Shown in pieces: positions 1 to 64,000 of a stretch of DNA of 64,000 nucleotides. Positions within the stretch are counted from its first letter, which is position 1. The number at the start of each line of letters is the position of its first letter. Location: NCBI RefSeq assembly GCF_017351175.1, contig NZ_JAFMPN010000008.1, forward strand, positions 1-64,000. Reading direction: 5' to 3'. This DNA is from Desulfovibrio sp. Huiquan2017. Its GTDB lineage: Bacteria > Desulfobacterota > Desulfovibrionia > Desulfovibrionales > Desulfovibrionaceae. Under the pieces are notes generated by a model that made no database searches, had not been told where the DNA came from, and saw only the letters and a list, made by a program, of their open reading frames with translations. Position numbers and translations under genes: made by a program.

Positions 1-213
1 GGTCTTGCGGGAGGCACCGGGCTTCCACGCGGGGAACTCGGAAAAAGGCTGGGGCAATGCGGCGTGCTGGGCAGGATGAGTATGTTGTGAGACGGAAATA
101 TCCTTGCGGAGCCTGGAGGGCTGATTCGTGGGCGGAGCGATCCCGCGCTTGACGAAAGCGCATTCCGGCTTCAAGCTGCATCAATCCCGAAACGATAAGG
201 AGACGCTATCTGC
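1..213. other. leading edge without a supported gene
   Basis: No reading frame here has convincing protein character. A short open frame runs in from the left edge and stops near position 80, so the tail of an upstream gene is possible but cannot be shown. The last 20 bases hold the ribosome-binding site (AAGGAG) of the next gene. Confidence 0.4.
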
Positions 214-972
214 ATGTTCACTCGCGCCATAACCCGCCGTCCCGGTCCCGAGATGGTGGATGGAATCACGACCGCCAACCTTGGAAAGCCGGATTTTACG
301 CTGGCCCTGAAGCAGCATGACGTCTATTGTCGGACCCTGGCCGACCTGGGGCTGGACGTGACCGTGCTGGAGACTGCCCCGGGATTCCCGGACTGCTGTT
401 TCGTGGAAGACACCGCCATCGTCTGTGAAGAGGTGGCCGTGCTCACTCCTCTGGGAGCGCCGTCGCGCCAGGGGGAGCAGCTGACCATCGAGCCGGAGCT
501 GGCCCGGCACAAGCCGGTGGTTCGGATCTCCCCGCCCGCGCTCATCGAGGGCGGCGACGTGCTCCTGGTGGACAAGACCTTTTTCGTCGGGCTGTCCGCA
601 CGGACCAATGCCGAGGGCGTGGTCGCCCTGGTCGATGCGGTCCGGCCGCACGGCTACGAAACCGTGGTCATCGCCGGTTGTCCCTCCCTGCATTTCAAGA
701 CCGACGTCAACTTCATCGGCAACAATACCCTTCTGGTTTCGCCTTGCTGCGAAAGCCTGCCCGAACTGGCCGGGTTCAAGCGCGTCATCGTCGAGGACGA
801 CGAGGCCTATGCCCGCAACTGCCTGTACATCAACGGCACCGTCATCGTGCCCGCCGGATTTCCCAAGACCCTGGCCAAAGTCCAGGCTACCGGCGTGAAC
901 ACCGTCGTCATCGATGTCTCGGAATTCCGCAAGTTGGACGGCGGGTTGACCTGCCTGTCGCTTCGGTTCTAG
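214..972 (+). CDS. dimethylarginine dimethylaminohydrolase (DDAH) family amidinohydrolase
   Basis: The 252-residue product matches the pentein-fold DDAH/arginine-deiminase superfamily, which hydrolyses guanidino groups of methylated arginines to citrulline and an amine. The family's active-site pieces are visible: an acidic substrate-binding stretch FVEDTA near residue 70, the catalytic histidine in SLHFKT near residue 152, and the nucleophilic cysteine close to the C terminus in KLDGGLTCLSLRF. The length is normal for bacterial DDAH. An AAGGAG motif lies upstream of the ATG and a terminator follows, so it looks monocistronic. Substrate (dimethylarginine, arginine or another guanidine) cannot be read from sequence. 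No signal peptide is seen, so it should be cytosolic. Confidence 0.88.
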   Translation: MFTRAITRRPGPEMVDGITTANLGKPDFTLALKQHDVYCRTLADLGLDVTVLETAPGFPDCCFVEDTAIVCEEVAVLTPLGAPSRQGEQLTIEPELARHKPVVRISPPALIEGGDVLLVDKTFFVGLSARTNAEGVVALVDAVRPHGYETVVIAGCPSLHFKTDVNFIGNNTLLVSPCCESLPELAGFKRVIVEDDEAYARNCLYINGTVIVPAGFPKTLAKVQATGVNTVVIDVSEFRKLDGGLTCLSLRF

Positions 973-1003
973 CGGGCGCGTCTGGCCCCGCCGTACTCGG
1001 AAA

Positions 1004-1036
1004 AAAGCCCCCGGCTCAAATGAGTCGGGGGCTTTC
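1004..1036 (+). terminator. intrinsic terminator after the DDAH gene
   Basis: The hairpin AAGCCCCCGGCTCA / TGAGTCGGGGGCTT has a short loop and is followed by a pyrimidine- and T-rich stretch (TTTCTGTCTTTTT). A poly-A stretch on the 5' side could let it act on the opposite strand too. Confidence 0.8.
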
Positions 1037-1096
1037 TGTCTTTTTAGGCGAAGGCGCGGTCCGGAAGTGGCGGAGAGGAGGCGTCCTTCCGGGAGC

Positions 1097-2485
1097 CTAG
1101 TACTGCGTCACGCGCTTGGGCAGGGTGAAGAACCAGAGCTGGGAGGCGGTGTCGGCGGGCGAGAGTTCAATATGGGTGCTCACCGGCTCGCCCTTGTATT
1201 TGACCTGGCCTGAAGCGTCCACGGTGTAAGCAGCGGCCTTGGTGACCGGCTTGCCGTCGGCGTCATTGACCGGGCTCACGACCTTGAAGGTGAAGCCGAA
1301 GTCGTTGTCCGAGGTCACGGCGATGGTGCGCATGTCCGGGAGCAGGGCTACGCCTTCCGCCTTGCCGGGCTTCCAGCCGTAGTCCTTGATGTCGATCAGC
1401 TTGGTTTTTTTCACGTACTTCACGCCCAGGGCTTCGACGGCCGCGCGGTCGGCCAGGGTCTCAAGTTCCTTGCCGTCCCTGGTCTTGACGCCGGTGATAT
1501 CCGAAGCGCCCGAGATGTCGATGAGATAGATCGGGATGCGGGTCTTGCCGTCGGCGTTCTTGCCCCGCTCGATGAGCAGGAATTGGGTTTCGGAGATTGC
1601 GTGCAGGTCGCCGATCTTGGCGTCGGCGGACTTCTTGTAGTTGTCGCGGTCGTGCGGGTAGGCGAATTGTTCGACCTTGCCGGTGCCCGGATCGAGGAAG
1701 AGCAGGCGGCAGAAGGTGGCCTTGGATTTCTTGACGTTGCCGTCCACATCGCAGATGGACTGGATGGCGGACAGGACCTTGTCGGACGGGGTCACGGCGA
1801 TGCCTTCCAGGCCTCGGTTGGGCTGGCGGGAGGCGGCGATCATGGGCAACCCTTTGCCGGGCACGTACTTCTTGATGATCTTGCCGGTGTAACCGTCAAC
1901 CTTGGCGATGAACGGGCCGTACTCGTCGCAAATCCACAGGAACCGTTTATTCTTGCGGTCGATGGCGATGCCTTCGGTGTCCAATCCCTCGGGATCGAAG
2001 GGCAGTTTCTTGAGGGCGTCGTTCAGCGGGATCTCGCCCGTCGCGCCCACGGAACCGAGCGGGATGGCCCGGCCCGAGACGGGGCGCATGCGCGCGTCCT
2101 TCAGGCTGATCAGGCTGGCGAGCACGGCGTGTCCGTCCTTGACGCGGATGGCGCCGAAGGCGGGATGGAAATTGGGGACCGGGAACATTTTGGTGGCCGT
2201 GGTCTTGCCGGACTCCGTCCATTTGGGGGCATCGGCGTTGGGGCCCCGGTCGGTGATGGCGTAGAACACGCGCGAGCCGTCGGCGGCGCGGCCCACGTAG
2301 GTCATGCCCGAGCCGATGCCGATGGTGAACCCGTCGGGGAAGCGGTCGGCGTACAGGCCCGTGTAGGGCACCATGAATTCCTTGGGGATTTCGATGTCGT
2401 ATTTTTCCACGGAGACGTCCGCGGCCCAGGCGGTCTGGACGGTGGAAGCCACAAGTAAAGCGGTCAGCAAGAGATAGCGCAGCAT
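1097..2485 (-). CDS. secreted esterase-like/phytase-family beta-propeller protein
   Basis: The 462-residue precursor begins MLRYLLLTALLVASTVQTAWA, a clear Sec signal peptide. The mature part resembles the 'esterase-like activity of phytase' family (PF13449), a beta-propeller of periplasmic or secreted proteins. Features include GLEGIAVTPSDK, DTEGIAIDRKN and KAEGVALLPDM, three related 'EG(I/V)A' blade motifs typical of this family. The start is set at 2485 because AGGAGG lies seven bases upstream and the signal peptide begins exactly there; an upstream in-frame ATG would add 19 unlikely residues. Substrate is unknown; phosphoester hydrolysis is family-level inference only. It lies downstream of no obvious partner. 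Confidence 0.8.
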   Translation of the reverse strand: MLRYLLLTALLVASTVQTAWAADVSVEKYDIEIPKEFMVPYTGLYADRFPDGFTIGIGSGMTYVGRAADGSRVFYAITDRGPNADAPKWTESGKTTATKMFPVPNFHPAFGAIRVKDGHAVLASLISLKDARMRPVSGRAIPLGSVGATGEIPLNDALKKLPFDPEGLDTEGIAIDRKNKRFLWICDEYGPFIAKVDGYTGKIIKKYVPGKGLPMIAASRQPNRGLEGIAVTPSDKVLSAIQSICDVDGNVKKSKATFCRLLFLDPGTGKVEQFAYPHDRDNYKKSADAKIGDLHAISETQFLLIERGKNADGKTRIPIYLIDISGASDITGVKTRDGKELETLADRAAVEALGVKYVKKTKLIDIKDYGWKPGKAEGVALLPDMRTIAVTSDNDFGFTFKVVSPVNDADGKPVTKAAAYTVDASGQVKYKGEPVSTHIELSPADTASQLWFFTLPKRVTQY

Positions 2486-2644
2486 GAGATGCCTCCTCAG
2501 TGAATTTGCCGGTATATACATGGGTGGCGGGGGGCGAAACATGGCGGAGGCATGACACTTCGTGACGGACTCGTGTCGATTGGGACGGCGGCCTGACGGG
2601 GGAACGGATGCCCCTGATCGGGGCGGGTTGCGGCCGCAGCGAAG

Positions 2645-3103
2645 CTAGCGGCTGGCGTATGTGGTGCGGTGTGTGGTGGAATTCCCCTGGCCGACGATGT
2701 CGATGACGGCGGTGTTGGTTCCTTCGGGGAATTGGAGTTCGATGGGGCCGATATCGAAATTGCCACCGAGCGCCTCACCGGCCCGCACGTCGCGGAACAG
2801 GCCGACCCAATACGTCGGGGCGCCCCGGAGCCGCTGCACGCCGTCAGTGTACACGATGTCCCACTCGTGCGCGAGTTCGTCTAGCAGCGCCTGGCCTACT
2901 TCGGCAATGCCTGCTGAAGGGGATTTGGGGCGGGGAGCGCCGACGCCGTGCTCCCAGTCTATGCCGCCGGTGGAGAGCGGGGGGACTTCGGTTCGCTTCC
3001 AGGCGATGTTGTCCTGCCCCGTGGCGTTGGGAGTGCCCCGATATATGGCCATGGTCCATGTCCGGTCGGTCGTGTTGTTGAGATCAACGTGATAATTACG
3101 CAT
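2645..3103 (-). CDS. conserved hypothetical protein, 152 aa
   Basis: Not confidently recognised. The protein starts MRNYHVDLNNTTDRTWTMAIYRG, which reads like the first strands of a small beta-sandwich: an N-N-T/S dipeptide-rich segment followed by W and Y residues. It is rich in Gly and aromatic residues, lacks a signal peptide and membrane segments, and ends HRTTYASR. The opening is reminiscent of RhiA-like or aegerolysin-like small beta proteins, but I would not assign either. It is followed downstream by the esterase-like gene on the same strand with a 159-bp gap and is preceded by the AsmA gene end. Confidence 0.6.
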   Translation of the reverse strand: MRNYHVDLNNTTDRTWTMAIYRGTPNATGQDNIAWKRTEVPPLSTGGIDWEHGVGAPRPKSPSAGIAEVGQALLDELAHEWDIVYTDGVQRLRGAPTYWVGLFRDVRAGEALGGNFDIGPIELQFPEGTNTAVIDIVGQGNSTTHRTTYASR

Positions 3104-3190
3104 GGTGTTTTCCTGTTGGCCGTGGCGGCCTTGCCCTATTGGTTGACGGGAGGGGGGCCGTCCCCCCCCCGGTTTGTTTTGGTCGGCGTG

Positions 3191-5221
3191 TTAGTTGAAA
3201 AGCCCCTTGAGCGGGTTTTCCCTTTTGCCCGTGGAGTCCTTGGGCCCGCCCAGGATGCTGTTCTTGAGGGTTTCCTCCAGCCCCTTGGCCCCCTGCTTGA
3301 AGGTGCCCTTGAACAGGGCCTCGCCCATGGCCTTGAGGTCCAGGGAGATGGACGGATCGTCCAGACTGCCCTTGACGTTAATGGGCAGGGGCAGTCCCTT
3401 GAGATCCTCGATGGACTTGCCGTCCTGGCCTTCCAGGGTGCCGACCACGGTGACCGTGGCGGTGTAATCCGTGGTGTTCTTGGGCAGGTCGGCCCAGCCC
3501 TGCCCGGTGACGCGCAGCAGCGGCGACTTCATGAGCAGATCCTTGTTGACGATGTGCCCGTCGGTCAGGGTGGCGGAGCCGAGCAGTTCGGCGAAGTCCG
3601 TCTTGGCCGGTTCGTCGCCGCTGACCGGTTGGCCCTTGAGACGGTTCCAGCCGTCGCGCAGCATCTTGGCCACGTTCACGCCGTTGATCGCCCCGTCGGT
3701 GAAGGCGAAGGACGCCGTGCCGGTTACGGACTTCTTGATGTTGTCGGGGGTCAGGCCGCTGCCCTTGAGGTCGTATTGGGCGTTGGCGGTGCCGGTCAGG
3801 TGTTCTTTGCCGGTCAGGTCCTTGATGAGCGGCCCGGCCTGAACGTCCTTGAGCCGGCCCGTTTCGGTCCAGGCGGCCAGGGGCTTATTCGCGTCCAGGG
3901 TGCCCCGGGCGGAATACTCTCCGCCATAGAGCTTGAGCGACGTCGGGTCGGCGGTGATCATGCCGTTTCGCGCGGTGACCACGCCCAGGATGTCGGTGAT
4001 GGTCAGGTTCATGGCCTTGAGCTTGCCCACGGTCAGCCGGGCCTTGACGTCCAGGTCCTTGAGCGCGCTCAGGTCGGGCTCCTCGGCCGGGGCAGCCGTT
4101 CCGGCGGGGGCGGGGCCGCCCTTGGCCGCCGCAGGCTTGTCGGCCGACTTGGGCGGCAGATAGCGGTCCGCGTCGATGTCGTCCACGTTGACGTTGACGG
4201 TCACGGCGGGCTTCTTGAAGTTTTTGACCGCGCCATCGGCGGTGATCAGGGTCTGGTCGAGCTTGAGTGTCAAGGATTCCAGGGTGGCCTCGGTGTCCGA
4301 GCCGTTGACCTTGAGATCGGCGGTCAAGGCTTCGAGAACCTTGGGGTCGGCCGTCGCGGGCGGGGTCATGCCGAGCTGTTTCATGAGTTCGCGCAGGGAG
4401 GCCTGGGCCAGCTTGATCTCGGCGGAGAAGGATGTGTCGCTCCCCGTGCTCTTGGCGAAGAGCAGGCCGGAGAGTTCCAGGTTGAGCAGCGAGAACTTCA
4501 TGTCGTCCACCTCGATGGAGCCCGCTTCCCGGTCGAACCGGGCGAAGCCGGTCAGCACCGGGCGGGTGTCCACCTTGGGGGCGTCGAGCTGGAGCCGGAA
4601 CTTGAGCTCGAACGGGAAGCGGATCTTGTCGCCGACCTCGCCGATGGTCAGGCTCAGATCGTTGACGGCGGTCCTGGTGTTCGCCTGCCAGTCGTCGTAG
4701 ACGATATTGGCGTTGGTTATCTCCACACCCTCCACGGACAGGGCCCCTGTCGAGCGGGGCGCGGCCCCGCCGTCCGGGCCTGGGGCGGTCTGTTCCGGCG
4801 CGACATCGGTCTTGCCGGATTTGGCCAGGTCGGCCCAGTTCGTCACGCCCTGTTTGTTTTTGGACAGGTTGAGGGTCAGCCCATCCAGGACCACGGTGCC
4901 CACGGCCACGTCGCCCGAGAGCAGGGGCAACAGGCGGATGGAGGCTTCGGCGCGGTTGATGCGGACCATCTCCTCCGGCGCGAAGCCCGGGGCGTTGCCG
5001 AGCGCCATGGGCCCGACCTTGAGGCCGAGCCAGGGGAAGAAGTTGAAGCCGATGTCGCCTTCAAATTTCAGTTCACGGCCGGTCTGGTCCTTGACCGCTT
5101 TGGATATTTCGGCCTTGTAGGCGTTGGGGTCCACCACGAGCACCAGGACGACGCAAGCCGTGATGAATAGGGCCGCCAGGGCCCCGATGACGATGAGGGA
5201 GATTTTGAGGGGCTTGTTCAT
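3191..5221 (-). CDS. AsmA family envelope protein
   Basis: The 676-residue protein has an N-terminal membrane anchor (residues about 7-30) followed by the AsmA start motif, with VDPNAYKAEI, GRELKFEGDIGFNFFPWLGL and a conserved LGNAPGF. The C-terminal half contains the AsmA repeats (VRTGDGA-like DGAINGVNVAKMLRD near residue 500). AsmA-like proteins are inner-membrane-anchored periplasmic bridge-like proteins implicated in phospholipid transport and outer-membrane biogenesis. A low-complexity Ala/Pro linker near residues 350-375 separates the two halves. It follows the DUF4197 gene by nine bases, so the two are probably co-transcribed from upstream of 5929. Confidence 0.88.
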   Translation of the reverse strand: MNKPLKISLIVIGALAALFITACVVLVLVVDPNAYKAEISKAVKDQTGRELKFEGDIGFNFFPWLGLKVGPMALGNAPGFAPEEMVRINRAEASIRLLPLLSGDVAVGTVVLDGLTLNLSKNKQGVTNWADLAKSGKTDVAPEQTAPGPDGGAAPRSTGALSVEGVEITNANIVYDDWQANTRTAVNDLSLTIGEVGDKIRFPFELKFRLQLDAPKVDTRPVLTGFARFDREAGSIEVDDMKFSLLNLELSGLLFAKSTGSDTSFSAEIKLAQASLRELMKQLGMTPPATADPKVLEALTADLKVNGSDTEATLESLTLKLDQTLITADGAVKNFKKPAVTVNVNVDDIDADRYLPPKSADKPAAAKGGPAPAGTAAPAEEPDLSALKDLDVKARLTVGKLKAMNLTITDILGVVTARNGMITADPTSLKLYGGEYSARGTLDANKPLAAWTETGRLKDVQAGPLIKDLTGKEHLTGTANAQYDLKGSGLTPDNIKKSVTGTASFAFTDGAINGVNVAKMLRDGWNRLKGQPVSGDEPAKTDFAELLGSATLTDGHIVNKDLLMKSPLLRVTGQGWADLPKNTTDYTATVTVVGTLEGQDGKSIEDLKGLPLPINVKGSLDDPSISLDLKAMGEALFKGTFKQGAKGLEETLKNSILGGPKDSTGKRENPLKGLFN

Positions 5222-5230
5222 GATTTGCTC

Positions 5231-5929
5231 CTAGAAAACTTTTTGCAAGAGTTCGCTGGCCGTTGCGATGTCGCCGGAGCGCACATCCTGTTCGGTCTGT
5301 GCCATGTACAGGAACATGGAATCCAGGGTCTTGTTGGTCAGGTAATCCACCGGGTCGAAGGCGGTCCCGGTCAGGGAGGAGAGCTGCTTGACCGCATTGA
5401 CGGCGTTGCCCGCCCCGGTCTTTTCCAGCGCGGCCCGAATCAGCGGGGCCGCGCCATCGGCCAGGGAGGGCCGGGTGCTCTTCTCGAAATAGTTGGTCAC
5501 GGCGTCGCTTTTGCCCGAGAGCAGGCCCGAAGGGTTGGCGAACTCCATGGTCTTGATGGTCTTCTGGAACAGTTGGCCGACGGCCGGGACGGCCGCCTCG
5601 GCCGCCGAATTGAGGTTGGACAACAGGTCCGGGGCCACGGTTTCGGCAACCTTTTGGTAACTGTCCGGAAGGGACAGGGAAGTGGCCGCCAGCTTGGAGA
5701 AGCCGCCGTCCCGGGACAAGGATTCCACAGCGGAATCCGCGCCCATGGAGAGCAGCTCGCGGAAGGCGGCCTCGATCTGGGACGGGGTTACGGACATCCC
5801 TGCGGCCTTGGCTCCGGCGTCACCGGCAGCCTTGAGGGCTTCGCCCCACCCCGCTGCGGCGGGGGCTGTCCACAGACATGAGAGCAGGAGCGGCAGGAGA
5901 AGGGCGGAGAAGACGTGTTTGACGCGCAT
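5231..5929 (-). CDS. DUF4197 domain periplasmic protein
   Basis: The 232-residue protein has a signal peptide (MRVKHVFSALLLPLLLSCLW, cleavage near APAAAG). The rest matches DUF4197: helical, with GWGEALKAAG, a central GGFSK and a C-terminal segment DYLTNKTLDSMFLYMAQTEQ that is the family hallmark. Function is unknown. The start was moved 11 codons inside the longest frame because the signal peptide begins at this ATG. Nine bases separate it from the AsmA gene, which suggests a shared envelope role. Confidence 0.82.
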   Translation of the reverse strand: MRVKHVFSALLLPLLLSCLWTAPAAAGWGEALKAAGDAGAKAAGMSVTPSQIEAAFRELLSMGADSAVESLSRDGGFSKLAATSLSLPDSYQKVAETVAPDLLSNLNSAAEAAVPAVGQLFQKTIKTMEFANPSGLLSGKSDAVTNYFEKSTRPSLADGAAPLIRAALEKTGAGNAVNAVKQLSSLTGTAFDPVDYLTNKTLDSMFLYMAQTEQDVRSGDIATASELLQKVF

Positions 5930-6052
5930 GATCGGCTCCGGTTTATTCGGGTAATGGGGCATGCCGAGAGAATAACACTCGGTGACCGTCCTGCCTAGGG
6001 GGCAGGATGATTTTTGGCGATGCGCACGTCGCCCGGCGCAGTGGCCCGGGAG

Positions 6053-9000
6053 CTAGGGCAGGGCGAGGCGCGCCAGGCCGGGATGGTCCGCCGGTACGCG
6101 CACGGCCCGGTACAGGGGCTTGGCCGGGCTCGCCTGTTCCCAGACGATCCCGCCCTGCGGCGCGACCTCCAGAAGGCGTCCGCTCGGGCCGTCGCAAATC
6201 AGTGTATTGCCGCCCGGCAGCCGCTCGGCACCGGAACCGTCCCCCTCCGACAGGGCGGAGAGGGACCGGTCGGCGTAGGACCAGACTTCCTGCGCGGCCA
6301 GGGCCGTGCCTTTGAAATAGTATTGCGGTTTGACTTCCAGGATGTCCGGTCGGCCCGTGGCCCGGTCCTCCCCGTTGTAGACCAGGATGGTTTCGGCTCC
6401 GGGCTTGCCGTGATCGACCCAGCGGGCGTCCCGGGGAGCGCGAAGTCGAGCCTCGCCCGCAGCGCCGTACGCCGCCGGATTGCCCCAGCGGAAGAGGATG
6501 TCGCCGCCCCGGCGCATGAGCCCGCCCGAGGTGGATGCGGCCTGTTCCGTGTTGGTGGAGTGGTCGATGATCCATATCTCGCCGATGTTGCGCAGGCTGA
6601 GGACGATCTGGTCCAGGGCCGGATTGTAGTCCATGGCGTCGGCGTGCAGCCAGTCCGGAGTGCGGCCGGGGTTGTAGTTCACGTCCATGCGACGGGGCAG
6701 CCGCACCGGGCTGGCGTAGTTGGGCGCGCCGGAGTTGGTGTTTTGCACCAGATGGTCCCAGACGTGCCACTCCCAGACGATCTGCCCGCTGCGCGGGCCG
6801 GATTTGCGTACCTCGACGATGTGTTCTGCCCAGATGCGGCCGTCGGGATGGTTGCGCACGGACGCGCCCGCCGCATCGAGTTGGGAGCCGTTTTTCAGTT
6901 CCCAGGCCAGGATCAGGACGTTGCCGTTGGGCAGGGGAGCGATGTCGTGGTGTTGGCGCACATCCTTGGATATATAACTATATTCCCAGACGATTTGTCC
7001 ACGCGGCGAGACTTCCTGGATGATCCCGCCATTGACGCCACGGCCTTCGAACGGGGTGCGCACCTCGCCCTTGGCCGGGGAGACCGTGCGCAACAGGTTG
7101 CCGTTGGGCAGGAGGTGGACCGTGCCGGTGGCCGGGTCTCGTCCCGTCCATGCCCTGACCGTCTTGCCGGTCTTGTCCAAAAGATAGGTTCCGGTCCCGC
7201 CCACGGGCGCGAACAGGGTGTAGCCAGCGCCCGGAACGGCGGAAGCCACGACCGGTGCCGCCGTCGCTGCGGCTTTCGGCGGAATGGAGGCCGTTGCGGG
7301 CTTGGCGGGTGCCGTCGGCCGGGGCTGCGGGGCCGGGCGGACCGGTTGCGCGGCGGCCGTCGCCTTGGCTTCCATGGGCGGCGCGGGGGGGGCGCTCTGC
7401 CTGCCTTCGAAACGGGCCAGTTCGGCCCGGGACACGCAGCCGTCGCCGTTGTGGTCCACGCGCCAGAACTGCTGGCGGACCAGCCCCGAGGTTTCGTTTA
7501 CGGTCAGGCATCCGTTGCCGTCCAGGTCCTGGGCGGCGATGGGGTCCGGTTCGGGCGCGGGCGACTGGGGCGCGGTGGTTTGAGATTCGGGCACGGGCGT
7601 GGGAGCCGGTTCGGGCGGAAGCGGAGGCGTCGCGGCCGGGGGGACGATCATGGCCGTGGATTCAGGTTCGGGCGCGGCGGGCGGCGGCGTGGATTCGGGG
7701 ACTGCCCGGCGGGGAGTCGGCGCGGGAGGCGCGGGCTCGGACGCCGGAGGCTCGGGAATTGCCGCGATGATCGCTTCCGGCGTCGGCGCGGGCGCGGCGC
7801 GGACCGGTTCGACAATGCGGGGCGGAGTGGCCGGGGCCTGGCCAGCCTTGATGAGCGCCTCCGGGGCCATGGCGGCGTAGGCCGGGTCAAAGGCGGGCAG
7901 GTCGCCCGTCAGGCCGTACTTGGTCATATCCGCATAGCGCGCGGGCAACTGCTCTTCCACGAATTGATAGCCGTTGGTCTTGTACCCGTTGTTGAGCATG
8001 GTCTCGGATTTGCGGTCCAGGGACGGGTTGGCGCGGAATACGTCCTTGCCGTCGAAGCCGTCCTGTATGACCGCAGCCTGGGCGCGGATGACGCTCGGCG
8101 GTTCGGAGAAAAATCGGTTGTCCTTCGGGGCCTCGTTGTCCCAGACCACGGTCTTGAGCAGCACGGCTAGGTTGTGCCCGCCCGCCTGGTGGATGGCCGG
8201 GCCGTCGTCCTGCGCCCGGTTGCCGGTGAAGGTGCAGTAATAGAGGGTGGCCGAGCTGCCGCCCTCGTTGGCCAGGCCCGCGCCGTGCGGGGCCTCGTTG
8301 TTGCGGAACAGGGAGTTGAGCAGGATCGGGCTGGCACCCAATCCGTTGTACATGCCGCCGCCCTTGAAGTCGCTCAGGTTCGAATCGAATAGGCAGGAAA
8401 CGAACAGAGGCCGGGCGCGCAGCACGTTGGCCGCGCCGCCGCCCCAGGCCAGGGCCGAATTTTGCCAGAAGGCGCATCGGAGGAAGCGGGGCGCGTGTTC
8501 CGGCACCGCCGCCGGATCGGTGGAAAGCATGTTGTAGACCGCACCGCCCTCAAGGGCATGGTTGTCCCGGAACACGCAGTTGCGCACCGTGGGGGCCGCG
8601 CGGAAGTTGACCATGCCCGCGCCTTGGCCGTCGCCCGGGGCCTGGGCCGCGTCTTCGGCGCTCACGGTCTTGCCGCCGTTCCAGCGGGCGTTCAAGGAGT
8701 AGCCCCCGGAGATGGTGAAGCCGTCGAGCACGGCCCGGTCGGCGCCGGTGACCACGTGGAAAACGTTGTCCTCGGGAGCGCCGGGCACGCCGATGTCGCC
8801 GGAAAGCACGGTTTGGTGCGCCTCGGGGTCTTGCTGCCGCCGTTCGGTTTCGTTGCCCGCGAATCCGCCCAAGAGAGAAACTCCGGGCACGAGCCGGAAG
8901 GTCGCGGTGCGCTCCGATCCGGGCGTATAGGTCCCGGCGGCCACCCATATCTCATCGCCGTCGGCGGCGAGCTTCAAGGCCTCGGCCACGCCCTTGAGGG

Positions 9001-9124
9001 GCGACGCCCAGGAAGAGCCGTCGCCGGGCTCGGCCGCGCCGTTGACGTAGAGGGTCCGGGCGTGGACGGTGGTTGCGATGAGCAGGGCACAGAACAGGAC
9101 GGGAAGTATGCGGCGCGCGGTCAT
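6053..9124 (-). CDS. secreted fusion: parallel beta-helix, Pro-rich linker with EF-hands, arylsulfotransferase-like propeller
   Basis: The 1023-residue precursor has a signal peptide (MTARRILPVLFCALLIATTVHA). Residues about 24-340 look like a right-handed beta-helix of the Pel9A/polymorphic-outer-membrane-protein type (LYVNGAAEPGDGSSWASPL, repeated short N-rich strands). Residues about 400-510 are a Pro/Ala/Glu-rich linker. About 515-570 hold two EF-hand calcium loops, DLDGNGCLTVNE and DHNGDGCVSRAE. From about 630 to the end is an arylsulfotransferase-type six-bladed propeller, with HHDIAPLPNGNVL, DWLHADAMDYNPALDQIVLS and IWIIDHS. Bacterial ASSTs transfer sulfate between phenols via a sulfo-histidine. 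The segment that usually carries a conserved His (family pattern QHDARW) reads PRDARW, so activity is doubtful. Exported; calcium may rigidify the linker. Confidence 0.8.
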   Translation of the reverse strand: MTARRILPVLFCALLIATTVHARTLYVNGAAEPGDGSSWASPLKGVAEALKLAADGDEIWVAAGTYTPGSERTATFRLVPGVSLLGGFAGNETERRQQDPEAHQTVLSGDIGVPGAPEDNVFHVVTGADRAVLDGFTISGGYSLNARWNGGKTVSAEDAAQAPGDGQGAGMVNFRAAPTVRNCVFRDNHALEGGAVYNMLSTDPAAVPEHAPRFLRCAFWQNSALAWGGGAANVLRARPLFVSCLFDSNLSDFKGGGMYNGLGASPILLNSLFRNNEAPHGAGLANEGGSSATLYYCTFTGNRAQDDGPAIHQAGGHNLAVLLKTVVWDNEAPKDNRFFSEPPSVIRAQAAVIQDGFDGKDVFRANPSLDRKSETMLNNGYKTNGYQFVEEQLPARYADMTKYGLTGDLPAFDPAYAAMAPEALIKAGQAPATPPRIVEPVRAAPAPTPEAIIAAIPEPPASEPAPPAPTPRRAVPESTPPPAAPEPESTAMIVPPAATPPLPPEPAPTPVPESQTTAPQSPAPEPDPIAAQDLDGNGCLTVNETSGLVRQQFWRVDHNGDGCVSRAELARFEGRQSAPPAPPMEAKATAAAQPVRPAPQPRPTAPAKPATASIPPKAAATAAPVVASAVPGAGYTLFAPVGGTGTYLLDKTGKTVRAWTGRDPATGTVHLLPNGNLLRTVSPAKGEVRTPFEGRGVNGGIIQEVSPRGQIVWEYSYISKDVRQHHDIAPLPNGNVLILAWELKNGSQLDAAGASVRNHPDGRIWAEHIVEVRKSGPRSGQIVWEWHVWDHLVQNTNSGAPNYASPVRLPRRMDVNYNPGRTPDWLHADAMDYNPALDQIVLSLRNIGEIWIIDHSTNTEQAASTSGGLMRRGGDILFRWGNPAAYGAAGEARLRAPRDARWVDHGKPGAETILVYNGEDRATGRPDILEVKPQYYFKGTALAAQEVWSYADRSLSALSEGDGSGAERLPGGNTLICDGPSGRLLEVAPQGGIVWEQASPAKPLYRAVRVPADHPGLARLALP

Positions 9125-9202
9125 GTCTTTATCCTTGAAGAATGTGCCCGTCTCTGCGCGGGAGCGACGACGGGGCGAGTTTGCCCGCCATCATGCCTGA
9201 TT

Positions 9203-10231
9203 TCACCCCTGCATGGCTAGCCCCTTCAGCAAGCCAAAGCAGCCGGCCAACATCATGTCGCCGCCCGGGGCGGGGAACTGCACGTCGTATCCGGCGAGCA
9301 TGGTCCGGCGCGGGCCGATCACGAAGGTGGGGCTGAATCCCTCCGCCTCGGCGGGCAGGTCCATGCACAGGCAGCCATGCCCCTTTGCGTCGAAGACCTG
9401 CTCGAAGGACAGGCAGCCGCAACGGAACGCGGCCAGGTCGGCCCACAGCTTTTCGCCGTCCACGCACCCGGTATGCTGCTCGTAGACCCCGTGGATGCGT
9501 CCGCCATACAGCAGGAACGCGATCAGGTGGGAGTTGCCGATGTTGACCAGGGTGATGCCGCGCGTGAAGCTCAACCGTTCGATTTCGTCCACGTAGAGTG
9601 CGCCGAGCACGGCGGCCGCGCCGGTGTCGGCCACGGGACCGCCGCCGATGTCCCGTTGCAGATCCCGCAATCGGGTGAGCATGGCGGGCGGGGCCTGGTA
9701 GACCAGCGCCTCGGGACGGCCTCCCCCGTCATGGAGCAGGTTTCGCCACAGCTTGAAGCGGCCCATGCGGTTGGACTGGCCGGGGTGGAAGCCGTGATCC
9801 TGGGCACAGGCCGCGATGCGGTCGGGCCAGGGCAGTTCGACGGTCTCGAAAAATCGGCGCCACCACGCCTCGTCGAAGTCGGTGAAGCGTACCGGGGTGA
9901 AACCCTCCGGGCATTCCTCGACCAGCGTGATGCCCATGTCGGTTACCCGGGTCAGGTCGTCGGCCATGGTGTAGGCCGCGCTTTCGGTGGCGGCCACTTT
10001 GAGCCCGGCCTTGAGATGGGCGTTGACGAATCGGGTCACGCCGCCGCCCATGTTGCTTCCGTGCAGCCAGATGGGTTCGCCCGCGAGCCGCAGGGGCTCC
10101 ATGCGGCGGCCGATTTGCAGGGCCGGGGAGGGAATGACGAATTTGGGACAGTTTTCGATTTCCCTGTCCGGGGAGTGGAGCAGCACGTCCTGGGTGCCGC
10201 TGCCGATGTCGAGGCAGAGTGTGGTTGTCAC
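9203..10231 (-). CDS. DUF1786 family ASKHA-like protein
   Basis: The 342-residue protein opens TTTLCLDIGSGTQDVLLH, an actin/Hsp70/sugar-kinase-type phosphate-1 motif, and has a second glycine motif ITLVNIGNSHLIAFLL near residue 225. This matches DUF1786, sometimes annotated as pyruvate-formate-lyase-activating-like without experimental support. Cys-rich segment FRCGCLSFEQVFDAKGHGCLC lies near residue 280. The start is the GTG at 10231, which has AAAGGAG at proper spacing. The longer frame would add 41 implausible residues overlapping the divergent gene. A role in one-carbon or cofactor chemistry is guesswork. Confidence 0.75.
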   Translation of the reverse strand: MTTTLCLDIGSGTQDVLLHSPDREIENCPKFVIPSPALQIGRRMEPLRLAGEPIWLHGSNMGGGVTRFVNAHLKAGLKVAATESAAYTMADDLTRVTDMGITLVEECPEGFTPVRFTDFDEAWWRRFFETVELPWPDRIAACAQDHGFHPGQSNRMGRFKLWRNLLHDGGGRPEALVYQAPPAMLTRLRDLQRDIGGGPVADTGAAAVLGALYVDEIERLSFTRGITLVNIGNSHLIAFLLYGGRIHGVYEQHTGCVDGEKLWADLAAFRCGCLSFEQVFDAKGHGCLCMDLPAEAEGFSPTFVIGPRRTMLAGYDVQFPAPGGDMMLAGCFGLLKGLAMQG

Positions 10232-10343
10232 GAAAATGCTCCTTTGGGTGTCCGGCCTTGGTACACCGAGCCGGGAGCCGGCGCAAGTGGTGCGCCCCCC
10301 GGCGCCGGGTTGACATGCTTCCGGCCGGGCGGCATGGTTCGCC

Positions 10344-11174
10344 ATGCCGGTCAAAGTCTTCTGCTACATCATTCTGGTTCTGACCCTGTTCACTCTGTTG
10401 CGCTACGCAATTTTTTTGCTTTCCAACGCCCTGGCCGGGCGGCTCGGATTCATCCGGGAAGAAACCGGCGGCCTGGGCGCGGCCGTTGCGCGCGGCGTGG
10501 TCACGGCCATGGCCGCCGACGTGATCGCTCTGCCGAGCATCGTCTTTCTGGCCCTGCCCGAGCGGACCGCATCGCCCTCGGGCACGCCCGTGCTCATGGT
10601 CCATGGCCTCTATCACAACCGCACGGCCTGGCTGGTCTTCGCCCGCAGGCTGCGCAAGGCCGGGTTCCGGAACCTGCACACCTACGGCTACAACAGCTTC
10701 ACCAAGGACTTCGGCCACGCCCTGACCGGCCTCAAGGAGCGGCTCGACGCGCTGTTGGTCGATTCCCCGGACGGCAAGGTCATCCTCATCGGGCACAGTC
10801 TGGGCGGGCTGCTCTGCCGTTGCGCCGCCGGTGACGTCCGGTTTCGCGGGCGGACGGCCGCATTGGTCACCCTGGGCTCGCCCCACGGCGGCAGCGCACT
10901 GGCCTGGCTGGGGAGCAACCGCATGGCGCGGGGGCTCATACCCGGCCGGACCATCCCCGAGGCCGTGGCCGAAGCCCCCGACCCGGACTGCCCCAAATTG
11001 GCCGTCTATACCCTGGCCGACGATTACGTCGTTCCCCTGGACCTGCTGCGCACCGGCCGACCGGGCTGGCTGGAACGCGTCTGCGCGCCCATGGGTCACG
11101 TCTGGATGCTCTATTCCCCCGAGGTGGCGGCCATGGTCACCGATTTCTTGCGGCCCTTGCGGGGGCGGGGGTAG
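10344..11174 (+). CDS. membrane-anchored alpha/beta hydrolase (lipase/PGAP1-like)
   Basis: The 276-residue protein has one N-terminal hydrophobic helix (residues about 4-28), suggesting an inner-membrane anchor. An alpha/beta-hydrolase core follows: oxyanion strand VLMVHGLYHN, nucleophile elbow LIGHSLGG (serine near residue 155), and a C-terminal MGHVWML that can supply the catalytic histidine. An acidic residue in LADDYVVPLD fits the catalytic aspartate. This order is typical of triacylglycerol-lipase/PGAP1-like esterases. The gene is divergent from the DUF1786 gene, and about 110 bp between them must hold both promoters. Substrate unknown. Confidence 0.82.
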   Translation: MPVKVFCYIILVLTLFTLLRYAIFLLSNALAGRLGFIREETGGLGAAVARGVVTAMAADVIALPSIVFLALPERTASPSGTPVLMVHGLYHNRTAWLVFARRLRKAGFRNLHTYGYNSFTKDFGHALTGLKERLDALLVDSPDGKVILIGHSLGGLLCRCAAGDVRFRGRTAALVTLGSPHGGSALAWLGSNRMARGLIPGRTIPEAVAEAPDPDCPKLAVYTLADDYVVPLDLLRTGRPGWLERVCAPMGHVWMLYSPEVAAMVTDFLRPLRGRG

Positions 11175-11251
11175 GAACCGCAAACCGGGCCGTTATACGC
11201 CGCCGGGCGAACCCGCTTCTGGCCTTTCGCTTTGCCACGCCGGGAACGCAT

Positions 11252-11280
11252 GAAAAAAGGGCCTCTTTCGAGGCCCTTTG
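11252..11280 (-). terminator. intrinsic terminator after the HEAT-receiver gene
   Basis: AAAGGGCCTC / GAGGCCCTTT with a TTTC loop. Read on the minus strand it is followed by six T, placing it directly downstream of the minus-strand gene ending at 11303. It may also stop plus-strand transcription from the hydrolase gene. Confidence 0.8.
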
Positions 11281-11302
11281 CAAATCGGTGTTCGCCCGGA
11301 GT

Positions 11303-12886
11303 CTAGGCGGTGATTTCGAGGATCTTGGCCTTGAGGTCGTCGGGCTTGAACGGCTTGGTGATGAAGGCCGTCACACCGGTCTTGGAGGCCAGTCCCTGCT
11401 GGGAAGCCTCGGACTCGGTGGTGACCATGATGATAGGCACTTCTTCCATGCCCGGAGTGGAGCGGATCTTGCCGACCAGTTCCATGCCGTCCATGATGGG
11501 CATGTTCATGTCGGTGATGACCACTTCGAACTCCTCGCCCTGCTCGATGAACTCGTAGGCCTCTTCGCCGTTGGAGGCCACGAACGGCTCGAAGCCGAGA
11601 TCCGTGAGGATGGCCCGGTGCATGGCGCACATGGAACGCGAATCGTCCGCGGCCAGGGCCTTGCGCGTGCCCAACGTCAGGCTCGGCAGACGGTCCAGGT
11701 CCTGCTCGGCGCGGATGCCGCCGATCGCGGCCAGGGCGTCCCGGAATTCCTCCACGATCTCGGGGTCGTGGGACTCGGCCAGGGCGTCCACGAGGATGTC
11801 GCCCGCGCCCTGGTTCTCGTAGAGGTGGTCGAAGATGGTCGTGGCCTTGGAGGCGATGATGGCCTTGGCCAGCCGGAAGGCCTGTTCGTCGGCCATGGAG
11901 ATAAGATTGGTCAGGGCGGTGATCATGCCCGGGTTGACATGCTGTTCCAGCCCGCCGACGACCGCCATGAGGATCAGTTCGTCGGTTTCGGAGAGACCGT
12001 CCACCAGGCAGATGAGGCCTTTCATGGTGCCTATGCGGCCCAGGGCCTCGTAAACGGCGTAGCGGACGTTGAGATCGTCGGCCTGGCCCTTGTCGAAAGC
12101 GGCCACCAGTCCGTCCGCGCCCGCCCGGTCGCGCAGGAAGCCGAGCACGTTGGCGGCCAGGATCTTGGTGTCCGTATCGCCGGTCTCGAAGGCGTCCAGG
12201 AGCATGGGAATGCAGAACGAGCCCACATTGATCAGCGCGTCGGTAATGATCCGGCGCACCGTGGGATTCTTGTGGTGCAGGGTATTGACCAGGAAGGCGA
12301 TGGTGTCCTCGGTGGCGTTGCGGGCCAGGGCGTCCACGGCCTTCCATGTGGTGATGTCGCAGACTTCGAAGCGGTCGTCCGCCTCGCTGTCGGTGATGAT
12401 TTTCTTGAATTCCGCAATGGATTCGGGGTCGCCGAGCTTGCCCAGGGCCTCGATGCATGAGGACTGGATGAACGGGTCCTGATGGTCCAGGAACCGGCGG
12501 AACACCGGCAGGGCGTTTTCGTCCCCGATGCGCGCCAGCGAGGTCAGGATTTCCATCAGGCGGTCGAGGTCCTCCTCGGCCAGGGCCAGGTCCACCAGCG
12601 GCTGCACGGCATTCTTGAGGCCGTATTCACCGGCCACGCGAATGCACAGTATGTTGAACCCTTCGTGCGGGTCCCTCAGCCCCTCAATGACCTTGTCCTC
12701 GTTGCTCGACAAGACCGCATTCAGGGCGTTGACCACCATGTAATCGATGGAGGTGTCGCCTACCGGGGTCTTGAGCAAGTCCACCAGGCCGGGCAGGGCC
12801 TCGGAGTCTTTGCTCCCGGAAATTTCATTAAGGATCGTGATCTGATCCAGGAATTCCTTTTCTCTGAAGTTCTCTAGTGGTGACAT
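11303..12886 (-). CDS. HEAT-repeat protein with C-terminal response-regulator receiver
   Basis: The 527-residue protein has roughly ten HEAT/PBS-lyase-like helical repeats (residues about 15-400; for example IQSSCIEALGKLGDPES and AVVGGLEQHVNPGMITAL). A complete CheY-type receiver follows at about 405-527: acidic pocket ADDSR, phospho-acceptor aspartate in ITDMNMPIMDG, switch threonine VTTES and lysine ITKPFKP. HEAT arrays are protein-binding scaffolds, so phosphorylation probably switches a binding surface. It lies 33 bp downstream of cheX on the same strand, so the two are likely one operon; the CheX phosphatase may act on this receiver or on CheY. Confidence 0.88.
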   Translation of the reverse strand: MSPLENFREKEFLDQITILNEISGSKDSEALPGLVDLLKTPVGDTSIDYMVVNALNAVLSSNEDKVIEGLRDPHEGFNILCIRVAGEYGLKNAVQPLVDLALAEEDLDRLMEILTSLARIGDENALPVFRRFLDHQDPFIQSSCIEALGKLGDPESIAEFKKIITDSEADDRFEVCDITTWKAVDALARNATEDTIAFLVNTLHHKNPTVRRIITDALINVGSFCIPMLLDAFETGDTDTKILAANVLGFLRDRAGADGLVAAFDKGQADDLNVRYAVYEALGRIGTMKGLICLVDGLSETDELILMAVVGGLEQHVNPGMITALTNLISMADEQAFRLAKAIIASKATTIFDHLYENQGAGDILVDALAESHDPEIVEEFRDALAAIGGIRAEQDLDRLPSLTLGTRKALAADDSRSMCAMHRAILTDLGFEPFVASNGEEAYEFIEQGEEFEVVITDMNMPIMDGMELVGKIRSTPGMEEVPIIMVTTESEASQQGLASKTGVTAFITKPFKPDDLKAKILEITA

Positions 12887-12919
12887 GGCGTCTCCGCGTG
12901 TTGTTGAAGAGGCTGCGAC

Positions 12920-13378
12920 CTACTCGAAGCAGAACTCGATGGTGAAGTCCCCGTCCTTGGTCTTGAAGGGGATGGCCATGATCGGGGCCTTTGCCATGTG
13001 GGAGATGGTGTGGTTGTCTCCCATGACCACAGTGGGCGTGGAGCCTTGGAACACGAGTCCCTTTTCCGCCAGCCCGGCACGGGCCTGACCGGAAATCATG
13101 TTGGTCAGTTCACCTACGGCGTCCTTGACATCCTGCATGATGTCGTCGATTTCGTCGCCGAGCATGTTCTTGACGATGGCCACGGCACATCCTTTGGAAA
13201 AGGAAAGGGAAACGCTACCGTTTTTTTCGCCGGTGACGCCGACCATGCCGGACACGTCGCCGGCTGCGACATTATTTCGCTTCACGTACGGCTTGCCTAC
13301 CTCGGGCTTGATGAAGGCCATGGTGGACAAGACATCAATGGCGGCTTTGATGAAGGGCTTGGCCAATTCGACATCCAT
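12920..13378 (-). CDS. cheX: CheX-like CheY-P phosphatase / chemotaxis protein
   Basis: The 152-residue protein matches the CheC/CheX/FliY phosphatase family. It has an N-terminal helix AKPFIKAAIDVLSTMAF and the catalytic E-x3-N signature in VGELTNMISGQAR near residue 93. CheX dephosphorylates CheY-P, which resets flagellar signalling. Length fits the family. It is the first gene of a two-gene unit with the HEAT-receiver protein, and a 25-bp palindrome lies about 50 bp upstream of its start. Confidence 0.88.
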   Translation of the reverse strand: MDVELAKPFIKAAIDVLSTMAFIKPEVGKPYVKRNNVAAGDVSGMVGVTGEKNGSVSLSFSKGCAVAIVKNMLGDEIDDIMQDVKDAVGELTNMISGQARAGLAEKGLVFQGSTPTVVMGDNHTISHMAKAPIMAIPFKTKDGDFTIEFCFE

Positions 13379-13426
13379 GCTCTCTACTCCTTGGAAAAGA
13401 GGGTCTGTGTATTCATCCTCAAGCGT

Positions 13427-13451
13427 ACTCCAATTATCCGCAATAATTGGA
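13427..13451. promoter_or_regulatory. 25-bp palindrome between cheX and the MBL gene
   Basis: Perfect 10-bp arms CTCCAATTAT and ATAATTGGAG flank CCGCA. It sits 49 bp upstream of the cheX ATG in a 318-bp divergent intergenic region. Symmetry and position suggest a repressor or activator operator; the regulator is unknown. The rest of the intergenic stretch to 13696 is AT-rich around 13540 and then very GC-rich, without a gene. Confidence 0.5.
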
Positions 13452-13696
13452 GAAGACCTGTGAGTATTTTCCGGCTGTCAATACGACGGCGTATCCTCGC
13501 ATTACAAGTACCTACCCGAGGATGAGTTAACGGGTCAAGGTGTGTATAATATTAATAATACTTTCTCTGAATATTCCCGGCCCGACCCGCCGGGCCCCCG
13601 CGGGCGGCGGCCTGCGCGTTCCGGCCCGCGCCACGTCCTTGACAGGGCCCACGTCCGCTCATACTTAAAGTTGAAATACAACAGGAAGCGGAAAAC

Positions 13697-14446
13697 ATGA
13701 GCACCTACAAGATTCATCCGATCGTAATGGGCACCAAGGTTTTCGACAAGGGCATGATGACCTACCAGCACGGGTACGGCACCCCCTACACCATCCCGAT
13801 CTACACCTGGTATATCGAGGGCGGCGACAAAAACATCCTGGTGGATACCGGCGAGATGCAGCCCATCGTCTCCGAGGAGCGCGAAAAGGCCATCGGCGGC
13901 AAGATATACACCTTCGAAGAGGGGCTGGCCAAATACGGCCTCAAGCCCGAGGACATCGACATCATCATCCACACCCATCTGCACAACGATCATTGCGAGA
14001 ACGACTACAAATGTCCCAACGCAACCATCTACGTGCACGAGAAGGAGATGGAGTCGGTCTATAATCCGCATCCCCTCGACTTCCGCTATCTGGAGGACTA
14101 CGTGGACGATGCCAAGGATAACGGCCAGATCGTCACTCTGGACAAGGACACCGAGGTCCTGCCCGGCATCACCATGATCCACACCCCGGCGCATACCCCG
14201 GGCGGCATGTCCGTGAAGGTCGAGACCGACAAGGGCTCGGTGCTCATCTGCGGCTTCTGCACCATTCTCGAAAACCTGGACCCGCCCAAGGACGTCAAGG
14301 CCATGGAGATGGAAGTCATCCCCCCGGGCACCAACACCGGCCCCTACGAAGCCTACGACATCCTGCTCAAGGCTCGCGACATGGCCGACTACGTCCTGCC
14401 CCTGCACGAACCTAAATGGGCCTCCATGGAAACCATCCCCGAATAG
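13697..14446 (+). CDS. metallo-beta-lactamase-fold hydrolase, AHL-lactonase-like
   Basis: The 249-residue protein carries the dinuclear-metal signature of the MBL fold: THLHNDH (HxHxDH) near residue 95, HTPAHTPGG near 160, and a terminal histidine in PLHEP. The overall layout (VDTGEMQ early, then DIIIHTHLHNDH) resembles the N-acyl-homoserine-lactonase family. That family name covers many unrelated hydrolases, so quorum quenching is not established. AGGAAG precedes the ATG. No signal peptide. Confidence 0.85.
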   Translation: MSTYKIHPIVMGTKVFDKGMMTYQHGYGTPYTIPIYTWYIEGGDKNILVDTGEMQPIVSEEREKAIGGKIYTFEEGLAKYGLKPEDIDIIIHTHLHNDHCENDYKCPNATIYVHEKEMESVYNPHPLDFRYLEDYVDDAKDNGQIVTLDKDTEVLPGITMIHTPAHTPGGMSVKVETDKGSVLICGFCTILENLDPPKDVKAMEMEVIPPGTNTGPYEAYDILLKARDMADYVLPLHEPKWASMETIPE

Positions 14447-14524
14447 AACGGACGGGGGGCTTCCCGGGTGGAAGCTCCCCGTACTCCTTGCCATACCGCC
14501 GTTCGGGGGCGTAGCGTACCGAAT

Positions 14525-15436
14525 ATGTCCCCCGTAGTCCTCGCCATTTTGCCCATCTTCGGGCTGATTCTCGTCGGCTTTGTCCTGCATCGCCTCGATT
14601 TTCCCGGCGTGGGCTTCTGGCCCGTATCCGAGCGGTTGACCTACTACGTGCTTTTCCCGGCCATGCTCGTCAGCGGCCTGTCCGGCCGGCAATTCGACGC
14701 CTCTTCCCTGGGGCTGGTCCTGACCCTGGTTTCGGCCATCTGCCTGGTGGGCGCGTTTCTGGTCTTCACCCGGACCATGTTTCATCTGGACGGCCCTGTC
14801 TTCACCTCGGTCTTCCAGGGGGCCATCCGGCCCAATACCTATGTGGGGATGTCCGCCGCCGCCGCGCTCCTCGGGCCGGATTGGATGGCCCTGTCCGCCG
14901 TGGCCCTGCTGACCCTCATTCCCCTGGTCAACGTGCTCTGCGTGCTCGTCCTGTCGCGCCACGGCAAGCATGGTGGCGGGCTTGGCCGCGTGGGCCTCGA
15001 ACTGATCAAGAACCCGCTTATCCTGGCTTGTCTGGTCGGCATGCTTTTCAGCGTTTTCAACCAGCTGCCCCGGCCGCACGTGCTCATGGAGCTGCTGGCC
15101 ATCCTGGGCAAGGCCGCCCTGCCGCTCGGCCTGCTCGCCGTGGGCGCGGGCTTGCGCTTCGACGGCCTCGGCGCGTCCACTTTGCCCGTGGCCCTGGCCT
15201 CCCTGGCCCACCTGGTGGCCTTGCCCCTGGCCGCCTACGGCTGCGCCCGGCTTTTCGGCGTGTCCGGCCCGGCCGTGACCACCGCCCTCATCTACACCGC
15301 CATCCCGGTGTCGGTCTCCGCCTTCATCCTTGCCCGCCAGATGGGCGGCGACCATGAGGTCATGGCCCTGATCATCACTGCCCAGACCGTGCTTTCCGCC
15401 CTGACCATGCCCTTCGTCCTCGCCCTGTTGGGATAG
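14525..15436 (+). CDS. AEC (auxin efflux carrier) family transporter
   Basis: The 303-residue protein has about ten hydrophobic segments. It has the AEC/BART N-terminal pattern (ILPIFGLILVGFVLHR, then LTYYVLFPAMLVSGLS) and C-terminal TALIYTAIPVSVSAFILARQMGGD, where the family has a conserved P-x4-x2-A-x4-G segment. AEC carriers move organic acids or amino acids across the inner membrane. The start is set at the ATG at 14525, since the longer frame begins in non-coding sequence. It follows the MBL hydrolase by 78 bp and may be co-transcribed. Confidence 0.85.
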   Translation: MSPVVLAILPIFGLILVGFVLHRLDFPGVGFWPVSERLTYYVLFPAMLVSGLSGRQFDASSLGLVLTLVSAICLVGAFLVFTRTMFHLDGPVFTSVFQGAIRPNTYVGMSAAAALLGPDWMALSAVALLTLIPLVNVLCVLVLSRHGKHGGGLGRVGLELIKNPLILACLVGMLFSVFNQLPRPHVLMELLAILGKAALPLGLLAVGAGLRFDGLGASTLPVALASLAHLVALPLAAYGCARLFGVSGPAVTTALIYTAIPVSVSAFILARQMGGDHEVMALIITAQTVLSALTMPFVLALLG

Positions 15437-15469
15437 GCGCGCCTCGCGCATCCGGCTGGGACAAGGGCC

Positions 15470-16492
15470 CTATTCGGCGGCTGCGGAAGATTTCGCGGTG
15501 GGAGCGCCGGCCAGCGTATCCAATTTGTGGAGGAGGCGGAGGATCTGGTTGGAAAAACCGGCCTCGTTGTCGTACCAGGCCAGGAGGCGAAGCAGGGTTC
15601 CGTCGGTGACGACCGTCATTTCCTCGTCGACCACGGAGGCGTATGGCGAGCCGGTGAAATCGGAAGACACGAGTGGCTCCGTGCAATAAGCCATGTGTTT
15701 GTCGGCCGCGTCGCGCAGGACGGCCCGCACCTCGGCCGTGTCCGTTTTTCGTTTCAGTTCGCAGACGAGGTCAATGAGCGCCACGGAGGCGACCGGGACC
15801 CGTAGGGCCGTCCCGAAGAGTTTTCCCCGCAGTTCAGGGATGACCGCGCCGAGGGTTTCGTGCGCGCCCACCGGGGTGGGGACGATGTTTATCGCGCATG
15901 CCCGCGCTCGGCGTATGTCGGCATGGCTGCCGTCCAGGACGCGCTGCCGCAGGGTGTAGGGATGGACCGTGGTCATGTTGCCGTGGACGATGCCGAACGC
16001 CCGCTGGACCTGCCGGATGGGCAGGGCAAGGCAATTCACCGTGCAGGAGGCGTTGGATATGACGGTGTGCCGGTGTCGCAGGAGGCCGTCGTTGACCCCC
16101 ATGACCACGGTGATGTCCGCGTCCGGGGAGGGCGCGGCGATGACCACCCGCTTCGCTCCTTTGGCCAGATGGCGTTCGGCCGAGTGGCGGTCCGTGAGCA
16201 CCCCCGTGCATTCGACCACGGTGTCCACGCCGAGCGCCCCCCAGTCCCACCCGTCGCCGGAGTGCCTTGAATAGGTGACCGGCGAGCCGCTCAGCAGGAA
16301 CCCCCCGGGGCCATTGGGGGTCGCCTCGGGGAATGGGCCGTGGACGGAATCGTGTCGCAGTAGGTGCACGGCCTCGTTGACCGGCATGATGTCGTTGACG
16401 GCGGCCAGGGCGAGAGAGCGGTCCTGCGCGAGCAGGCGGGCTAGGTAACGTCCTATCCGGCCGAATCCGTTGATGGCTATGCGCTGGGGCAT
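15470..16492 (-). CDS. type I glyceraldehyde-3-phosphate dehydrogenase homologue
   Basis: The 340-residue protein has the Rossmann start IAINGFGRIGRYLARLL and the catalytic segment ISNASCTVNCLA (Cys near residue 155; the usual form is SNASCTTNC). The active-site histidine lies in TTVHPYTLRQRVLDGSH, and the C-terminal WYDNEAGFSNQ is conserved. It oxidises an aldose phosphate such as glyceraldehyde-3-phosphate with NAD(P). Thr to Val in the active-site motif and divergent surrounding residues hint at an altered substrate, for example erythrose-4-phosphate, or a secondary paralogue. A 12-residue Ala/Ser-rich tail follows. No glycolytic neighbour lies beside it. Confidence 0.85.
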   Translation of the reverse strand: MPQRIAINGFGRIGRYLARLLAQDRSLALAAVNDIMPVNEAVHLLRHDSVHGPFPEATPNGPGGFLLSGSPVTYSRHSGDGWDWGALGVDTVVECTGVLTDRHSAERHLAKGAKRVVIAAPSPDADITVVMGVNDGLLRHRHTVISNASCTVNCLALPIRQVQRAFGIVHGNMTTVHPYTLRQRVLDGSHADIRRARACAINIVPTPVGAHETLGAVIPELRGKLFGTALRVPVASVALIDLVCELKRKTDTAEVRAVLRDAADKHMAYCTEPLVSSDFTGSPYASVVDEEMTVVTDGTLLRLLAWYDNEAGFSNQILRLLHKLDTLAGAPTAKSSAAAE

Positions 16493-16531
16493 GGTTCGCT
16501 TCCTCGTTTTGATTCCGGCTCAAGACCGCAG

Positions 16532-16567
16532 CAGGGAAAGCCCTTGCGGTTGCCCGGGCTTTCCCTG
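16532..16567. terminator. hairpin between symporter and GAPDH genes
   Basis: Perfect 12-bp arms CAGGGAAAGCCC / GGGCTTTCCCTG with a 12-nt loop lie just after the minus-strand symporter gene and upstream of the GAPDH start. No T-run follows, so termination is possible rather than certain. Confidence 0.5.
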
Positions 16568-16592
16568 TGTGGTTGGGGGTGGAGGAGATTGA

Positions 16593-17837
16593 TTAAGCTA
16601 CGGTTTGCGTTTCCTCGACGACTGCTTCGGGGTTCAATTCGCCTTCGGATTTGGCCACCACGATGGCGCCGGTGGCGTCTCCGAGAACATTGAGGGTCGT
16701 GCGGCCCATGTCCAGGAGGCGGTCCACGCCAGCCACGAGGGCGATGCCTTCCATGGGCAGGCCGACCTGGGTGAAGACCATGGTCATGACGACCAGGGCC
16801 ATGGAGGGGACGCCCACGGAGCCGATGGAGGCCAGGACCGCCATGAGCAGGACGGTGAGCTGCTGGTTGAAGCTCAACGGGATGCTGTAGACCTGGGCGA
16901 CGAACACCGCGGCTATGCCGAGGTAGATGGCCGCGCCGTCCATGTTGACCGTCGTGCCCAGCGGGATGGTGAAGCTGGAGATGTTCTTGGGGACGCCCAA
17001 CTTACGGGTCGCCTCCATATTGGCCGGCAGCGCGGCGGCGCTCGAGCAGGTCGTGAAGGCGAGCAGCAGCGGCGTGCTGATGATCTTGAAGAAGACCTTC
17101 AGGTTGACGCGTCCGTACACCGTGACCAGCGGGAGGTAGACCGCGCAGATGTGGATTATGCAGACCACGTACATCAGCACGATGAGCTTGATGAGGGGCA
17201 GCAGGACGGCCAGCCCGTAGGCGCCCACGGTGTAGGCGATCAGAGCGAACACGCCGTAGGGGGCCAGTTCCATGATCATGCCAGTGAGCTTGATCATGAC
17301 CTGGTTGATCTGGTCGAAGATGTTGAGCAGCGGTTTGACGGGCTCACCGATCGCGCTCATGGCGAAGCCGAGGATGATCGCGAAGAAAATGATTTGCAGC
17401 AGATTGCCGTCGGCAAAAGCCGCAGCCGGGTTGAGCGGCACGATATTCAACAGGGTGTCAACCATGTTGGGCGGCGCCACTTCTTTGATTTTTGCGCCGG
17501 TGGTCGCCAGATCCAGCCCGATGCCGGGGTTGACCATGTTGGCGAAGAAGAGTCCCAGGGCGACCGCCACGGCGGTTGTCAGCAGATAGTAGGCCAGCGT
17601 CTTGGTTGCGATTCTGCCCAGCTTGGCAGCGTCGCCCATGCCCGCCGCACCGGACACGAGGGAGGCAAAAACCAGGGGGACGACGATCATCCGGATACAG
17701 CGAATGAACAAGGTTCCAACAGGTTTGAAGATGGTGGCGTCCATTCCGGCAACTTGCCAGATGAAACCGGCGGCTACGCCCAGGATAAGCCCAATGCCCA
17801 TTTTGGCCGGGAGGCCCATATTCTTCCATCGTGCCAT
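16593..17837 (-). CDS. DAACS-family dicarboxylate/amino acid:cation symporter
   Basis: The 414-residue membrane protein is a GltP/DctA-type sodium- or proton-coupled symporter. It shows the re-entrant hairpin serine-rich motif TTCSSAAALPANMEA (residues about 268-282), the NMDGAAIYLG cation/substrate motif near 298, and the C-terminal DRLLDMGRTTLNVLGD motif near 365. In this family the substrate is aspartate, glutamate, serine/threonine or C4-dicarboxylates. It is the last gene of the operon with YheO-type regulator, RidA and the PLP enzyme, so it probably imports the amino acid that they degrade. Confidence 0.9.
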   Translation of the reverse strand: MARWKNMGLPAKMGIGLILGVAAGFIWQVAGMDATIFKPVGTLFIRCIRMIVVPLVFASLVSGAAGMGDAAKLGRIATKTLAYYLLTTAVAVALGLFFANMVNPGIGLDLATTGAKIKEVAPPNMVDTLLNIVPLNPAAAFADGNLLQIIFFAIILGFAMSAIGEPVKPLLNIFDQINQVMIKLTGMIMELAPYGVFALIAYTVGAYGLAVLLPLIKLIVLMYVVCIIHICAVYLPLVTVYGRVNLKVFFKIISTPLLLAFTTCSSAAALPANMEATRKLGVPKNISSFTIPLGTTVNMDGAAIYLGIAAVFVAQVYSIPLSFNQQLTVLLMAVLASIGSVGVPSMALVVMTMVFTQVGLPMEGIALVAGVDRLLDMGRTTLNVLGDATGAIVVAKSEGELNPEAVVEETQTVA

Positions 17838-17867
17838 TTTGCTCTCTCTTTGTCTTATCGGGTTGGG

Positions 17868-17891
17868 GCGGCATCCCGAAGGATGCCGCCG
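17868..17891. promoter_or_regulatory. intercistronic stem-loop in the amino-acid operon
   Basis: A perfect 10-bp stem GGCGGCATCC / GGATGCCGCC with a CGAA tetraloop sits between the PLP-enzyme stop and the symporter start. It has no T-run, so it could be an RNA-processing or partial-termination element that sets different levels for enzyme and transporter. Confidence 0.5.
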
Positions 17892-17909
17892 GAATGGTCT
17901 ACCGCCTGA

Positions 17910-19115
17910 TTATCCTTGGGAGATGTCGTCCGTGGGGGCCAACAGCGGGGGCTCGATGTTCACCGTCTGGGGGTACTTCAGCCCGGTTCCGGTGTTCAGC
18001 AGGACCACTTCCTCTTCCGGTTTGATCCAGCCGGAAGCGAGCAGCTGCTTGGCAGCGGCATAGGTCGTCGCGCCTTCGGGGCAGATGAAGTTGCCTTCGG
18101 CCCTGGCGATTTCCTGTTGGGCTTTGAGGGTGTCCGCATCGTCGATGGCCACGGCGCAGCCTTTGGTGTCGTAGATGGCTTCGAGGACCAGGAAGTCGCC
18201 GAGCGCTTTGGGGACGGTGATGCCGAAAGCGCAGGTCTCGGCGTTATCCCAGAACTCGGAGGAGTCCTTGTGCTCGTCGAAGGCCTTGACGATGGGCGCG
18301 CAGCCGGTCGCCTGGACCGCGACGAGGCGGGGCATCTTTTCGCCGATCCAACCCATTTCCTGAAGCTCCTTCAGGGCCTTGTAGATGCCGATGATTCCGA
18401 CGCCGCCACCGGTGGGGTAGAGGATGACGTCCGGGACGCGCCAGCCCATCTGCTCGGCGATTTCGAGGCCCATGGTCTTCTTTCCCTCGATGCGGTACGG
18501 CTCCTTGAGGGTGGAGGCGTCGAACCAGCCGAATTTCTCGACGGCCCGGGCCACGATCTTGCCCGCGTCGCTGATCAGGCCGTCGACGAGGTACAGGTCC
18601 GCGCCGGTGATGCCGACCTCTTTGCGATTGATGGCCGGAGCGTCCTTGGGCATGACGATGACCGAGCGGATGCCCGCGGCGGCGCAGTATGCGGCCCAGG
18701 AGCCGCCGGCGTTGCCGTTGGTGGGCATGGCCAGGATGTCGATGCCGAGTTCCTTGGCCCGGGAAACGCCCACCGTCGCGCCGCGCGCCTTGAAGGTGCC
18801 GGTGGGGATGATGCCTTCGTCCTTGATGAACAGGTTCTTGAACCCGGCCTGCTTGCCCAGATTGTCGAATCTGCACAGCGGGGTCATGCCTTCGCCGAGG
18901 CTGACGATGTTCTTCTCATCCTTGACCGGCAGAAGCTCCCGGTAACGCCAGAGGGTGGCGGGCCGTTCGAGCAGGGCTTCCTTGGTCAGCGCCTTCTTGA
19001 CCTTGTCGAGTTCATAGCGAACGACCAGCGGAGCGCCGCATTCGCAAAGCTGGATGCGTTGTTCGCTGTCATAGGTCTTTGCGCACTTGGGGCATTCGAG
19101 GTGTTTTACAAACAT
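17910..19115 (-). CDS. threonine-synthase-like PLP enzyme (possible threonine/serine dehydratase)
   Basis: The 401-residue protein begins with a rubredoxin-like zinc ribbon (CPKCAKTYDSEQRIQLCECG) common in one class of threonine synthases. It then has the fold-type II PLP core: Schiff-base lysine in TGTFKARGAT, MPTNGNAGGSWAAYCAAAG and the phosphate loop PTGGGVGIIGIYK. Classical threonine synthases usually have SFKDRG at the lysine; FK-A-RGA is closer to threonine/serine dehydratases. The start at 19115 is set by the zinc ribbon and an AGAAGG upstream; a longer frame adds 52 low-complexity residues. It is next to RidA, which hydrolyses the enamines that such dehydratases release. This context favours amino-acid breakdown over threonine biosynthesis. 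Confidence 0.82.
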   Translation of the reverse strand: MFVKHLECPKCAKTYDSEQRIQLCECGAPLVVRYELDKVKKALTKEALLERPATLWRYRELLPVKDEKNIVSLGEGMTPLCRFDNLGKQAGFKNLFIKDEGIIPTGTFKARGATVGVSRAKELGIDILAMPTNGNAGGSWAAYCAAAGIRSVIVMPKDAPAINRKEVGITGADLYLVDGLISDAGKIVARAVEKFGWFDASTLKEPYRIEGKKTMGLEIAEQMGWRVPDVILYPTGGGVGIIGIYKALKELQEMGWIGEKMPRLVAVQATGCAPIVKAFDEHKDSSEFWDNAETCAFGITVPKALGDFLVLEAIYDTKGCAVAIDDADTLKAQQEIARAEGNFICPEGATTYAAAKQLLASGWIKPEEEVVLLNTGTGLKYPQTVNIEPPLLAPTDDISQG

Positions 19116-19164
19116 GGCTCTACCTTCTCTTTTAGTGTGTTGCGTTGACTGTGTTTGGCTTGAG

Positions 19165-19548
19165 CTACTTGACCAAAGCGACGGCTTCGATTTCGATTTT
19201 GACGTCCTTGGGCAGACGGGCGACCTCGACGCAGCTGCGGGCGGGAGCCTCGGCTCCGGCGTACTCCGCATAGATCTCGTTGACGGTGCCGAATTCGTTC
19301 ATGTCGGCGATAAAGACCGTGGTCTTGACCATGTCGTTCAAAGAGCTGCCGGCGGCTTCCAGAACGCGTTGGAGGTTCTTCAGCACCTGGTGCGTCTGTT
19401 CGCGGATGCCGCCTTCGACGACCGTTGCGGACGCGGGGTCCAGCGGAATCTGGCCGGAAGTGAAAACCAAATCGCCAACCTTGACCGCCTGGGAGTAGGG
19501 GCCGATGGCGGCCGGGGCGGCCTCGGTGCTGACAATTTTTTTGCTCAT
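19165..19548 (-). CDS. RidA family enamine/imine deaminase
   Basis: The 127-residue protein matches RidA/YjgF/Tdc[25 protein letters not shown], then the conserved C-terminal [21 protein letters not shown], with the arginine that binds the substrate carboxylate and a terminal glutamate. RidA hydrolyses 2-aminoacrylate and 2-aminocrotonate made by PLP dehydratases, protecting PLP enzymes from damage. It lies 38 bp after the regulator and 49 bp before the PLP enzyme, in the same operon. Confidence 0.92.
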
Positions 19549-19586
19549 TTCAATATCTCCTGTGATAGTTTTAGGTTATGGTTAAT

Positions 19587-20288
19587 TTAGCGTTTTGATC
19601 CCGAGCGGATCCGTTTCAAATAGCTGTACACGGTGTATTTAGAGATACCCATGCTCTCCGCGACGTGATCGACCATGCCCTTGATCATGAATGCGCCGTT
19701 GTTTTCCAGGATGGTCAGGCAATGGATCTTTTCGTCCTTGTCCATGGCCGCGGGGTGCTTGCCGACCGTCTGCGCGGCGTTCGCCATCATCGCTTCGTTG
19801 GTCTCCAGCACGTTGCTCGCGAAGGTTTCCATCTCCGCATGATCGGGCGGGGCCTCGTGGAACTGGATCATCCGTTGGATGTGGGAAACCGTGTTGGAAA
19901 GTTCGGTAATATCGAAATTGATGCACAGCGCTCCGATGATCGTGCCGTTCCCGTCGCGCAGAAAGACGGTGGAGGACTTCAGGTCGTGGCCGTCTCCGGT
20001 CTGTGTCCGGTAGTTGGCCAGATCCTCGGTCGCATCCCCGCCTGCCCGCCAGGCCTTGAGGACCAGGTCGGTAATCGGCGCGCCGATTTCCCGCTTGGTG
20101 ATTTCCCCCTCGAGGTGGATGAGGGAATGCTCTAGGTCCCGGAAATCATGCACCGCTACTTCGGTGTTCGGGCCGAAAGTCTGAGTAAGGACTTTCGCAA
20201 TGCGCTTGGCATTGTTGAAAACCAGTTCACGGGCGCTGGAATCTTTTGCTTTTTTTTGTGTGGTGCCTTTTGTTTTTTCGCTTGCCAT
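19587..20288 (-). CDS. YheO/DauR-type PAS-HTH transcriptional regulator
   Basis: The 233-residue protein has a YheO-like PAS domain (residues about 25-140; VAVHDFRDLEHSLIHLEGEIT and GTIIGALCINFDIT). A C-terminal HTH follows at about 175-230, with VDHVAESMGISKYTVYSYLKRIR. Relatives such as DauR repress amino-acid catabolic genes. The N terminus is Lys/Ser-rich. It is the first gene of a four-gene run with RidA, the PLP enzyme and the symporter, so it very likely controls them in response to the transported amino acid. A 12-bp palindrome lies 10 bp upstream of its start. Confidence 0.85.
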   Translation of the reverse strand: MASEKTKGTTQKKAKDSSARELVFNNAKRIAKVLTQTFGPNTEVAVHDFRDLEHSLIHLEGEITKREIGAPITDLVLKAWRAGGDATEDLANYRTQTGDGHDLKSSTVFLRDGNGTIIGALCINFDITELSNTVSHIQRMIQFHEAPPDHAEMETFASNVLETNEAMMANAAQTVGKHPAAMDKDEKIHCLTILENNGAFMIKGMVDHVAESMGISKYTVYSYLKRIRSGSKR

Positions 20289-20297
20289 GTACAGTCT

Positions 20298-20309
20298 CCA
20301 GACGTCTGG
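20298..20309. promoter_or_regulatory. 12-bp palindrome in the leader of the YheO-type regulator
   Basis: CCAGACGTCTGG is a perfect palindrome 10-21 bp upstream of the regulator ATG. It is a candidate autoregulatory operator. A 12-bp palindrome is only modest evidence. Confidence 0.35.
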
Positions 20310-20471
20310 TTTGTGCGGCGACGCGCGGGCCGCCGCGGATTGTGTTTGCGCAAATCACATTGCCGAAGGTCCGGCCGGATTCCGGGAGGGGAAGCCTCGT
20401 CAGAATTCCCCGCGGCATATTGCCGCCCGATTGAACCGATGGTGTCCGTCGGCATCGACGAATTTACCTTC

Positions 20472-20510
20472 ATACAAAAAATTTGATTGTGTCAATAAAA
20501 TTTTTTGTAT
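20472..20510. promoter_or_regulatory. 39-bp near-perfect palindrome in the divergent regulator region
   Basis: Arms ATACAAAAAATTT (20472-20484) and AAATTTTTTGTAT (20498-20510) are perfect complements. The 13-nt centre itself contains ATTG-TGT-CAAT, so 17 of 18 possible pairs match. It lies in a 439-bp intergenic region between the minus-strand regulator (start 20288) and the plus-strand gene at 20728, inside a sharply AT-rich patch. TTGATTGTGTCAAT in the centre resembles an FNR/CRP-type half-site pair. The remainder of the region has no gene. Confidence 0.55.
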
Positions 20511-20727
20511 TAACAATAAAAAATTGTAATCACCAAAATGGTTGTATTTTGAGACTGAAAAGAGTGGGGCGCTTTACGGGGAAGGTGGAAGCCGAACAGT
20601 AGAGCGCCGGGGCCGGACAGGAAAAACAGTCCGGGCGGTTGTGGCGGGGCGGCCCCCCTTGATTTAAGGGGGGAAGTGAGTAAGTATGCCGCTGAGTTCA
20701 TGCTCACGGCACCATAAGGAGTATATA

Positions 20728-21219
20728 ATGGCTAAAGATTTCAGAGAATATCTTGTCGAGGCTTCCCGGTCCGACGATTTCGGCCGCGTGTTCAAGGAAC
20801 TGGCCGTAGGCTTCAAGCTGTTCGTCTCGTTCCAGGCCAGCGACGTGCATGCCTGCACTCCGGAAAAGACCCTGGACGACATCCACGAGTATACCCACTG
20901 GGAGGTCGCCTTGCGTTCCACCACGCCGCCCATCGATACCCCCGGCATCGGGCCGTGGATGTTCCTGCGCGAAAAGGAATGGGCCGAGCCCTTCGACCGT
21001 CCCGAGTTCCAGCGGACCATGATCGGTGAATTCATCCCCACCGAACACTGCCAGCAGATTCTTGAGGATTGTATCGCCTACGCCATGGAAAAGGGCCATA
21101 TCGAATCCGAGGCCGAGATCCGCACCGTGGAGCCGGACGAGGAAGTCAAGAAGATGGGCTGCGGCGGTTGCGCTGCCAAGAAGAAGCCCGCCGCAAAGAC
21201 GGAAGCGCCCGCCGAATAG
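20728..21219 (+). CDS. conserved hypothetical protein with C-terminal CGGC motif
   Basis: The 163-residue protein is not recognised. It starts MAKDFREYLVEASRSDDFGR at an ATG with AAGGAG seven bases upstream. The body is mixed alpha/beta with many acidic residues (THWEVALRSTTPPIDTPGIG, PWMFLREKEW). The tail has KKMGCGGCAAKKKPAAK, a Cys-Gly-Gly-Cys pair before a Lys/Ala-rich end, which could bind metal or form a disulfide. It is monocistronic and followed by a strong terminator. Confidence 0.7.
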   Translation: MAKDFREYLVEASRSDDFGRVFKELAVGFKLFVSFQASDVHACTPEKTLDDIHEYTHWEVALRSTTPPIDTPGIGPWMFLREKEWAEPFDRPEFQRTMIGEFIPTEHCQQILEDCIAYAMEKGHIESEAEIRTVEPDEEVKKMGCGGCAAKKKPAAKTEAPAE

Positions 21220-21238
21220 ATCCCCCCCTTGGAATGCC

Positions 21239-21273
21239 AAAAGGCCCGTCTGGTTTCAGGCGGGCCTTTTTTT
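21239..21273 (+). terminator. intrinsic terminator after the CGGC protein gene
   Basis: AAAGGCCCGTC / CAGGCGGGCCTTT hairpin with a short loop followed by TTTTTTT on the plus strand. Confidence 0.85.
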
Positions 21274-21637
21274 GGGATTTATACAGCTAACTCCCTTTTC
21301 GCAGGCGAAAAGCCGCGTGGTGGAAAAAAGATCGCGCCGAAGGCGCAAAAATGGGATGCAAGGGCGTGAGTCCTTGCCCGCCGGAGGCGAACTCATTTTG
21401 ATTTTCGCCGCAAAGCGGCTTTCAACACCTGGTTTTTCCCAGGGAGCTAAGGGGATAGCTCCTTTGTTAGGGAGTTATCCCGGTGGCCTCATGAAGGGGA
21501 AAATCGGACTATGCAGGTCGCTCCGCAGCGAGAGGTCCCGCGCCCCTGCATCCCGCTCTTGCGTCTTTGGCGCGATCTCCCGGCTCATTCCGATATCCAG
21601 TGCCATGACCTGGCGGGTTTTCAGGCCCGGGGAGCGG
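21274..21637. other. non-coding stretch with several hairpins
   Basis: About 360 bp without a credible gene. It contains multiple short inverted repeats (GCGCCGAAGGCGC, CAAGGGCGTGAGTCCTTG, GCCGCAAAGCGGC), which look like degenerate intergenic repeat DNA. Some could be a dispersed repeat of this genome, but only one copy is visible here. Confidence 0.4.
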
Positions 21638-22321
21638 TCAGCCGAAGAAATAGGTCAGGACGATGACGTAGCCCAGGGCAGGGAGCAGGTTGGCCAGCCG
21701 GATCTCGGTCAGTTCCAGGAGGTTGATGGCGATACCGATGATGAGCAGCCCGCCGCAACCGGTGATCTGGGCGATCATCAGGTCCGAGAAATATTGCTGG
21801 AAGAAGGAGGCACCCAGGGTGATGGCGCCTTGGTATAGCAGGACCGGGATGAAGGAGAAGATGACCCCGGTGCCGTAAGTGGCCGCAAAGGCGATGGCCG
21901 CGAAGCCGTCCAGGATGGATTTGGTGTAGAGGATGGTGGTGTCGCCCCGAATGCCTTCCTCCAGCGAGCCGACGATGGCCATGGCCCCGATGCAGAAGAG
22001 CAGGGAGGTGGTCACCAGACCGTCCGTGAAGGAGGCGTTCTTGGAGCGCACCAGCTTTTTGAACCGGTTGCCCATCCGCTCGAGCAGGGTGTCCAGACGC
22101 AGCCATTCCCCGGTGATGCCGCCGAGCAGCACCGCGAAGATGACGATCAGGATGTTTTGCACCTTGAGCGCCATCTGGACGCCGATGAGCAGTACGCACA
22201 GCCCCAGGCCCTGGAACACGATGGATCGGATGCGTTCCGGGAAACGGGATTGCAGGATGCAGCCGATCAGCGAACCGCCGATGATGGCGCAGGCATTGAC
22301 GAGGGAACCTGTGGGCAGCAT
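21638..22321 (-). CDS. DUF554 family membrane protein
   Basis: The 227-residue protein begins MLPTGSLVNACAIIGGSLIG and has about seven transmembrane segments, matching DUF554 (YdfK-like). Family marks are GSxxNxxxxxxGxxxG at the N terminus and FCIGAMAIVGSLEEGIRGD near residue 110, which is highly conserved in the family. Function is unknown; a small-molecule transport role is often guessed. The start is chosen because GAGGA is seven bases upstream; an ATG two codons earlier is also possible. Confidence 0.85.
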   Translation of the reverse strand: MLPTGSLVNACAIIGGSLIGCILQSRFPERIRSIVFQGLGLCVLLIGVQMALKVQNILIVIFAVLLGGITGEWLRLDTLLERMGNRFKKLVRSKNASFTDGLVTTSLLFCIGAMAIVGSLEEGIRGDTTILYTKSILDGFAAIAFAATYGTGVIFSFIPVLLYQGAITLGASFFQQYFSDLMIAQITGCGGLLIIGIAINLLELTEIRLANLLPALGYVIVLTYFFG

Positions 22322-22487
22322 GAACATTTCCTCATTCGTGAATAGACGGGGACCGTATCCGGGGGAGCTACCACCAACCCGCTTCAGTGACAAGAAATAT
22401 GCGTCCGCTCCGGCGGAGAAGGTATGCCCCGGGACATTCCCGAAGCGGGCCCGTCCGCAGTGCGGCCGGGCCCTTTTGAGTCGGAGG

Positions 22488-23924
22488 CTAATACTGGATG
22501 TAGGCGACGTGGGTCTGGAGGTATTCGTAGAGGCCGTGCTTGCCGTCGGCGCCGCCGATGCCGGACTTGCGCCAGCCTGCGTGGAACCCCTGGATGGATT
22601 CGAAGTGCTCGCGGTTGACGTAGGTTTCGCCGAATCGGAGTTCGTTGATGGCCCGCATCATCTTGGTCACGTTGTTGGTGAAGATGGAGGAGGTCAGGCC
22701 GTACTCGCAGTCGTTGGCCATCTCGATGGCCTGGTCGAAGTCGTCAACTTTGACCACGGGCAGCACCGGGCCGAAGATTTCCTTGCGGACGATCTCCATG
22801 TCCTGCGTGCAACCGGCGAGCAGGGTGGGCTCGTAGAAGTAGCCCGAGGGCTGGTTCTCGGCGCGCTTGCCACCCACCAGGACCTCCACGCCGTCGGCCT
22901 TGGCCGTGGAAACCATGTCTTCGATCTTGCCGAGCTGGGCGGCGTTGATCTGGCAGGCCATGTCGGGCGCGGGATCGGCGAAGGGATCGCCGTAGGTCAC
23001 GGCGGCCATGGCCTTGGTCATGCGCTCCATGAATTCGTCGTAGACCGGTGCCTCGACGTAAACGCGCTCGGCGCAGTTGCAGACCTGGCCGGAGAAGATG
23101 ACGCGTGAGGCGACCACTGCCTTGACGGTCAGGTCCATGTCGCAGTCGGCGCAGACGATGACCGGGGCCTTGCCGCCCAGTTCAAGCGAGGTCTTGGTGA
23201 TGTTTTCGGCGGTGGAGGTGATGATCCGTTGGCCGGTCTCCACGCTGCCGGTCAGGGTGACCAGGCCGACCTCGGGGCTGCGCACCAGGGCGTCGCCCAA
23301 GGTGGAGCCACCGCCGGACACGAAGTTGAGCACGCCCTTGGGCAGGCCGATGCCGGCGATGAGCTTGGCGAATTCGAAGGTGGTGTTCGGGGTGTCGCTG
23401 CTCGGCTTGAGGATGATGGTGCAGCCGGTCAGGATGGACGGAGCGACCTTGCGGGCCATGACGAAGAACGGGAAGTTCCACGGGCAGATGCCGACCACCA
23501 CGCCGATGGGCTGGCGGTAGAGCAGGATGTTTTCGGTGGGCCGGTCGCTCTGGATGACCTCGCCCTCGTATTTGTTGGACCAACCGGCGTAGTAATCGAA
23601 GTACGCCGCAGTGGCGTCGATTTCCACCTGGGCCAGGGGCAGGACCTTGGCCTGTTCCTCGGCCAGGGTGCGGGCGAGCATTTCGCGGTTGGCCCGGATG
23701 GCCTCGGCCATCTTGGTCAGGTACGGGGCGCGCTCGGAGCAGGGCCTGGCCCCCCAGGCCTTCTGGGCGGCGGAAGCGGCTTCCAGCGCCAGGGCTGCGT
23801 CCTCGGCATTGCCTTTGGGAGCCATGGCCACGACCTGTTCGGTGAAGGGATTGATGACCTCGAACTGCTCTTTGGAGACCGCGTCGCGGAACTCGCCGTT
23901 GATGTATTGCTGATATGATTTCAT
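22488..23924 (-). CDS. aldA: AldA-type aldehyde dehydrogenase (lactaldehyde/glycolaldehyde)
   Basis: The 478-residue protein is an NAD-dependent aldehyde dehydrogenase closest in motifs to E. coli AldA: CPWNFPFFVMARK, general-base glutamate in LELGGKAPV and catalytic cysteine in FSGQVCNCAERVYVEA. The GQVCNCAERVYV signature is characteristic of the AldA subfamily, which oxidises L-lactaldehyde, glycolaldehyde and related aldehydes. The C terminus GIGGADGKHGLYEYLQTH is intact. A GGAGG lies upstream of the ATG. No fucose or rhamnose genes adjoin it, so the physiological aldehyde is unclear. Confidence 0.9.
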   Translation of the reverse strand: MKSYQQYINGEFRDAVSKEQFEVINPFTEQVVAMAPKGNAEDAALALEAASAAQKAWGARPCSERAPYLTKMAEAIRANREMLARTLAEEQAKVLPLAQVEIDATAAYFDYYAGWSNKYEGEVIQSDRPTENILLYRQPIGVVVGICPWNFPFFVMARKVAPSILTGCTIILKPSSDTPNTTFEFAKLIAGIGLPKGVLNFVSGGGSTLGDALVRSPEVGLVTLTGSVETGQRIITSTAENITKTSLELGGKAPVIVCADCDMDLTVKAVVASRVIFSGQVCNCAERVYVEAPVYDEFMERMTKAMAAVTYGDPFADPAPDMACQINAAQLGKIEDMVSTAKADGVEVLVGGKRAENQPSGYFYEPTLLAGCTQDMEIVRKEIFGPVLPVVKVDDFDQAIEMANDCEYGLTSSIFTNNVTKMMRAINELRFGETYVNREHFESIQGFHAGWRKSGIGGADGKHGLYEYLQTHVAYIQY

Positions 23925-24046
23925 GAAAACCTCCTGGATTCAGGCTGGTTGGTCTGCCACCGGCAGGCCCGACCCCGGGCCGTGCCACCGCCGGGTGACA
24001 AAGAAGGATGCCATCCAGACTGACAGAAGCCGAAGCCGGGCACAAC

Positions 24047-24085
24047 CCCCTTTCGGCAGATATTCAGGTTCATTGCCGAAAGGGG
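24047..24085. repeat. 12-bp inverted repeat upstream of aldA and the tRNA
   Basis: CCCCTTTCGGCA and TGCCGAAAGGGG flank a 15-nt loop. It lies in a 315-bp intergenic region between the minus-strand aldA and the plus-strand tRNA-Leu that otherwise holds no gene. It could be a structured leader of aldA or a transcription barrier. Confidence 0.5.
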
Positions 24086-24195
24086 ATGGCGTTTGAGACG
24101 GGCCTATGGGCTGGACGGGCGCATTCCGCCGCCGGGCCCGTCTCCACCCGTTTTGCGAGTTCCTGCCTCGAGGCTCGTCCTTTCTCACAAGGGCA

Positions 24196-24225
24196 TTGAC
24201 AGAGGCACCGCTGCTGCCCTATGAG
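24196..24225 (+). promoter_or_regulatory. putative tRNA-Leu promoter
   Basis: TTGACA at 24196-24201 and TATGAG at 24220-24225 are separated by 18 bp, and the tRNA begins 15 bases later at 24240. It lies outside the integrated element, so the tRNA remains under its native promoter. Confidence 0.6.
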
Positions 24226-24239
24226 ATAACCTCTTTCAC

Positions 24240-24326
24240 GCCAGGGTGGCGGAATTGGTAGACGCAGCGGACTCAAAATCCGCCGGTAGCGATACTGTGA
24301 GGGTTCGAGTCCCTCCCCTGGTACCA
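24240..24326 (+). tRNA. tRNA-Leu (anticodon CAA)
   Basis: This is an 87-nt gene with acceptor stem GCCAGGG / CCCTGGT and D-loop GGCGGAATTGGTAGACGC. The anticodon stem GCGGA / TCCGC holds loop CTCAAAA (anticodon CAA). A long class II variable arm is followed by TTCGAGT in the T-arm and an encoded CCA. Its 3' 57 bases belong to the 61-bp attachment repeat, so the mature tRNA is still complete after integration. Confidence 0.97.
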
Positions 24327-24330
24327 GAAT
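24270..24330 (+). repeat. attL: left copy of the 61-bp attachment repeat
   Basis: Runs from the anticodon stem of tRNA-Leu to four bases past its CCA. It is identical to 58532-58592, and divergence begins immediately outside on both sides. This is the usual tRNA 3'-end target of tyrosine integrases. Confidence 0.95.
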
Positions 24331-24337
24331 AAAATCA

Positions 24338-24378
24338 AGGCTTTAGAGGTAAAATAAAAACCTCTGAAGCCTTATTTT
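24338..24378 (+). terminator. element-supplied terminator for tRNA-Leu
   Basis: AAGGCTTTAGAGGT / ACCTCTGAAGCCTT hairpin followed by ATTTTTT, starting 12 bases after the tRNA. It lies on the element side of attL, so integration replaced the native tRNA terminator (now at 58599-58634) with this one. Confidence 0.8.
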
Positions 24379-24398
24379 TTAGAGGTATTTTCTTCTAC

Positions 24399-24421
24399 GC
24401 CACAAATTTGCCACAAAATTT
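24399..24421 (+). repeat. integrase arm-type motifs near attL
   Basis: Tandem GCCACAAATTT (24399-24409) and GCCACAAAATTT (24410-24421) lie about 70 bp inside the left end. The same motif recurs five times near the right end (58384-58466), the layout expected of tyrosine-integrase arm-binding sites. Confidence 0.65.
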
Positions 24422-24531
24422 GGGAAAGTGATGCTTGGAGCTTTGCACCATTCAAGTTATGAGTCTATCAAGTAAAATCTGAGCCAAACTAACGTGGAGG
24501 GATTCTTCCGCCAATATGTTCGGAGACACCT

Positions 24532-27105
24532 ATGATCGGCCATAAACACTATGCAACACCATCCGGCATGCCACGCCCCCTTTCGAGAGCGTGCGGTCGT
24601 GCCAACGGCATGCCGCTACCGGTTACTCTCCCTGTGGGCATTCCCCCTGCGTCCGTTCTGTCATGGTGTACTCGACAGAGGGTGGAGTCGGTCTCCGTTT
24701 TTTGCAAGGATGAATTTGGAAACCTCTTTGGTGATTATCTTGTCCGTATCAAGGGGGATTCTTTCGAGCGTGCCGTCTCTGGACTGTTTGAGTACTGGGC
24801 AGTTCTTGTGAACGGATTTGCTGTAGCCGAGGACCAATTGACGATCTTCAGGTGTGAGGATGTCCTCTTTCTACAAGTTGATGCTCGTTCCTTTTGCTCC
24901 GAGCGAGGGTATGGGCAGCTGGATTTGATATACGAAGGCATGAACCAGAGGCTGCAGGAAGCTTCCATTTCTACCGCGTGCAGCATAGAGGTTGTCAGGT
25001 CTATTGACCCGTTCTTGCGTTACCTAACCCTTTTTGATGAAGAATGGCGGACAAAAAAGGATTTGTTGGAGAGTCTTGATCCTGAAAATGATATCTCACA
25101 TCTGTTTCGAGATCATAATGGCGCAGAGATAAATTGGATTGAATATTATACCCGGCACCGGCCTGACCCGTCAGAAAGGGTGTCCTTGCTTCGGGAAGTT
25201 TTTTTGAGGGCCAGGCATGCCGTCGAGAGGAGCAAGCAAGCCATCCCCCAGCATTTCGGCAACCTCAAACGATGTGCTTTGTTACAGGATGTGGCCTCCA
25301 CGACCGTATGGGAAGATGAAGATGAACTGTCGCTCCTTGGCGGTGTCTGCAATGCGTTGAATATCCGATCATTTCGCCGCCTGTGTGTATGCGCGGGCAT
25401 TTTCAATCCAAGAATGCGGAAAGCGGATCTCGTTTCTTCATGGCGTGCCCACGACATGCCATGCAGGGCGTGCGCGGCATTGGCGTCGAAGTTCAATTAT
25501 ACGTGCCCGGAAGATTGCGGGGTAACAACACCGTTGGCGTTGCCGTATATGCCGCCGGATGCGCCAGGGCCATCTTCCGTCTTTTTTGAAGATGACAGGT
25601 ATGTTTACCACTCCGTGGACGGCGATCGAAAGTTCGCAGAGAGGGTCTGTTCTTCCTATGATGTGGTAAGGGCGCTTTGCGACCATCGGGGGGATTATTG
25701 GGGCTATGTCGTAACTCCGGATAAAAGAGCGACCTATTATCCGCTGAAAATACGTGGAGAGAGCAAGAAATCAGTACTATCCTCGCTTGAGGAGATCGGG
25801 GTAAAGGTTTTCAACAAGAATTTAGCGTATCAGTATGCTCTATCGACAGACAGCCAAGGGAGTATCCCGACAGTGGTTGGTACCTACCATGCCGGTTGGA
25901 GTTCACTGTTCGATAGCCCGACATATTCGTTTCCGTATCGGCAGTTGTCAGATGTTCACCCCGTGCCCTTTTTGCCGGAGGCTGGATACAAGACAAAGCA
26001 TGGCCTTTCCGGGACGCTTGGAGGCTGGCTCGATGGTCTGAAAGGCGATCCTTTCATCGATTGGGAACATTTGGCTCTGGCCGTCGCGTTTGCCGGGCCT
26101 TTGCTTCGGTTGGTCCATTGTCCCAGTTTTGTGGTCCACCTCTGGGGGGGGCCCCCTGAGGCCCGAAAGCATCTGCTGCGTCTTGCCTGTTCAGTCTGGG
26201 GAAGTCAGTATTTTGCGCATAGTTTCGCTTCCATATCGGATGAACTCGGGCCGATTGCGGCTGCGCACAACGATGGTTTGATCGCCATCAATTTCAGTGA
26301 ATCCGTAAGTGACACCAAGGCGCGGAATCTTCTGAAGCGGCTGCTGGGCGGGAGCCTCCTGGACGCGCCCTATGGATCGCCTCTCAGGCACGCAATTTTT
26401 TCAACGGGAAAAAAGCCGGTCAAAGTGGAGAACGGGGAGTGGCAAATCATTAATCTTGAGTTGCCAGATCCCTGTTGTGTCCCGCGCCGCAACACAGTCC
26501 AATTCAGGGCCAATTATGGGCATGCCGGAAAACGTGTTGTTGAGCATTTGTTGCGGGTCATGGGTGGTGATGACCTGAATGCCCAGGTTGAGTATGTCAA
26601 ACAGGGATCAGTTTTTGCCCGATTGAAAACGATAGCAGAGCCATGCTCGCGTCTTTTAGCCACAATACAAATTGCACTGGGGCGCGGGTATCAAGCACTC
26701 GGGTATCCTGTCGGCGAGGCCGGAGCTGAATCCTTTGGAAGGCTATGGCCCTTATGGCTGCAGGGGAGAACCGAAGTTGAGAGAGAAGCGATTCTCCTGG
26801 TTATGGATTCCATCCGGACGGGGGCTTATCCTGAGCGGTTGGGGGATGCGGCCAAATGCCTAACCCATGTTGATTACGATGGGTATCGTTTCACCGAGGG
26901 GAAGATGAGAGGTGTGCTTTTCCCCACAAAGAAATTTAAAGAACTGTTTTGCGCCACCGTCACCCCAAAGCGATTGGCCGAGTTGCTATACGTCGATGGA
27001 TTGCTGGTCAAAGGAGAAGGGGGTGGCTTCACGAGTCCTCGCTGGATTCCCGGCTTGAGACGAGCGCTTCGTGGCTACTTTTTACGACTGCCGAGACGCG
27101 CGTAA
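24532..27105 (+). CDS. DUF927-like helicase/primase-associated protein with degenerate P-loop
   Basis: The 857-residue protein resembles DUF927 proteins of mobile elements in its second half: GTYHAGW near residue 445, GTLGGWLDGLKGD, then AVAFAGPLLRLVHCPSFVVHLWG, where DUF927 ATPases have a Walker A loop. Here the loop reads GGPPEARKHL instead of G-x-x-x-x-GK-T, and the Walker B position reads LIAINFSES instead of a hhhhDE motif. ATP hydrolysis is therefore probably lost, although the fold and downstream sequence are intact. The N-terminal 330 residues are not recognised; a Cys cluster CRACAALASKFNYTCPEDC near 310-328 may bind zinc. It is the first gene inside the left end and precedes the replication module. 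Starts at an ATG with GGAG upstream. Confidence 0.65.
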   Translation: MIGHKHYATPSGMPRPLSRACGRANGMPLPVTLPVGIPPASVLSWCTRQRVESVSVFCKDEFGNLFGDYLVRIKGDSFERAVSGLFEYWAVLVNGFAVAEDQLTIFRCEDVLFLQVDARSFCSERGYGQLDLIYEGMNQRLQEASISTACSIEVVRSIDPFLRYLTLFDEEWRTKKDLLESLDPENDISHLFRDHNGAEINWIEYYTRHRPDPSERVSLLREVFLRARHAVERSKQAIPQHFGNLKRCALLQDVASTTVWEDEDELSLLGGVCNALNIRSFRRLCVCAGIFNPRMRKADLVSSWRAHDMPCRACAALASKFNYTCPEDCGVTTPLALPYMPPDAPGPSSVFFEDDRYVYHSVDGDRKFAERVCSSYDVVRALCDHRGDYWGYVVTPDKRATYYPLKIRGESKKSVLSSLEEIGVKVFNKNLAYQYALSTDSQGSIPTVVGTYHAGWSSLFDSPTYSFPYRQLSDVHPVPFLPEAGYKTKHGLSGTLGGWLDGLKGDPFIDWEHLALAVAFAGPLLRLVHCPSFVVHLWGGPPEARKHLLRLACSVWGSQYFAHSFASISDELGPIAAAHNDGLIAINFSESVSDTKARNLLKRLLGGSLLDAPYGSPLRHAIFSTGKKPVKVENGEWQIINLELPDPCCVPRRNTVQFRANYGHAGKRVVEHLLRVMGGDDLNAQVEYVKQGSVFARLKTIAEPCSRLLATIQIALGRGYQALGYPVGEAGAESFGRLWPLWLQGRTEVEREAILLVMDSIRTGAYPERLGDAAKCLTHVDYDGYRFTEGKMRGVLFPTKKFKELFCATVTPKRLAELLYVDGLLVKGEGGGFTSPRWIPGLRRALRGYFLRLPRRA

Positions 27106-27493
27106 CCAACATCACTCCCGGTTTTATCGTTTTTCTCTGTCTGCCGTGCCCGTGTCTGTTGGGCTATTGGATAACACTTTGTAATAATTGTCATTACAAA
27201 ATACATATTTTTATTCAAATACAAAATACATTTTTTATAATTACTTAATACAAAATTTAACAATCTAAAATACAAATTAAAAAATCACAATTTTTAAGAA
27301 ATTTTTACTGTATAATTAATGTATTAGATCATATTCACATAGAGAGTTTTGGGTGATAGTAAGCATTACATTAAAGACGAATATAGTCATGCTTTCCAGC
27401 CTGCCTCGCTGCCCTATAGCAAATTGCCAGGCGTGTATTTTTTTATTCACCGGTGACATCCTATGAAGTTGAAGTAAGATTAGGAGGTTACAC
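27106..27493. other. AT-rich region with iteron-like repeats, candidate replication origin
   Basis: A 388-bp gene-free stretch, extremely AT-rich between about 27180 and 27330. It contains spaced copies of a TACAAAATA motif: TTACAAAATACAT (27194), ATACAAAATACAT (27219), ATACAAAATTTA (27248) and AAAATACAAATTA (27267). A TATAAT hexamer at 27311 may be a -10 element for the small gene that follows. The position just upstream of the primase-helicase gene fits an origin or its control region. Confidence 0.5.
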
Positions 27494-27712
27494 GTGGAAA
27501 ATCTTAAAAAGCAACTGGCAGATCATTTGCCACCGGTTTTTGCCGGAACTTCACTCGACAGTCTGACTGGTGACGCCGTCCGATGGCGAACGGTCCAGAA
27601 CCTGAAATCGTTGAAAAAAATCCCAGAGGACTGCTTCAAGCGCCAGGGGACACGCAAGATGTTGATCATCCGCGATCCGTTTTTAGATTGGTGGATGCAA
27701 CAGCTCGACTAG
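27494..27712 (+). CDS. small basic protein, possible excisionase/DNA-binding factor
   Basis: The 72-residue protein starts at GTG with TAGGAGGT upstream. The sequence LTGDAVRWRTVQNLKSLKKI followed by CFKRQGTRKMLIIRDPFLDW looks like a short winged-helix fold of the AlpA/excisionase size class: a polar recognition stretch, then a beta wing. It sits between the AT-rich repeats and the primase gene and has its own terminator. A role as excisionase or origin/promoter-binding factor is inference. It is conserved-looking but not named. Confidence 0.6.
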   Translation: MENLKKQLADHLPPVFAGTSLDSLTGDAVRWRTVQNLKSLKKIPEDCFKRQGTRKMLIIRDPFLDWWMQQLD

Positions 27713-27740
27713 GGTTTTTGCCTTGATCGTAAGGCGAAAA

Positions 27741-27770
27741 AGGCCGGGAGAACGACTCTCCCGGCCTTTT
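27741..27770 (+). terminator. intrinsic terminator after the small DNA-binding gene
   Basis: AGGCCGGGAG / CTCCCGGCCT hairpin with loop AACGACT... followed by TTTT. It ends just before the ribosome-binding site of the primase-helicase gene, so some readthrough or a separate promoter is needed downstream. Confidence 0.8.
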
Positions 27771-27793
27771 CACGTTTAATAAGGAAAAGAACT

Positions 27794-30265
27794 ATGAAAC
27801 CTATACGTTTTTGTGCCCCGCTGAACGGGGACAGGCCAGGCCCTTGGAGGATGATCGAGGACTCTCATGAAGCCATGGAACAGGCCAAGCGAGAAGGAGC
27901 TGCATTCCTGTCGACCATGGCTTTCGAATATGAGCCCCAGGAGGGCAAGGATGAACCCCGCCGTCATGGTGATCTCGTTTTTGATTTTGACCACAAGGAG
28001 GATCCCGAAATTGCCCGGAATGATTGCATCCTTCTTGTGCAATATCTGAGACGAAATGGTGTGGACCCGCACCTGCTCGGCCTTTTCGTTTCAGGGCGGA
28101 AGGGCTTCCATATAATAGTCCCCACTTATTTGTTCGGGGCCACAGAAGGCGATCCGTTGCTGCCCATGATCTACCTGCGGATGGCACAGTATATCTCGGT
28201 CCGACTTTGGCGCGGCGGAACGACTAGCCTCGATTTCAGCATGTATGCGATGGGCAAAGGGAAGCTCCTCCGGTTGGAGAACGTGCGTCGTGGCATTGGC
28301 ACGTATAAGGTTCCGATCACCTGGGAAGAATTGTCCGGAATGTCATATTCAGAGTTGGCCGAATTGACGGTTGCTCCTCGACAAATCGAACAGAGACCGC
28401 CTTCATTGAAGGTCGTTGAACCGCTTGCGGCGATGTTTGCATATAACCGAAAGATGGTTCATTGCCCACCTAGCAGCGAATTGGTCGATACGACGAAATT
28501 CATCATGCAATGCAAGTTCGTCCAGCATTGTACACGGAATGCCGCGTCGTTGAGTGAGCCGGAATGGCACGCGATGCTTTCCGTACTGAAGGGATTGGGA
28601 CAAGAAGGCCGTTGGCTCGCTCACGACCTGAGTTGCGAATATCCTGGATACAGTCGCGCCCAGACCGATAAGAAATTCGATCGGGCCGTACCCAACATGA
28701 GCTGCGAGAAGATCAAAAAGCTCTTCGACTGCGATTGTGAATGCGGTGTGCATACGCCATCCATGCTGTGGGCGACTGCCAACTCGGGAGAGTCCGCCAA
28801 TGCGGCCAAGTCCTCCGAGGCGGAAAAGCTCATCAAGCTGGCTGACACATTCGATCTGTATCCGTCCGAAAATGGGTTGGCGTACGCCGATGTGATGGTC
28901 GATGGGCATCGCAAAACATTCCGGGTGGAAAGTCGGGACTTCCGGGAAATCTTGAGGTTTTTGCACTATAAGCAGACCGGAAAGGCGCTCAAGGCTCTCG
29001 CCGCGAACGACCTGATTGGGTACATGGAGGCCAAAGCGCTCCACGGCGGTGCGAAAGCGAAGGCGGTGTACACGCGCGTTGCGCATTGCGGCGACGTGGT
29101 CTTCATCGACCTTTGCGACGAGAAGTGGCGTGCCGTCGAAATCACGGCAGAGGGATGGAAGGTCGTGGACAAGCCTCCTGTCCGGTTCAGGCGAGTTATG
29201 GGAATGCAGCCCTTGGTCGCGCCTGCCGCAGGTGGTTCCGTCCATGAACTCGGGAAGCTGTTGAATGTCGATGAAGGCGCGGCGATCCTGCTTGAGGCGT
29301 GGTTGCTTGGTGCTTTGTCGCCCGGCCCGTATCCGGTCCTTGTCCTCGAAGGCGAGCAGGGAACGGCCAAGAGTACGACGACGGAGATCCTACGGCAGTT
29401 GATCGATCCCTCGATAGCCCCCACTCGCTCGGCTCCGCGCTGCGAGCAGGATCTGGTTATCGCGGCGCACAACTCGCATGTGATCGCCTTGGACAACTTG
29501 TCTGGCTTGTCCCCGTGGATATCGGACGCGCTATGCAGGATCGCCACCGGCGGCAGCTTCTCGATGCGAAAGCTGTACACGAACGAGGACGAGGTATTGT
29601 TCACCGTCATGAAGCCCATCATCCTCAACGGGATTGATCAGCTTGCGGAACGGCACGACCTGGCCGACAGGTGCCTCAGGGTAACGCTGCCGGTCATACC
29701 GCCAAGTCAGCGTTTGACCGAGACGCAACTCAAAGCGGCATTTGACGAAGCCGCTCCCAAGATACTCGCCGGACTTTGCGATGGCGTGTCTTGCGCCTTA
29801 CGGAATCGCACCCGTGTCGAGGTCGAAAATCCGCCCAGGATGGCCGACTTCACGAAATGGTGCGTGGCTGGGGAAGACGCGATGTCCTGGGAACCGGGTG
29901 CCTTTCTGCAAGCCTACCGGGCGAACCAGAGCGAGTCTGTCGAGAAAGCGCTCACTGCGGATCACGTCGCCAACGCGATCATAACGCTGATGCGGAATCG
30001 TTCCGCCTGGGAAGGGACTCCCTCCGAACTCCTTCAGGTGTTGGAAGAGGTCGTCGGAGAGCGGGTGGCTCGGCTTCATGTATGGCCGAAGACCGCGACT
30101 TCGTTTGGCAAGAATCTGACCCGAGTCCAGGCTTTCCTCCGCAAGTTCGGCATAGACGTCAACCGTCAGAGTGGGGGGAACCGAACCATAACCATGACGA
30201 ACGAACAGGCCGAGTCTGCCGTAAATGTCCATGTGGGCATGAGCGTCGGCGAGGTCTTCGAATAG
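27794..30265 (+). CDS. AEP primase-helicase (replication protein of the element)
   Basis: The 823-residue protein combines an archaeo-eukaryotic primase with a C-terminal SF3/D5-like helicase. The primase shows DLVFDFDHKED (metal-binding acidic motif, residues about 57-67), SGRKGFHIIVP near 100 and LRLENVRRGIGTYKVPI near 160. A Cys-rich PriCT-like segment (CKFVQHC and CDCEC) spans about 235-315. The helicase has Walker A GEQGTAKST near residue 520 and Walker B HVIALDNLSG near 562, then an SF3-type continuation PIILNGIDQLAERHDLADR. Such proteins both prime and unwind DNA in plasmids and satellites. It should start replication of the excised element, probably from the AT-rich region upstream. 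Good AAGGAAAAG lies before the ATG. Confidence 0.85.
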   Translation: MKPIRFCAPLNGDRPGPWRMIEDSHEAMEQAKREGAAFLSTMAFEYEPQEGKDEPRRHGDLVFDFDHKEDPEIARNDCILLVQYLRRNGVDPHLLGLFVSGRKGFHIIVPTYLFGATEGDPLLPMIYLRMAQYISVRLWRGGTTSLDFSMYAMGKGKLLRLENVRRGIGTYKVPITWEELSGMSYSELAELTVAPRQIEQRPPSLKVVEPLAAMFAYNRKMVHCPPSSELVDTTKFIMQCKFVQHCTRNAASLSEPEWHAMLSVLKGLGQEGRWLAHDLSCEYPGYSRAQTDKKFDRAVPNMSCEKIKKLFDCDCECGVHTPSMLWATANSGESANAAKSSEAEKLIKLADTFDLYPSENGLAYADVMVDGHRKTFRVESRDFREILRFLHYKQTGKALKALAANDLIGYMEAKALHGGAKAKAVYTRVAHCGDVVFIDLCDEKWRAVEITAEGWKVVDKPPVRFRRVMGMQPLVAPAAGGSVHELGKLLNVDEGAAILLEAWLLGALSPGPYPVLVLEGEQGTAKSTTTEILRQLIDPSIAPTRSAPRCEQDLVIAAHNSHVIALDNLSGLSPWISDALCRIATGGSFSMRKLYTNEDEVLFTVMKPIILNGIDQLAERHDLADRCLRVTLPVIPPSQRLTETQLKAAFDEAAPKILAGLCDGVSCALRNRTRVEVENPPRMADFTKWCVAGEDAMSWEPGAFLQAYRANQSESVEKALTADHVANAIITLMRNRSAWEGTPSELLQVLEEVVGERVARLHVWPKTATSFGKNLTRVQAFLRKFGIDVNRQSGGNRTITMTNEQAESAVNVHVGMSVGEVFE

Positions 30266-30274
30266 ATCGAAATC

Positions 30275-30312
30275 AGGGCCGCCAGGGGTACTCCCTTGGC
30301 GGCCCTCTTTTC
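30275..30312 (+). terminator. intrinsic terminator after the primase-helicase
   Basis: AGGGCCGCCAAGGG-like stem (AGGGCCGCCAGGGGT / CCCTTGGCGGCCCT) followed by CTTTTCT. The next 220 bp to the Rhs gene hold no other gene. Confidence 0.8.
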
Positions 30313-30539
30313 TGCTGCAGGTCGGGCGGTTGGGGCGGAGGAATACATGTTTGAAAAACCTGTCAAGCACGATCAATCGACACAAACCTGTTTTTTAGCG
30401 ACGGCTGCGTGCATTTTGCCGACATGAAGTCGTTGTTGACCGACAACGCCGTGTTTCGCTCATTTGGGCCGAAAAAACCATGGTACGCTTTCCGCAAACA
30501 AAGACAGGGCCGTCAGCTCAGTGGCCCGGAGGAGATCAT

Positions 30540-31916
30540 ATGAGCGTATTTGAAATGAGGCTGAAGCATGACCCAAGCGGTCGAATCGCGGAGATTTCCG
30601 AAACCGTGGCCGGTCGGCGCATTGTCTGGAAGTATGCCTACGAGAAGGCCGGGAGGCTCTTTTAGGCGCATCTGGACAACCGGCTTATCTGCCAGTGCTA
30701 TTACGACAGAGACGGCCGCCGCCAGCGGGACTATTTCCCGGCCACCGTGGGGTCCAGCTACCGCGACTACCGGTACAATCTGGACAATCGGCTGATGAGC
30801 GCGGGTAACAATGGGTTCACGCACGACGAAAATGGGTTCCGGTCCATCTGGTCGAACGGCGGCACGTACCACCTGTACGAGTACGCGCCGGACTACCGGC
30901 TGCTCAAGATGGAAGTGGAGAACCAAGGCCGCGTCTACGCCTACCGCCACGACGAGGACGGCAGGCGGGCCGCCAAGTATTGCAACGGCCAACTCGTCGA
31001 GGCCTACCAATGGCTCGACTTCGTCCGGCTCGGCGCGTTCCACGACGGGCGCATGGGTTACGAATTCGGCTACGCGGACAACGAACGGCTGCCCTCGGCC
31101 ATGCGGCGCGAGGACGGGGCCGTATTTACTCTGCACTTTGATCAGGTCGGCTCCCTGCGCGTGGTTGCCGACGCGGACGGCGACATGATAAAGGAAGTTC
31201 TCTACGATCCCTTCGGCAGGATCATCGAGGACAGCAATCCGGGCCTGCGCGTGCCCATAGGCTTTGCAGGCGGCCTGCATGACCGGGACCTGGGTTTTGT
31301 CCGCTTCGGCTGGCGGGACTACGACCCCTTCACCGGCAGGTGGACCGCGCCCGATCCCATCGGGGACAGGGGCGGCGATCCGGACTGGTATGGGTATTGT
31401 TTGGATGATCCGGTGAACATGCACGACCCCATGGGGCTGTTCGCTTGGGTCCCGGTTGCAGGAGCCGCGATCGGCGCGGGCTCCAATGCCTACGACAATT
31501 GGGATGATTGGAGAAGCGGCAAGATGAGCACAGGGGACTATACCAAATCGGTCGGCTTGGGCGCTGCAACCGGCGCGGTGAGCACCATGGGAGGAGGCAT
31601 TGGTTCAACCCTTCTGTTTGGTGGCGGTGCAGCTGCCTTGAATGAAGCCGGGAGTCAGTATATCAAGAAAGGCAAAGTCGATGATGTCGGGAAAGTTGCT
31701 GCATCTGGAGTAAGTGGTGCTGTCGGTGGTGCGATCGGAAAGACAGGTAAGGCTGTCGGCAAAAATTTCGGCAGAATTACACCGCCTAAAACCATACCTC
31801 CCAAGCCGCTGAAAGATGCAAGTAACCTTGGAGGTGTTGTCGGCTCAACCGTTGGCAGTGAATATACCGATTCTTGGCTGAGTAAAGCCCTGGAAACCGG
31901 GAAGAGGCAAAAGTGA
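30540..31916 (+). pseudogene. orphan Rhs-repeat-core protein with in-frame amber codon
   Basis: With AGGAGATCAT before the ATG at 30540, the frame reads MSVFEMRLKHDPSGRIAE and continues to a TAG at 30663-30665 (codon 42). It then stays open in the same frame to 31916. The second part is a clear Rhs/YD-repeat C-terminal core: DQVGSLRVVAD, LYDPFGRIIEDSNPG, GFAGGLHDRDLGFVRFGWRDYDPFTGRW and DPIGDRG...DPVNMHDPMGLF. A Gly/Ala-rich 140-residue variable tail follows with possible membrane-inserting segments. Rhs tips are polymorphic toxins. No cysteine or classical nuclease motif is seen in the tail. The stop codon most likely inactivates full-length expression, although re-initiation further on is possible. 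Confidence 0.8.
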
Positions 31917-32143
31917 TAGCAGGTCTCGTCTTTTGGATTATTGCAAGCATTGTTTGCTCTGTTGGTGGAGTCGTCTTCATACGAGAGTGGTATTACTCTC
32001 GGCATACAGACCTCCGCCCGTTTTCATGGAAACGGTGGTTCAACAAAGATGAAGGCCTGAACCCGCGTGAGAAGCTTATCAACGGGATCATATGTATCAT
32101 CATTGTTGCGTTTGCGACATTGGTCTTCCTGTCTTCCCTTTAG
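31913..32143 (+). CDS. small two-TM membrane protein, candidate Rhs immunity protein
   Basis: The 76-residue protein starts at a GTG overlapping the Rhs stop (GTGA). It has a hydrophobic helix at residues about 3-22, a basic/aromatic middle (YYSRHTDLRPFSWKRWF) and a second helix near 58-75. A tiny membrane gene translationally coupled to an Rhs tip is the normal position and size of an immunity gene. If so, the matching toxin may act on membranes. Confidence 0.65.
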   Translation: MIAGLVFWIIASIVCSVGGVVFIREWYYSRHTDLRPFSWKRWFNKDEGLNPREKLINGIICIIIVAFATLVFLSSL

Positions 32144-32154
32144 ATTCACCGATA

Positions 32155-32179
32155 CGCCCGAGGCAAAAGCCTCGGGCGT
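32155..32179 (+). terminator. intrinsic terminator after the Rhs/immunity unit
   Basis: CGCCCGAGGC / GCCTCGGGCG hairpin with an AAAA loop, followed by TGTTTGATTTG. Confidence 0.75.
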
Positions 32180-32328
32180 GTTTGATTTGTTATGGTGAGT
32201 GCTGGGCGGCATCATCATCTGGCGGACTGATTTTCGTAAGGCGATTATAGCCGCCCGTGTCGCCCTAGCTTATCAGGAAAGCAGTCAAATTTGAAAAAGG
32301 AGGGAGCAGCCATGTCTCTCCTTTTCGT

Positions 32329-32844
32329 TTACAACAGTTTGTAGACCTGTTTCACCTTGGGCGTCCCCTCATCGTAGGCAAAGACGATCTCGGCGAAACG
32401 GATAAACGTCCCGTCGATGGACGCGCCCATGCCGCAGACGTCGCAGTGGGCCATGCCTTTGAGGGTCAGTTCGGGGCCGTCCAGGTTGGCCGAAGCGCCG
32501 CACTTCATGTTGGGGAAAGCTATATCTTCGCCGTTGATGCTGACCACTTCATAAAGCGAACATGTGGTCATCCGGTCCACGTTCATGCTGTTTCCGGCGA
32601 GGAATCCGCGATTCCCCCTGGCGGAAAGCCCCACGACATTCCCGTCCCCGTCCTGGAACAGGATCATCGAGTCGTAATCGAAATCGCCGGGCAGGAACAT
32701 CAGGATGTTTTCTGCAGCCTGATACATGGCGGATTTGGCCTCGCCCGTAAATTCCTCCCTGGTGATGTCGTCGGATTGGCCGCAACCGGACAGTAAAAGC
32801 CCGGTGAGCAACAGGCACAGTCCTATCCATTTAGTTTTGCTCAT
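32329..32844 (-). CDS. hypothetical lipoprotein
   Basis: The 171-residue precursor has a type II signal peptide with lipobox LLSGC (cysteine near residue 21). The mature part is acidic and has two CxxC-like spots, FPNMKCGAS and AHCDVCGMGAS, which could bind metal or form a disulfide. No family was recognised. It follows the 114-residue membrane protein by 9 bp on the minus strand, so the two form an operon, and the pair diverges from the XRE regulator. Confidence 0.7.
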   Translation of the reverse strand: MSKTKWIGLCLLLTGLLLSGCGQSDDITREEFTGEAKSAMYQAAENILMFLPGDFDYDSMILFQDGDGNVVGLSARGNRGFLAGNSMNVDRMTTCSLYEVVSINGEDIAFPNMKCGASANLDGPELTLKGMAHCDVCGMGASIDGTFIRFAEIVFAYDEGTPKVKQVYKLL

Positions 32845-32853
32845 GATCGGAAC

Positions 32854-33198
32854 CTACTTCATTTCGACGATCATGCTTATGAACAGAATGCCGCCAACGG
32901 CGATGCCGATCAACTGCGGGCCGCACATCCAGAAAAACCGCGCCTTGAGCAGGCCGAGAAACCCGCCGGTGGTGAAGATCATGTCCGGAATGATCAGCTT
33001 GCGGATGAAATCGGCAATCAGAAACCCCAGAAATCCGCCCACGCTGCCGCCGATGGCCCCGGCCAGTTTCATCAGGAAACCTGACGCGATCTGGGTGTTG
33101 ACGAACGTTGCCCAAAATCCCCAAGCGATGCTGAGGATCAGATAGAAGATGTAGTAGGCGTTCTTGCCGTTATTGCTGCTGATCTCTTTAGCTTCCAT
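32854..33198 (-). CDS. hypothetical multi-pass membrane protein
   Basis: The 114-residue protein has about three hydrophobic helices, including a glycine-zipper stretch GAIGGSVGGFLGFLIADF. It starts with a polar segment MEAKEISSNNGKN. Not recognised. It is co-oriented with the lipoprotein gene. Together they resemble a small membrane-associated pair carried as cargo, possibly an effector or entry-exclusion type, but no function can be assigned. Confidence 0.65.
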   Translation of the reverse strand: MEAKEISSNNGKNAYYIFYLILSIAWGFWATFVNTQIASGFLMKLAGAIGGSVGGFLGFLIADFIRKLIIPDMIFTTGGFLGLLKARFFWMCGPQLIGIAVGGILFISMIVEMK

Positions 33199-33268
33199 CG
33201 GTACTGCTCCATGTTGAGATTGAAAGGGGAAATGAGACTCCGGTCACCAAAAGAAGGCCATTTTTGAT

Positions 33269-33298
33269 GACGTTTAACACCTACAAGTGTTAAACGTC
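33269..33298. promoter_or_regulatory. 30-bp perfect palindrome upstream of the XRE regulator
   Basis: Arms GACGTTTAACAC (33269-33280) and GTGTTAAACGTC (33287-33298) flank a 6-nt centre. It lies 78 bp before the XRE gene and 71 bp before the divergent membrane-protein operon. This is the classic place for an operator bound by the adjacent helix-turn-helix protein, able to control both promoters. Confidence 0.65.
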
Positions 33299-33375
33299 CA
33301 GTATTTATGAAACGTGCACCGGGTTTTTCTTTGTCCGGCTCTCACCCATTGTAGAACGCAATCGGAGGAGCAAGG

Positions 33376-33702
33376 ATGAATGAGGCTTTTGAAAAAATCG
33401 GATCCAGGATCAGAGAACTGCGGAAGGCGTGCGGCCTCAGCCAACAGTCCTTGGCCGAGAAGGCGGGTATCAGCTACAAATACCTCGGCGAAGTGGAGCG
33501 CGGCGTCGGCAAATTATCGGTCAGGGTGCTGTTGCAGATAGCCGGAGCACTCCGGGCAGACGCCAGCGAACTGCTTGATGTCGAAAAAGCAGAGTCGGCG
33601 AATTTGTCCAAAGCCAAGTATTTCCTGTCTGAACTTCCCGAGAAGGAACTCGCCGTGGTCCTAGATATGATGGAGTCGTTGAAGCGACATTCCGGGGAAT
33701 AG
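33376..33702 (+). CDS. XRE-family helix-turn-helix regulator
   Basis: The 108-residue protein has an HTH_3 domain at residues about 8-62 (IRELRKACGLSQQSLAEKAG and ISYKYLGEVERGVGKLSVRVLLQIA) and a C-terminal helix tail ending MMESLKRHSGE. Size and position resemble the C-proteins that time restriction-modification expression. However, it reads toward the 3' end of the type III operon rather than its promoter. The 30-bp palindrome upstream is its likely operator. Confidence 0.85.
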   Translation: MNEAFEKIGSRIRELRKACGLSQQSLAEKAGISYKYLGEVERGVGKLSVRVLLQIAGALRADASELLDVEKAESANLSKAKYFLSELPEKELAVVLDMMESLKRHSGE

Positions 33703-33778
33703 CGTCCAGCCGTGGAGTATCCGTTCTAAAGCGGGAAAGGGCTTTGAGTCTTTTGGAGGCTGACAAGAGCCTAACTAA

Positions 33779-34213
33779 TCAAAATTGTACGAGTAATCTC
33801 TTTTCGACATGGTCCACACGCCACTTCTTGCCTTGGTCATCAGTCAAAATGACGGAGAAAATGGATTCCCCAATTGAGGCGGTATGGTTGTCTTCGGAAT
33901 AATCATCGATGCCGAATTGGGCGGATAGAACGGCTGAGCTGACAGAGCCGGGAGGTGTCAGCTTTTGGGTATTCCGGAGGAGCGTCCGCTGGCACATCTC
34001 GGCAAGGACTCGGTTTCTGTCCGTGTTGAATTCGGCAGGCTCGATCCGTAGCTCAATAAGGTTAATGGTCACCGTCGGAATCCCGAGCTTGTGCGCCAGC
34101 CATGCGTAATGCTGGGCTGAGCTGGCAAACATATGGGCGAGGCCGCTTGCGAAGCTCTTGATGTGCTTTCGGCCCAAATGGCCGGTTCCCGAGGTCTCCC
34201 TAGAGGGTGTCAT
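33779..34213 (-). CDS. hypothetical protein, last gene of the type III operon
   Basis: The 144-residue protein is not recognised. It contains HYAWLAHKLGIPTVTINLIELR and a C-terminal SIFSVILTDDQGKKWRVDHVEKRLLVQF, which reads like a beta hairpin rich in charged residues. It follows the Res gene by 54 bp in the same direction and ends before the XRE gene. The N-terminal 25 residues are less protein-like, so a start at an internal ATG near residue 28 is possible. Confidence 0.55.
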   Translation of the reverse strand: MTPSRETSGTGHLGRKHIKSFASGLAHMFASSAQHYAWLAHKLGIPTVTINLIELRIEPAEFNTDRNRVLAEMCQRTLLRNTQKLTPPGSVSSAVLSAQFGIDDYSEDNHTASIGESIFSVILTDDQGKKWRVDHVEKRLLVQF

Positions 34214-34267
34214 CTACTGATGGTCCTAGGACTATGTGCCCGATTCCCCGTGTCCTCCTCAGGGAAA

Positions 34268-37200
34268 TCAGTCCTGCGATACAATTTCCGAAAACCGCTC
34301 ATAGTTGTTCGCTAGGGCAAACTCCACCTCATTGCCAATGGCATCAAAATGGGCCTGGCCGCACTTGATCTTGGCCTGCTCGGCGGTGCGAAGGGCTCCG
34401 AGCAAGGGGGTACCCTTGGTCTCGACGACGAAGTAGAGGCGATCCTGACCGTCGATTTCGACGAGGACGGCCCAGTCGGGGTTGTAGGAGCCGAGAGGCG
34501 TATCGATCTTGAACCAGCCGGGGAGCTTGGCGTAGACCTTGATGTCGTCGCTGCTCTCGAACTGTTTGGCGAATTCGGCTTCCACCGCCGAGTCGTAGAC
34601 CACGTGGTCGTACACCGACTTGGTGCTCTCCAGCATGTTCTTGTGCAGGTAGCCGTAGAGTTCCTCGGTCTCGAACAGTTCCTGGGCATAGACGTGGGAG
34701 TCGCCGAGCTTTTGGTATTTGATGCCGTCGACGACGAACTCCCGCATTTGCTGCTTGATGATGGCCGCCACCTGCTCGATGTACTTCTGCGGGTTGTTCT
34801 TGAACTTGGGCAGGGAGCCGCTCTGCTTCAGGATCGCCACCAGGGTCCTGCGGGTGAGGTTGGTCTCGTTCTGGAGATACGTCAGCAGGTCCGGCAGCTC
34901 GAAGTCCCGTGCGTCGTACACGTGAGTACTCTGCTTGGCCTCGGACATGGTGACGCCGCCCCGTGTGATGTCGGCCTGGCTCTTGCGGTAGACAAACCTG
35001 GCCTTGCCTACGACCAGCCCCTTGTCGATCTCCTCAGCGCATTTCTGGATAAGCTTCTCGGGGTCGAAGTCCACACGGAAAGTCGTCCTGTATTTGATCC
35101 GGTCCCAGAGAGCCTTGAACTCCTCGCCTTCGAGGATCGCCCGCTTGACTGAGACCTGCGTGCGCTTGTCCGCATCATTGATGTTGAGTTTGCCCGCCAC
35201 CTTTTTCAACATATTGGCGATTTGTTTTCGCTGTTCAGCATAGCCCGCCGGGACATCGAGGGTCTTGTTCTTGAGCGCGATGCGCAGAGTGTCCTGTACC
35301 TTGCCCCTGGCGTCGATATAGCCCAGTCCCTTGAAGTGGTTGAACAGCTCGGCGGACGCCTCGGTGCCAAGGTGGCTTGTGGTTCCGTCATCTCCGAGGA
35401 CCAAGACGTTGGCGAAGAGGTGCTTCTCGACCACGCCGAACTTGATGCCCTCGTCCTTCTCGATTTCCTTCTGGAGTTGGGAGGCGAAATCCTCGTAGGA
35501 CTCGTTGGCCATGACCGTGAGGGTGTTCACGTCGAAGCCGTGGACGCGTTCTCCTTTCTGGTTGACCGCGATACGCAGCCCCCGGCCAATCTCCTGGCGC
35601 TTCTTCATGGTCGAGGCGGTCTCGTTCAGCGTGCAGATCTGAAAGACATTGGGGTTGTCCCAGCCTTCCTTGAGGGCGGAGTGGGAAAAAATGAATTTGA
35701 GCTTGGAGTCGAAGCTGAGGAGCTTTTCCTTGTCCCGCATGATGAGCTGATAGGCGCTCTCGTCGGCAACAGTCTTGCCTTCGCCGCTGGATTCCTTGAA
35801 TCGCTCCGCTCCGGTGGCGTCCTTTTTCTTGTCGATGGCGAAGTACCCGTTGTGAACGCCTTCCGCCGCCGTTTCCCGATCAACACCCTCGAACAGGGTG
35901 TTGTACTTGGGTTTGCGGATCGCCTTCCGGTACTCCTCCTCGAACATGACGGCGTATTTGCCCTTAATCGGGTTCCCGTCCTCGTCGTAATCCCGGTAGT
36001 TGGCCACGCGGTCGATGAAGAAGAGACTCAGCACCTTGATGCCCCTGGGGCGCAGACGCAGCTCCTTGTTCAGGTGCTCTTCGATGGTCTTCTGGATTTG
36101 CAGCCGCTTGTATTGGTCCACGTCGACCTCGCCGATGGCCTGGCCCAGAGGGACAATCTCGTCCTGACTGGTGAAATCGATGTATTCGTTGCCCTGCTCG
36201 CAATAGATGTCGTTGATGATGTAGCCGTCGTAGACGTCGCGCCCATTGGACAGATCGAGCAGGTCGTCGCCGCTTCTGACGGTTTTGACCGTGCGTTTGA
36301 CTTCACCGCTTCGTTGGCGGACGTCGAGTTCGATCCTGGCCGTGATCGGGCTCTTCTTGTTGTCTACGCCGAGCAACTTGACGTAGGCGCGGTTGTGGCC
36401 GTCCTGAACCTGAATCCCGGCCACCTCGATCCGCTTGACCAGTTTCTGTTCGTAGGCGTCCACGGAATCCAGCTTGTAGAGCATGTGATGCTTGTCGATA
36501 TGGGTGGCGGAGTAGCCGATGGTGCAGAGCGGATTGAGGGAGGCGATGGCCTTCTTGCTCTTGGGCGTGGTGGCCACGCTCTGGGGTTCGTCGATGATGA
36601 CGATGGGGTTGGTCTCCTGGATGAACTCGATGGGCCTGGAGCCGGTCATCCGGTCGTGGGGACGGTGGATGATGTTGGCCTTGTCCTCCTTGGTCGGGTC
36701 GGTGAAGCTTTTCCGGAACGCATCGATGTTGATGACCATGATCTGGATGGCGTCCGTGGTGGCGAAGTTGCGGACCTGGCCGAGCTTTTGCGAGTCGTAG
36801 ACAAAGTAGTCGAAGGGCACATTCTCGTACAGGGACCGAAAGTGGTCCTCCATCATCTGGAGCGACTTGTAGACGCCTTCCTTGATGGCCACGGAAGGGA
36901 CGACGATGATGAACTTGGTCAGTCCGTAAAGCTGATTCATCTCAAAGATGCTGCGCAGGTAGACGTAAGTTTTCCCCGTTCCCGTTTCCATCTCCACGGT
37001 GAAGTTGAGGGCGTCGAGGTCCTCGGAAGGGGCGAGGCCGTTGTTGAGCTGTGTCTTCCTGACGTTGGCGAGGATGTCCTCGTCGAGCAGGCGGAGGCGG
37101 TTGCCGATACCCAGCGTATTCATGTCCGCATGGGACAGGAGCGCTCCCTCGCCAAAGGACTTCAGGGGTGCGACGGTGAAATTGGTACGGCAGATCTCCT

Positions 37201-37276
37201 GTCCTTCGAAAATGGAGGTGATCGAGGATATGGCTTCCTGCTGGTAGGCGAGGTCGGGATTGAATTGGATTTTCAT
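34268..37276 (-). CDS. res: type III restriction endonuclease subunit Res
   Basis: The 1002-residue protein is a Res-type DEAD helicase-nuclease. Walker A lies in VEMETGTGKTYVY (residues about 94-105) and the DEPQ box in IVIIDEPQSV near 225. The helicase C-terminal motif is QEIGRGLRIAVNQKG near 580. A PD-(D/E)xK nuclease occurs near the C terminus, with YNPDWAVLVEID and YFVVETKG. Res complexes with Mod, translocates between two head-to-head sites and cuts. It begins 2 bp after DinD. All motifs look intact, so restriction should be active if Mod is. Confidence 0.93.
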   Translation of the reverse strand: MKIQFNPDLAYQQEAISSITSIFEGQEICRTNFTVAPLKSFGEGALLSHADMNTLGIGNRLRLLDEDILANVRKTQLNNGLAPSEDLDALNFTVEMETGTGKTYVYLRSIFEMNQLYGLTKFIIVVPSVAIKEGVYKSLQMMEDHFRSLYENVPFDYFVYDSQKLGQVRNFATTDAIQIMVINIDAFRKSFTDPTKEDKANIIHRPHDRMTGSRPIEFIQETNPIVIIDEPQSVATTPKSKKAIASLNPLCTIGYSATHIDKHHMLYKLDSVDAYEQKLVKRIEVAGIQVQDGHNRAYVKLLGVDNKKSPITARIELDVRQRSGEVKRTVKTVRSGDDLLDLSNGRDVYDGYIINDIYCEQGNEYIDFTSQDEIVPLGQAIGEVDVDQYKRLQIQKTIEEHLNKELRLRPRGIKVLSLFFIDRVANYRDYDEDGNPIKGKYAVMFEEEYRKAIRKPKYNTLFEGVDRETAAEGVHNGYFAIDKKKDATGAERFKESSGEGKTVADESAYQLIMRDKEKLLSFDSKLKFIFSHSALKEGWDNPNVFQICTLNETASTMKKRQEIGRGLRIAVNQKGERVHGFDVNTLTVMANESYEDFASQLQKEIEKDEGIKFGVVEKHLFANVLVLGDDGTTSHLGTEASAELFNHFKGLGYIDARGKVQDTLRIALKNKTLDVPAGYAEQRKQIANMLKKVAGKLNINDADKRTQVSVKRAILEGEEFKALWDRIKYRTTFRVDFDPEKLIQKCAEEIDKGLVVGKARFVYRKSQADITRGGVTMSEAKQSTHVYDARDFELPDLLTYLQNETNLTRRTLVAILKQSGSLPKFKNNPQKYIEQVAAIIKQQMREFVVDGIKYQKLGDSHVYAQELFETEELYGYLHKNMLESTKSVYDHVVYDSAVEAEFAKQFESSDDIKVYAKLPGWFKIDTPLGSYNPDWAVLVEIDGQDRLYFVVETKGTPLLGALRTAEQAKIKCGQAHFDAIGNEVEFALANNYERFSEIVSQD

Positions 37277-37278
37277 GT

Positions 37279-38136
37279 CTAGTCTTGCCCCTCAGGCAGT
37301 TTGGGGCATTCCTTCATCAGCTTTTTCTCCGTGGAGTTCACGCGCCGTTCTAGCTTTTTCAAATCTTCTTCAGGGGGCAGGTCTTCCGGGACGATGCCAC
37401 GATCCCCAAGCATATTCCGTACGCTGGTATTATTTTGGACGTGTTCATCCGTAATGGCCTTTTCTCCGTGGAGGTTGTTACTCTGGACGTTGTGGTTCGT
37501 AATCTCGGTGGCCAGGTTCTTGGCTGCGATGGTCACCGTGGGCAAGAAGTCCGCCAGGGGACGGGATTTGGTAATCCCATATCGATCCTTCATGGCCTGT
37601 GTCGTATATCCCCCAAAGAGGGCTGCATCGCCTTTGGAACGAATTCTTCCGAATCCTCTATTGTCCACACCCCGCTCATAGATATTTCGGGAGAGTTCAG
37701 TTTCGGATTCCGTGAGTTTTTGGCGGGCATGAATACGGTCATGAAGCCGTATCCGTTCTTCGATGAGTTCCTGTTTGCGGGTCTGGATGGCGAAATAGCT
37801 CTGAGCGAACGCGATCGGTTCTTTGCGGGGATCTCCGTTTTGGGCGATGAGGTAGCAGGCGTAGCGAGTGAGCATAAGGTCGATAACTTCTCGTTCAGAC
37901 CCACTGCCAAGCTGGACCATTTTCGTGACGCCACGAAAATGGTCGTCAGGGTTGGAACCGGCTGTTGCGCAAGAATCAATCGCTTTTTGGATGACATTCA
38001 TGAAGTTTTCCCACCGAGCATACCCCAGTGGCTCCTGAATATCCCTGGCTAACCAGAATTCGACATTTTCTTCAGTGGTGCCATGAATCAGGGAGTCAAA
38101 CTGATTCTTCAACCGCACAATGAATTGCTTATCCAT
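37279..38136 (-). CDS. dinD: DinD-like (DNA-damage-inducible protein D) family protein
   Basis: The 285-residue protein matches the DinD family. It has a Bro-N-like N-terminal domain (LARDIQEPLGYARWENFMNVI, then CATAGSNPDDHFRGVTKMVQLGSG) and a C-terminal segment with FGGYTTQAMKDRYGI and ITNHNVQ. DinD binds or blocks RecA filament reactions in E. coli. Here it sits between mod and res with gaps of 11 and 2 bp, so it is an integral operon member. It could protect or license restriction during recombination. Its function in this setting is inference. Confidence 0.85.
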   Translation of the reverse strand: MDKQFIVRLKNQFDSLIHGTTEENVEFWLARDIQEPLGYARWENFMNVIQKAIDSCATAGSNPDDHFRGVTKMVQLGSGSEREVIDLMLTRYACYLIAQNGDPRKEPIAFAQSYFAIQTRKQELIEERIRLHDRIHARQKLTESETELSRNIYERGVDNRGFGRIRSKGDAALFGGYTTQAMKDRYGITKSRPLADFLPTVTIAAKNLATEITNHNVQSNNLHGEKAITDEHVQNNTSVRNMLGDRGIVPEDLPPEEDLKKLERRVNSTEKKLMKECPKLPEGQD

Positions 38137-38147
38137 TTGTCGTCTCC

Positions 38148-40049
38148 CTACAGGCTCTTCACGTCCGTAATGTCGTGCTGGCGCAGAATCTGAATGGCGT
38201 TGGTCTTGATCACGTCGCCATTAGTGCCGCTGAAGCCGTTGTCCTTGAACACCACGCGCATGACTTCGGGCTTGAGCTCCTCCTTGAGGTCTGCAATGCC
38301 CTCGACCACATCTAGGGTGATGCCGTCCGCCAGGCACAGGACGAGCGCGCCCAGCCCCACGATGAAGACCTTCTTGTCGGCGATGATACGTGTCTCGATG
38401 GGCAAGGTCAGGTCCAGACCGTACTTGAGCAGGATCTCGTAGAGCACGTCTTCTTCGGAGCGTCCCGGCTTGATGTTGGAGATATAGTCGTCCAGGGAGC
38501 TCTCGTAGCTGTCGAAATCGGCATCCCACGGTTTGATGTTCGTTGAGTCGAGTTTGAGGACTTTGAAGCCGAGGTCGAGCTTATGCGGTTCTTCTGCCAG
38601 ACCAGGGAGCTTCTCTTTTGCTCCTGCGCCAATCGTTTCTTGTTTGGATTTGATCTTTGCGATAACGCGACGGATTCGTTCTTTTCCGATGTCGGCAATG
38701 GTTTTATAACCAGATTTAAATGCCTCGGAGCTTTCAGCACAAACTTCAGGAAGCTGTACCATGATGAACTTGCGATTCCCGTCGTCTTCGGCGTTAAGCT
38801 GCATAACCGCGTGGGCGGCTGTGGCAGAGCCCGAGAAGAAATCTAAAATTATTTCATCCTGTTTTAAGTCTGCTTGATTAATGAGTCCCTTTATGAGGCC
38901 GACAGGCTTTGGAAAATCCATGACCCTTGTTTCAAATAACTTGCCAATGTCGGCAGTGCCGTTTCTTGTGTAAATATCAGTGCCTACGATAGATGAATAA
39001 CCTGTTCTTTCAGACGACAACTCGCTTAGAAATGACTTTCTTCTTGGTCGTCCATCAGGACTTGCAGGCCAAAGAATTCTTTTTTCTGAAATCAGCTTGG
39101 CCATGGTGTTCGTATCGTATCGCCATCCCATTTCCGGGCAACCGTAATCGATACCTGTTGCGGGATCGATTAAATTGTAATGAAGATTCGGACGGCGATC
39201 AGCGGTAGCGAGACCAACCATGTTCGCACTTGTCCAGTCACCACGCGAATCGTTGTCGGGGTTTGAGTACCCTTGTAAATTCCTATCATCTCCTCTGAGG
39301 GTCTTCCCATAAGTAACTATATACTCATGGTCGACTGATGTTCCATTCTTTGTCCTATTATCCTTGTTTTGTCTGCTTTTCCAAATGAGTTGAGCTATGA
39401 ATCTCTCATCGCCAAAAATTTCATCGCATATTCTACGCAGATTTGAGACTTCACAATCATCTATTGAAATAAAGATTACGCCATCGTCCCTGAGTAGGTT
39501 TCTTGCAAGGCGTAAGCGAGGATACATCATGTTCAACCAATCGGTATGATACCTTCCACTTGTTTCATAATTGGTCGAAGATTTTTTCCCATCAGAGTTA
39601 ACTTGTCCTGTTAGCTCCATATAGTTTTTGATACTCTCCCGAAAGTTGTCTGGATAGATAAAATCTCCGCCAGTATTATATGGCGGGTCAATATAAATCA
39701 TTTTAATCTTGCCATAATAGCTCTTCTGCAAGAGCTTCAAAACTTCCAAATTATCGCCTTCAATGAACAAGTTCTGGGTCGAGTCAAAATCCACCGACTC
39801 CTCAGGACAAGGCCGCAACGTTCCATTGCTCGGCGTCTGCGCCAACATCCGCGCCTTGGACTTGCCGTTCCAGGTGAAGCTGTAGCGTTCCTCGCGGTCC
39901 TCCACGTATTCACCGAGGACTCCCTTCAGCGCTTCGAAGTCCACTTTGCCTTCGGTGACGATCTCTGGGAACAGCTCTTTGAGCTTGGCAATGTTGTCGG
40001 CCACGATGTCCATGGTCTTGCCATCGGTATTCGGATCAAGCTTCTGCAT
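38148..40049 (-). CDS. mod: type III DNA methyltransferase subunit Mod
   Basis: The 633-residue protein is a beta-class N6-adenine or N4-cytosine methyltransferase of type III systems. The catalytic DPPY lies in MIYIDPPYNTGGDF (residues about 117-130) and precedes the SAM-binding FxGxG-like motif IILDFFSGSATAAHAV near 390. The target-recognition domain lies between them. Both ends of the gene are GC-rich, while the middle (about 38860-39760, the recognition domain) is visibly AT-richer. This suggests exchange of the specificity domain. It follows DUF4391 by 18 bp and precedes DinD by 11 bp. Confidence 0.93.
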   Translation of the reverse strand: MQKLDPNTDGKTMDIVADNIAKLKELFPEIVTEGKVDFEALKGVLGEYVEDREERYSFTWNGKSKARMLAQTPSNGTLRPCPEESVDFDSTQNLFIEGDNLEVLKLLQKSYYGKIKMIYIDPPYNTGGDFIYPDNFRESIKNYMELTGQVNSDGKKSSTNYETSGRYHTDWLNMMYPRLRLARNLLRDDGVIFISIDDCEVSNLRRICDEIFGDERFIAQLIWKSRQNKDNRTKNGTSVDHEYIVTYGKTLRGDDRNLQGYSNPDNDSRGDWTSANMVGLATADRRPNLHYNLIDPATGIDYGCPEMGWRYDTNTMAKLISEKRILWPASPDGRPRRKSFLSELSSERTGYSSIVGTDIYTRNGTADIGKLFETRVMDFPKPVGLIKGLINQADLKQDEIILDFFSGSATAAHAVMQLNAEDDGNRKFIMVQLPEVCAESSEAFKSGYKTIADIGKERIRRVIAKIKSKQETIGAGAKEKLPGLAEEPHKLDLGFKVLKLDSTNIKPWDADFDSYESSLDDYISNIKPGRSEEDVLYEILLKYGLDLTLPIETRIIADKKVFIVGLGALVLCLADGITLDVVEGIADLKEELKPEVMRVVFKDNGFSGTNGDVIKTNAIQILRQHDITDVKSL

Positions 40050-40067
40050 ATGTATTCATCCTGTGCA

Positions 40068-40823
40068 TCAGAGGGTGGCTGCGAGTTGTCGCAGCTGCTT
40101 CTCCGTGTTTTTGATCTTGGTGTTCAGCTCCACCTGGCGGTTGAACTGGGTTTCCTTTTTGAGGGCGGCCCGGAATTCGGCAATCCGCAATTCCAGTGTG
40201 TGGCACGCCGCCAATCGTTCCCGGCGCTCCGCCGGATCGGCGGCCTTGCCCCTCACCTGGAAGACGCCGGACAGCCGGGCACAATCATAGGCGATGAACC
40301 GATCGACCCAAGCCGAATAGAACGCCAGAAAGTGTGTATGCGGTAACCCGCCGAGCGCCAGACTGTCCAGATAGGCCTGGTCGATTTCAGTCGGCGCGGT
40401 CAGATCAATCCATCCGGTGGTGAGGAATTCTTCCGCGATGATCACGCCTTGCTCCGCCTGGCTGAACCGCTTCGGGGCCACACTCAGGCAGCATTCGTTT
40501 TCAAAGGAAAAGACGATCAAAAGCGGATACGGGATAGCGCGGTGGATGACCTCGGCCAGCCGGGTGCAGGACTTGCTGGTACGCATGACCACTTCCAGTA
40601 CGGCCACCTCCAGGTATTCCCGCTCCGCATCCTCGTAGGATTTGATCGGAATGGTCTCCGGCTTGAGCGTGTATTGCCAGGTCACACCCTCCACATCATC
40701 CTGAAGCGCCTTCTTGTCGGAAGCCGTCAGCGACCCGGTCTCCACGAAAAGCTTCTTGAACACCCGCTTCCCGAGACGGCTTGCTCCCGGGAATCCCAGG
40801 CTCTCCAGGAGTTGCCCTGTCAT
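40068..40823 (-). CDS. DUF4391 domain protein
   Basis: The 251-residue protein matches DUF4391, which is regularly found between SNF2-type helicases and type III-like methyltransferases in defence loci. It has a globular first 180 residues and a C-terminal coiled coil (LAACHTLELRIAEFRAALK, RQVELNTKIKNTEKQLRQL). It overlaps the helicase stop by four bases (ATGA), so expression is translationally coupled. Function is unknown; the coiled coil suggests an adaptor between helicase and methyltransferase. Confidence 0.8.
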   Translation of the reverse strand: MTGQLLESLGFPGASRLGKRVFKKLFVETGSLTASDKKALQDDVEGVTWQYTLKPETIPIKSYEDAEREYLEVAVLEVVMRTSKSCTRLAEVIHRAIPYPLLIVFSFENECCLSVAPKRFSQAEQGVIIAEEFLTTGWIDLTAPTEIDQAYLDSLALGGLPHTHFLAFYSAWVDRFIAYDCARLSGVFQVRGKAADPAERRERLAACHTLELRIAEFRAALKKETQFNRQVELNTKIKNTEKQLRQLAATL

Positions 40824-43800
40824 GCGGCCTCCCCGTCGAGGACAATCAGGTAGGCGACCACTTCAAAGTCCTCGATGCCCCGGAAGGTGCCTTTGGAGAT
40901 GGCGGTGCCGCCACGGGCGAACAAGCTGGCCGTCCCGTGCTCTTCGGCCTTGCCGGAAATGGTGGCCACGGCCTTGCCGAGAAGTCCCTGATATTCGCTC
41001 ACATCCCGCCCCTGGCGCGTCAGGCGGTTCAACGTCCCCACCATGTCCGCATCAACGGCTTTGGACTTTCCGGCGGCTTTTCGCAAAAGGTCGAGGACCT
41101 TCTTGGCCTGGGTGTAATTCAACGTCACCGCGCCGGAGTCCGAGACATGGACCAGATAGTGCGGTGCAAGGGCATAGGTCTTGTCCGTGTCCATCTTCGG
41201 GTTCTCGCTCCGCAGGCAGAAGATGACGCCCGGCTGCAAGTCCTCATCGGCCCCGGCAACGGCAAAGGCCCCGATGGACTTGTGCTCCAATTCTTCCCGG
41301 TGTTCCTTGAGGTAGCCCGCAAGGTCCATCCTGAAATCGTTGAGGGTCAGGTCGGTGATGGAAATGTTCTCGCCCAGGTCCTCGATGTCCACGACCTCGT
41401 TTTGGAGCCGCTCCAACTGCTTGCGGCGATACTCCAGGTCGTTCATTTCATCGCCCGCGTTCTGCTCAATAAGATTCTCCTCGCCGGTGGCGGAGATATC
41501 CAGGAGCACCATGCGGCCCGAGACCCGCGCCTGCAGGTTGATGTACTCGTCCAGCTCCAGATTCGGCCAGAAGTTGACGAGCTGAATGACAGCGTTCTTC
41601 GAGCCGAGCCGATCTACACGCCCAAACCGCTGGATGATCCGGACCGGGTTCCAGTGGATGTCGTAGTTGATCAGGTAGTCGCAGTCCTGCAGGTTCTGGC
41701 CCTCGGAAATGCAGTCCGTGGCAATGAGCAGGTCGATCTCCTCGGTAAGCGTGGCATCCACCATGCTTCGTTCCTTGGAGACGGGAGAAAACGAAGTCAG
41801 AATTGAGGGCAGGTCCTTGCGGATGGTGTGCAGCGTTGTTCTATTGCCGCCCGTCCCGCCGGTCACCAATGCCGAATGGATGCCATGCTTGCTCTTGGCC
41901 CAGTCCGAAAGGTTGGCATAGAGGTAATTGGCCGTGTCGGCAAAGGCCGTGAAAATGATGACCTTCAGATTGCCCGGATTGACGGGCGTAGCGATTTTCT
42001 CCGAGATGGCCTTCTTGAGCTCCAGGAGCTTGGCGTCGGTCTCAGGCTCGACCCGTTCCGTGTCCCCGAGGAGCTGCACGAGCAACGCCTCGTCCTCTTC
42101 CAGTTCCTGCTTCCAGCGGATGCGGTCGATATCCTGAATGAGCACCTTGACCTTGTTGCCGATCAGGTGCTCGTCGAACTCCAGGGAGTCGACCTCGATG
42201 TCCTCGATGGAGATTTCCTCGATGCCCGACGGATCGTGCCCGTCAATGCGCCGGATAATCTCCCGCACATGGTTGAGCAGCTTCTCCAGGGTCAGCCCGA
42301 AAGAGTTGATGGAGCTCTCCATGCGCTTGAAGAGGTTGACGCGCATCAGGTGGATCAAGCTGGCTTCACGGTCGATCTGTTTGAATACGGAACCGCCGGA
42401 AAGCTGCATGTCGTATTTGCGGCCGTACTCCTCCCGCTTGTCGGCCAGGACGTACTTCAGGGGCGAATAGGCGCTGAGGTTCAGCTTGCGGATGCTCCGG
42501 TTGATCTCTTTGAGTTCCGGGAACCGCCCGTCAGTGTCGATGTCGGCGTAGATGTTGATCGGCTTGGCCCGTTCGGGGAATTGCCCGATCTCCGCGATGT
42601 CGTAGTACTTCTCAATGTGCTTGCGGGACCGGGCTATGGTCAGGAGGTCCAGGAGCTTGAAATAATCGAAGTTGAGCGCTTCCAGGAGGGCCTCCGTGGT
42701 GCGCTCCGACTCCTCCAGCTTCAGCCACTGGTTGAACCGGACCTGGGCGCGTCGCAGCGACTCCTCGATGCTCGTGATGCCGTGTTCCTTCAAGGCCAGG
42801 TCGTCGCCCTCGGTGATGAAGGCAACCTGGTTCTTGAGGTCGGTCATGCGGTTGTTGACTGGGGTGGCCGAGAGCATCAGGACCTTGGTCTTCACGCCCG
42901 ACTTGATGATCTCGCTCATGAGCCGGGAGTACCGGGTGATGGTCCCCTTCTTAGGCGGATTGTTGCGGAAGTTGTGCGACTCGTCGATGACCACGAGGTC
43001 GTAGTTGCCCCAGTTCAGCGTGGAGAGGTTGATTTCGCCGGAAAAGCCCTGGACGCGGGAGAGATCCGTGTGGTTCAGCACATCGTAATTGAAGCGGTCG
43101 GAAGCCAGGATGTTCCGCTTGTCATTGATGGTGTAGAGCGTCCAGTTCTCGCGCAGTTTCTTGGGACACAGGACGAGCACCCTGTCGTTACGGAGTTCGT
43201 AGTATTTGATGACGGCCAAGGCCTCGAAGGTCTTGCCCAGACCGACACTGTCCGCGATGATGCAGCCGTTGTACTTTTCGATCTTGTCGATTGCGCCCAG
43301 CACTCCGTCCCGCTGGAATTTGTAGAGCTTATTCCAGACTGTCGTATCCTTGATGCCAGTCCGGGTCTTGATGATGCTTTCCTCATCGAGCTCCTCCAGG
43401 AACTCGCTGAAGATATTGTACAAGACAAAGAAATAGAGAAAGCTGGGGGAATTGTCGGCATAGATGGCCTCTATGTCGGCAAGGAGCTGTTTCTTGATGT
43501 CGCGGGATTCTTCGGGGTTCTCCCAAATCGAATCGAACCACTCCAACAGGCTTTGCGCCTCCCGAGGGGCAGTGACCAGCGTGTTGATCGCAAAACCCGA
43601 GGCAGGGTTAACCCCCAACCCATCCGTGGTGAAGGGGGAGCTTCCATGGATGGCCACGGACTGACCATCCGCATTCTGTACATGAAAAAGGTTGCTGCCG
43701 ATGGGCGCGCGCGGCGATCGGACTTCCACCTTTTTTCTCACCCAATCCGCGCACTCTCGGGCCACACTGGCCATGTTGAGCTGATTCCGGAATCGCCTGT

Positions 43801-44002
43801 CGTTTACGCCGCCGATGAGCCCGGCTTCATCCGCTTCGGGCAAAAGAAGACGCACGGAGTCAATCTTACCGAGAGCGTCTTTCAATTCCGAGAAACCGTA
43901 GAGCGAAAACAGGCCGGACAAAACAGAGAGCTTGGCGTTGCGGCTAACCGCCTTTCGCAGCTCCGCTCCGACTTGGCCGTTTGTCTTATTGTCTATTAGC
44001 AT
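40820..44002 (-). CDS. PLD-like/SNF2 helicase defence protein
   Basis: The 1060-residue protein has an N-terminal phospholipase-D-like domain in which the HKD motif is degenerate (IHGSSPFTTDGLG, near residue 122). An SF2/SNF2 ATPase follows: Walker A ADSVGLGKTFEAL near 250, DESHNFRNN near 340 and the last helicase motif QRFGRVDRLGS near 825. Such helicases occur in DISARM-like and type III-associated defence clusters. It is the first gene of the six-gene minus-strand operon. It may load or translocate on DNA for the methyltransferase and nuclease. The fold assignment is firm; the mechanism is inferred. Confidence 0.88.
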   Translation of the reverse strand: MLIDNKTNGQVGAELRKAVSRNAKLSVLSGLFSLYGFSELKDALGKIDSVRLLLPEADEAGLIGGVNDRRFRNQLNMASVARECADWVRKKVEVRSPRAPIGSNLFHVQNADGQSVAIHGSSPFTTDGLGVNPASGFAINTLVTAPREAQSLLEWFDSIWENPEESRDIKKQLLADIEAIYADNSPSFLYFFVLYNIFSEFLEELDEESIIKTRTGIKDTTVWNKLYKFQRDGVLGAIDKIEKYNGCIIADSVGLGKTFEALAVIKYYELRNDRVLVLCPKKLRENWTLYTINDKRNILASDRFNYDVLNHTDLSRVQGFSGEINLSTLNWGNYDLVVIDESHNFRNNPPKKGTITRYSRLMSEIIKSGVKTKVLMLSATPVNNRMTDLKNQVAFITEGDDLALKEHGITSIEESLRRAQVRFNQWLKLEESERTTEALLEALNFDYFKLLDLLTIARSRKHIEKYYDIAEIGQFPERAKPINIYADIDTDGRFPELKEINRSIRKLNLSAYSPLKYVLADKREEYGRKYDMQLSGGSVFKQIDREASLIHLMRVNLFKRMESSINSFGLTLEKLLNHVREIIRRIDGHDPSGIEEISIEDIEVDSLEFDEHLIGNKVKVLIQDIDRIRWKQELEEDEALLVQLLGDTERVEPETDAKLLELKKAISEKIATPVNPGNLKVIIFTAFADTANYLYANLSDWAKSKHGIHSALVTGGTGGNRTTLHTIRKDLPSILTSFSPVSKERSMVDATLTEEIDLLIATDCISEGQNLQDCDYLINYDIHWNPVRIIQRFGRVDRLGSKNAVIQLVNFWPNLELDEYINLQARVSGRMVLLDISATGEENLIEQNAGDEMNDLEYRRKQLERLQNEVVDIEDLGENISITDLTLNDFRMDLAGYLKEHREELEHKSIGAFAVAGADEDLQPGVIFCLRSENPKMDTDKTYALAPHYLVHVSDSGAVTLNYTQAKKVLDLLRKAAGKSKAVDADMVGTLNRLTRQGRDVSEYQGLLGKAVATISGKAEEHGTASLFARGGTAISKGTFRGIEDFEVVAYLIVLDGEAA

Positions 44003-44250
44003 ATTCTATGAAGGGGCTCGATTCTTTGGGTTGCAGCCACAGGTAACAATGCCAGCCGCATAATAAAGTCCATATTATTCAATGCAAAATAGACATACTC
44101 TGGACCTGGAGGCAAGACAACCTATGGTTGGAGGAATTCGTGAATTCCAGCCCCAACCACAGGCAAGATGTTCAGTCATCTCTGCATCCGGCCTTGGCAA
44201 AGCATAGGCGGAAGGGTATATCGGCAACAAATACCAACAGAAAGGGCCAC

Positions 44251-45090
44251 ATGAATATACCTCAATACCACGAAATGATGCTCCCAACGGTCAAGGTAAT
44301 CGACGAGCTCGGAGGGTCGGGAACAATCCAGGAAATCGCTGAGGGAGTAATCCAACTCCTCAGCCTTCCCGAAGACGTCACTTCGCTGCCGCATAACCCG
44401 GAGAAGTCCAGCCAAACCGAAGTTGAGTATCGTCTTGCTTGGGCCAGGACGTACCTCAAAAAGGTCGGATTGATCGACAACTCGGAGCGAGGGGTATGGT
44501 CATTCACGGAGAAGTATCATCGCGGCATGAAACTCGACGCGGAAGAGATCGTACAAGAAGTCCGTGGGTTGGCCAAAAATTCGAAGAAAAAGGCGATCGA
44601 CGAGACCCCTGAAGCTATCCCCGAGGCTGGAGATTGGCGGGAAGTCATACATCAAACCATCCTCGCCCTTGACCCGAGTGCGTTTGAACGCCTGACAAAG
44701 CGCATCCTCAGGGAGATAGGTTTCGTCCAGGTGGAAGTAACCGGGAAATCCGGCGACGGTGGCATCGACGGGAAAGGGATCGTGAAGATCCAAGATGTCC
44801 TGAGCTATCACGTTGTCTTTCAGTGCAAACGCTACAAAGGCTCCGTTGGGCCAGGAGCGATTCGAGATTTCAGAGGTGCCATGGTCGGCAGAGCGGACAA
44901 AGGGCTTTTTATCACCACCGGAACCTTTACCCGCGAAGCAACCAAGGAAGCGACAAGAGACGGGGCCTCACCGATTGATTTGATCGACGGTGATGACCTC
45001 GTTGAAATACTCAAGAAGCTTCGGCTTGGCGTGAACGTTCGGATGGTTGAGGAAGTTGAAGTCGATTGTGGGTGGTTTGAAAAAATTTAA
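44251..45090 (+). CDS. mrr: Mrr-type restriction endonuclease
   Basis: The 279-residue protein has an N-terminal winged-helix Mrr_N domain (residues about 1-85, MLPTVKVIDELGGSGTIQEI) and a C-terminal Mrr_cat domain. The catalytic segment is GKSGDGGIDGKGIV with FQCKRYKG (D and QxK). Mrr cuts DNA carrying foreign methylation, so together with the type III system it covers both unmodified and wrongly modified DNA. The start is the ATG at 44251, where the Mrr_N domain begins; a longer frame reaches upstream into promoter sequence. The gene diverges from the type III operon. Confidence 0.9.
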   Translation: MNIPQYHEMMLPTVKVIDELGGSGTIQEIAEGVIQLLSLPEDVTSLPHNPEKSSQTEVEYRLAWARTYLKKVGLIDNSERGVWSFTEKYHRGMKLDAEEIVQEVRGLAKNSKKKAIDETPEAIPEAGDWREVIHQTILALDPSAFERLTKRILREIGFVQVEVTGKSGDGGIDGKGIVKIQDVLSYHVVFQCKRYKGSVGPGAIRDFRGAMVGRADKGLFITTGTFTREATKEATRDGASPIDLIDGDDLVEILKKLRLGVNVRMVEEVEVDCGWFEKI

Positions 45091-45129
45091 GATTCAAGAC
45101 AGCTAGCAAGGCAGGAGCTGAGGCGAAAG

Positions 45130-46035
45130 ATGAGAGACTTTATCAAAGACAAGCTCGATACTGTTTATAATGATTTTTGTGAGGCTGCCAAAGTTTCTGA
45201 TGGATTATGCCCATTGAAAGATTTTTCTTTCGCTGGTGGAGAAAGCCCTGACTACTCAGATCCTTTAGTCAGGAAGTACTATATGTTGAAATATTTCCCC
45301 GGCTACATGGCTGAGTACTACCTGATGTACGAACACCTTTTCGATGAAAAATTCTTATCCAATACCGTAATCAACATCCTCTCACTTGGATGCGGCTGCG
45401 GCGTAGACTATTGGGGTTTCCACTTCGCAGCGACAAAAAAAGTCAAAAATCACCAAAAATCGTCTTCATATACCGGCTACGACATCATTGACTGGGAGTA
45501 CCGTGACTCAATGGGGCACGATAAGCATGTCTTCTTCGAAACCGAAGACATCGGAAACCTAAAAAAACTGGATTACGACAAATACAACATCATCGTTTTT
45601 CCAAAATCCATTAGCGATTTTCCTGATGAAGTATTCGCAACCTTGCTGAAAGCAATCGAAAACACAAAATTCAAAAAGAAAAAGATTGCCATTCTGTGCT
45701 CATTTATGACCAATGACTCCAAAAAATACGACTTTAATCGCCTCACACGACTTGTTAAAGTCTTTGAAGAACAACATGGGTATAAATGCCTCGACAAAGC
45801 CAACGAATATTTCCATATGAAGGACAAAGATGTTGGACTAAACACAGTTGTACCGGGGTTCGACTACACCCTACCCATCAAAAAGACCATTTTCAAGACA
45901 CTCGAAAATTGCCCCAATTTCATCGAAAATGGAAAAAGCTGTGACCAAGAATGCTCCAATATGAACCAATACCCGATTCTTAAGACAAAATATGTCAACT
46001 ACGCGATTAGACGATTAAAGAAGGATCAAAAATGA
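45130..46035 (+). CDS. SAM-dependent methyltransferase-fold protein, partner of DUF1848
   Basis: The 301-residue protein has a Rossmann methyltransferase core: motif I INILSLGCGCGVDYWGF (residues about 82-98), motif II YTGYDIIDW near 117 and motif IV YNIIVFPKSISDFPD near 152. No catalytic DPPY or other target-specific motif was found, so its substrate is unknown. A cysteine-rich end (ENCPNFIENGKSCDQECSN) may bind a metal or cluster. It overlaps the next gene by 4 bp (ATGA). The local GC content is near 35 percent, far below the neighbours, so the pair was acquired as a unit. Confidence 0.7.
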   Translation: MRDFIKDKLDTVYNDFCEAAKVSDGLCPLKDFSFAGGESPDYSDPLVRKYYMLKYFPGYMAEYYLMYEHLFDEKFLSNTVINILSLGCGCGVDYWGFHFAATKKVKNHQKSSSYTGYDIIDWEYRDSMGHDKHVFFETEDIGNLKKLDYDKYNIIVFPKSISDFPDEVFATLLKAIENTKFKKKKIAILCSFMTNDSKKYDFNRLTRLVKVFEEQHGYKCLDKANEYFHMKDKDVGLNTVVPGFDYTLPIKKTIFKTLENCPNFIENGKSCDQECSNMNQYPILKTKYVNYAIRRLKKDQK

Positions 46036-47036
46036 AATGGCGAAAAGTTCAGCATAAAAGTCATGGGGCATCAGTAGACGCCATTGCCCCAGAAATAATC
46101 TCAGCAAGTCGATCAACAGATATCCCTGCGTTCTACTCTAAGTGGTTTTTTAATCGTCTTGAAGCTGGCTATTCGAAATGGATCAACCCTTTTAACCGAA
46201 GAGCGCAATTTATCTCGTTTGAGAACACGCGAGCTATAATTTTCTGGAGTAAGAATCCTAAGCCTTTGCTGCCACATCTCCACATCCTCGATAAAAAACA
46301 AATTGGGTACTACATCCAATTCACAATGAACGATTACGAGGAAGAAGGGTTAGAACCTAGTGTCCCTTCACTAGCTTCAAGGATTGAGACATTTAAAGCA
46401 CTATCTGATCGAATTGGCCCGGACAGAGTTATATGGCGATTTGACCCGCTAATTTTTACTGATTCGATCAATCCAACGAAACTTCTCAGCAAAATAAAAA
46501 AGGTTGGCGACCTTTTGTCTGGGTATACTTCAAAACTCGTTTTCAGCTTTGCAGATATTTGCAACTATAAGAAAGTCCAGAACAATTTAAAACGGCAAAA
46601 TATCACTCACAGGGACTTCACTCTTTCTGAAATTGAACTTCTGTCATCAGAGATATCTAATTTATGCTCTCAATGGGGAATACCGGCATTTACTTGCGGC
46701 GAAAGTGTCGATCTTTCCGAATTCGGCATTCATCACAACAAGTGCATTGACGACAAACTTATTTTGAAGATCACAAACAATCACCCTGACATCCTCAGGT
46801 TGTTCGGTCTTGATTCCCCTGAACAGTTAAGCTTGCTCGCGCCTAAGCCAAAACAAAAAAACTTGAAAGACACCGGACAAAGAAATGAGTGCGGCTGTAT
46901 TCTTAGTAAAGATGTTGGGCAATACAACACATGTCCACATAGATGCGTATATTGCTACGCAAACACATCAGACAACGTTGTAGCCAAGAACGTCAGAGCT
47001 TTTAGGCCTGACGGTGAATCAATCATTCCGGAATAA
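46032..47036 (+). CDS. DUF1848 family protein
   Basis: The 334-residue protein matches DUF1848. It opens ISASRSTDIPAFYSKWFFNR, has FWSKNPKPLLPHL and WRFDPLIFTD, and ends with the cysteine cluster CGCILSKDVGQYNTCPHRC and CVYCYANTS. The family is TIM-barrel-like with a C-terminal cluster likely to bind iron-sulfur, related in appearance to spore-photoproduct-lyase-like enzymes. Substrate and reaction are unknown. Translational coupling to a methyltransferase-fold gene suggests a two-component nucleic-acid or nucleotide-modifying system. The layout parallels the TcmP/three-Cys-motif gene pairs. Confidence 0.85.
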   Translation: MKWRKVQHKSHGASVDAIAPEIISASRSTDIPAFYSKWFFNRLEAGYSKWINPFNRRAQFISFENTRAIIFWSKNPKPLLPHLHILDKKQIGYYIQFTMNDYEEEGLEPSVPSLASRIETFKALSDRIGPDRVIWRFDPLIFTDSINPTKLLSKIKKVGDLLSGYTSKLVFSFADICNYKKVQNNLKRQNITHRDFTLSEIELLSSEISNLCSQWGIPAFTCGESVDLSEFGIHHNKCIDDKLILKITNNHPDILRLFGLDSPEQLSLLAPKPKQKNLKDTGQRNECGCILSKDVGQYNTCPHRCVYCYANTSDNVVAKNVRAFRPDGESIIPE

Positions 47037-47183
47037 AGCCTGACATATCCAGCTTTCCATGCAAATCCAAAAGGATAGGTGCGCATGATCGAAAGCTGCG
47101 GACTGCTTCTCAAACCAATTCAGGTATATATTATCTCATTGGAATCGATTCGTTTTTAGCTTCTAATCACAACTCACAAAGCA

Positions 47184-47222
47184 AAGCCCCAGCTCCGCAC
47201 CTCGCGGAGCTGGGGCTTTCTT
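47184..47222 (+). terminator. intrinsic terminator before the ERF gene
   Basis: AAAGCCCCAGCTCCGC / GCGGAGCTGGGGCTTT hairpin followed by CTTCTCT. It separates the DUF1848 pair from the recombination genes. The region 47037-47183 holds no recognisable gene. Confidence 0.8.
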
Positions 47223-47238
47223 CTCTCAGGGGGTAATT

Positions 47239-47916
47239 ATGGAACCGCAAATGAGTTCGCCGGAAATCATAGAATTGGCGAAAGCAATGATCCAAGTGCA
47301 GCAGTCCCTTTCTCCTGCCCTTAAGGATGCCGAAAATACTTTTACTAACAGCCGGTATGCGACGCTTCACTCGGTCATGAGCGCGTGCCGAGATGCCTTG
47401 CTTGCACATGGAATTTGGCTCACCCAATACCCTGTCTCGGTTGAGGCGAACCAACTCGGTCTAGTCACCAAGATCGTCCATGCAGAAACCGGTCAGTGGC
47501 AGGCGTCGCTTTTGACCATGCCCCTGCCCAAAAATGACCCGCAGGGCTATGGCTCTGCCATGACGTATGCTCGCCGATATGGTTTATCGGCTCTAATCGG
47601 GATCGTGACGGAAAACGACGATGACGGCGAAATGGCCTCGCATCAAGGACCGCACAACACCGGTCTTTCGTCCTGCAACCACGGGAGGAACCCCGACCGT
47701 TCGCAGCCGAAAACGCCACCCGAGGGCAATGGTACAGGCCCGGCGAATCTGCCCCGTCTGGATGGCGTCCAGTATCGCAATGGCACGGCCAACGACGGAA
47801 AGCAGTGCGTGCTGGCGATCGGGGACACCCATTCCAAGAAGGAGTTCCTGCGCAAGGCTGGATTCCAGTGGGACGGCACCCGAAAGATATGGTGGAGGTA
47901 TGCAGATGCAGCATGA
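47239..47916 (+). CDS. ERF-family single-strand annealing recombinase
   Basis: The 225-residue protein is an ERF superfamily annealase. IIELAKAMIQVQQSL opens the domain, followed by YATLHSVMSACRDALLAHG, the family-typical PLPKNDPQGYGSAMTYARRY and LIGIVTENDDDGE. A disordered middle and a C-terminal SSB-like or zinc-free tail (RKAGFQWDGTRKIWWRY) follow. ERF proteins anneal complementary single strands during phage-type recombination. Its 3' end overlaps the nuclease start, so the two form a RecT/RecE-like pair. Confidence 0.85.
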   Translation: MEPQMSSPEIIELAKAMIQVQQSLSPALKDAENTFTNSRYATLHSVMSACRDALLAHGIWLTQYPVSVEANQLGLVTKIVHAETGQWQASLLTMPLPKNDPQGYGSAMTYARRYGLSALIGIVTENDDDGEMASHQGPHNTGLSSCNHGRNPDRSQPKTPPEGNGTGPANLPRLDGVQYRNGTANDGKQCVLAIGDTHSKKEFLRKAGFQWDGTRKIWWRYADAA

Positions 47917-49130
47917 TGACACGAAAGCGCAAGGCCTGCTTCGTCTCCTGACTCAAGGACTTCTGGCTCACGCCGAGCAGAAAACGGCCAGTGAGCTTGG
48001 GGACCGCAGCCAGTATATCGGCATGTCCGACATCGGCAAGGGGATGGAGTGCATGCGGGCAGCAGTAGCAAGTAAGCTGGGAATGTCCGCCATACCCGCC
48101 GCAACCGCCGTAGATGGATTTGCCCCGGATGACGTGGCCTGTGTCCTCGGACGGCAGATCATCCTACAGCGTGGGCATTGGCAGGAGTACGGTATTGAGA
48201 AGGCGCTCGCGGCCACCGGCGTGAAGCTGGTGCCGCAGCTTGAGATCAGCATCGAGCACAACGGGGTGCTGATCAAGGCTCATCTGGACTTCACCCTGGT
48301 CTGGGGTGGGCAGCGGCCTGCCGTGCGGATTCTGGAACTCAAGAGCAACGAGCGTATCCCGGACTCGCTGTACTCCTCATACGAAGCACAACTCTATGGC
48401 CAGGTCGGGCTGCTCAAGTCCTGCTGGGCTGAGCCGTGCTTTTCGGTTCCACAAACTGAAGTACATTCGACGACGTTCCCTCAAGCCGTGGAGGATTTAT
48501 TCGGCGTTATGCTCCCCTTGGCTCCGGACACCGTGGACATAGAGGCCTGGGTACTTTCCATCTCCATGTCCGAGGTAAAACCGTTTGGCCCTTATCTACC
48601 TGACCAGGTCATGGGTCATGTTGGAGGCATGTCTGCAAACTGCTGTGGGCATCTGGCGAACAGCGGAAGACGTGCGATCTGGCAACCTGGAGTTGAACGA
48701 CCTCGACTACTGCCGGGGCTTCCACCCTCTGTGCGACTGGTGCGATGTCAACGCGGACTGCCCAAAGTTTCAGGCCGTGAGCATCCCCTCGGATTCCGCC
48801 TGCGGTCTGGAGCTCGAAGAACTCGCCATGCTTAAGGAGCGAAAGACCGTCTTGGAAGAACGCATCGCAGATGCTGAAGAACGTATCCGGCAGACATACA
48901 GTTTGATCGGGACACAGGACTGGATCTCAACCGGAGACCACCGTTTCCGGGTCGCAACCGTAGCAGGCCGGAGGACGCTTGACCGCTCCTTGTTGGTGGA
49001 CAAGTTGACCTCATTAACCGGCGATGAACTCAAGGCCCAAGCCGCTTTGGAGCAGTGCGAGAAGACTGGCAAACCACACGACCGGCTGTATGTCGGCAAA
49101 ATCAACAAAGCGTTGAAGACAGCGGCCTGA
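47906..49130 (+). pseudogene. PD-(D/E)XK nuclease with internal frameshift
   Basis: From the ATG at 47906 (GGTGGAGG upstream) one frame encodes about 230 residues of a PD-(D/E)XK nuclease: LIKAHLDFTLVW (Asp) and VRILELKSNERI (ExK). The downstream half lies in another frame: EACLQTAVGIWRTAEDVRSG and a Cys cluster CDWCDVNADCPKF, then a coiled coil to 49130. The two frames overlap between 48585 and 48835, and the natural junction is near 48605-48640, a net +1 shift. Cas4/RecB-like exonucleases often end in such a Cys cluster. A mutation, a sequencing error or programmed frameshifting could explain it. The first frame ends in a nonsense tail at 48835. Confidence 0.8.
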
Positions 49131-49186
49131 CCGGGAGAGCATTGACGAAAGTATGAATAAATCCTACTTTTGCACTGGAGGCCATC

Positions 49187-49414
49187 ATGGAAAAAATCAG
49201 CATATCCCTGACGAGCGATCAAGCCCGTCTGATTGAACAGGCCGTCGGCAGTGGCGACTACGCCTCTTCCAGTGAAGTTGTGCGCGAAGCGTTACGCGAA
49301 TGGAAAGCCAAGCGACTGCTTGGCCGGTTTTGGGACGAGGGTGTTATGAGCGGTGACGCTGCTCCGGAGTCCATCGAAGACATCAAGGCCGAAGCGCGTA
49401 AGGGTGTCGTGTAG
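49187..49414 (+). CDS. ParD-like ribbon-helix-helix antitoxin
   Basis: The 75-residue protein has an N-terminal ribbon-helix-helix (KISISLTSDQARLIEQAVGS, YASSSEVVREALREWKAKR) and a disordered C-terminal arm that would wrap the toxin. It precedes ParE by three bases. It probably binds its own promoter region as a dimer, giving autorepression. GGAGG lies before the ATG. Confidence 0.9.
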   Translation: MEKISISLTSDQARLIEQAVGSGDYASSSEVVREALREWKAKRLLGRFWDEGVMSGDAAPESIEDIKAEARKGVV

Positions 49415-49417
49415 CCG

Positions 49418-49711
49418 ATGCTGCCCGTCATACGCCTTAAAAAGGCGCGACAGGATTTGATCGACATTTGGCGGCATATCGCCATGGACGACCCGCAGTC
49501 GGCGGATACTGTCCTCGACGCCATTGACGCCAAGTGCCAACGGCTGTCGCGCCATCCTCAACTCGGCCCGGCGCGTGAAGATATTCGCCCCGGCTTGCGG
49601 TACCTCGTCATCGGTTCCTACCTGGCATTGTATAAAGTCGATGAGGACGCGGTCCGCGTTGTGCGCGTCCTGCATGGTCATCGCGACCTGGGCGGGCTGT
49701 TTGTTGAATAA
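49418..49711 (+). CDS. ParE-like toxin
   Basis: The 97-residue protein matches RelE/ParE toxins: LKKARQDLIDIWRHIAMDDP, LSRHPQLGPAREDIRPGLRYLVIGSYLALYKV and a C-terminal VRVLHGHRDL. ParE toxins usually poison DNA gyrase. With ParD it should stabilise the element by killing or arresting cells that lose it. It is directly downstream of the antitoxin, as normal. Confidence 0.9.
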   Translation: MLPVIRLKKARQDLIDIWRHIAMDDPQSADTVLDAIDAKCQRLSRHPQLGPAREDIRPGLRYLVIGSYLALYKVDEDAVRVVRVLHGHRDLGGLFVE

Positions 49712-49743
49712 AATTAGCATGTAAAAAATAATCAGAGACTGCT

Positions 49744-49781
49744 GAAAGGCCCTGTCCCGTATTCGGGATGGGGCCTTTTCT
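49744..49781 (+). terminator. intrinsic terminator after parDE
   Basis: AAAGGCCCTGTCCCG / CGGGATGGGGCCTTTT hairpin with a TATT loop and a T-rich tail (TTTTCTGTTTT). Confidence 0.8.
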
Positions 49782-49801
49782 GTTTTCCAAAGGAGAAGAG
49801 T

Positions 49802-50785
49802 ATGAGTGAAATTCTGAAAGAATTACAAGCCATCCATCCTGTCGAGCATGACGCTGGAGAGATTTTCAGCGGCAAAAAGTCCAAGCGGAAAGTGCGCGGA
49901 TTCGCGGCACCGTCTTCGTTCACTCCCGATCTAAATCCTGAATACCTGTTCCACGATTCAAGCCGGGACGCGGTCGTCTGGTTCATGGATTCATCCGATC
50001 CACTGTACGTGTTCGGGCCAGCCGGTTCCGGCAAAACAAGCTTGATCAAGCAGCTTGCCGCCAAGCTGAATTACCCGGTTTTCGAGATTACCGGGCATGG
50101 GCGTTTGGAGTTCCCCGACATGGTCGGACATCTGACCGTTGAGGATTCCAACATGTCGTTCCAGTACGGTCCGCTTGCGCTGGCCATGAAGTTCGGCGGG
50201 CTCTTCTTGCTCAATGAGATTGACCTGCTTGATCCGGCGACAGCTGCTGGTCTGAACGGCATCCTGGACGGCGATCCCCTCTGCATTCCCGAGAACGGAG
50301 GAGAGGTCATCAAGCCTCACCCCCTGTTTCGGTTCGCGGCCACGGCCAACACCAATGGTGGGACCGATGAGACCGGGCTCTATCAGGGGACTCTTCGGCA
50401 GAATCTGGCGTTTATGGATCGCTTCTGGCTGTGCGAGATCGGCTACCCGAGCCCCAAGGCGGAGCGAGAGCTGCTGCATCGCAAAGCTCCGGAGCTTCCC
50501 AATGATGTGCGGACCAAGATGGTGGAATACGCCAACGAGGTCCGCAAATTGTTTATGGGCGAGGCCGATGGCAGCTTCCGCGACACCATCGAAGTGACCT
50601 TCTCGACCCGCACCCTCATTCGCTGGGCAAACCTGACCGTTCGCTTCCAACCGCTTGCCCGCCAAGGCATCCAACCCGTGACCTATGCGCTCGATCGCGC
50701 TCTGGGCTATCGCGCCACTCCGGAGACCCGGACCGTGCTGCATGAGCTGGCGCAACGCATCTTCCCCCAAGAAACAAAGGAGTAA
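49802..50785 (+). CDS. MoxR/CobS-like AAA+ ATPase
   Basis: The 327-residue protein has Walker A FGPAGSGKTSLIKQ (residues about 77-85), Walker B LFLLNEIDLL near 142 and sensor segment FAATANTNGGTDETGLYQG near 178. These place it with CobS/MoxR ATPases. Such ATPases remodel a partner that carries a VWA domain. Two downstream genes supply those partners, with a 2-bp gap to the next. The CobS name reflects fold only; no cobalamin genes are nearby. Confidence 0.88.
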   Translation: MSEILKELQAIHPVEHDAGEIFSGKKSKRKVRGFAAPSSFTPDLNPEYLFHDSSRDAVVWFMDSSDPLYVFGPAGSGKTSLIKQLAAKLNYPVFEITGHGRLEFPDMVGHLTVEDSNMSFQYGPLALAMKFGGLFLLNEIDLLDPATAAGLNGILDGDPLCIPENGGEVIKPHPLFRFAATANTNGGTDETGLYQGTLRQNLAFMDRFWLCEIGYPSPKAERELLHRKAPELPNDVRTKMVEYANEVRKLFMGEADGSFRDTIEVTFSTRTLIRWANLTVRFQPLARQGIQPVTYALDRALGYRATPETRTVLHELAQRIFPQETKE

Positions 50786-50787
50786 CC

Positions 50788-51756
50788 ATGGACACTCAGA
50801 CTGATATCACCGTGCTCGACAATTTGATGGCCATTAATCTGGACGTGAGCATCTGGACCGCCCGAAAGAAGTTGACGCCCGCTGATTTCGGTGGCGCTGC
50901 ATTGCCGCCCGATGACCTGGCATCGCTGGGCAGCAAAAAGGTTTGCGACCCCACAGAGCTGCGCATCTTCGGCACACTCAAGGCACGCGCCGTGAATCTC
51001 CTGGACAGGACCGGCGTCCGCTTCCTTGGCGGCTGGGCCATCCCTGAGGACAAGGCCGACGACATTGTGGCCGAACTGAGCGTGATCCGAGACGATTTTC
51101 TCGCCGCCAAGGATCAGTTTCTCAATCGCTACGACGAAGCCGTGCGCGACTGGATATCTCTGCATCCGGGCTGGGAACGGCTGATCGGAGCCTCGACGGT
51201 CAGTGCGGATTATGTCCGCAGTCACATCGGGTTCAAGTGGCAGATGTTCAAGCTGCTGCCCCCGGCGGACGACGCCGTTCATCAGGGACTGCATGAGGAG
51301 GTCCAGGACCTGGGCGGCACGCTGTTCGGCGAAGTCGCCAAGGCTGCCACGGATACCTGGAAGCGCTGTTTCGAGGGCAAGGACAAGGTGACGCACAAGG
51401 CGCTTTCGCCCCTGCGCTCCATCCATGCCAAGCTGGCCGGGCTGAGCTTCGTGGAGCCCCGCGTCGTGTCGATAGTCGATCTGCTGGATACGGCGTTCAA
51501 CCGTGTGTCCAAGCGCGGACACATTGAGGGAAGTGAACTGGTCATGCTTCAGGGCGTGGTTTCGCTCCTGCGCGATCCCGCGACACTCGTTGCGCATGGT
51601 CAGAAGATCATCGAGGGCCAGGATGCCAGCGATATCCTGGCCGGGCTGGTGTCGGGAACGCTTCCGGTTCCGCCGGAGGAGAAGCCTTCAGTCAAGACCC
51701 GGCTTGTTCCCGAGGTGGTGCATCAGCACGCTATCGATAGCCAGGGGCTCTGGTGA
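50788..51756 (+). CDS. DUF3150 protein of the MoxR/VWA triad
   Basis: The 322-residue protein matches DUF3150, which in phages and mobile elements sits between CobS-like and CobT-like genes. It is mostly helical, with LDNLMAINLDVSIWTARKKL at the start and no catalytic motif that I can see. It likely bridges the ATPase and VWA subunits. It begins 2 bp after the ATPase and ends 7 bp before the VWA gene. Confidence 0.8.
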   Translation: MDTQTDITVLDNLMAINLDVSIWTARKKLTPADFGGAALPPDDLASLGSKKVCDPTELRIFGTLKARAVNLLDRTGVRFLGGWAIPEDKADDIVAELSVIRDDFLAAKDQFLNRYDEAVRDWISLHPGWERLIGASTVSADYVRSHIGFKWQMFKLLPPADDAVHQGLHEEVQDLGGTLFGEVAKAATDTWKRCFEGKDKVTHKALSPLRSIHAKLAGLSFVEPRVVSIVDLLDTAFNRVSKRGHIEGSELVMLQGVVSLLRDPATLVAHGQKIIEGQDASDILAGLVSGTLPVPPEEKPSVKTRLVPEVVHQHAIDSQGLW

Positions 51757-51763
51757 GGTGATT

Positions 51764-53329
51764 ATGACCAATAATCTCATCATGAAATCCCTGCCCATGG
51801 TGGCATCGGTCCTTGGGAGCAAGTACGGCGTGAAGGTCGCCATCGGCGGCAAGGACGCGTACACGGACGGCAATACCATCCACTTGCCTGCGTTGCCCTT
51901 GGAATGCAGCGAGACGCTCATAGGCTTAGCTCGCGGGTACATCGATCACGAGGCCGCCCACATCCGAGAAACGAGGTTCGATTGGCTGCGTCTAGCCAAC
52001 CTGACCCCGCTTGAGATGCACGTATGGAACACCTTTGAAGACTGGCGCGTGGAGCATCGGCTGGCCCGGCTGTTCCCCGGTTGCAGGTCGAACTTCACCT
52101 GGCTCATCCGGCATCTCTTCGGGGATACGTCGGAGAAGGTGGCCGATCCGGCCATGGCCATACTCAACTGGCTGTTGTTGTCGGTCCGGGCGTGGGACGT
52201 GCCGTCTCTGAACGGGCAACGGGACGATGTTGGTAACTTCGTTGAATCCCATTATCCCGGTCTCACCGGACGGTTGAACCATGTCCTGGAAAAGGTGCAC
52301 GCCTACTGCGATTCCACTCAGGATTGCATCCTCTATGCGCGGGAAGTCGTTTCGCTTCTCAAAGAGAAAGTGGCTTCTTTGCCCCGACAAAATGGGGAAT
52401 CGAAAACGGGTAAATCGGGTAAAAATGGAGTGTCTGATGAACTCCCTTTGGACGCTTTGAATCGACTGATTCAAGCGGATGACATCGACTTGCCCGAGGG
52501 CCTTGGCGAAGCCCTGGCGGCAAGCCTGCGCAAGGAATCGCCCAAGGAATTGGACGAATCCCTGCGCGTGGCGCGTCTTGGCACTAAGACCACGAAACCG
52601 CTCGACCCCGAAGATGTGACCGCAACTAGGCGGGCATCGATCGCCCTGCGGACACAGCTTCAGGGGCTGCTGCAATCGTCCGTACTGACGCGGAGCATGG
52701 TTGGCCGTCATGGCAGGCTGGACGCCCGGCAACTGCATAAAGTCTCGGTGGCTGATGCTCGCGTCTTCAAGCGGACTGGTCGCAAGGTCGGCATCAACAC
52801 CGCCGTGCACATCCTCCTGGACTGCTCGGGCTCCATGCGAAAGCGGATCAAGCTGACGACGCAGGTCTGTCATGCCGTAGCCAAGGCCCTGGACGCCATC
52901 GACGGCATCAACGTGGCCGTAACGGCCTTCCCGGCGGGTGCTCCGAGTAATGGTGGCAACGGAAACGATCGCGCCCCCACAGTTTGCCCGATTCTGGCCC
53001 ATGGTGAACGAATGCACGACAAGTTCGTCGTGAGCGCCACCGGCTGCACCCCGCTTGGCGAGGCGATCTGGTGGACATTGCAGCAAATGCAGCCACTAAC
53101 CGAATCCAGGAAGATCGCCCTCATCCTGACGGACGGCGATCCTGATTCCTTCCCTGCCGCCCGCAATGCCATTGAAGATGGCAGACGCTTTGGCGTCGAG
53201 ATATATGGCCTTGGCATCACTTCCGAGACTATCACCAAGCTGCTCCCCAATCACAGTCGCACCATCAACGACTTGTCAGAACTGGCTCCGGTCATATTCG
53301 GCATGCTTCGCGGTGCGCTCGTCAAATAA
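51764..53329 (+). CDS. CobT-like VWA protein with HEAAH metallopeptidase-like motif
   Basis: The 521-residue protein has a zincin-like motif GYIDHEAAHIRE (HExxH, residues 62-66), with a glutamate-rich NTFEDWRVEHRL 24 residues later. This resembles the third zinc ligand of gluzincins. A Pro/Gly-rich low-complexity middle follows. The C-terminal VWA domain has an intact MIDAS: HILLDCSGSMRKR, CTPLGEAIWW and LILTDGDPDS. The start is the ATG at 51764, which opens the domain after GGTGATT; upstream in-frame sequence belongs to the previous gene in another frame. The triad suggests an ATP-driven protease or chaperone complex with a VWA-controlled peptidase. Confidence 0.82.
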   Translation: MTNNLIMKSLPMVASVLGSKYGVKVAIGGKDAYTDGNTIHLPALPLECSETLIGLARGYIDHEAAHIRETRFDWLRLANLTPLEMHVWNTFEDWRVEHRLARLFPGCRSNFTWLIRHLFGDTSEKVADPAMAILNWLLLSVRAWDVPSLNGQRDDVGNFVESHYPGLTGRLNHVLEKVHAYCDSTQDCILYAREVVSLLKEKVASLPRQNGESKTGKSGKNGVSDELPLDALNRLIQADDIDLPEGLGEALAASLRKESPKELDESLRVARLGTKTTKPLDPEDVTATRRASIALRTQLQGLLQSSVLTRSMVGRHGRLDARQLHKVSVADARVFKRTGRKVGINTAVHILLDCSGSMRKRIKLTTQVCHAVAKALDAIDGINVAVTAFPAGAPSNGGNGNDRAPTVCPILAHGERMHDKFVVSATGCTPLGEAIWWTLQQMQPLTESRKIALILTDGDPDSFPAARNAIEDGRRFGVEIYGLGITSETITKLLPNHSRTINDLSELAPVIFGMLRGALVK

Positions 53330-53353
53330 CCGCAAATAATCCCGAGGAAAAAA

Positions 53354-53689
53354 ATGGATAACGAGATCCCTAAATGCCCGAACTGCGACAGCTCGGAGCA
53401 CGTCGTATTGGTCAATACAACCCAGAAAATCGGAACGGCAGTCGGCGGAGTAGCCGGTGGTGCAGCCGGATACTGGGGTGCGTCCTCCGGTGCGGTGACA
53501 GGTGCCACCATCGGCTCGATCGTTCCGGTCGTAGGTACAGGCATCGGCATCCTCGCCGGTGGCCTGGCCGGAGCGCTTGCAGGCTTCTTCGCCGGATCAG
53601 CCGTTGGCAACCAGGTCGGCGAGCACATCGACCGGCACATCATCAGCGAGTGGCGCTGCAATTATTGCGGTACAGAATTCGAAATATAA
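53354..53689 (+). CDS. glycine-zipper membrane protein with split zinc ribbon
   Basis: The 111-residue protein has CPNCDSSEH at the N terminus and CNYCGTEFEI at the C terminus, together forming a possible four-cysteine zinc ribbon. In between is a 70-residue Gly/Ala-rich hydrophobic stretch (VGGVAGGAAGYWGASSG, GIGILAGGLAGALAGFFAG) typical of glycine-zipper membrane inserters. It follows the VWA gene by 24 bp and may belong to the same operon, providing a membrane-associated effector. Confidence 0.7.
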   Translation: MDNEIPKCPNCDSSEHVVLVNTTQKIGTAVGGVAGGAAGYWGASSGAVTGATIGSIVPVVGTGIGILAGGLAGALAGFFAGSAVGNQVGEHIDRHIISEWRCNYCGTEFEI

Positions 53690-53704
53690 ACCAAGGAGAA
53701 GATC

Positions 53705-53884
53705 ATGCGTGATTTTTGGACTTTTATAGGCGGCGTCGCTGTCGGCATCCTAGCCGCGACCGGAGTCTTTGCCATGGAAGAAGATAGCGAGCCTCTTTCT
53801 GCCCAGGGAGACAGAGAAGGGCTGGATGATGAAAACGAAGAAGAGGCGGATGACGACGATAGACTGATTGTGCGTCCCTCATAA
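53705..53884 (+). CDS. small acidic single-TM protein, 59 aa
   Basis: The ATG at 53705 has AAGGAGAAG upstream. The product reads MRDFWTFIGGVAVGILAATG, one hydrophobic helix, followed by an extremely acidic tail (DDENEEEADDDD) ending RLIVRPS. It is the last gene of the plus-strand run and lies 15 bp after the glycine-zipper gene. Its charge pattern suggests a partner or neutraliser for that membrane protein. Not recognised as a named family. Confidence 0.6.
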   Translation: MRDFWTFIGGVAVGILAATGVFAMEEDSEPLSAQGDREGLDDENEEEADDDDRLIVRPS

Positions 53885-53918
53885 AAAAGAGAGCCGCCTG
53901 CTTCTGCAGGTGGCTCTC
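53885..53918 (-). terminator. terminator between the VWA and viperin operons
   Basis: GAGAGCCGCCTGC / GCAGGTGGCTCTC hairpin with a TTCT loop. On the minus strand it is followed by six T, so it should terminate the viperin operon; plus-strand transcripts meet the stem without a T-run. Confidence 0.75.
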
Positions 53919-53942
53919 AAACAACATACTGCTAATCAATTT

Positions 53943-55883
53943 TTAGGAGTTTTTTTCTTCAATCCCTATGCGAATAGCTTCAAAAAAAGCAGACGGTTTA
54001 CCTGCTTTTGGATGAGTTCTGGGATGAGCCCAAAACTCATCGAATAGGTCAATCATGGTGATGTCTTCACTATAGAAGCAATTACGCAGAATGCTGGGAG
54101 TGGCGGTGAGGGTATCAAGTGTTTCTTTCGCCTTTTGACTCCCGGACAGGTTATACTCAAGTAACGCAAGTAGCGGAATCACCTGGCGATATGACACAGG
54201 TAAATCGGCAACTTGGGCCGTGCTGAACAAAAGAGCGCTATTCAACACGGATTCCAATGCTTCCTTCTTCGAATAGGCTTCAACCACACCCTCGGCAAAA
54301 GCGGTGCCGACTTGTTCTGCCGTATGGTCTGGGAACTTTGGCCTTAAATTTGCTGGCCAGTATTTCAATAAAAACTTGTTTTTATACTGGCTGTATATCT
54401 TAATTGGCTTTCGCAAAGGAGTGAGCACGCTTTGCCAAGCATTGCTTGATAGAGAAATAAACTGATCATCAAGCTCTTGCTGTTTCAAAAAATGCCACAA
54501 TAGTTTGTGTAATTCAGAGTACTCTTTCGGCCCGAGAAATTGCCAGAAGTCATGAGAAAGGCAAGATTCCGCCAACATTTCCAAGTTGTGACCTGCATGC
54601 CTTTTATCTTCTTTGAAATCCTGAATAAATGAGTCAAGAAGCAACTCATATTCTTCGAGAGAAGTTTCCTTCAGCAATTGTGTAAGCATGACCAAAAACG
54701 GAATCCTTCTTTTGTATTCAGGGGAATCCTGTTTGAAGCGCACCAAGGGAAACGAGTTGACTTCATTTCTTGATTTAAATTCATTGTGCAAATCAAGAAA
54801 AATCACTGAGCGTTCTGTGGTAAAATCACTCTTTCTCATATTTGAAACAAGATGAAAGAAAAGGAAGTCACGTGTCATGCTGAAGTCGCAATTAGGCGCA
54901 TCCTTCATATCATGCAGATGCTCTTGCTGATATCGTTCACAGCCTTCGCAGACCTGCTCACAATAATCCTCAATACCGCACTCATAATATGGCCAGAATT
55001 GAAGAGATTTAAAGGCAGATTCTACAAAATTCATGCGCAATTCTTCGTCAACTTCGATTTTGAAGAACCCCTCTGGGTAAATCCGATCAATGGCAGAGCG
55101 ACGTATTGATGCAGAGTAGGGAGAATCCTCACAATCGTAGGAGTATAGAGCTCGTTCGTTCTGTTTTTCTTCAAGTTGGTCTAGCAAAATTTTCGCACGG
55201 ATTGCCCAAGCTACGCCATCTTCCGGGGAACGCTCCAGACATTCAGTTATGTGATCAAGCCCCTCATCAAGCTGACCAAGGCTATACCATATCTCAGCCA
55301 ATTTCCTGTGCAACACCGGATCGTTGGGTGTCTCATCAAGTTCTGCTTGTAATTCGAGAATATCCCCCCAACAGGCCAGTTCATGCGGATTGCGCTCGTA
55401 GATTTCCGTCCCAGAATGATATTTACCCATCATCTCTTCTAATGATTCTTTCTCAATATCGATTGCATCGACTTCTTTGAGGGCGGCATAGAAAGGCTCT
55501 AGGTTTGCAAGTGCATTGTTGTTAAACTCTTTGTATGCGACCAATTTATTTTTAAGTTTTACAACATTTCTATCGATATATCTCTTAAAACTTCCGTCGC
55601 GTAAATCCTGATACATTTTGAGTTCGGAATCACTTGGGTTCTGCGGGAATAATTTTGTGTAAGGTTTTAGAACGCAGAGATTGTTTATCAATATTCTAGC
55701 ATCCTCGTGGATCAGTGTTTCGGGGGCTCGGCCAGTTCCTCTCTCTTTGCGCGGCGTAAGTACATATTTCAATTTAAAATCTTCCCGCTCTTGAAGGATA
55801 TTCTGTATCCACTGAGAAATTTCTTTAGGATTATAATTTAACTCTATCAATATTTCATTGATGCTCTTTCCATTATTAAACAT
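53943..55883 (-). CDS. HTH/TPR protein downstream of viperin
   Basis: The 646-residue protein is not a named family as far as I can tell. Residues about 1-40 (MFNNGKSINEILIELNYNPK, EISQWIQNIL) look like a resolvase-style helix-turn-helix. The middle holds tetratricopeptide-like repeats (VLHRKLAEIWYSLGQLDEGLDHI, then VAWAIRAKILLDQL). A cysteine-rich stretch (CGIEDYCEQVCEGCERYQQE, later APNC) may bind metal. The rest is helical. I place the start at 55883 because ATGTTTAA overlaps the viperin stop and GGAG lies nine bases upstream; a longer frame begins at 55919 without a ribosome site. Low GC matches the viperin gene. It may sense infection or recruit partners. Confidence 0.7.
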   Translation of the reverse strand: MFNNGKSINEILIELNYNPKEISQWIQNILQEREDFKLKYVLTPRKERGTGRAPETLIHEDARILINNLCVLKPYTKLFPQNPSDSELKMYQDLRDGSFKRYIDRNVVKLKNKLVAYKEFNNNALANLEPFYAALKEVDAIDIEKESLEEMMGKYHSGTEIYERNPHELACWGDILELQAELDETPNDPVLHRKLAEIWYSLGQLDEGLDHITECLERSPEDGVAWAIRAKILLDQLEEKQNERALYSYDCEDSPYSASIRRSAIDRIYPEGFFKIEVDEELRMNFVESAFKSLQFWPYYECGIEDYCEQVCEGCERYQQEHLHDMKDAPNCDFSMTRDFLFFHLVSNMRKSDFTTERSVIFLDLHNEFKSRNEVNSFPLVRFKQDSPEYKRRIPFLVMLTQLLKETSLEEYELLLDSFIQDFKEDKRHAGHNLEMLAESCLSHDFWQFLGPKEYSELHKLLWHFLKQQELDDQFISLSSNAWQSVLTPLRKPIKIYSQYKNKFLLKYWPANLRPKFPDHTAEQVGTAFAEGVVEAYSKKEALESVLNSALLFSTAQVADLPVSYRQVIPLLALLEYNLSGSQKAKETLDTLTATPSILRNCFYSEDITMIDLFDEFWAHPRTHPKAGKPSAFFEAIRIGIEEKNS

Positions 55884-56742
55884 TTGGACACACTCCATAA
55901 CGTTTGGAAAATTTTGCATGATTAAATTTTATTTCAGCCAACGATCTTCTTAATCCGACGGAGTATATAGGGTGGCTGTATTTGTATATGTTCAATTTTC
56001 CATTTTGAAAGAAACGCCCTAAGGGGTCAATCATCAAGTAGCTTTCAGTCATGTCTTCATTGTTTTCAACATGAAGACCATGCCACGATATTGAATTCAG
56101 TTTTAGAAACTCTGTAAATTCGAGCTCTGAAATCCCATTGTTGGATCCAAACGGGATTTGCTTGAATATCTTGATCTTGTCAGGATTGTATTGGATGAGT
56201 TTTTCAACAATTCGCTCATTCCAATTGTAGGCATTCACAACAGTATTGAACTTAATTTTAAGATCAGGCTTTATCTTCTTTATACGCGTTATGAGCGTTT
56301 CTAAATCAGACTCAAGTAAAGTTTTGCCAACATGAGAGTGACGTCCAATTTTGAGATTGGTTTCATGCGACAAGGAATCAACGGAGATCCCAACCACCTC
56401 AAGATAATCAACTATATCGATGTTTTTTTCTAGAAGCGAGGCGTTCGTAACGATAGACGCTTCGAAACCGAATTTTTCAACAGCCTTCTTTACAATCCCA
56501 ACCGTTTTATAGCCGAAAATCAAAGGTTCTCCGCCAACAAAATTAATACGTATTGGGGAAGTTGAATTTAGTGAGACCGACTGCAGCATCGGTGCACTAG
56601 AAGCCTGAGCCAGTTCTGTAAAAAGAGTTTCTGTGGTCTTCGGGTTATGGCATATCTCATCACCGGCTTCCCATGATGCGAAACAATAATGGCAAGAGTA
56701 ATTGCACCGATCCGTCATGTGCCAATTAAACACTAGCTGCAT
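55876..56742 (-). CDS. prokaryotic viperin (radical-SAM nucleotide dehydratase)
   Basis: The 288-residue protein has the radical-SAM cluster motif with Cys13, Cys17 and Cys20 in DRCNYSCHYCF, the SAM-binding NFVGGEPL (residues 67-74), SVDS (120-123) and NLKIGR (129-134). Near residue 230 it has ESYLMIDPLGRFFQN and at the C terminus KRYG, all counterparts of animal viperin. Prokaryotic viperins turn nucleoside triphosphates into 3'-deoxy-3',4'-didehydro chain terminators that stop phage transcription. The length fits. The gene lies inside an AT-rich operon (about 33 percent GC) with a RelE-like gene before it and an HTH/TPR gene after, with overlaps at both ends. Which NTP is used cannot be read from sequence. 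Confidence 0.88.
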   Translation of the reverse strand: MQLVFNWHMTDRCNYSCHYCFASWEAGDEICHNPKTTETLFTELAQASSAPMLQSVSLNSTSPIRINFVGGEPLIFGYKTVGIVKKAVEKFGFEASIVTNASLLEKNIDIVDYLEVVGISVDSLSHETNLKIGRHSHVGKTLLESDLETLITRIKKIKPDLKIKFNTVVNAYNWNERIVEKLIQYNPDKIKIFKQIPFGSNNGISELEFTEFLKLNSISWHGLHVENNEDMTESYLMIDPLGRFFQNGKLNIYKYSHPIYSVGLRRSLAEIKFNHAKFSKRYGVCPNV

Positions 56743-56986
56743 TTCTGACCTTCTTTGTGCGGCTAGAGTTTATTCTTCTTTCGTATGAATCATGATTGCA
56801 AATTACAATCTGCTCTCCATTGAGCCACAGTATTCTGAACTTCTGGTTCAGTCTTAAAGAATACCCATCATGAAGACGACTAAGTTTCTTCCACCCTGCC
56901 CCAGGCTTCCTTCCAAGCTGTGTCAACGCTTTTCGCGCTCTAGCTTTTATGTGAGTGGGAATTGAGCCAATCCAATGTTCTGTCAT
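56726..56986 (-). CDS. RelE/HigB-fold small protein in the viperin operon
   Basis: The 86-residue protein is RelE-like: THIKARARKALTQLGRKPG, WKKLSRLHDGYSLRLNQKFRILW and VICNHDSYERRI, the alpha-beta layout and the terminal H-D-x-Y-x-R region of mRNA interferases. Its start at the ATG at 56986 has AGGAGG at ideal spacing. It overlaps viperin by 17 bp. No antitoxin gene lies beside it, so it may be inactive, or another operon member may control it. Confidence 0.7.
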   Translation of the reverse strand: MTEHWIGSIPTHIKARARKALTQLGRKPGAGWKKLSRLHDGYSLRLNQKFRILWLNGEQIVICNHDSYERRINSSRTKKVRNAASV

Positions 56987-57145
56987 TAGCACCTCCTATG
57001 ATTTCAAATCACAGTGCGGGTACCAATTTGGTAGGCAAGTGGATTTTTTAAATTGGTTAAAAAAGAATGGCCAGTGGAAGAAGTAGCTTGTGCTTACGAG
57101 GCACCGCTTCTAAGTATGAATGCTAGGTTTCATCCAAACTATGAG

Positions 57146-58357
57146 CTACTTGGCCTTCCTATTGAAAGGTATAACCTTCCCGCCGGACTTCGTCTCCAAA
57201 GCCTTTTCCAGCGAATCCACAGCCGCACGTTTCGACTCATCCAGGGCATGGGTGTATCGCTGGAGCATGGCGAGGGTAGACCAGCCGAAGTGGGATTGGA
57301 TGGTGCGGATATCCACTCCGGCAGCGAGCATCATGGATGCCGCTGTATGACGCAGACTGTGGAAACATATCCATTCCCGCTTGTCCGTGCGGCCGTCGTT
57401 AAACTTGAGGTCTTTGATGGCTTGACGGAAGCCCCAGGGGGCTTCACCCCAGGCATTCCCATCCGAATTGGTGAAGACAAGCTCTTCAGGCGAGCCTTTT
57501 GAGGCCTTTCTGAGGATTTCATGGAGCGGCTTGGCCATGGGTAAGATGCGTGGCTTGCCCGTTTTCGTGTGGAGGAGGGTGATCGACTTTTCCTGCAGGT
57601 CGATACCACTCCATGTGAGGCCAGTAAGTTCACCAAGCCTTGCGCCGGTGTAGAGGGCCGCCAAAGTTAGTTCGTAGGCTTTCTCGTCGAGAGCCCTGAC
57701 AGTATCCAGCAGCTTTTGCGCTTCCTCTGGTTTGAGGAATCGGGTCCGGGCGTTATTTATTCTCCCCACTTCGATCGCTCGGGTAGGGCTTTCAGTCTCG
57801 ACGATGCCTCTTTTCCTGGCGTGATTCCAGACGAGGCGAAATATGGCTAGAGAAAGTTGGGCTGTTCGCAGGGTGCGCCCTTTGTCCAGGATGGCGAGTT
57901 TGATCTGTTCGATGTCATCCGGAGTGACGGACCGCATGGGCTTCCCGTTGAGCTGAGGGGAAATCCATGTCTCAAGGTGTTGCTTTTCGCTTTTGATCGT
58001 TGTGGGCTTTTTCCGGGTACGGGCTTCCGGGAGGTAACGATTGTTGAAATAGTCCTCAAAGGACGTGTCCTTGCGTTTCTCGGAAAGGACTGCTTCGCGT
58101 GATCGTTGATTCTCTTCTTGGGGGCCGGTGGGGCCGAGTCCATTCTTTGCGTTTTCAAGATACAATTGTTTTTTTAAGTAGGCATTACTTTCAGACCAGC
58201 CTTCAGACTCCCAGCCAAGCAGGCCTTCGTACTGCTTCCCATTAAACATGAATCGGTAGCCGAAATTGCGATCAAATCGCACGCCATGTTTGCGTGTGCT
58301 ATGCTGTTGCCACCTGACTCCGGTAAATTTTTTCGAGTTGATCCATTTCCTGCTCAT
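57146..58357 (-). CDS. int: tyrosine integrase of the element
   Basis: The 403-residue protein is a phage-type tyrosine recombinase. An N-terminal AP2-like DNA-binding domain (MSRKWINSKKFTGVRWQQHS, FGYRFMFNGKQYEGLLGW) is followed by a core-binding domain (residues about 110-200) and the catalytic domain. Catalytic residues are visible: ARLGE (Arg), HSLRHTAAS (His, Arg), HFGWS (His) and LQRYTHA (Tyr nucleophile near 380). The start at 58357 has AGGAGG upstream; a longer frame would run into the arm-type repeats. It reads away from attR, where it acts on the tRNA-Leu core site. Confidence 0.95.
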   Translation of the reverse strand: MSRKWINSKKFTGVRWQQHSTRKHGVRFDRNFGYRFMFNGKQYEGLLGWESEGWSESNAYLKKQLYLENAKNGLGPTGPQEENQRSREAVLSEKRKDTSFEDYFNNRYLPEARTRKKPTTIKSEKQHLETWISPQLNGKPMRSVTPDDIEQIKLAILDKGRTLRTAQLSLAIFRLVWNHARKRGIVETESPTRAIEVGRINNARTRFLKPEEAQKLLDTVRALDEKAYELTLAALYTGARLGELTGLTWSGIDLQEKSITLLHTKTGKPRILPMAKPLHEILRKASKGSPEELVFTNSDGNAWGEAPWGFRQAIKDLKFNDGRTDKREWICFHSLRHTAASMMLAAGVDIRTIQSHFGWSTLAMLQRYTHALDESKRAAVDSLEKALETKSGGKVIPFNRKAK

Positions 58358-58383
58358 TCCGGCCTCCTGGGAGACCTTGACGC

Positions 58384-58466
58384 TGCCACAAAATTGCCAC
58401 GAAATCACCACAAAATTTCGTGGCAAACAAAGTGAACTCCAGTGAGCTCCTGTGAAGTTTGTGGCA
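58384..58466 (-). repeat. integrase arm-type motifs near attR
   Basis: Five TGCCACAAA-like motifs: TGCCACAAAATT (58384), TGCCACGAAAT (58395), ACCACAAAATTT (58407), and reversed TTTCGTGGCA (58416) and TTTGTGGCA (58458). They lie between the integrase start and attR, matching the two copies near attL. AGTGAACT-type repeats (58431, 58503) also sit here and could bind an excisionase. Confidence 0.65.
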
Positions 58467-58531
58467 TATAACTTATTGGCAATATTTGATTAAAATGATT
58501 TCAAGTGAACTTCAGTGAACCCTTAAATAGA

Positions 58532-58592
58532 GACTCAAAATCCGCCGGTAGCGATACTGTGAGGGTTCGAGTCCCTCCCCTGGTACCAGAAT
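58532..58592 (+). repeat. attR: right copy of the 61-bp attachment repeat
   Basis: Identical to 24270-24330. It comprises the 3' 57 bases of tRNA-Leu plus four bases, without the 5' half, so it is an att relic rather than a working tRNA gene. Confidence 0.95.
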
Positions 58593-58598
58593 GAAATG

Positions 58599-58634
58599 AG
58601 GGCGTTAGAGGTTGTGCCTCTAGCGCCCTTTTTG
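58599..58634 (+). terminator. original tRNA-Leu terminator
   Basis: AGGGCGTTAGAGGT / GCCTCTAGCGCCCT hairpin followed by TTTTTGTTTTG lies just past attR. Before integration it would have followed the tRNA directly. Confidence 0.8.
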
Positions 58635-58680
58635 TTTTGTCGGCGGAAGAGCGGGATCGCTCGCGGGGAGCTGTCGGGAG

Positions 58681-59103
58681 TTAGTCCTTGGCGGCGGCGA
58701 GGCAGGCCGTTTGGAGCCTTTCTTTTATGTATTGCACCACATCGTCGTCGGCTTCGTAGAGGTCGAAGCATTTGGCGTCTTCGCCCAGGAGGCCGCCGGG
58801 GACTTCATCACCCAGGTCCTTGGGGTCGTCCACCAGGTCGTTGTAGAAGCAGATCGACAGCCAGCGGTCGGCGGGGTCGTCGTCGATGACGTCGACCATG
58901 GCGAACAGGTTGCGCCTGGTTTGGTTCTCATGGGCGGCGCGCAGGGAGAAGGTGATGCCGGGGCGGGGCACGAAGTCGAGCCGGATGCCGCCCAGCCCTT
59001 CGAGGTGCGCTTTGAGGGCCGTGAAACAGTTCTTGGTGTTGTTGGGGTCCGTTGTCCATGAGTCGAGGAAGGCGGCCAGTTTGTCGGCGAGCAGGGTGTC
59101 CAT
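58681..59103 (-). CDS. conserved hypothetical protein, 140 aa
   Basis: Starts MDTLLADKLAAFLDSWTTDP at an ATG with AAGGAG upstream. The body is acidic with PGITFSLRAAHENQTRRNLFA, FAMVDVIDDDPADRWLSICFY and a C-terminal YIKERLQTACLAAAKD. It is not assigned to a named family but looks like a typical small soluble Desulfovibrio protein. A longer frame exists upstream but is out of coding character. It is the first host gene after the element. Confidence 0.7.
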   Translation of the reverse strand: MDTLLADKLAAFLDSWTTDPNNTKNCFTALKAHLEGLGGIRLDFVPRPGITFSLRAAHENQTRRNLFAMVDVIDDDPADRWLSICFYNDLVDDPKDLGDEVPGGLLGEDAKCFDLYEADDDVVQYIKERLQTACLAAAKD

Positions 59104-59249
59104 GGGGGAGGTCTCCTTGGGATGCGTTGCTTCGGTTGCGGGGCAAGGGGGCTTGTCGGCCGACTTCGGACAGTCTCGGCCGTACGTGTCCCCCAAAGGG
59201 GCCGAACAGGGAGTGCCTCCCGTGCCTATACGTGCTGAACGCCAGGCCT

Positions 59250-59897
59250 TCAAGGGGAAGGTGGGGCGGAATATCCGTCTCGCGCGGAAAGTCGTGGAAG
59301 CCAAGCGGCCAGACTCCGGAAGGGTGCTCTGTGCGGAAATCCGCGCAGAGGTGCGACCAGCCGCATGTTTTTGAGCTTGGTCGCGGACTCTTTCCAGGCC
59401 CCAGTGAACAGTGTTGGAGGCCCCCTAGAATCGTTCGAAATCGGAGTCGTCTCGGCGTGGGGGGGCATTGGGACTTCCATCCCCAGCACCATGGAGCCGT
59501 CGGCCCCCAGGAGAATCCCAGTGCATTCAGGGTTGGTCCTCTTGAACCGGCGCAGTTTTTCCTGCCAGATTTTACCCACGGCACCGTCAGGGGCGACGTT
59601 GCTCTTGGACGGCTGGTCCTTGTCGAAATAGCTGGTGGTGATCTCGTTGACCTTCTGTGCGTCCGGGTTCAGGGCGAAACGCAGGCAGTTGCTTCTGAGG
59701 GCGTCCATGAATTGAACAATGTTGATGGAGGCCTGGGATAGGCTGAGCTTCATGGAGTTGGAGAAGGAGCGGTGGGAGGAGTCATTGACCTTGGCTGCCA
59801 CGAATCCGAAAATCACTCCCTCGGTCAGGAGGAACGAAACAGTGATAGCGCCGAGTACTTTTGTTCTGAGATTGAGTTTCCTCGGGGTCTTTCCCTG
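59250..59897 (-). pseudogene. chemoreceptor N-terminal remnant
   Basis: On the minus strand an uninterrupted frame reads NLRTKVLGAITVSFLLTEG (a transmembrane helix), then VIFGFVAAKVNDSSHRSF and a sensor-like region with GILLGADGSMVLGMEVP. This resembles the start of a methyl-accepting chemotaxis protein: membrane helix plus periplasmic ligand domain. An in-frame stop precedes the helix (59898-59900) with no usable start. The C-terminal part degenerates into Pro/Arg-rich sequence without HAMP or signalling domain. So it is a broken relic. Confidence 0.5.
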
Positions 59898-59900
59898 TCA

Positions 59901-60356
59901 GGGGGCAAGCGTGAAAAAGGATAGTCGCCGTCCTTCGTGTCTAACTGCATGGACGTGTGGTCGCAATTTGTGTGCCTTTCGGCCCATGCGAAACGAGCAG
60001 GACCGCCTTCACTGGCTCCGATTTGTTTATTCCATCCCGGACGTAGTGTGAAGTTGTGCGATGCCGTGGTCGCCCCCCTCGACAGGGAATTTCATGCGAT
60101 CTCGTGTTTGTTCAATATTTAGGGATGGAATCCAGTCTGTTGGAAAAGAGCAAAGTGTCGCCCCTGCAAAGGGTCAGGGTGATTTTGGAATACCTTTCCG
60201 AGAACGGGCAGGGGCGGAAATGGCCGCGTCTTTTGGCAATTAAGTATTGCAGGTATTTTCCCCAAAAGGTAACTTAGCCCCAACTAGCCGTAACCATGGC
60301 TCGGCTTCAGCGTGGAACCGGGGGGAGCGGCCCAAGTATTCGAGTAGGAGTTTGGT
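59901..60356. other. intergenic region before the HbpS-like gene
   Basis: About 456 bp with no supported gene. Short open frames here are Arg/Pro-rich and overlapping, typical of chance. The last 20 bases contain GTAGGAG, the ribosome-binding site of the HbpS-like gene. Confidence 0.4.
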
Positions 60357-60851
60357 ATGCGAAAAATTCTGATTCCCGCCCTTCTTGCCTGTTGCATCGC
60401 ATTGTTTTCCGTGCCCGCCTTCGCGGAAGGCCCGGTCAAGACCCTGCCCGGCGATATCACCCTGGTTCAGGCTCAAGCCATTCTCAAGGCCGCGTTGAAA
60501 AAGGCCGTAGAGATCAAGGTCCCCGTGAATATCGCCATCGTGGACGCCGGGGGCAACCTCAAGGCCTTCTACCGCCAGGAAGACGCCTTCCTCGGCAGCA
60601 TCGACATTTCGATCAAGAAGGCCGTCACGGCCCGTTACTTCAACATGACCACCCGCGCCCTGGGCGCCGCGTCCGTGCCCGGCCAGCCCCTGTACGGCAT
60701 CGAGGCCAGCAATGACGGTCTGATCCTGTTTGCCGGCGGCGTGCTGCTCGTGGACAAGAACGACGTCATCATCGGCGCCATTGGCGTGTCCGGCGGCACC
60801 GTGGACGAGGATGAGAGCGTAGCCATGGCCGGAGCCGCCGTCATCAAGTAG
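60357..60851 (+). CDS. secreted HbpS/GlcG-like protein (heme-degrading domain family)
   Basis: The 164-residue precursor has a signal peptide (MRKILIPALLACCIALFSVPAFA). The rest matches the GlcG/HbpS (DUF336) family: DITLVQAQAILKAALKKAVE, VNIAIVDAGGNLKAFYRQED and GGVLLVDKNDVIIGAIGVSGGTVDEDE. The family binds heme or small ligands; some members are linked to oxidative-stress sensing. It is probably periplasmic. A GC-rich hairpin follows at about 60883-60917. Confidence 0.88.
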   Translation: MRKILIPALLACCIALFSVPAFAEGPVKTLPGDITLVQAQAILKAALKKAVEIKVPVNIAIVDAGGNLKAFYRQEDAFLGSIDISIKKAVTARYFNMTTRALGAASVPGQPLYGIEASNDGLILFAGGVLLVDKNDVIIGAIGVSGGTVDEDESVAMAGAAVIK

Positions 60852-60958
60852 CGTTTTTTTTCACATTGTCCGAATTATAGGTCGGCCCGACCCGGAGGTA
60901 TTCCCGGGCCGGGCCGTGTTGTTGGCGCGGCCTTCTTCCTGGCGGGTGTTGACATGCA

Positions 60959-60973
60959 TGCAACTGTGTTGCA
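60959..60973. promoter_or_regulatory. putative Zur operator
   Basis: TGCAAC-TGT-GTTGCA is a perfect inverted repeat 59 bp upstream of the znuA start, with a second TGCAAC half-site near 61004. It follows a TTGACA (-35-like) hexamer, so binding there would block transcription. The adjacent Fur-family gene would supply the regulator. Confidence 0.6.
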
Positions 60974-61031
60974 AAGTGTAATTTGTTTGCTTGATTCGAA
61001 CACTGCAACATTGCGACCCAGGGAGGTTGTC

Positions 61032-61970
61032 ATGGCGGTTTCTCATTTGATGAAAAAGGTGTTTTTGGCCGCGCTCGGGCTGGTCCTGGCCTGGGGCGGG
61101 CCCGCGCTGGCGCAGGGCAAGGTGCGGGCATTCGTGTCCATTCTGCCGCAGCAATATTTCGTGGAGCGCATCGGCGGGGATCTGGTGGATGTGAGCGTGC
61201 TGGTTCTGCCCGGGGCCAATCCGCACATGTACGAACCCAGCCCCCGACAGATGACCGCCCTGGCCCAGGCACAGGTCTATTTCGCCATCGGCGTCAACCT
61301 GGAGGACACCTGGTTGCCCAAGCTGGCAGACGCCAATCGCGACATGCTCGTGGTCCGCACCCAGGAGGGCGTGGAGAAATTTCCCATGGCCGCCCATCAT
61401 CATGACGGGGAGGGCCTGCATGAGGAGCACGAGCACGAAGCCGAGCACGAAGGGATGCACGGGGAGCACGATCACGGCATCCTCGATCCGCACATTTGGC
61501 TCGACCCCGTGCGCGTGAAGACCATCGCGCGGAACACCTGCACGGGGCTGGTTCAGGTCGATCCGGCCCACCATGCCGTCTACGAGGCCAACCTGGCTGC
61601 ATTTCTCAAGGACCTGGACGGGTTGAACGCCTCCATCGCCAAGACCTTGGCGGGCCTTCCGGCGAACAAGCGGACCTTCATGGTCTTCCATCCATCCTGG
61701 GGCTATTTCGCCAAGCGTTACAGCCTGAACCAGGTGGCCATCGAAGCGGGCGGCAGTGAACCGAGCCCCAGACATCTGGCCGAGATCGTCGAGCACGGCC
61801 GTGAACTGGGCGTGTCCGTGGTCTTTGTCCAACCCCAGTTCTCCCAGCGCAGCGCCGACGTCATCGCCGCGGAGCTGCACGCCAAGGTGGTGCCCCTTGA
61901 TCCTCTGGCGGCGGACTGGCGGGATAACCTGCTGCACGCGGCCGACGCCTTTGACCAGGCGCTCCGCTAA
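61032..61970 (+). CDS. znuA: ZnuA-like zinc ABC transporter substrate-binding protein
   Basis: The 312-residue precursor has a signal peptide and the cluster A-1 features: VSILPQQYFVERIGGD, GANPHMYEPSPRQM (first His ligand) and a His/Glu-rich loop (HHHDGEGLHEEHEHEAEH, near residue 120) typical of zinc rather than manganese binders. Further ligands are LDPHIWLDP and HPSWGYFAKRY. It captures periplasmic zinc for an ABC importer. The permease and ATPase genes are not in the window. The start at 61032 follows GGGAGG. It is followed 21 bp later by a Fur-family regulator. Confidence 0.92.
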   Translation: MAVSHLMKKVFLAALGLVLAWGGPALAQGKVRAFVSILPQQYFVERIGGDLVDVSVLVLPGANPHMYEPSPRQMTALAQAQVYFAIGVNLEDTWLPKLADANRDMLVVRTQEGVEKFPMAAHHHDGEGLHEEHEHEAEHEGMHGEHDHGILDPHIWLDPVRVKTIARNTCTGLVQVDPAHHAVYEANLAAFLKDLDGLNASIAKTLAGLPANKRTFMVFHPSWGYFAKRYSLNQVAIEAGGSEPSPRHLAEIVEHGRELGVSVVFVQPQFSQRSADVIAAELHAKVVPLDPLAADWRDNLLHAADAFDQALR

Positions 61971-61991
61971 CCCGATCCTTTGGAGATGGAC

Positions 61992-62423
61992 ATGACGCTG
62001 CACGATACGGCCGGAGCCGCCCGGGAATTCCTGGAGCAGACCGGCCTCGAACCGACCCTCAACCGCATTCTGGTCCTGTCCGCCGTGGTCGCGCACCACC
62101 GGCCTGTGACCGCCGGGGAGGTGCACGCCGAGGTCCTGCGTGAGCATAAGCTCAACCGGGTCACGGTCTACCGCATCCTCGACCTGTTGGCCGAGAAGGG
62201 CGCGATCAATCGCTTCAACTCGGGCGAACGCGCCCAGCATTACTGCGTGGGCCGGAATCACAGCCACTTCCATTGCACCGCCTGCGGCCGCGTCCGGTGC
62301 ATCGCCAACGAAGACCTGCACTTCGACGAATCCGCCGTGGCCGACGCCCTCAATCTGGCCGTCAGCCATGTGGACCTTCACCTTGAGGGTCTCTGCCCCG
62401 ACTGCGCCCGCGCAGCGGGGTAG
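61992..62423 (+). CDS. zur: Fur-family metal regulator, probably Zur
   Basis: The 143-residue protein is a Fur/Zur regulator: an N-terminal winged helix (LEPTLNRILVLSAVVAHHRP, VTVYRILDLLAEKGAI) and a metal-binding C-terminal half with HSHFHCTACGRVRC and GLCPDCARA, two CxxC pairs for the structural zinc. Being directly after znuA argues for zinc-responsive Zur rather than iron-responsive Fur. The start at 61992 has GGAG six bases before it. It would repress znuA through the TGCAAC palindrome. Confidence 0.85.
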   Translation: MTLHDTAGAAREFLEQTGLEPTLNRILVLSAVVAHHRPVTAGEVHAEVLREHKLNRVTVYRILDLLAEKGAINRFNSGERAQHYCVGRNHSHFHCTACGRVRCIANEDLHFDESAVADALNLAVSHVDLHLEGLCPDCARAAG

Positions 62424-62447
62424 GCGTGGGGCAGACGTCTCCGACGG

Positions 62448-62502
62448 CCGGGGGAAGGGGAGGAAAAACCTTTGAAAAGGGGCATTCCTCCCCTTCCCCC
62501 GG
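62448..62502. repeat. 18-bp perfect inverted repeat
   Basis: Arms CCGGGGGAAGGGGAGGAA and TTCCTCCCCTTCCCCCGG flank a 19-nt loop just after the Zur gene. There is no T-run, so it looks like a REP/palindromic intergenic repeat or a very stable mRNA end. Confidence 0.7.
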
Positions 62503-62557
62503 ACCCCCATCCCTTCCTTTTCCTAAACTCTTTGTCGCCGCTTCGCGGGCGGGGCAT

Positions 62558-62598
62558 GTAAAAAGCCTTTGGCCAGGAATGAGCCGAAGGCTTTTTAC
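62558..62598 (+). terminator. terminator downstream of znuA-zur
   Basis: GTAAAAAGCCTTTGGC / GCCGAAGGCTTTTTAC hairpin followed by CTTTT. A-runs on one side and T-runs on the other make it potentially bidirectional. Confidence 0.75.
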
Positions 62599-62962
62599 CT
62601 TTTGAAGGTGGTCTTCACGTCGGCACCGGATGGCGGCTTTCGCAGCCGCACGGAGTCCGGCTGGCGAGGATGGCGTGCCCATGTCTTTTGGGGCGGGCGT
62701 TTTGCCGTGGCGCACTGCGTCCGTGTTCTGAGGAGGCGGCCCGATGGAGACTGGGCGGATGCGCTGCAACCGGAAGCCGCGCTCAAAAAAAGAAAGGCTC
62801 CATGGCGGTGATTGGAGCCTTTCGGGGGGAGTCCCCGGCGGGGATTGCCGGGAAAACAATTGTTGTCATTGACCTGTGTGCATAGGCTCACACTTCGTCG
62901 GCAAATACAATAGGGGAACTTCCTGTTGTTGGCCCGCTGTTGTGGGAGAATTTCCCGTTCGG
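62599..62962. other. gene-free region holding an orphan minus-strand terminator
   Basis: At 62786-62824 AAAGGCTCC / GGAGCCTTT forms a hairpin which, on the minus strand, is followed by TCTTTTTTT. No minus-strand protein gene ends at it, so a small RNA starting near 62900 is conceivable. Open frames across this region are low in protein character. Confidence 0.4.
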
Positions 62963-62993
62963 CAAAAAAAACCGCCCGGCAGGGCCGGGCGGC
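62963..62993 (-). terminator. terminator of the YkgJ operon
   Basis: CCGCCCGGC / GCCGGGCGG hairpin with a short loop; on the minus strand it is followed by TTTTTTTT. It ends the two-gene minus-strand unit. Confidence 0.85.
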
Positions 62994-63030
62994 GTGAAAT
63001 GGCGGGATGCCGCGGCGGGTTGCCGGGCCG

Positions 63031-63285
63031 TTATTCGCCGAGGAGTTTGCGGGCGATGCTCAGGTCGTAAAGGGCCAGGGGATTGCGGTCGGTGTTTTTC
63101 TCGCGGAACATGGCCGCAGCCGCCTCGATGGCTCCGTAAGCGACCCAGGGATGCTTTTCCCAGATGACCGGTTCGTCTGGGTTGTACAGGCGGAATTCAA
63201 TTTCCCCCTCATTTTCGCGCACATACATGCGCACCTCGGGGTGTTGCAGGGAAGGGGTGTAGTAGACGCCGCGTTCATCTTTCAT
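63031..63285 (-). CDS. small conserved hypothetical protein
   Basis: The 84-residue protein starts MKDERGVYYTPSLQHPEVRM, continues with YVRENEGEIEFRLYNPDEPV and ends with LALYDLSIARKLLGE. Not recognised, but it looks like a real small beta-rich protein. It follows the YkgJ-type gene by 11 bp and shares its terminator, so the two are one operon. Confidence 0.75.
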   Translation of the reverse strand: MKDERGVYYTPSLQHPEVRMYVRENEGEIEFRLYNPDEPVIWEKHPWVAYGAIEAAAAMFREKNTDRNPLALYDLSIARKLLGE

Positions 63286-63296
63286 GGCGTATTCTC

Positions 63297-63965
63297 CTAG
63301 GCTTGGAAGTTGAAGCGGACCGTATCGCCCATGTCGTAGACCTTGACGTTCATGGCGCCGAGCAGGACGCGCAGGGGCCTGCCGAAGAGGAAGTCGTTCA
63401 GCTCTGGGGCCATGCCCGATTTTTCCGGGATCAGCCGGCGCAGCTCCATGTCGTAGACGACCATCTCCTTGAGCGTCTCGCCTGCCTCGCGGTCGCCATC
63501 GCGGGCCGCCTGGACCAGCTCTTCCATGCGTGCCGGGTCGCAGCGGCGGTCGTGCTCGGCCATGAGCTCAAGCAGGGGGTGTCCCTCGGGCAAGAGGTCG
63601 GCGCGGGTCAGTCTGTCCTTTTCGTACATGGCCTGAAGCGGGCCGGTGTCCGCGCAGAACAGGATCTCGCATTCGGCGGGCCGAGTGGCGTAGACCGCGC
63701 AGAGATTGCTCTCGGGACTCAGGTAGATGCAGGTCCAGGCGCCGTCGCGGCCTTTGATCTTGAGCATCTCCGCCGTGAGCGGCACGACCGTGCCCGCGGG
63801 CTGATCGTAAACCCATTCCCCGGCGCGCAGGGTGACGATGTCGGCCAGGGGGATGGTGCCGTCCTGGATGAGCGGAAGGTCCTGTGTGTGGAGGGCCGGG
63901 CCGCCCTTGCGGCAACACTGCCCGCAACGGCTGCATTGCGGCTCGTTAGTGGTTGGAATTTGCAA
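63297..63965 (-). CDS. YkgJ-type Cys-cluster protein
   Basis: The 222-residue protein has the YkgJ (CxxCxxCC) motif near the N terminus, CSRCGQCCRKGG, and a second set WTCIYLSPESNLCAVYATRP with CEILFCAD further on. The family binds zinc or an iron-sulfur cluster and has no settled function. The pattern and length fit, and a long C-terminal helical region (LTRADLLPEGHPLLELMAEH) follows. The start ATG is complete within the window; the region beyond 63965 contains only its leader. Confidence 0.88.
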   Translation of the reverse strand: MQIPTTNEPQCSRCGQCCRKGGPALHTQDLPLIQDGTIPLADIVTLRAGEWVYDQPAGTVVPLTAEMLKIKGRDGAWTCIYLSPESNLCAVYATRPAECEILFCADTGPLQAMYEKDRLTRADLLPEGHPLLELMAEHDRRCDPARMEELVQAARDGDREAGETLKEMVVYDMELRRLIPEKSGMAPELNDFLFGRPLRVLLGAMNVKVYDMGDTVRFNFQA

Positions 63966-64000
63966 GTTTGTGTTGCTCCTTATACCCTTTTGCGGTAACG

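Follow-up and report, generated by a model that had tools for sequence, protein, structure and literature searches.

Introduction

Stand-alone prokaryotic viperins (pVips) were reportedly described by Bernheim in 2021. Viperins also occur with partner genes. A 2024 study describes RelE and HicA genes beside viperins and raises the question of how such viperin-adjacent RNases are controlled, which it leaves open (Gerdes, mBio, PMC10865869), and a viperin-TPR system type has been reported to be exclusive to Archaea (PMC12988326). PADLOC-DB lists consecutive models next to pVip, namely TPR (PDLC02907), Ankyrin (PDLC02908), Csa3 (PDLC02909), HicA-like (PDLC02910) and VakA (PDLC02911), and their consecutive numbers suggest that the five form one viperin set. 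Pairings of viperin with HicA, RelE, a kinase, an ankyrin protein and a TPR protein (the last reported from Archaea only) are already known, and the first-pass annotation of the locus analysed here, which gave bacterial viperins as occurring alone or with a nucleotide kinase, was incomplete in this respect.

Here we describe a variant of these systems in Desulfovibrio sp. Huiquan2017, a Pseudodesulfovibrio-type bacterium (assembly GCF_017351175.1). The stretch analysed (hereinafter designated the window) comprises positions 1–64,000 of contig NZ_JAFMPN010000008.1 and contains a relE-like gene, a viperin gene and a gene for a large TPR protein in one operon. The viperin shares its enzyme family and motifs with the stand-alone pVips, but has fixed partners and a putative operator. 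As in the pairs described in the text of Gerdes 2024 (PMC10865869), a gene with a predicted RNase-type fold lies directly beside a prokaryotic viperin; compared with the pair as presented there, the window adds a third, TPR gene, a conserved putative operator and an overlapping three-gene order. The combination of viperin with a large repeat protein and a small RNase-like protein or kinase also recalls the PADLOC pVip-neighbour models, although the window TPR protein has no match to PDLC02907 (864 positions) at E ≤ 10, and no RelE-like model was matched in the PADLOC search. The archaeal viperin-TPR type (PMC12988326) likewise joins viperin to a TPR-repeat partner; unlike it, the window operon is bacterial, includes a RelE-like third member and encodes a TPR protein unrelated by the PADLOC TPR profile.

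Results

Three overlapping genes around a prokaryotic viperin

The operon consists of three overlapping minus-strand ORFs arranged head to tail from 56986 to 53943, in the order relE-like, viperin and TPR gene:

56726–56986, minus strand: RelE/YoeB-like protein, 86 aa when started at the ATG downstream of AGGAGG; alternative GTG start at 56992
55876–56742, minus strand: prokaryotic viperin, 288 aa, with the radical SAM CxxxCxxC motif
53943–55883, minus strand: 646-aa all-helical protein carrying a TPR pair and possibly an N-terminal HTH

The mechanical ORF of the relE-like gene begins at the GTG, 6 nt before the ATG, and the last 17 nt of its frame overlap the viperin gene. The overlap between the viperin and TPR genes measures 8 nt with the 646-aa start or 44 nt with an alternative start at 55919 (53943–55919, 658 aa); the former is more likely, because it has a GGAG upstream and the orthologue in the Pseudodesulfovibrio MAG OB3 (locus L041) begins at the same column. 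The three overlapping frames proposed in the first-pass annotation at 53943–56986 are hence confirmed by the ORFs, their overlaps, the GGAG and the L041 start, including the 646-aa coordinates. A scan for sigma-70 promoter-like and terminator-like sites gave no excess over shuffled sequences.

Judged from its sequence, the middle gene is a true prokaryotic viperin. The protein scores 283.9 bits against NCBIfam NF038283 (viperin_w_prok), with a curated cut-off of 180, matches both PADLOC pVip models (E = 1.4e-79 for pVip), likewise far over threshold, and is matched by PDB viperin chains from E = 3.4e-18. The motifs by which it was initially recognized, Cys13/17/20, GGEP and ESYLMID, are present, and in an alignment with six other viperins (33–52% identical to that of the window) the Cys13, Cys17, Cys20, GGE and SYLM columns are invariant. 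A genome survey with NF038283 at a loose threshold was uninformative, since other radical SAM proteins match everywhere. A phage origin of the viperin was considered and rejected (0 matches among 50,697 phage records), and nothing was confirmed in the viral contigs scanned with the viperin or the TPR protein.

A RelE-like protein without an adjacent antitoxin

The small upstream protein matches Pfam ParE_like at E = 2.6e-4, under the curated cut-off. The AF2 model, for which five relatives encoded next to viperins were used, reaches a pLDDT of 80.5 and has its best VIA match in YoeB/ParE (Z 6.7, 2.3 Å over 69 residues), followed by RelJK, HigB and YafQ; RelE-type domains account for most of the 50 VIA matches listed, including the first 29. 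With Z below 8 each match is modest individually, and it is the consistency of the list, together with the weak ParE_like matches, that points to a RelE-superfamily fold, as had been proposed from the letters of the sequence. Five RelE-like members share invariant Arg47, Arg53, His67, Asp68 and Tyr70, whose equivalence to YoeB residues was judged only by eye, and Lys35/36 is conserved in most members. We give about even odds to an action of this predicted fold on RNA or the ribosome.

Between the relE-like gene and the integrase gene upstream there is no plausible antitoxin ORF of at least 20 aa, and the downstream neighbour is the viperin, in line with the first impression of a RelE-like protein without an antitoxin. 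A profile of the protein run over 199 family genomes gave two matches, both adjoining viperin, one of them a further copy in another member of the Desulfovibrionaceae (genome G132, locus L131). At L131 an intact relE ORF stands beside a viperin cut short at 219 aa, with no TPR gene after it, which argues mildly against strong unrestrained toxicity of the protein there.

The large TPR protein

The third protein contains one supported TPR pair at residues 194–265 (below the Pfam cut-off; PDB TPR chains to E = 8.5e-5) and is helical outside this region. Its AF2 model is all-helical and poor (pLDDT 49). The N terminus matches HTH_40 at a sub-threshold E of 0.003, and the match is not seen in orthologues. 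From the early description of a 646-residue HTH/TPR protein, the length and one TPR pair stand, whereas the HTH does not rise above this sub-threshold match. An AntA/antirepressor identity of the N terminus, suggested by eye, was not significant by profile comparison, and the same approach gave no homology to ankyrin, c7, c11 or the large partners at two further viperin loci, L044 and L045.

Among 288 family genomes, full-length relatives of the TPR protein were found only beside viperin, and only in OB3 (L002/L041), with 39% identity over the full length. None was found on plasmids, and in a 345-genome phylum sample the copy of the window was the sole match. At L043, in a Methylococcales MAG, the relative is reduced to two fragments, an internal deletion with a frameshift having removed the TPR region.

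The trio recurs as a unit within a modular family

At L041 the three genes have the same order, with identities to the window of 50% for RelE, 52% for viperin and 39% for the TPR protein. The L041 trio adjoins tRNA-Pro, unlike the tRNA beside the window's operon, and lies directly upstream of a Gabija system. In each of the three genes, divergence between the two loci at third codon positions is about double that at second positions (dS is saturated), as expected under protein constraint. Since this order recurs in L041, persists in decayed form in L043 and leaves a remnant in L131, the trio is a heritable unit, and the relE-like, viperin and TPR genes in all likelihood form one functional unit. 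Known intact trios number only two, those of the window and L041.

Scanning 84,980 species genomes yielded 80 viperin loci; adding plasmid loci and the window brought the number compared to 87. The small partners at these loci comprise HicA (~42, an approximate count since ORFs that overlap the viperin frame account for some of the labels), a 117-aa cysteine/histidine-rich protein (c6; 14), the RelE-like family of the window (5) and a second ParE-like family (c39; 5). Large partners are present at 56 of the 87 loci and include an ankyrin type (c4; 23), c7 (13), c11 (9), a DUF4145 type (5), TPR (3) and others (3). The ankyrin partner, at 22–23 loci, corresponds to PADLOC Ankyrin PDLC02908 (E=1e-250). 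None of these other large families can be aligned to the TPR protein of the window. When the large partner families were compared with one another, only those of L044 and L045 aligned, along with an ankyrin stretch of the L042 partner with c4. The viperin neighbour in Methanomethylovorans, examined as a candidate archaeal TPR partner, is a winged-helix protein.

A maximum-likelihood tree groups the window viperin in a clade of six (support 100/99) together with those of OB3, Chitinispirillaceae, Methylococcales, Fibrimonadaceae and Chitinivibrionia. A RelE-like gene is present in five of the six and a large partner in all six, the latter being variously a TPR protein, an ankyrin protein or another large protein. 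Retention of RelE alongside exchange of the large partner implies that the strictly three-part trio represents one form of a modular arrangement, in which viperin is combined with a small protein, either RNase-like or rich in Cys/His, and with a large one that often contains repeats and has been exchanged in the course of evolution. The initial proposal of a dedicated three-part system consequently survives in part: diverged relatives (39–52% protein identity) keep the trio as an operon, but the large partner changes within the viperin's own clade.

The operon is carried on an integrative element

The operon resides on a 34-kb integrative element in tRNA-Leu, delimited by the following features:

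24270–24330, no strand: left att repeat, a 61-nt exact repeat at the 3′ end of an intact tRNA-Leu CAA (24240–24326, ARAGORN)
58532–58592, no strand: right att repeat, a 61-nt exact repeat containing a tRNA-Leu 3′ fragment
57146–58426, minus strand: tyrosine integrase of the element (Pfam Phage_integrase E=3.1e-28, PHROG integrase E=2e-63)

In relative G155 (L148) the tRNA 3′ end runs straight into sequence matching 58593 onward, representing an empty site. A second att-like copy lies ~17.7 kb away in another relative, G064, which suggests an integration hotspot. The operon is AT-rich (37–43% GC) compared with ~57–61% in the flanks at 47.5–53 kb and 58.5–62 kb. Other cargo of the element includes a Type III restriction system, a Snf2-type helicase with DUF4391, an Mrr endonuclease and a DUF1848 protein. 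The restriction system, helicase and Mrr in the island, together with Gabija beside L041, provide a defence context for an antiviral reading of the operon.

A palindrome upstream of relE follows the TPR lineage

A short palindrome precedes the operon:

57021–57033, no strand: putative operator TACCAAATTGGTA, a 13-bp palindrome lying 34 nt before the relE ATG

The 13-mer TACCAAATTGGTA is single-copy in the 3.97-Mb genome. An identical 13-mer lies within a 17-bp palindrome ending 40 nt from the relE ATG at L043, an 11-bp core (ACCAAATTGGT) is found 36 nt upstream of relE at L131, and a variant palindrome (CGTCAATTTGACG) lies 30 nt upstream at L041. All four loci, including the window, thus carry a palindrome 30–40 nt upstream of relE, and none was found upstream at the sister loci L042, L044 and L045, which have other partners. 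Among 950 background ORFs, only one has a CAA-W-TTG palindrome with five-base arms in its upstream region, and 2.8% are preceded by an odd palindrome of any sequence with six-base arms. Conservation at four loci, absence with other partners and a single occurrence in the genome suggest that the palindrome is probably a dedicated operator.

Since L042 and L045 carry RelE without the palindrome, the site tracks the lineage of the TPR partner and not RelE, making the TPR protein the best candidate for its reader. N-terminal identity of the TPR protein to that of the window is 34% at L043, where the site is identical, and 26% at L041, where it has diverged; N-terminal identity follows operator similarity even though the window and L041 are closer overall. 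The pairing of palindrome and TPR protein is a correlation from few loci and not proof, and the DNA-binder could be another protein, because the HTH match is sub-threshold and the TPR model poor. That the TPR protein regulates the operon, a role raised at the outset, fits a conserved palindrome confined to its lineage; on this co-occurrence the role is tentatively assigned, at slightly less than even odds.

Discussion

We favour the reading, with a probability of roughly 45%, that the locus is a variant viperin antiphage operon on a tRNA-Leu element, with a RelE-like second arm and the TPR protein as regulator or sensor. By family membership, the viperin would convert a nucleoside triphosphate to a ddh chain-terminating analogue that stops phage RNA synthesis, and such antiviral chemistry is very likely. 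The RelE-like protein may act as a second arm on translation or RNA, probably as a restrained mRNA interferase or a ribosome- or RNA-binding partner. The N-terminal domain of the TPR protein would read the 57021–57033 palindrome and hold the operon low, and its helical-repeat part may sense infection or hold partners. Among these parts, strong homology supports the viperin only. Several observations weigh against this reading: L131 tolerates an intact relE without the TPR protein or a full viperin, indicating that the TPR protein is not strictly needed for relE to be tolerated; the large partners differ among close relatives; and only two trios are intact, the third gene being broken at L043 and missing at L131. 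A more specific version would be a self-regulated dual-arm bacterial viperin system. In it, proteins of a new TPR/HTH family would sense infection while bound to their own operator, and their release would launch both the ddhNTP terminator as a transcription arm and an antitoxin-less RelE-type ribosome-dependent RNase as a translation arm; this version appears doubtful.

The TPR protein could instead be an antitoxin-like inhibitor or chaperone that sequesters the RelE-like nuclease, and possibly viperin, until a phage protein binds the repeats and frees it, triggering abortive infection alongside ddhNTP production. Such an arrangement would account for the lack of a conventional adjacent antitoxin, the gene overlaps would suit co-translational complex formation, and a large partner accompanies viperin at all six loci of the RelE-bearing clade. 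However, the large partners across this clade are mostly unrelated in sequence, which would be surprising if they specifically inhibited a single conserved family of RelE proteins, and the relE ORF stays intact at L131 without the partner, so that we regard the inhibitor role as unlikely.

Alternatively, the RelE-fold protein may be a non-toxin helper of viperin that binds RNA, the ribosome or DNA, for example as an autoregulator or adaptor, with the TPR protein accessory and viperin alone protecting the cell. HicA and RelE folds both bind RNA, the catalytic residues of the RelE-like protein are not assignable, and L131 tolerates intact relE without partners, all of which would accord with a helper. 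So would the protection of E. coli by single viperins from Asgard archaea (PMC11291487). Against this stand the strong tendency of viperin loci in many lineages to keep RelE or HicA as a neighbour, which suggests a contribution to the phenotype, and the conserved Lys35/36 (in most members), Arg47, Arg53 and His67, which fit an RNase-like site; a helper of this kind seems rather improbable. Finally, chance contiguity of three defence-island genes is very improbable: defence genes do cluster in islands and wider viperin relatives have other partners, but the same order with overlapping or abutting frames recurs in a 39–52% identical copy beside a different tRNA, the putative operator is common to four genomic contexts, and no homologues of the window's TPR or RelE families lie away from viperin in the genomes searched.

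The favoured reading, of a regulated antiphage operon, would bear on how bacterial viperins are switched on and on why antitoxin-less toxin-like RNases recur beside them. At this locus viperin and a TPR protein are paired in a bacterium, a combination reported from Archaea only (PMC12988326), albeit with a different TPR protein. With a conserved single-copy putative operator, a candidate regulator, a natural decayed copy in which relE alone is intact and two independent genomic contexts, the operon offers a compact test case for these questions.

Small partner genes beside viperin

RelE-type partners seem to have been gained more than once at viperin loci, because a second ParE_like family (above cut-off in Pfam, E=4e-9), separate from the first, adjoins viperin in Shewanella, Alteromonas and Colwellia. 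The genes of family c6, present at about 14 loci, encode ~117-aa, Cys/His-rich proteins; they abut the viperin stop or overlap it, and apparently take the position of HicA, the commonest small partner. Family c6 gave nothing above cut-off in Pfam or PADLOC. Both families are placed as follows among the viperin neighbourhoods compared (L-numbers).

L110, L112, L113, L118 (about 5606-5953 in these four) and L091: second ParE_like family, 11-17 nt upstream of viperin
L065, L067, L075, L093, L110-L114 and L118: c6, downstream of viperin

Large partner genes upstream of viperin

Three groups of large proteins are encoded upstream of viperin. Family c7 (~730 aa; 12-13 loci in Marinobacter, Vibrio, Shewanella, Stutzerimonas and Desulfoluna) begins the list below, and the one representative tested has no significant match in Pfam or PADLOC. 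Family c11 (~630 aa; 8-9 loci in Pseudomonas, Aquitalea, Acidithiobacillus and Acinetobacter) gives a weak FGE-sulfatase-like match and is without a PADLOC model. The third group comprises two related proteins of Fibrobacterota, of which the L044 protein, the one tested, has no Pfam match; L044 carries a cytidylate-kinase-like gene downstream as well.

L064, L071, L072, L074, L079, L083 and others: c7, same strand as viperin, 27-129 nt upstream
L053, L060, L069, L092, L094, L096, L101 and L109: c11, 12-46 nt upstream
L044:2968-5886 and L045:3-2177: related large proteins, 724-972 aa

Other genes of the element and its integration site

The integrative element that holds the viperin operon carries two further gene groups.

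Window 45130-47036: AT-rich module of two overlapping genes, one for a 301-aa protein that matches no family and the other for a DUF1848 protein
Window 49802-53329: successive genes for a CbbQ/MoxR-type AAA ATPase, a DUF3150 protein and a protein whose features look VWA-like by eye

The DUF1848 protein matches the DUF1848 component of the PADLOC reverse-transcriptase system RTasDUF1848; no reverse transcriptase was noticed adjoining it. In G132, a relative with a decayed viperin operon, a nearby gene adjoining an integrase (L134, 2577-5663 on G132:C1) encodes a 1028-aa protein and is possibly another defence gene; by eye, the N terminus of the protein resembles a metallophosphoesterase, and the protein seems to include an NTPase region. 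A same-genus genome holds another tRNA-Leu repeat pair, ~17.7 kb apart (G064:C1:2416171-2433918, L152), which suggests that different elements integrate preferentially at this tRNA-Leu, making it a hotspot.
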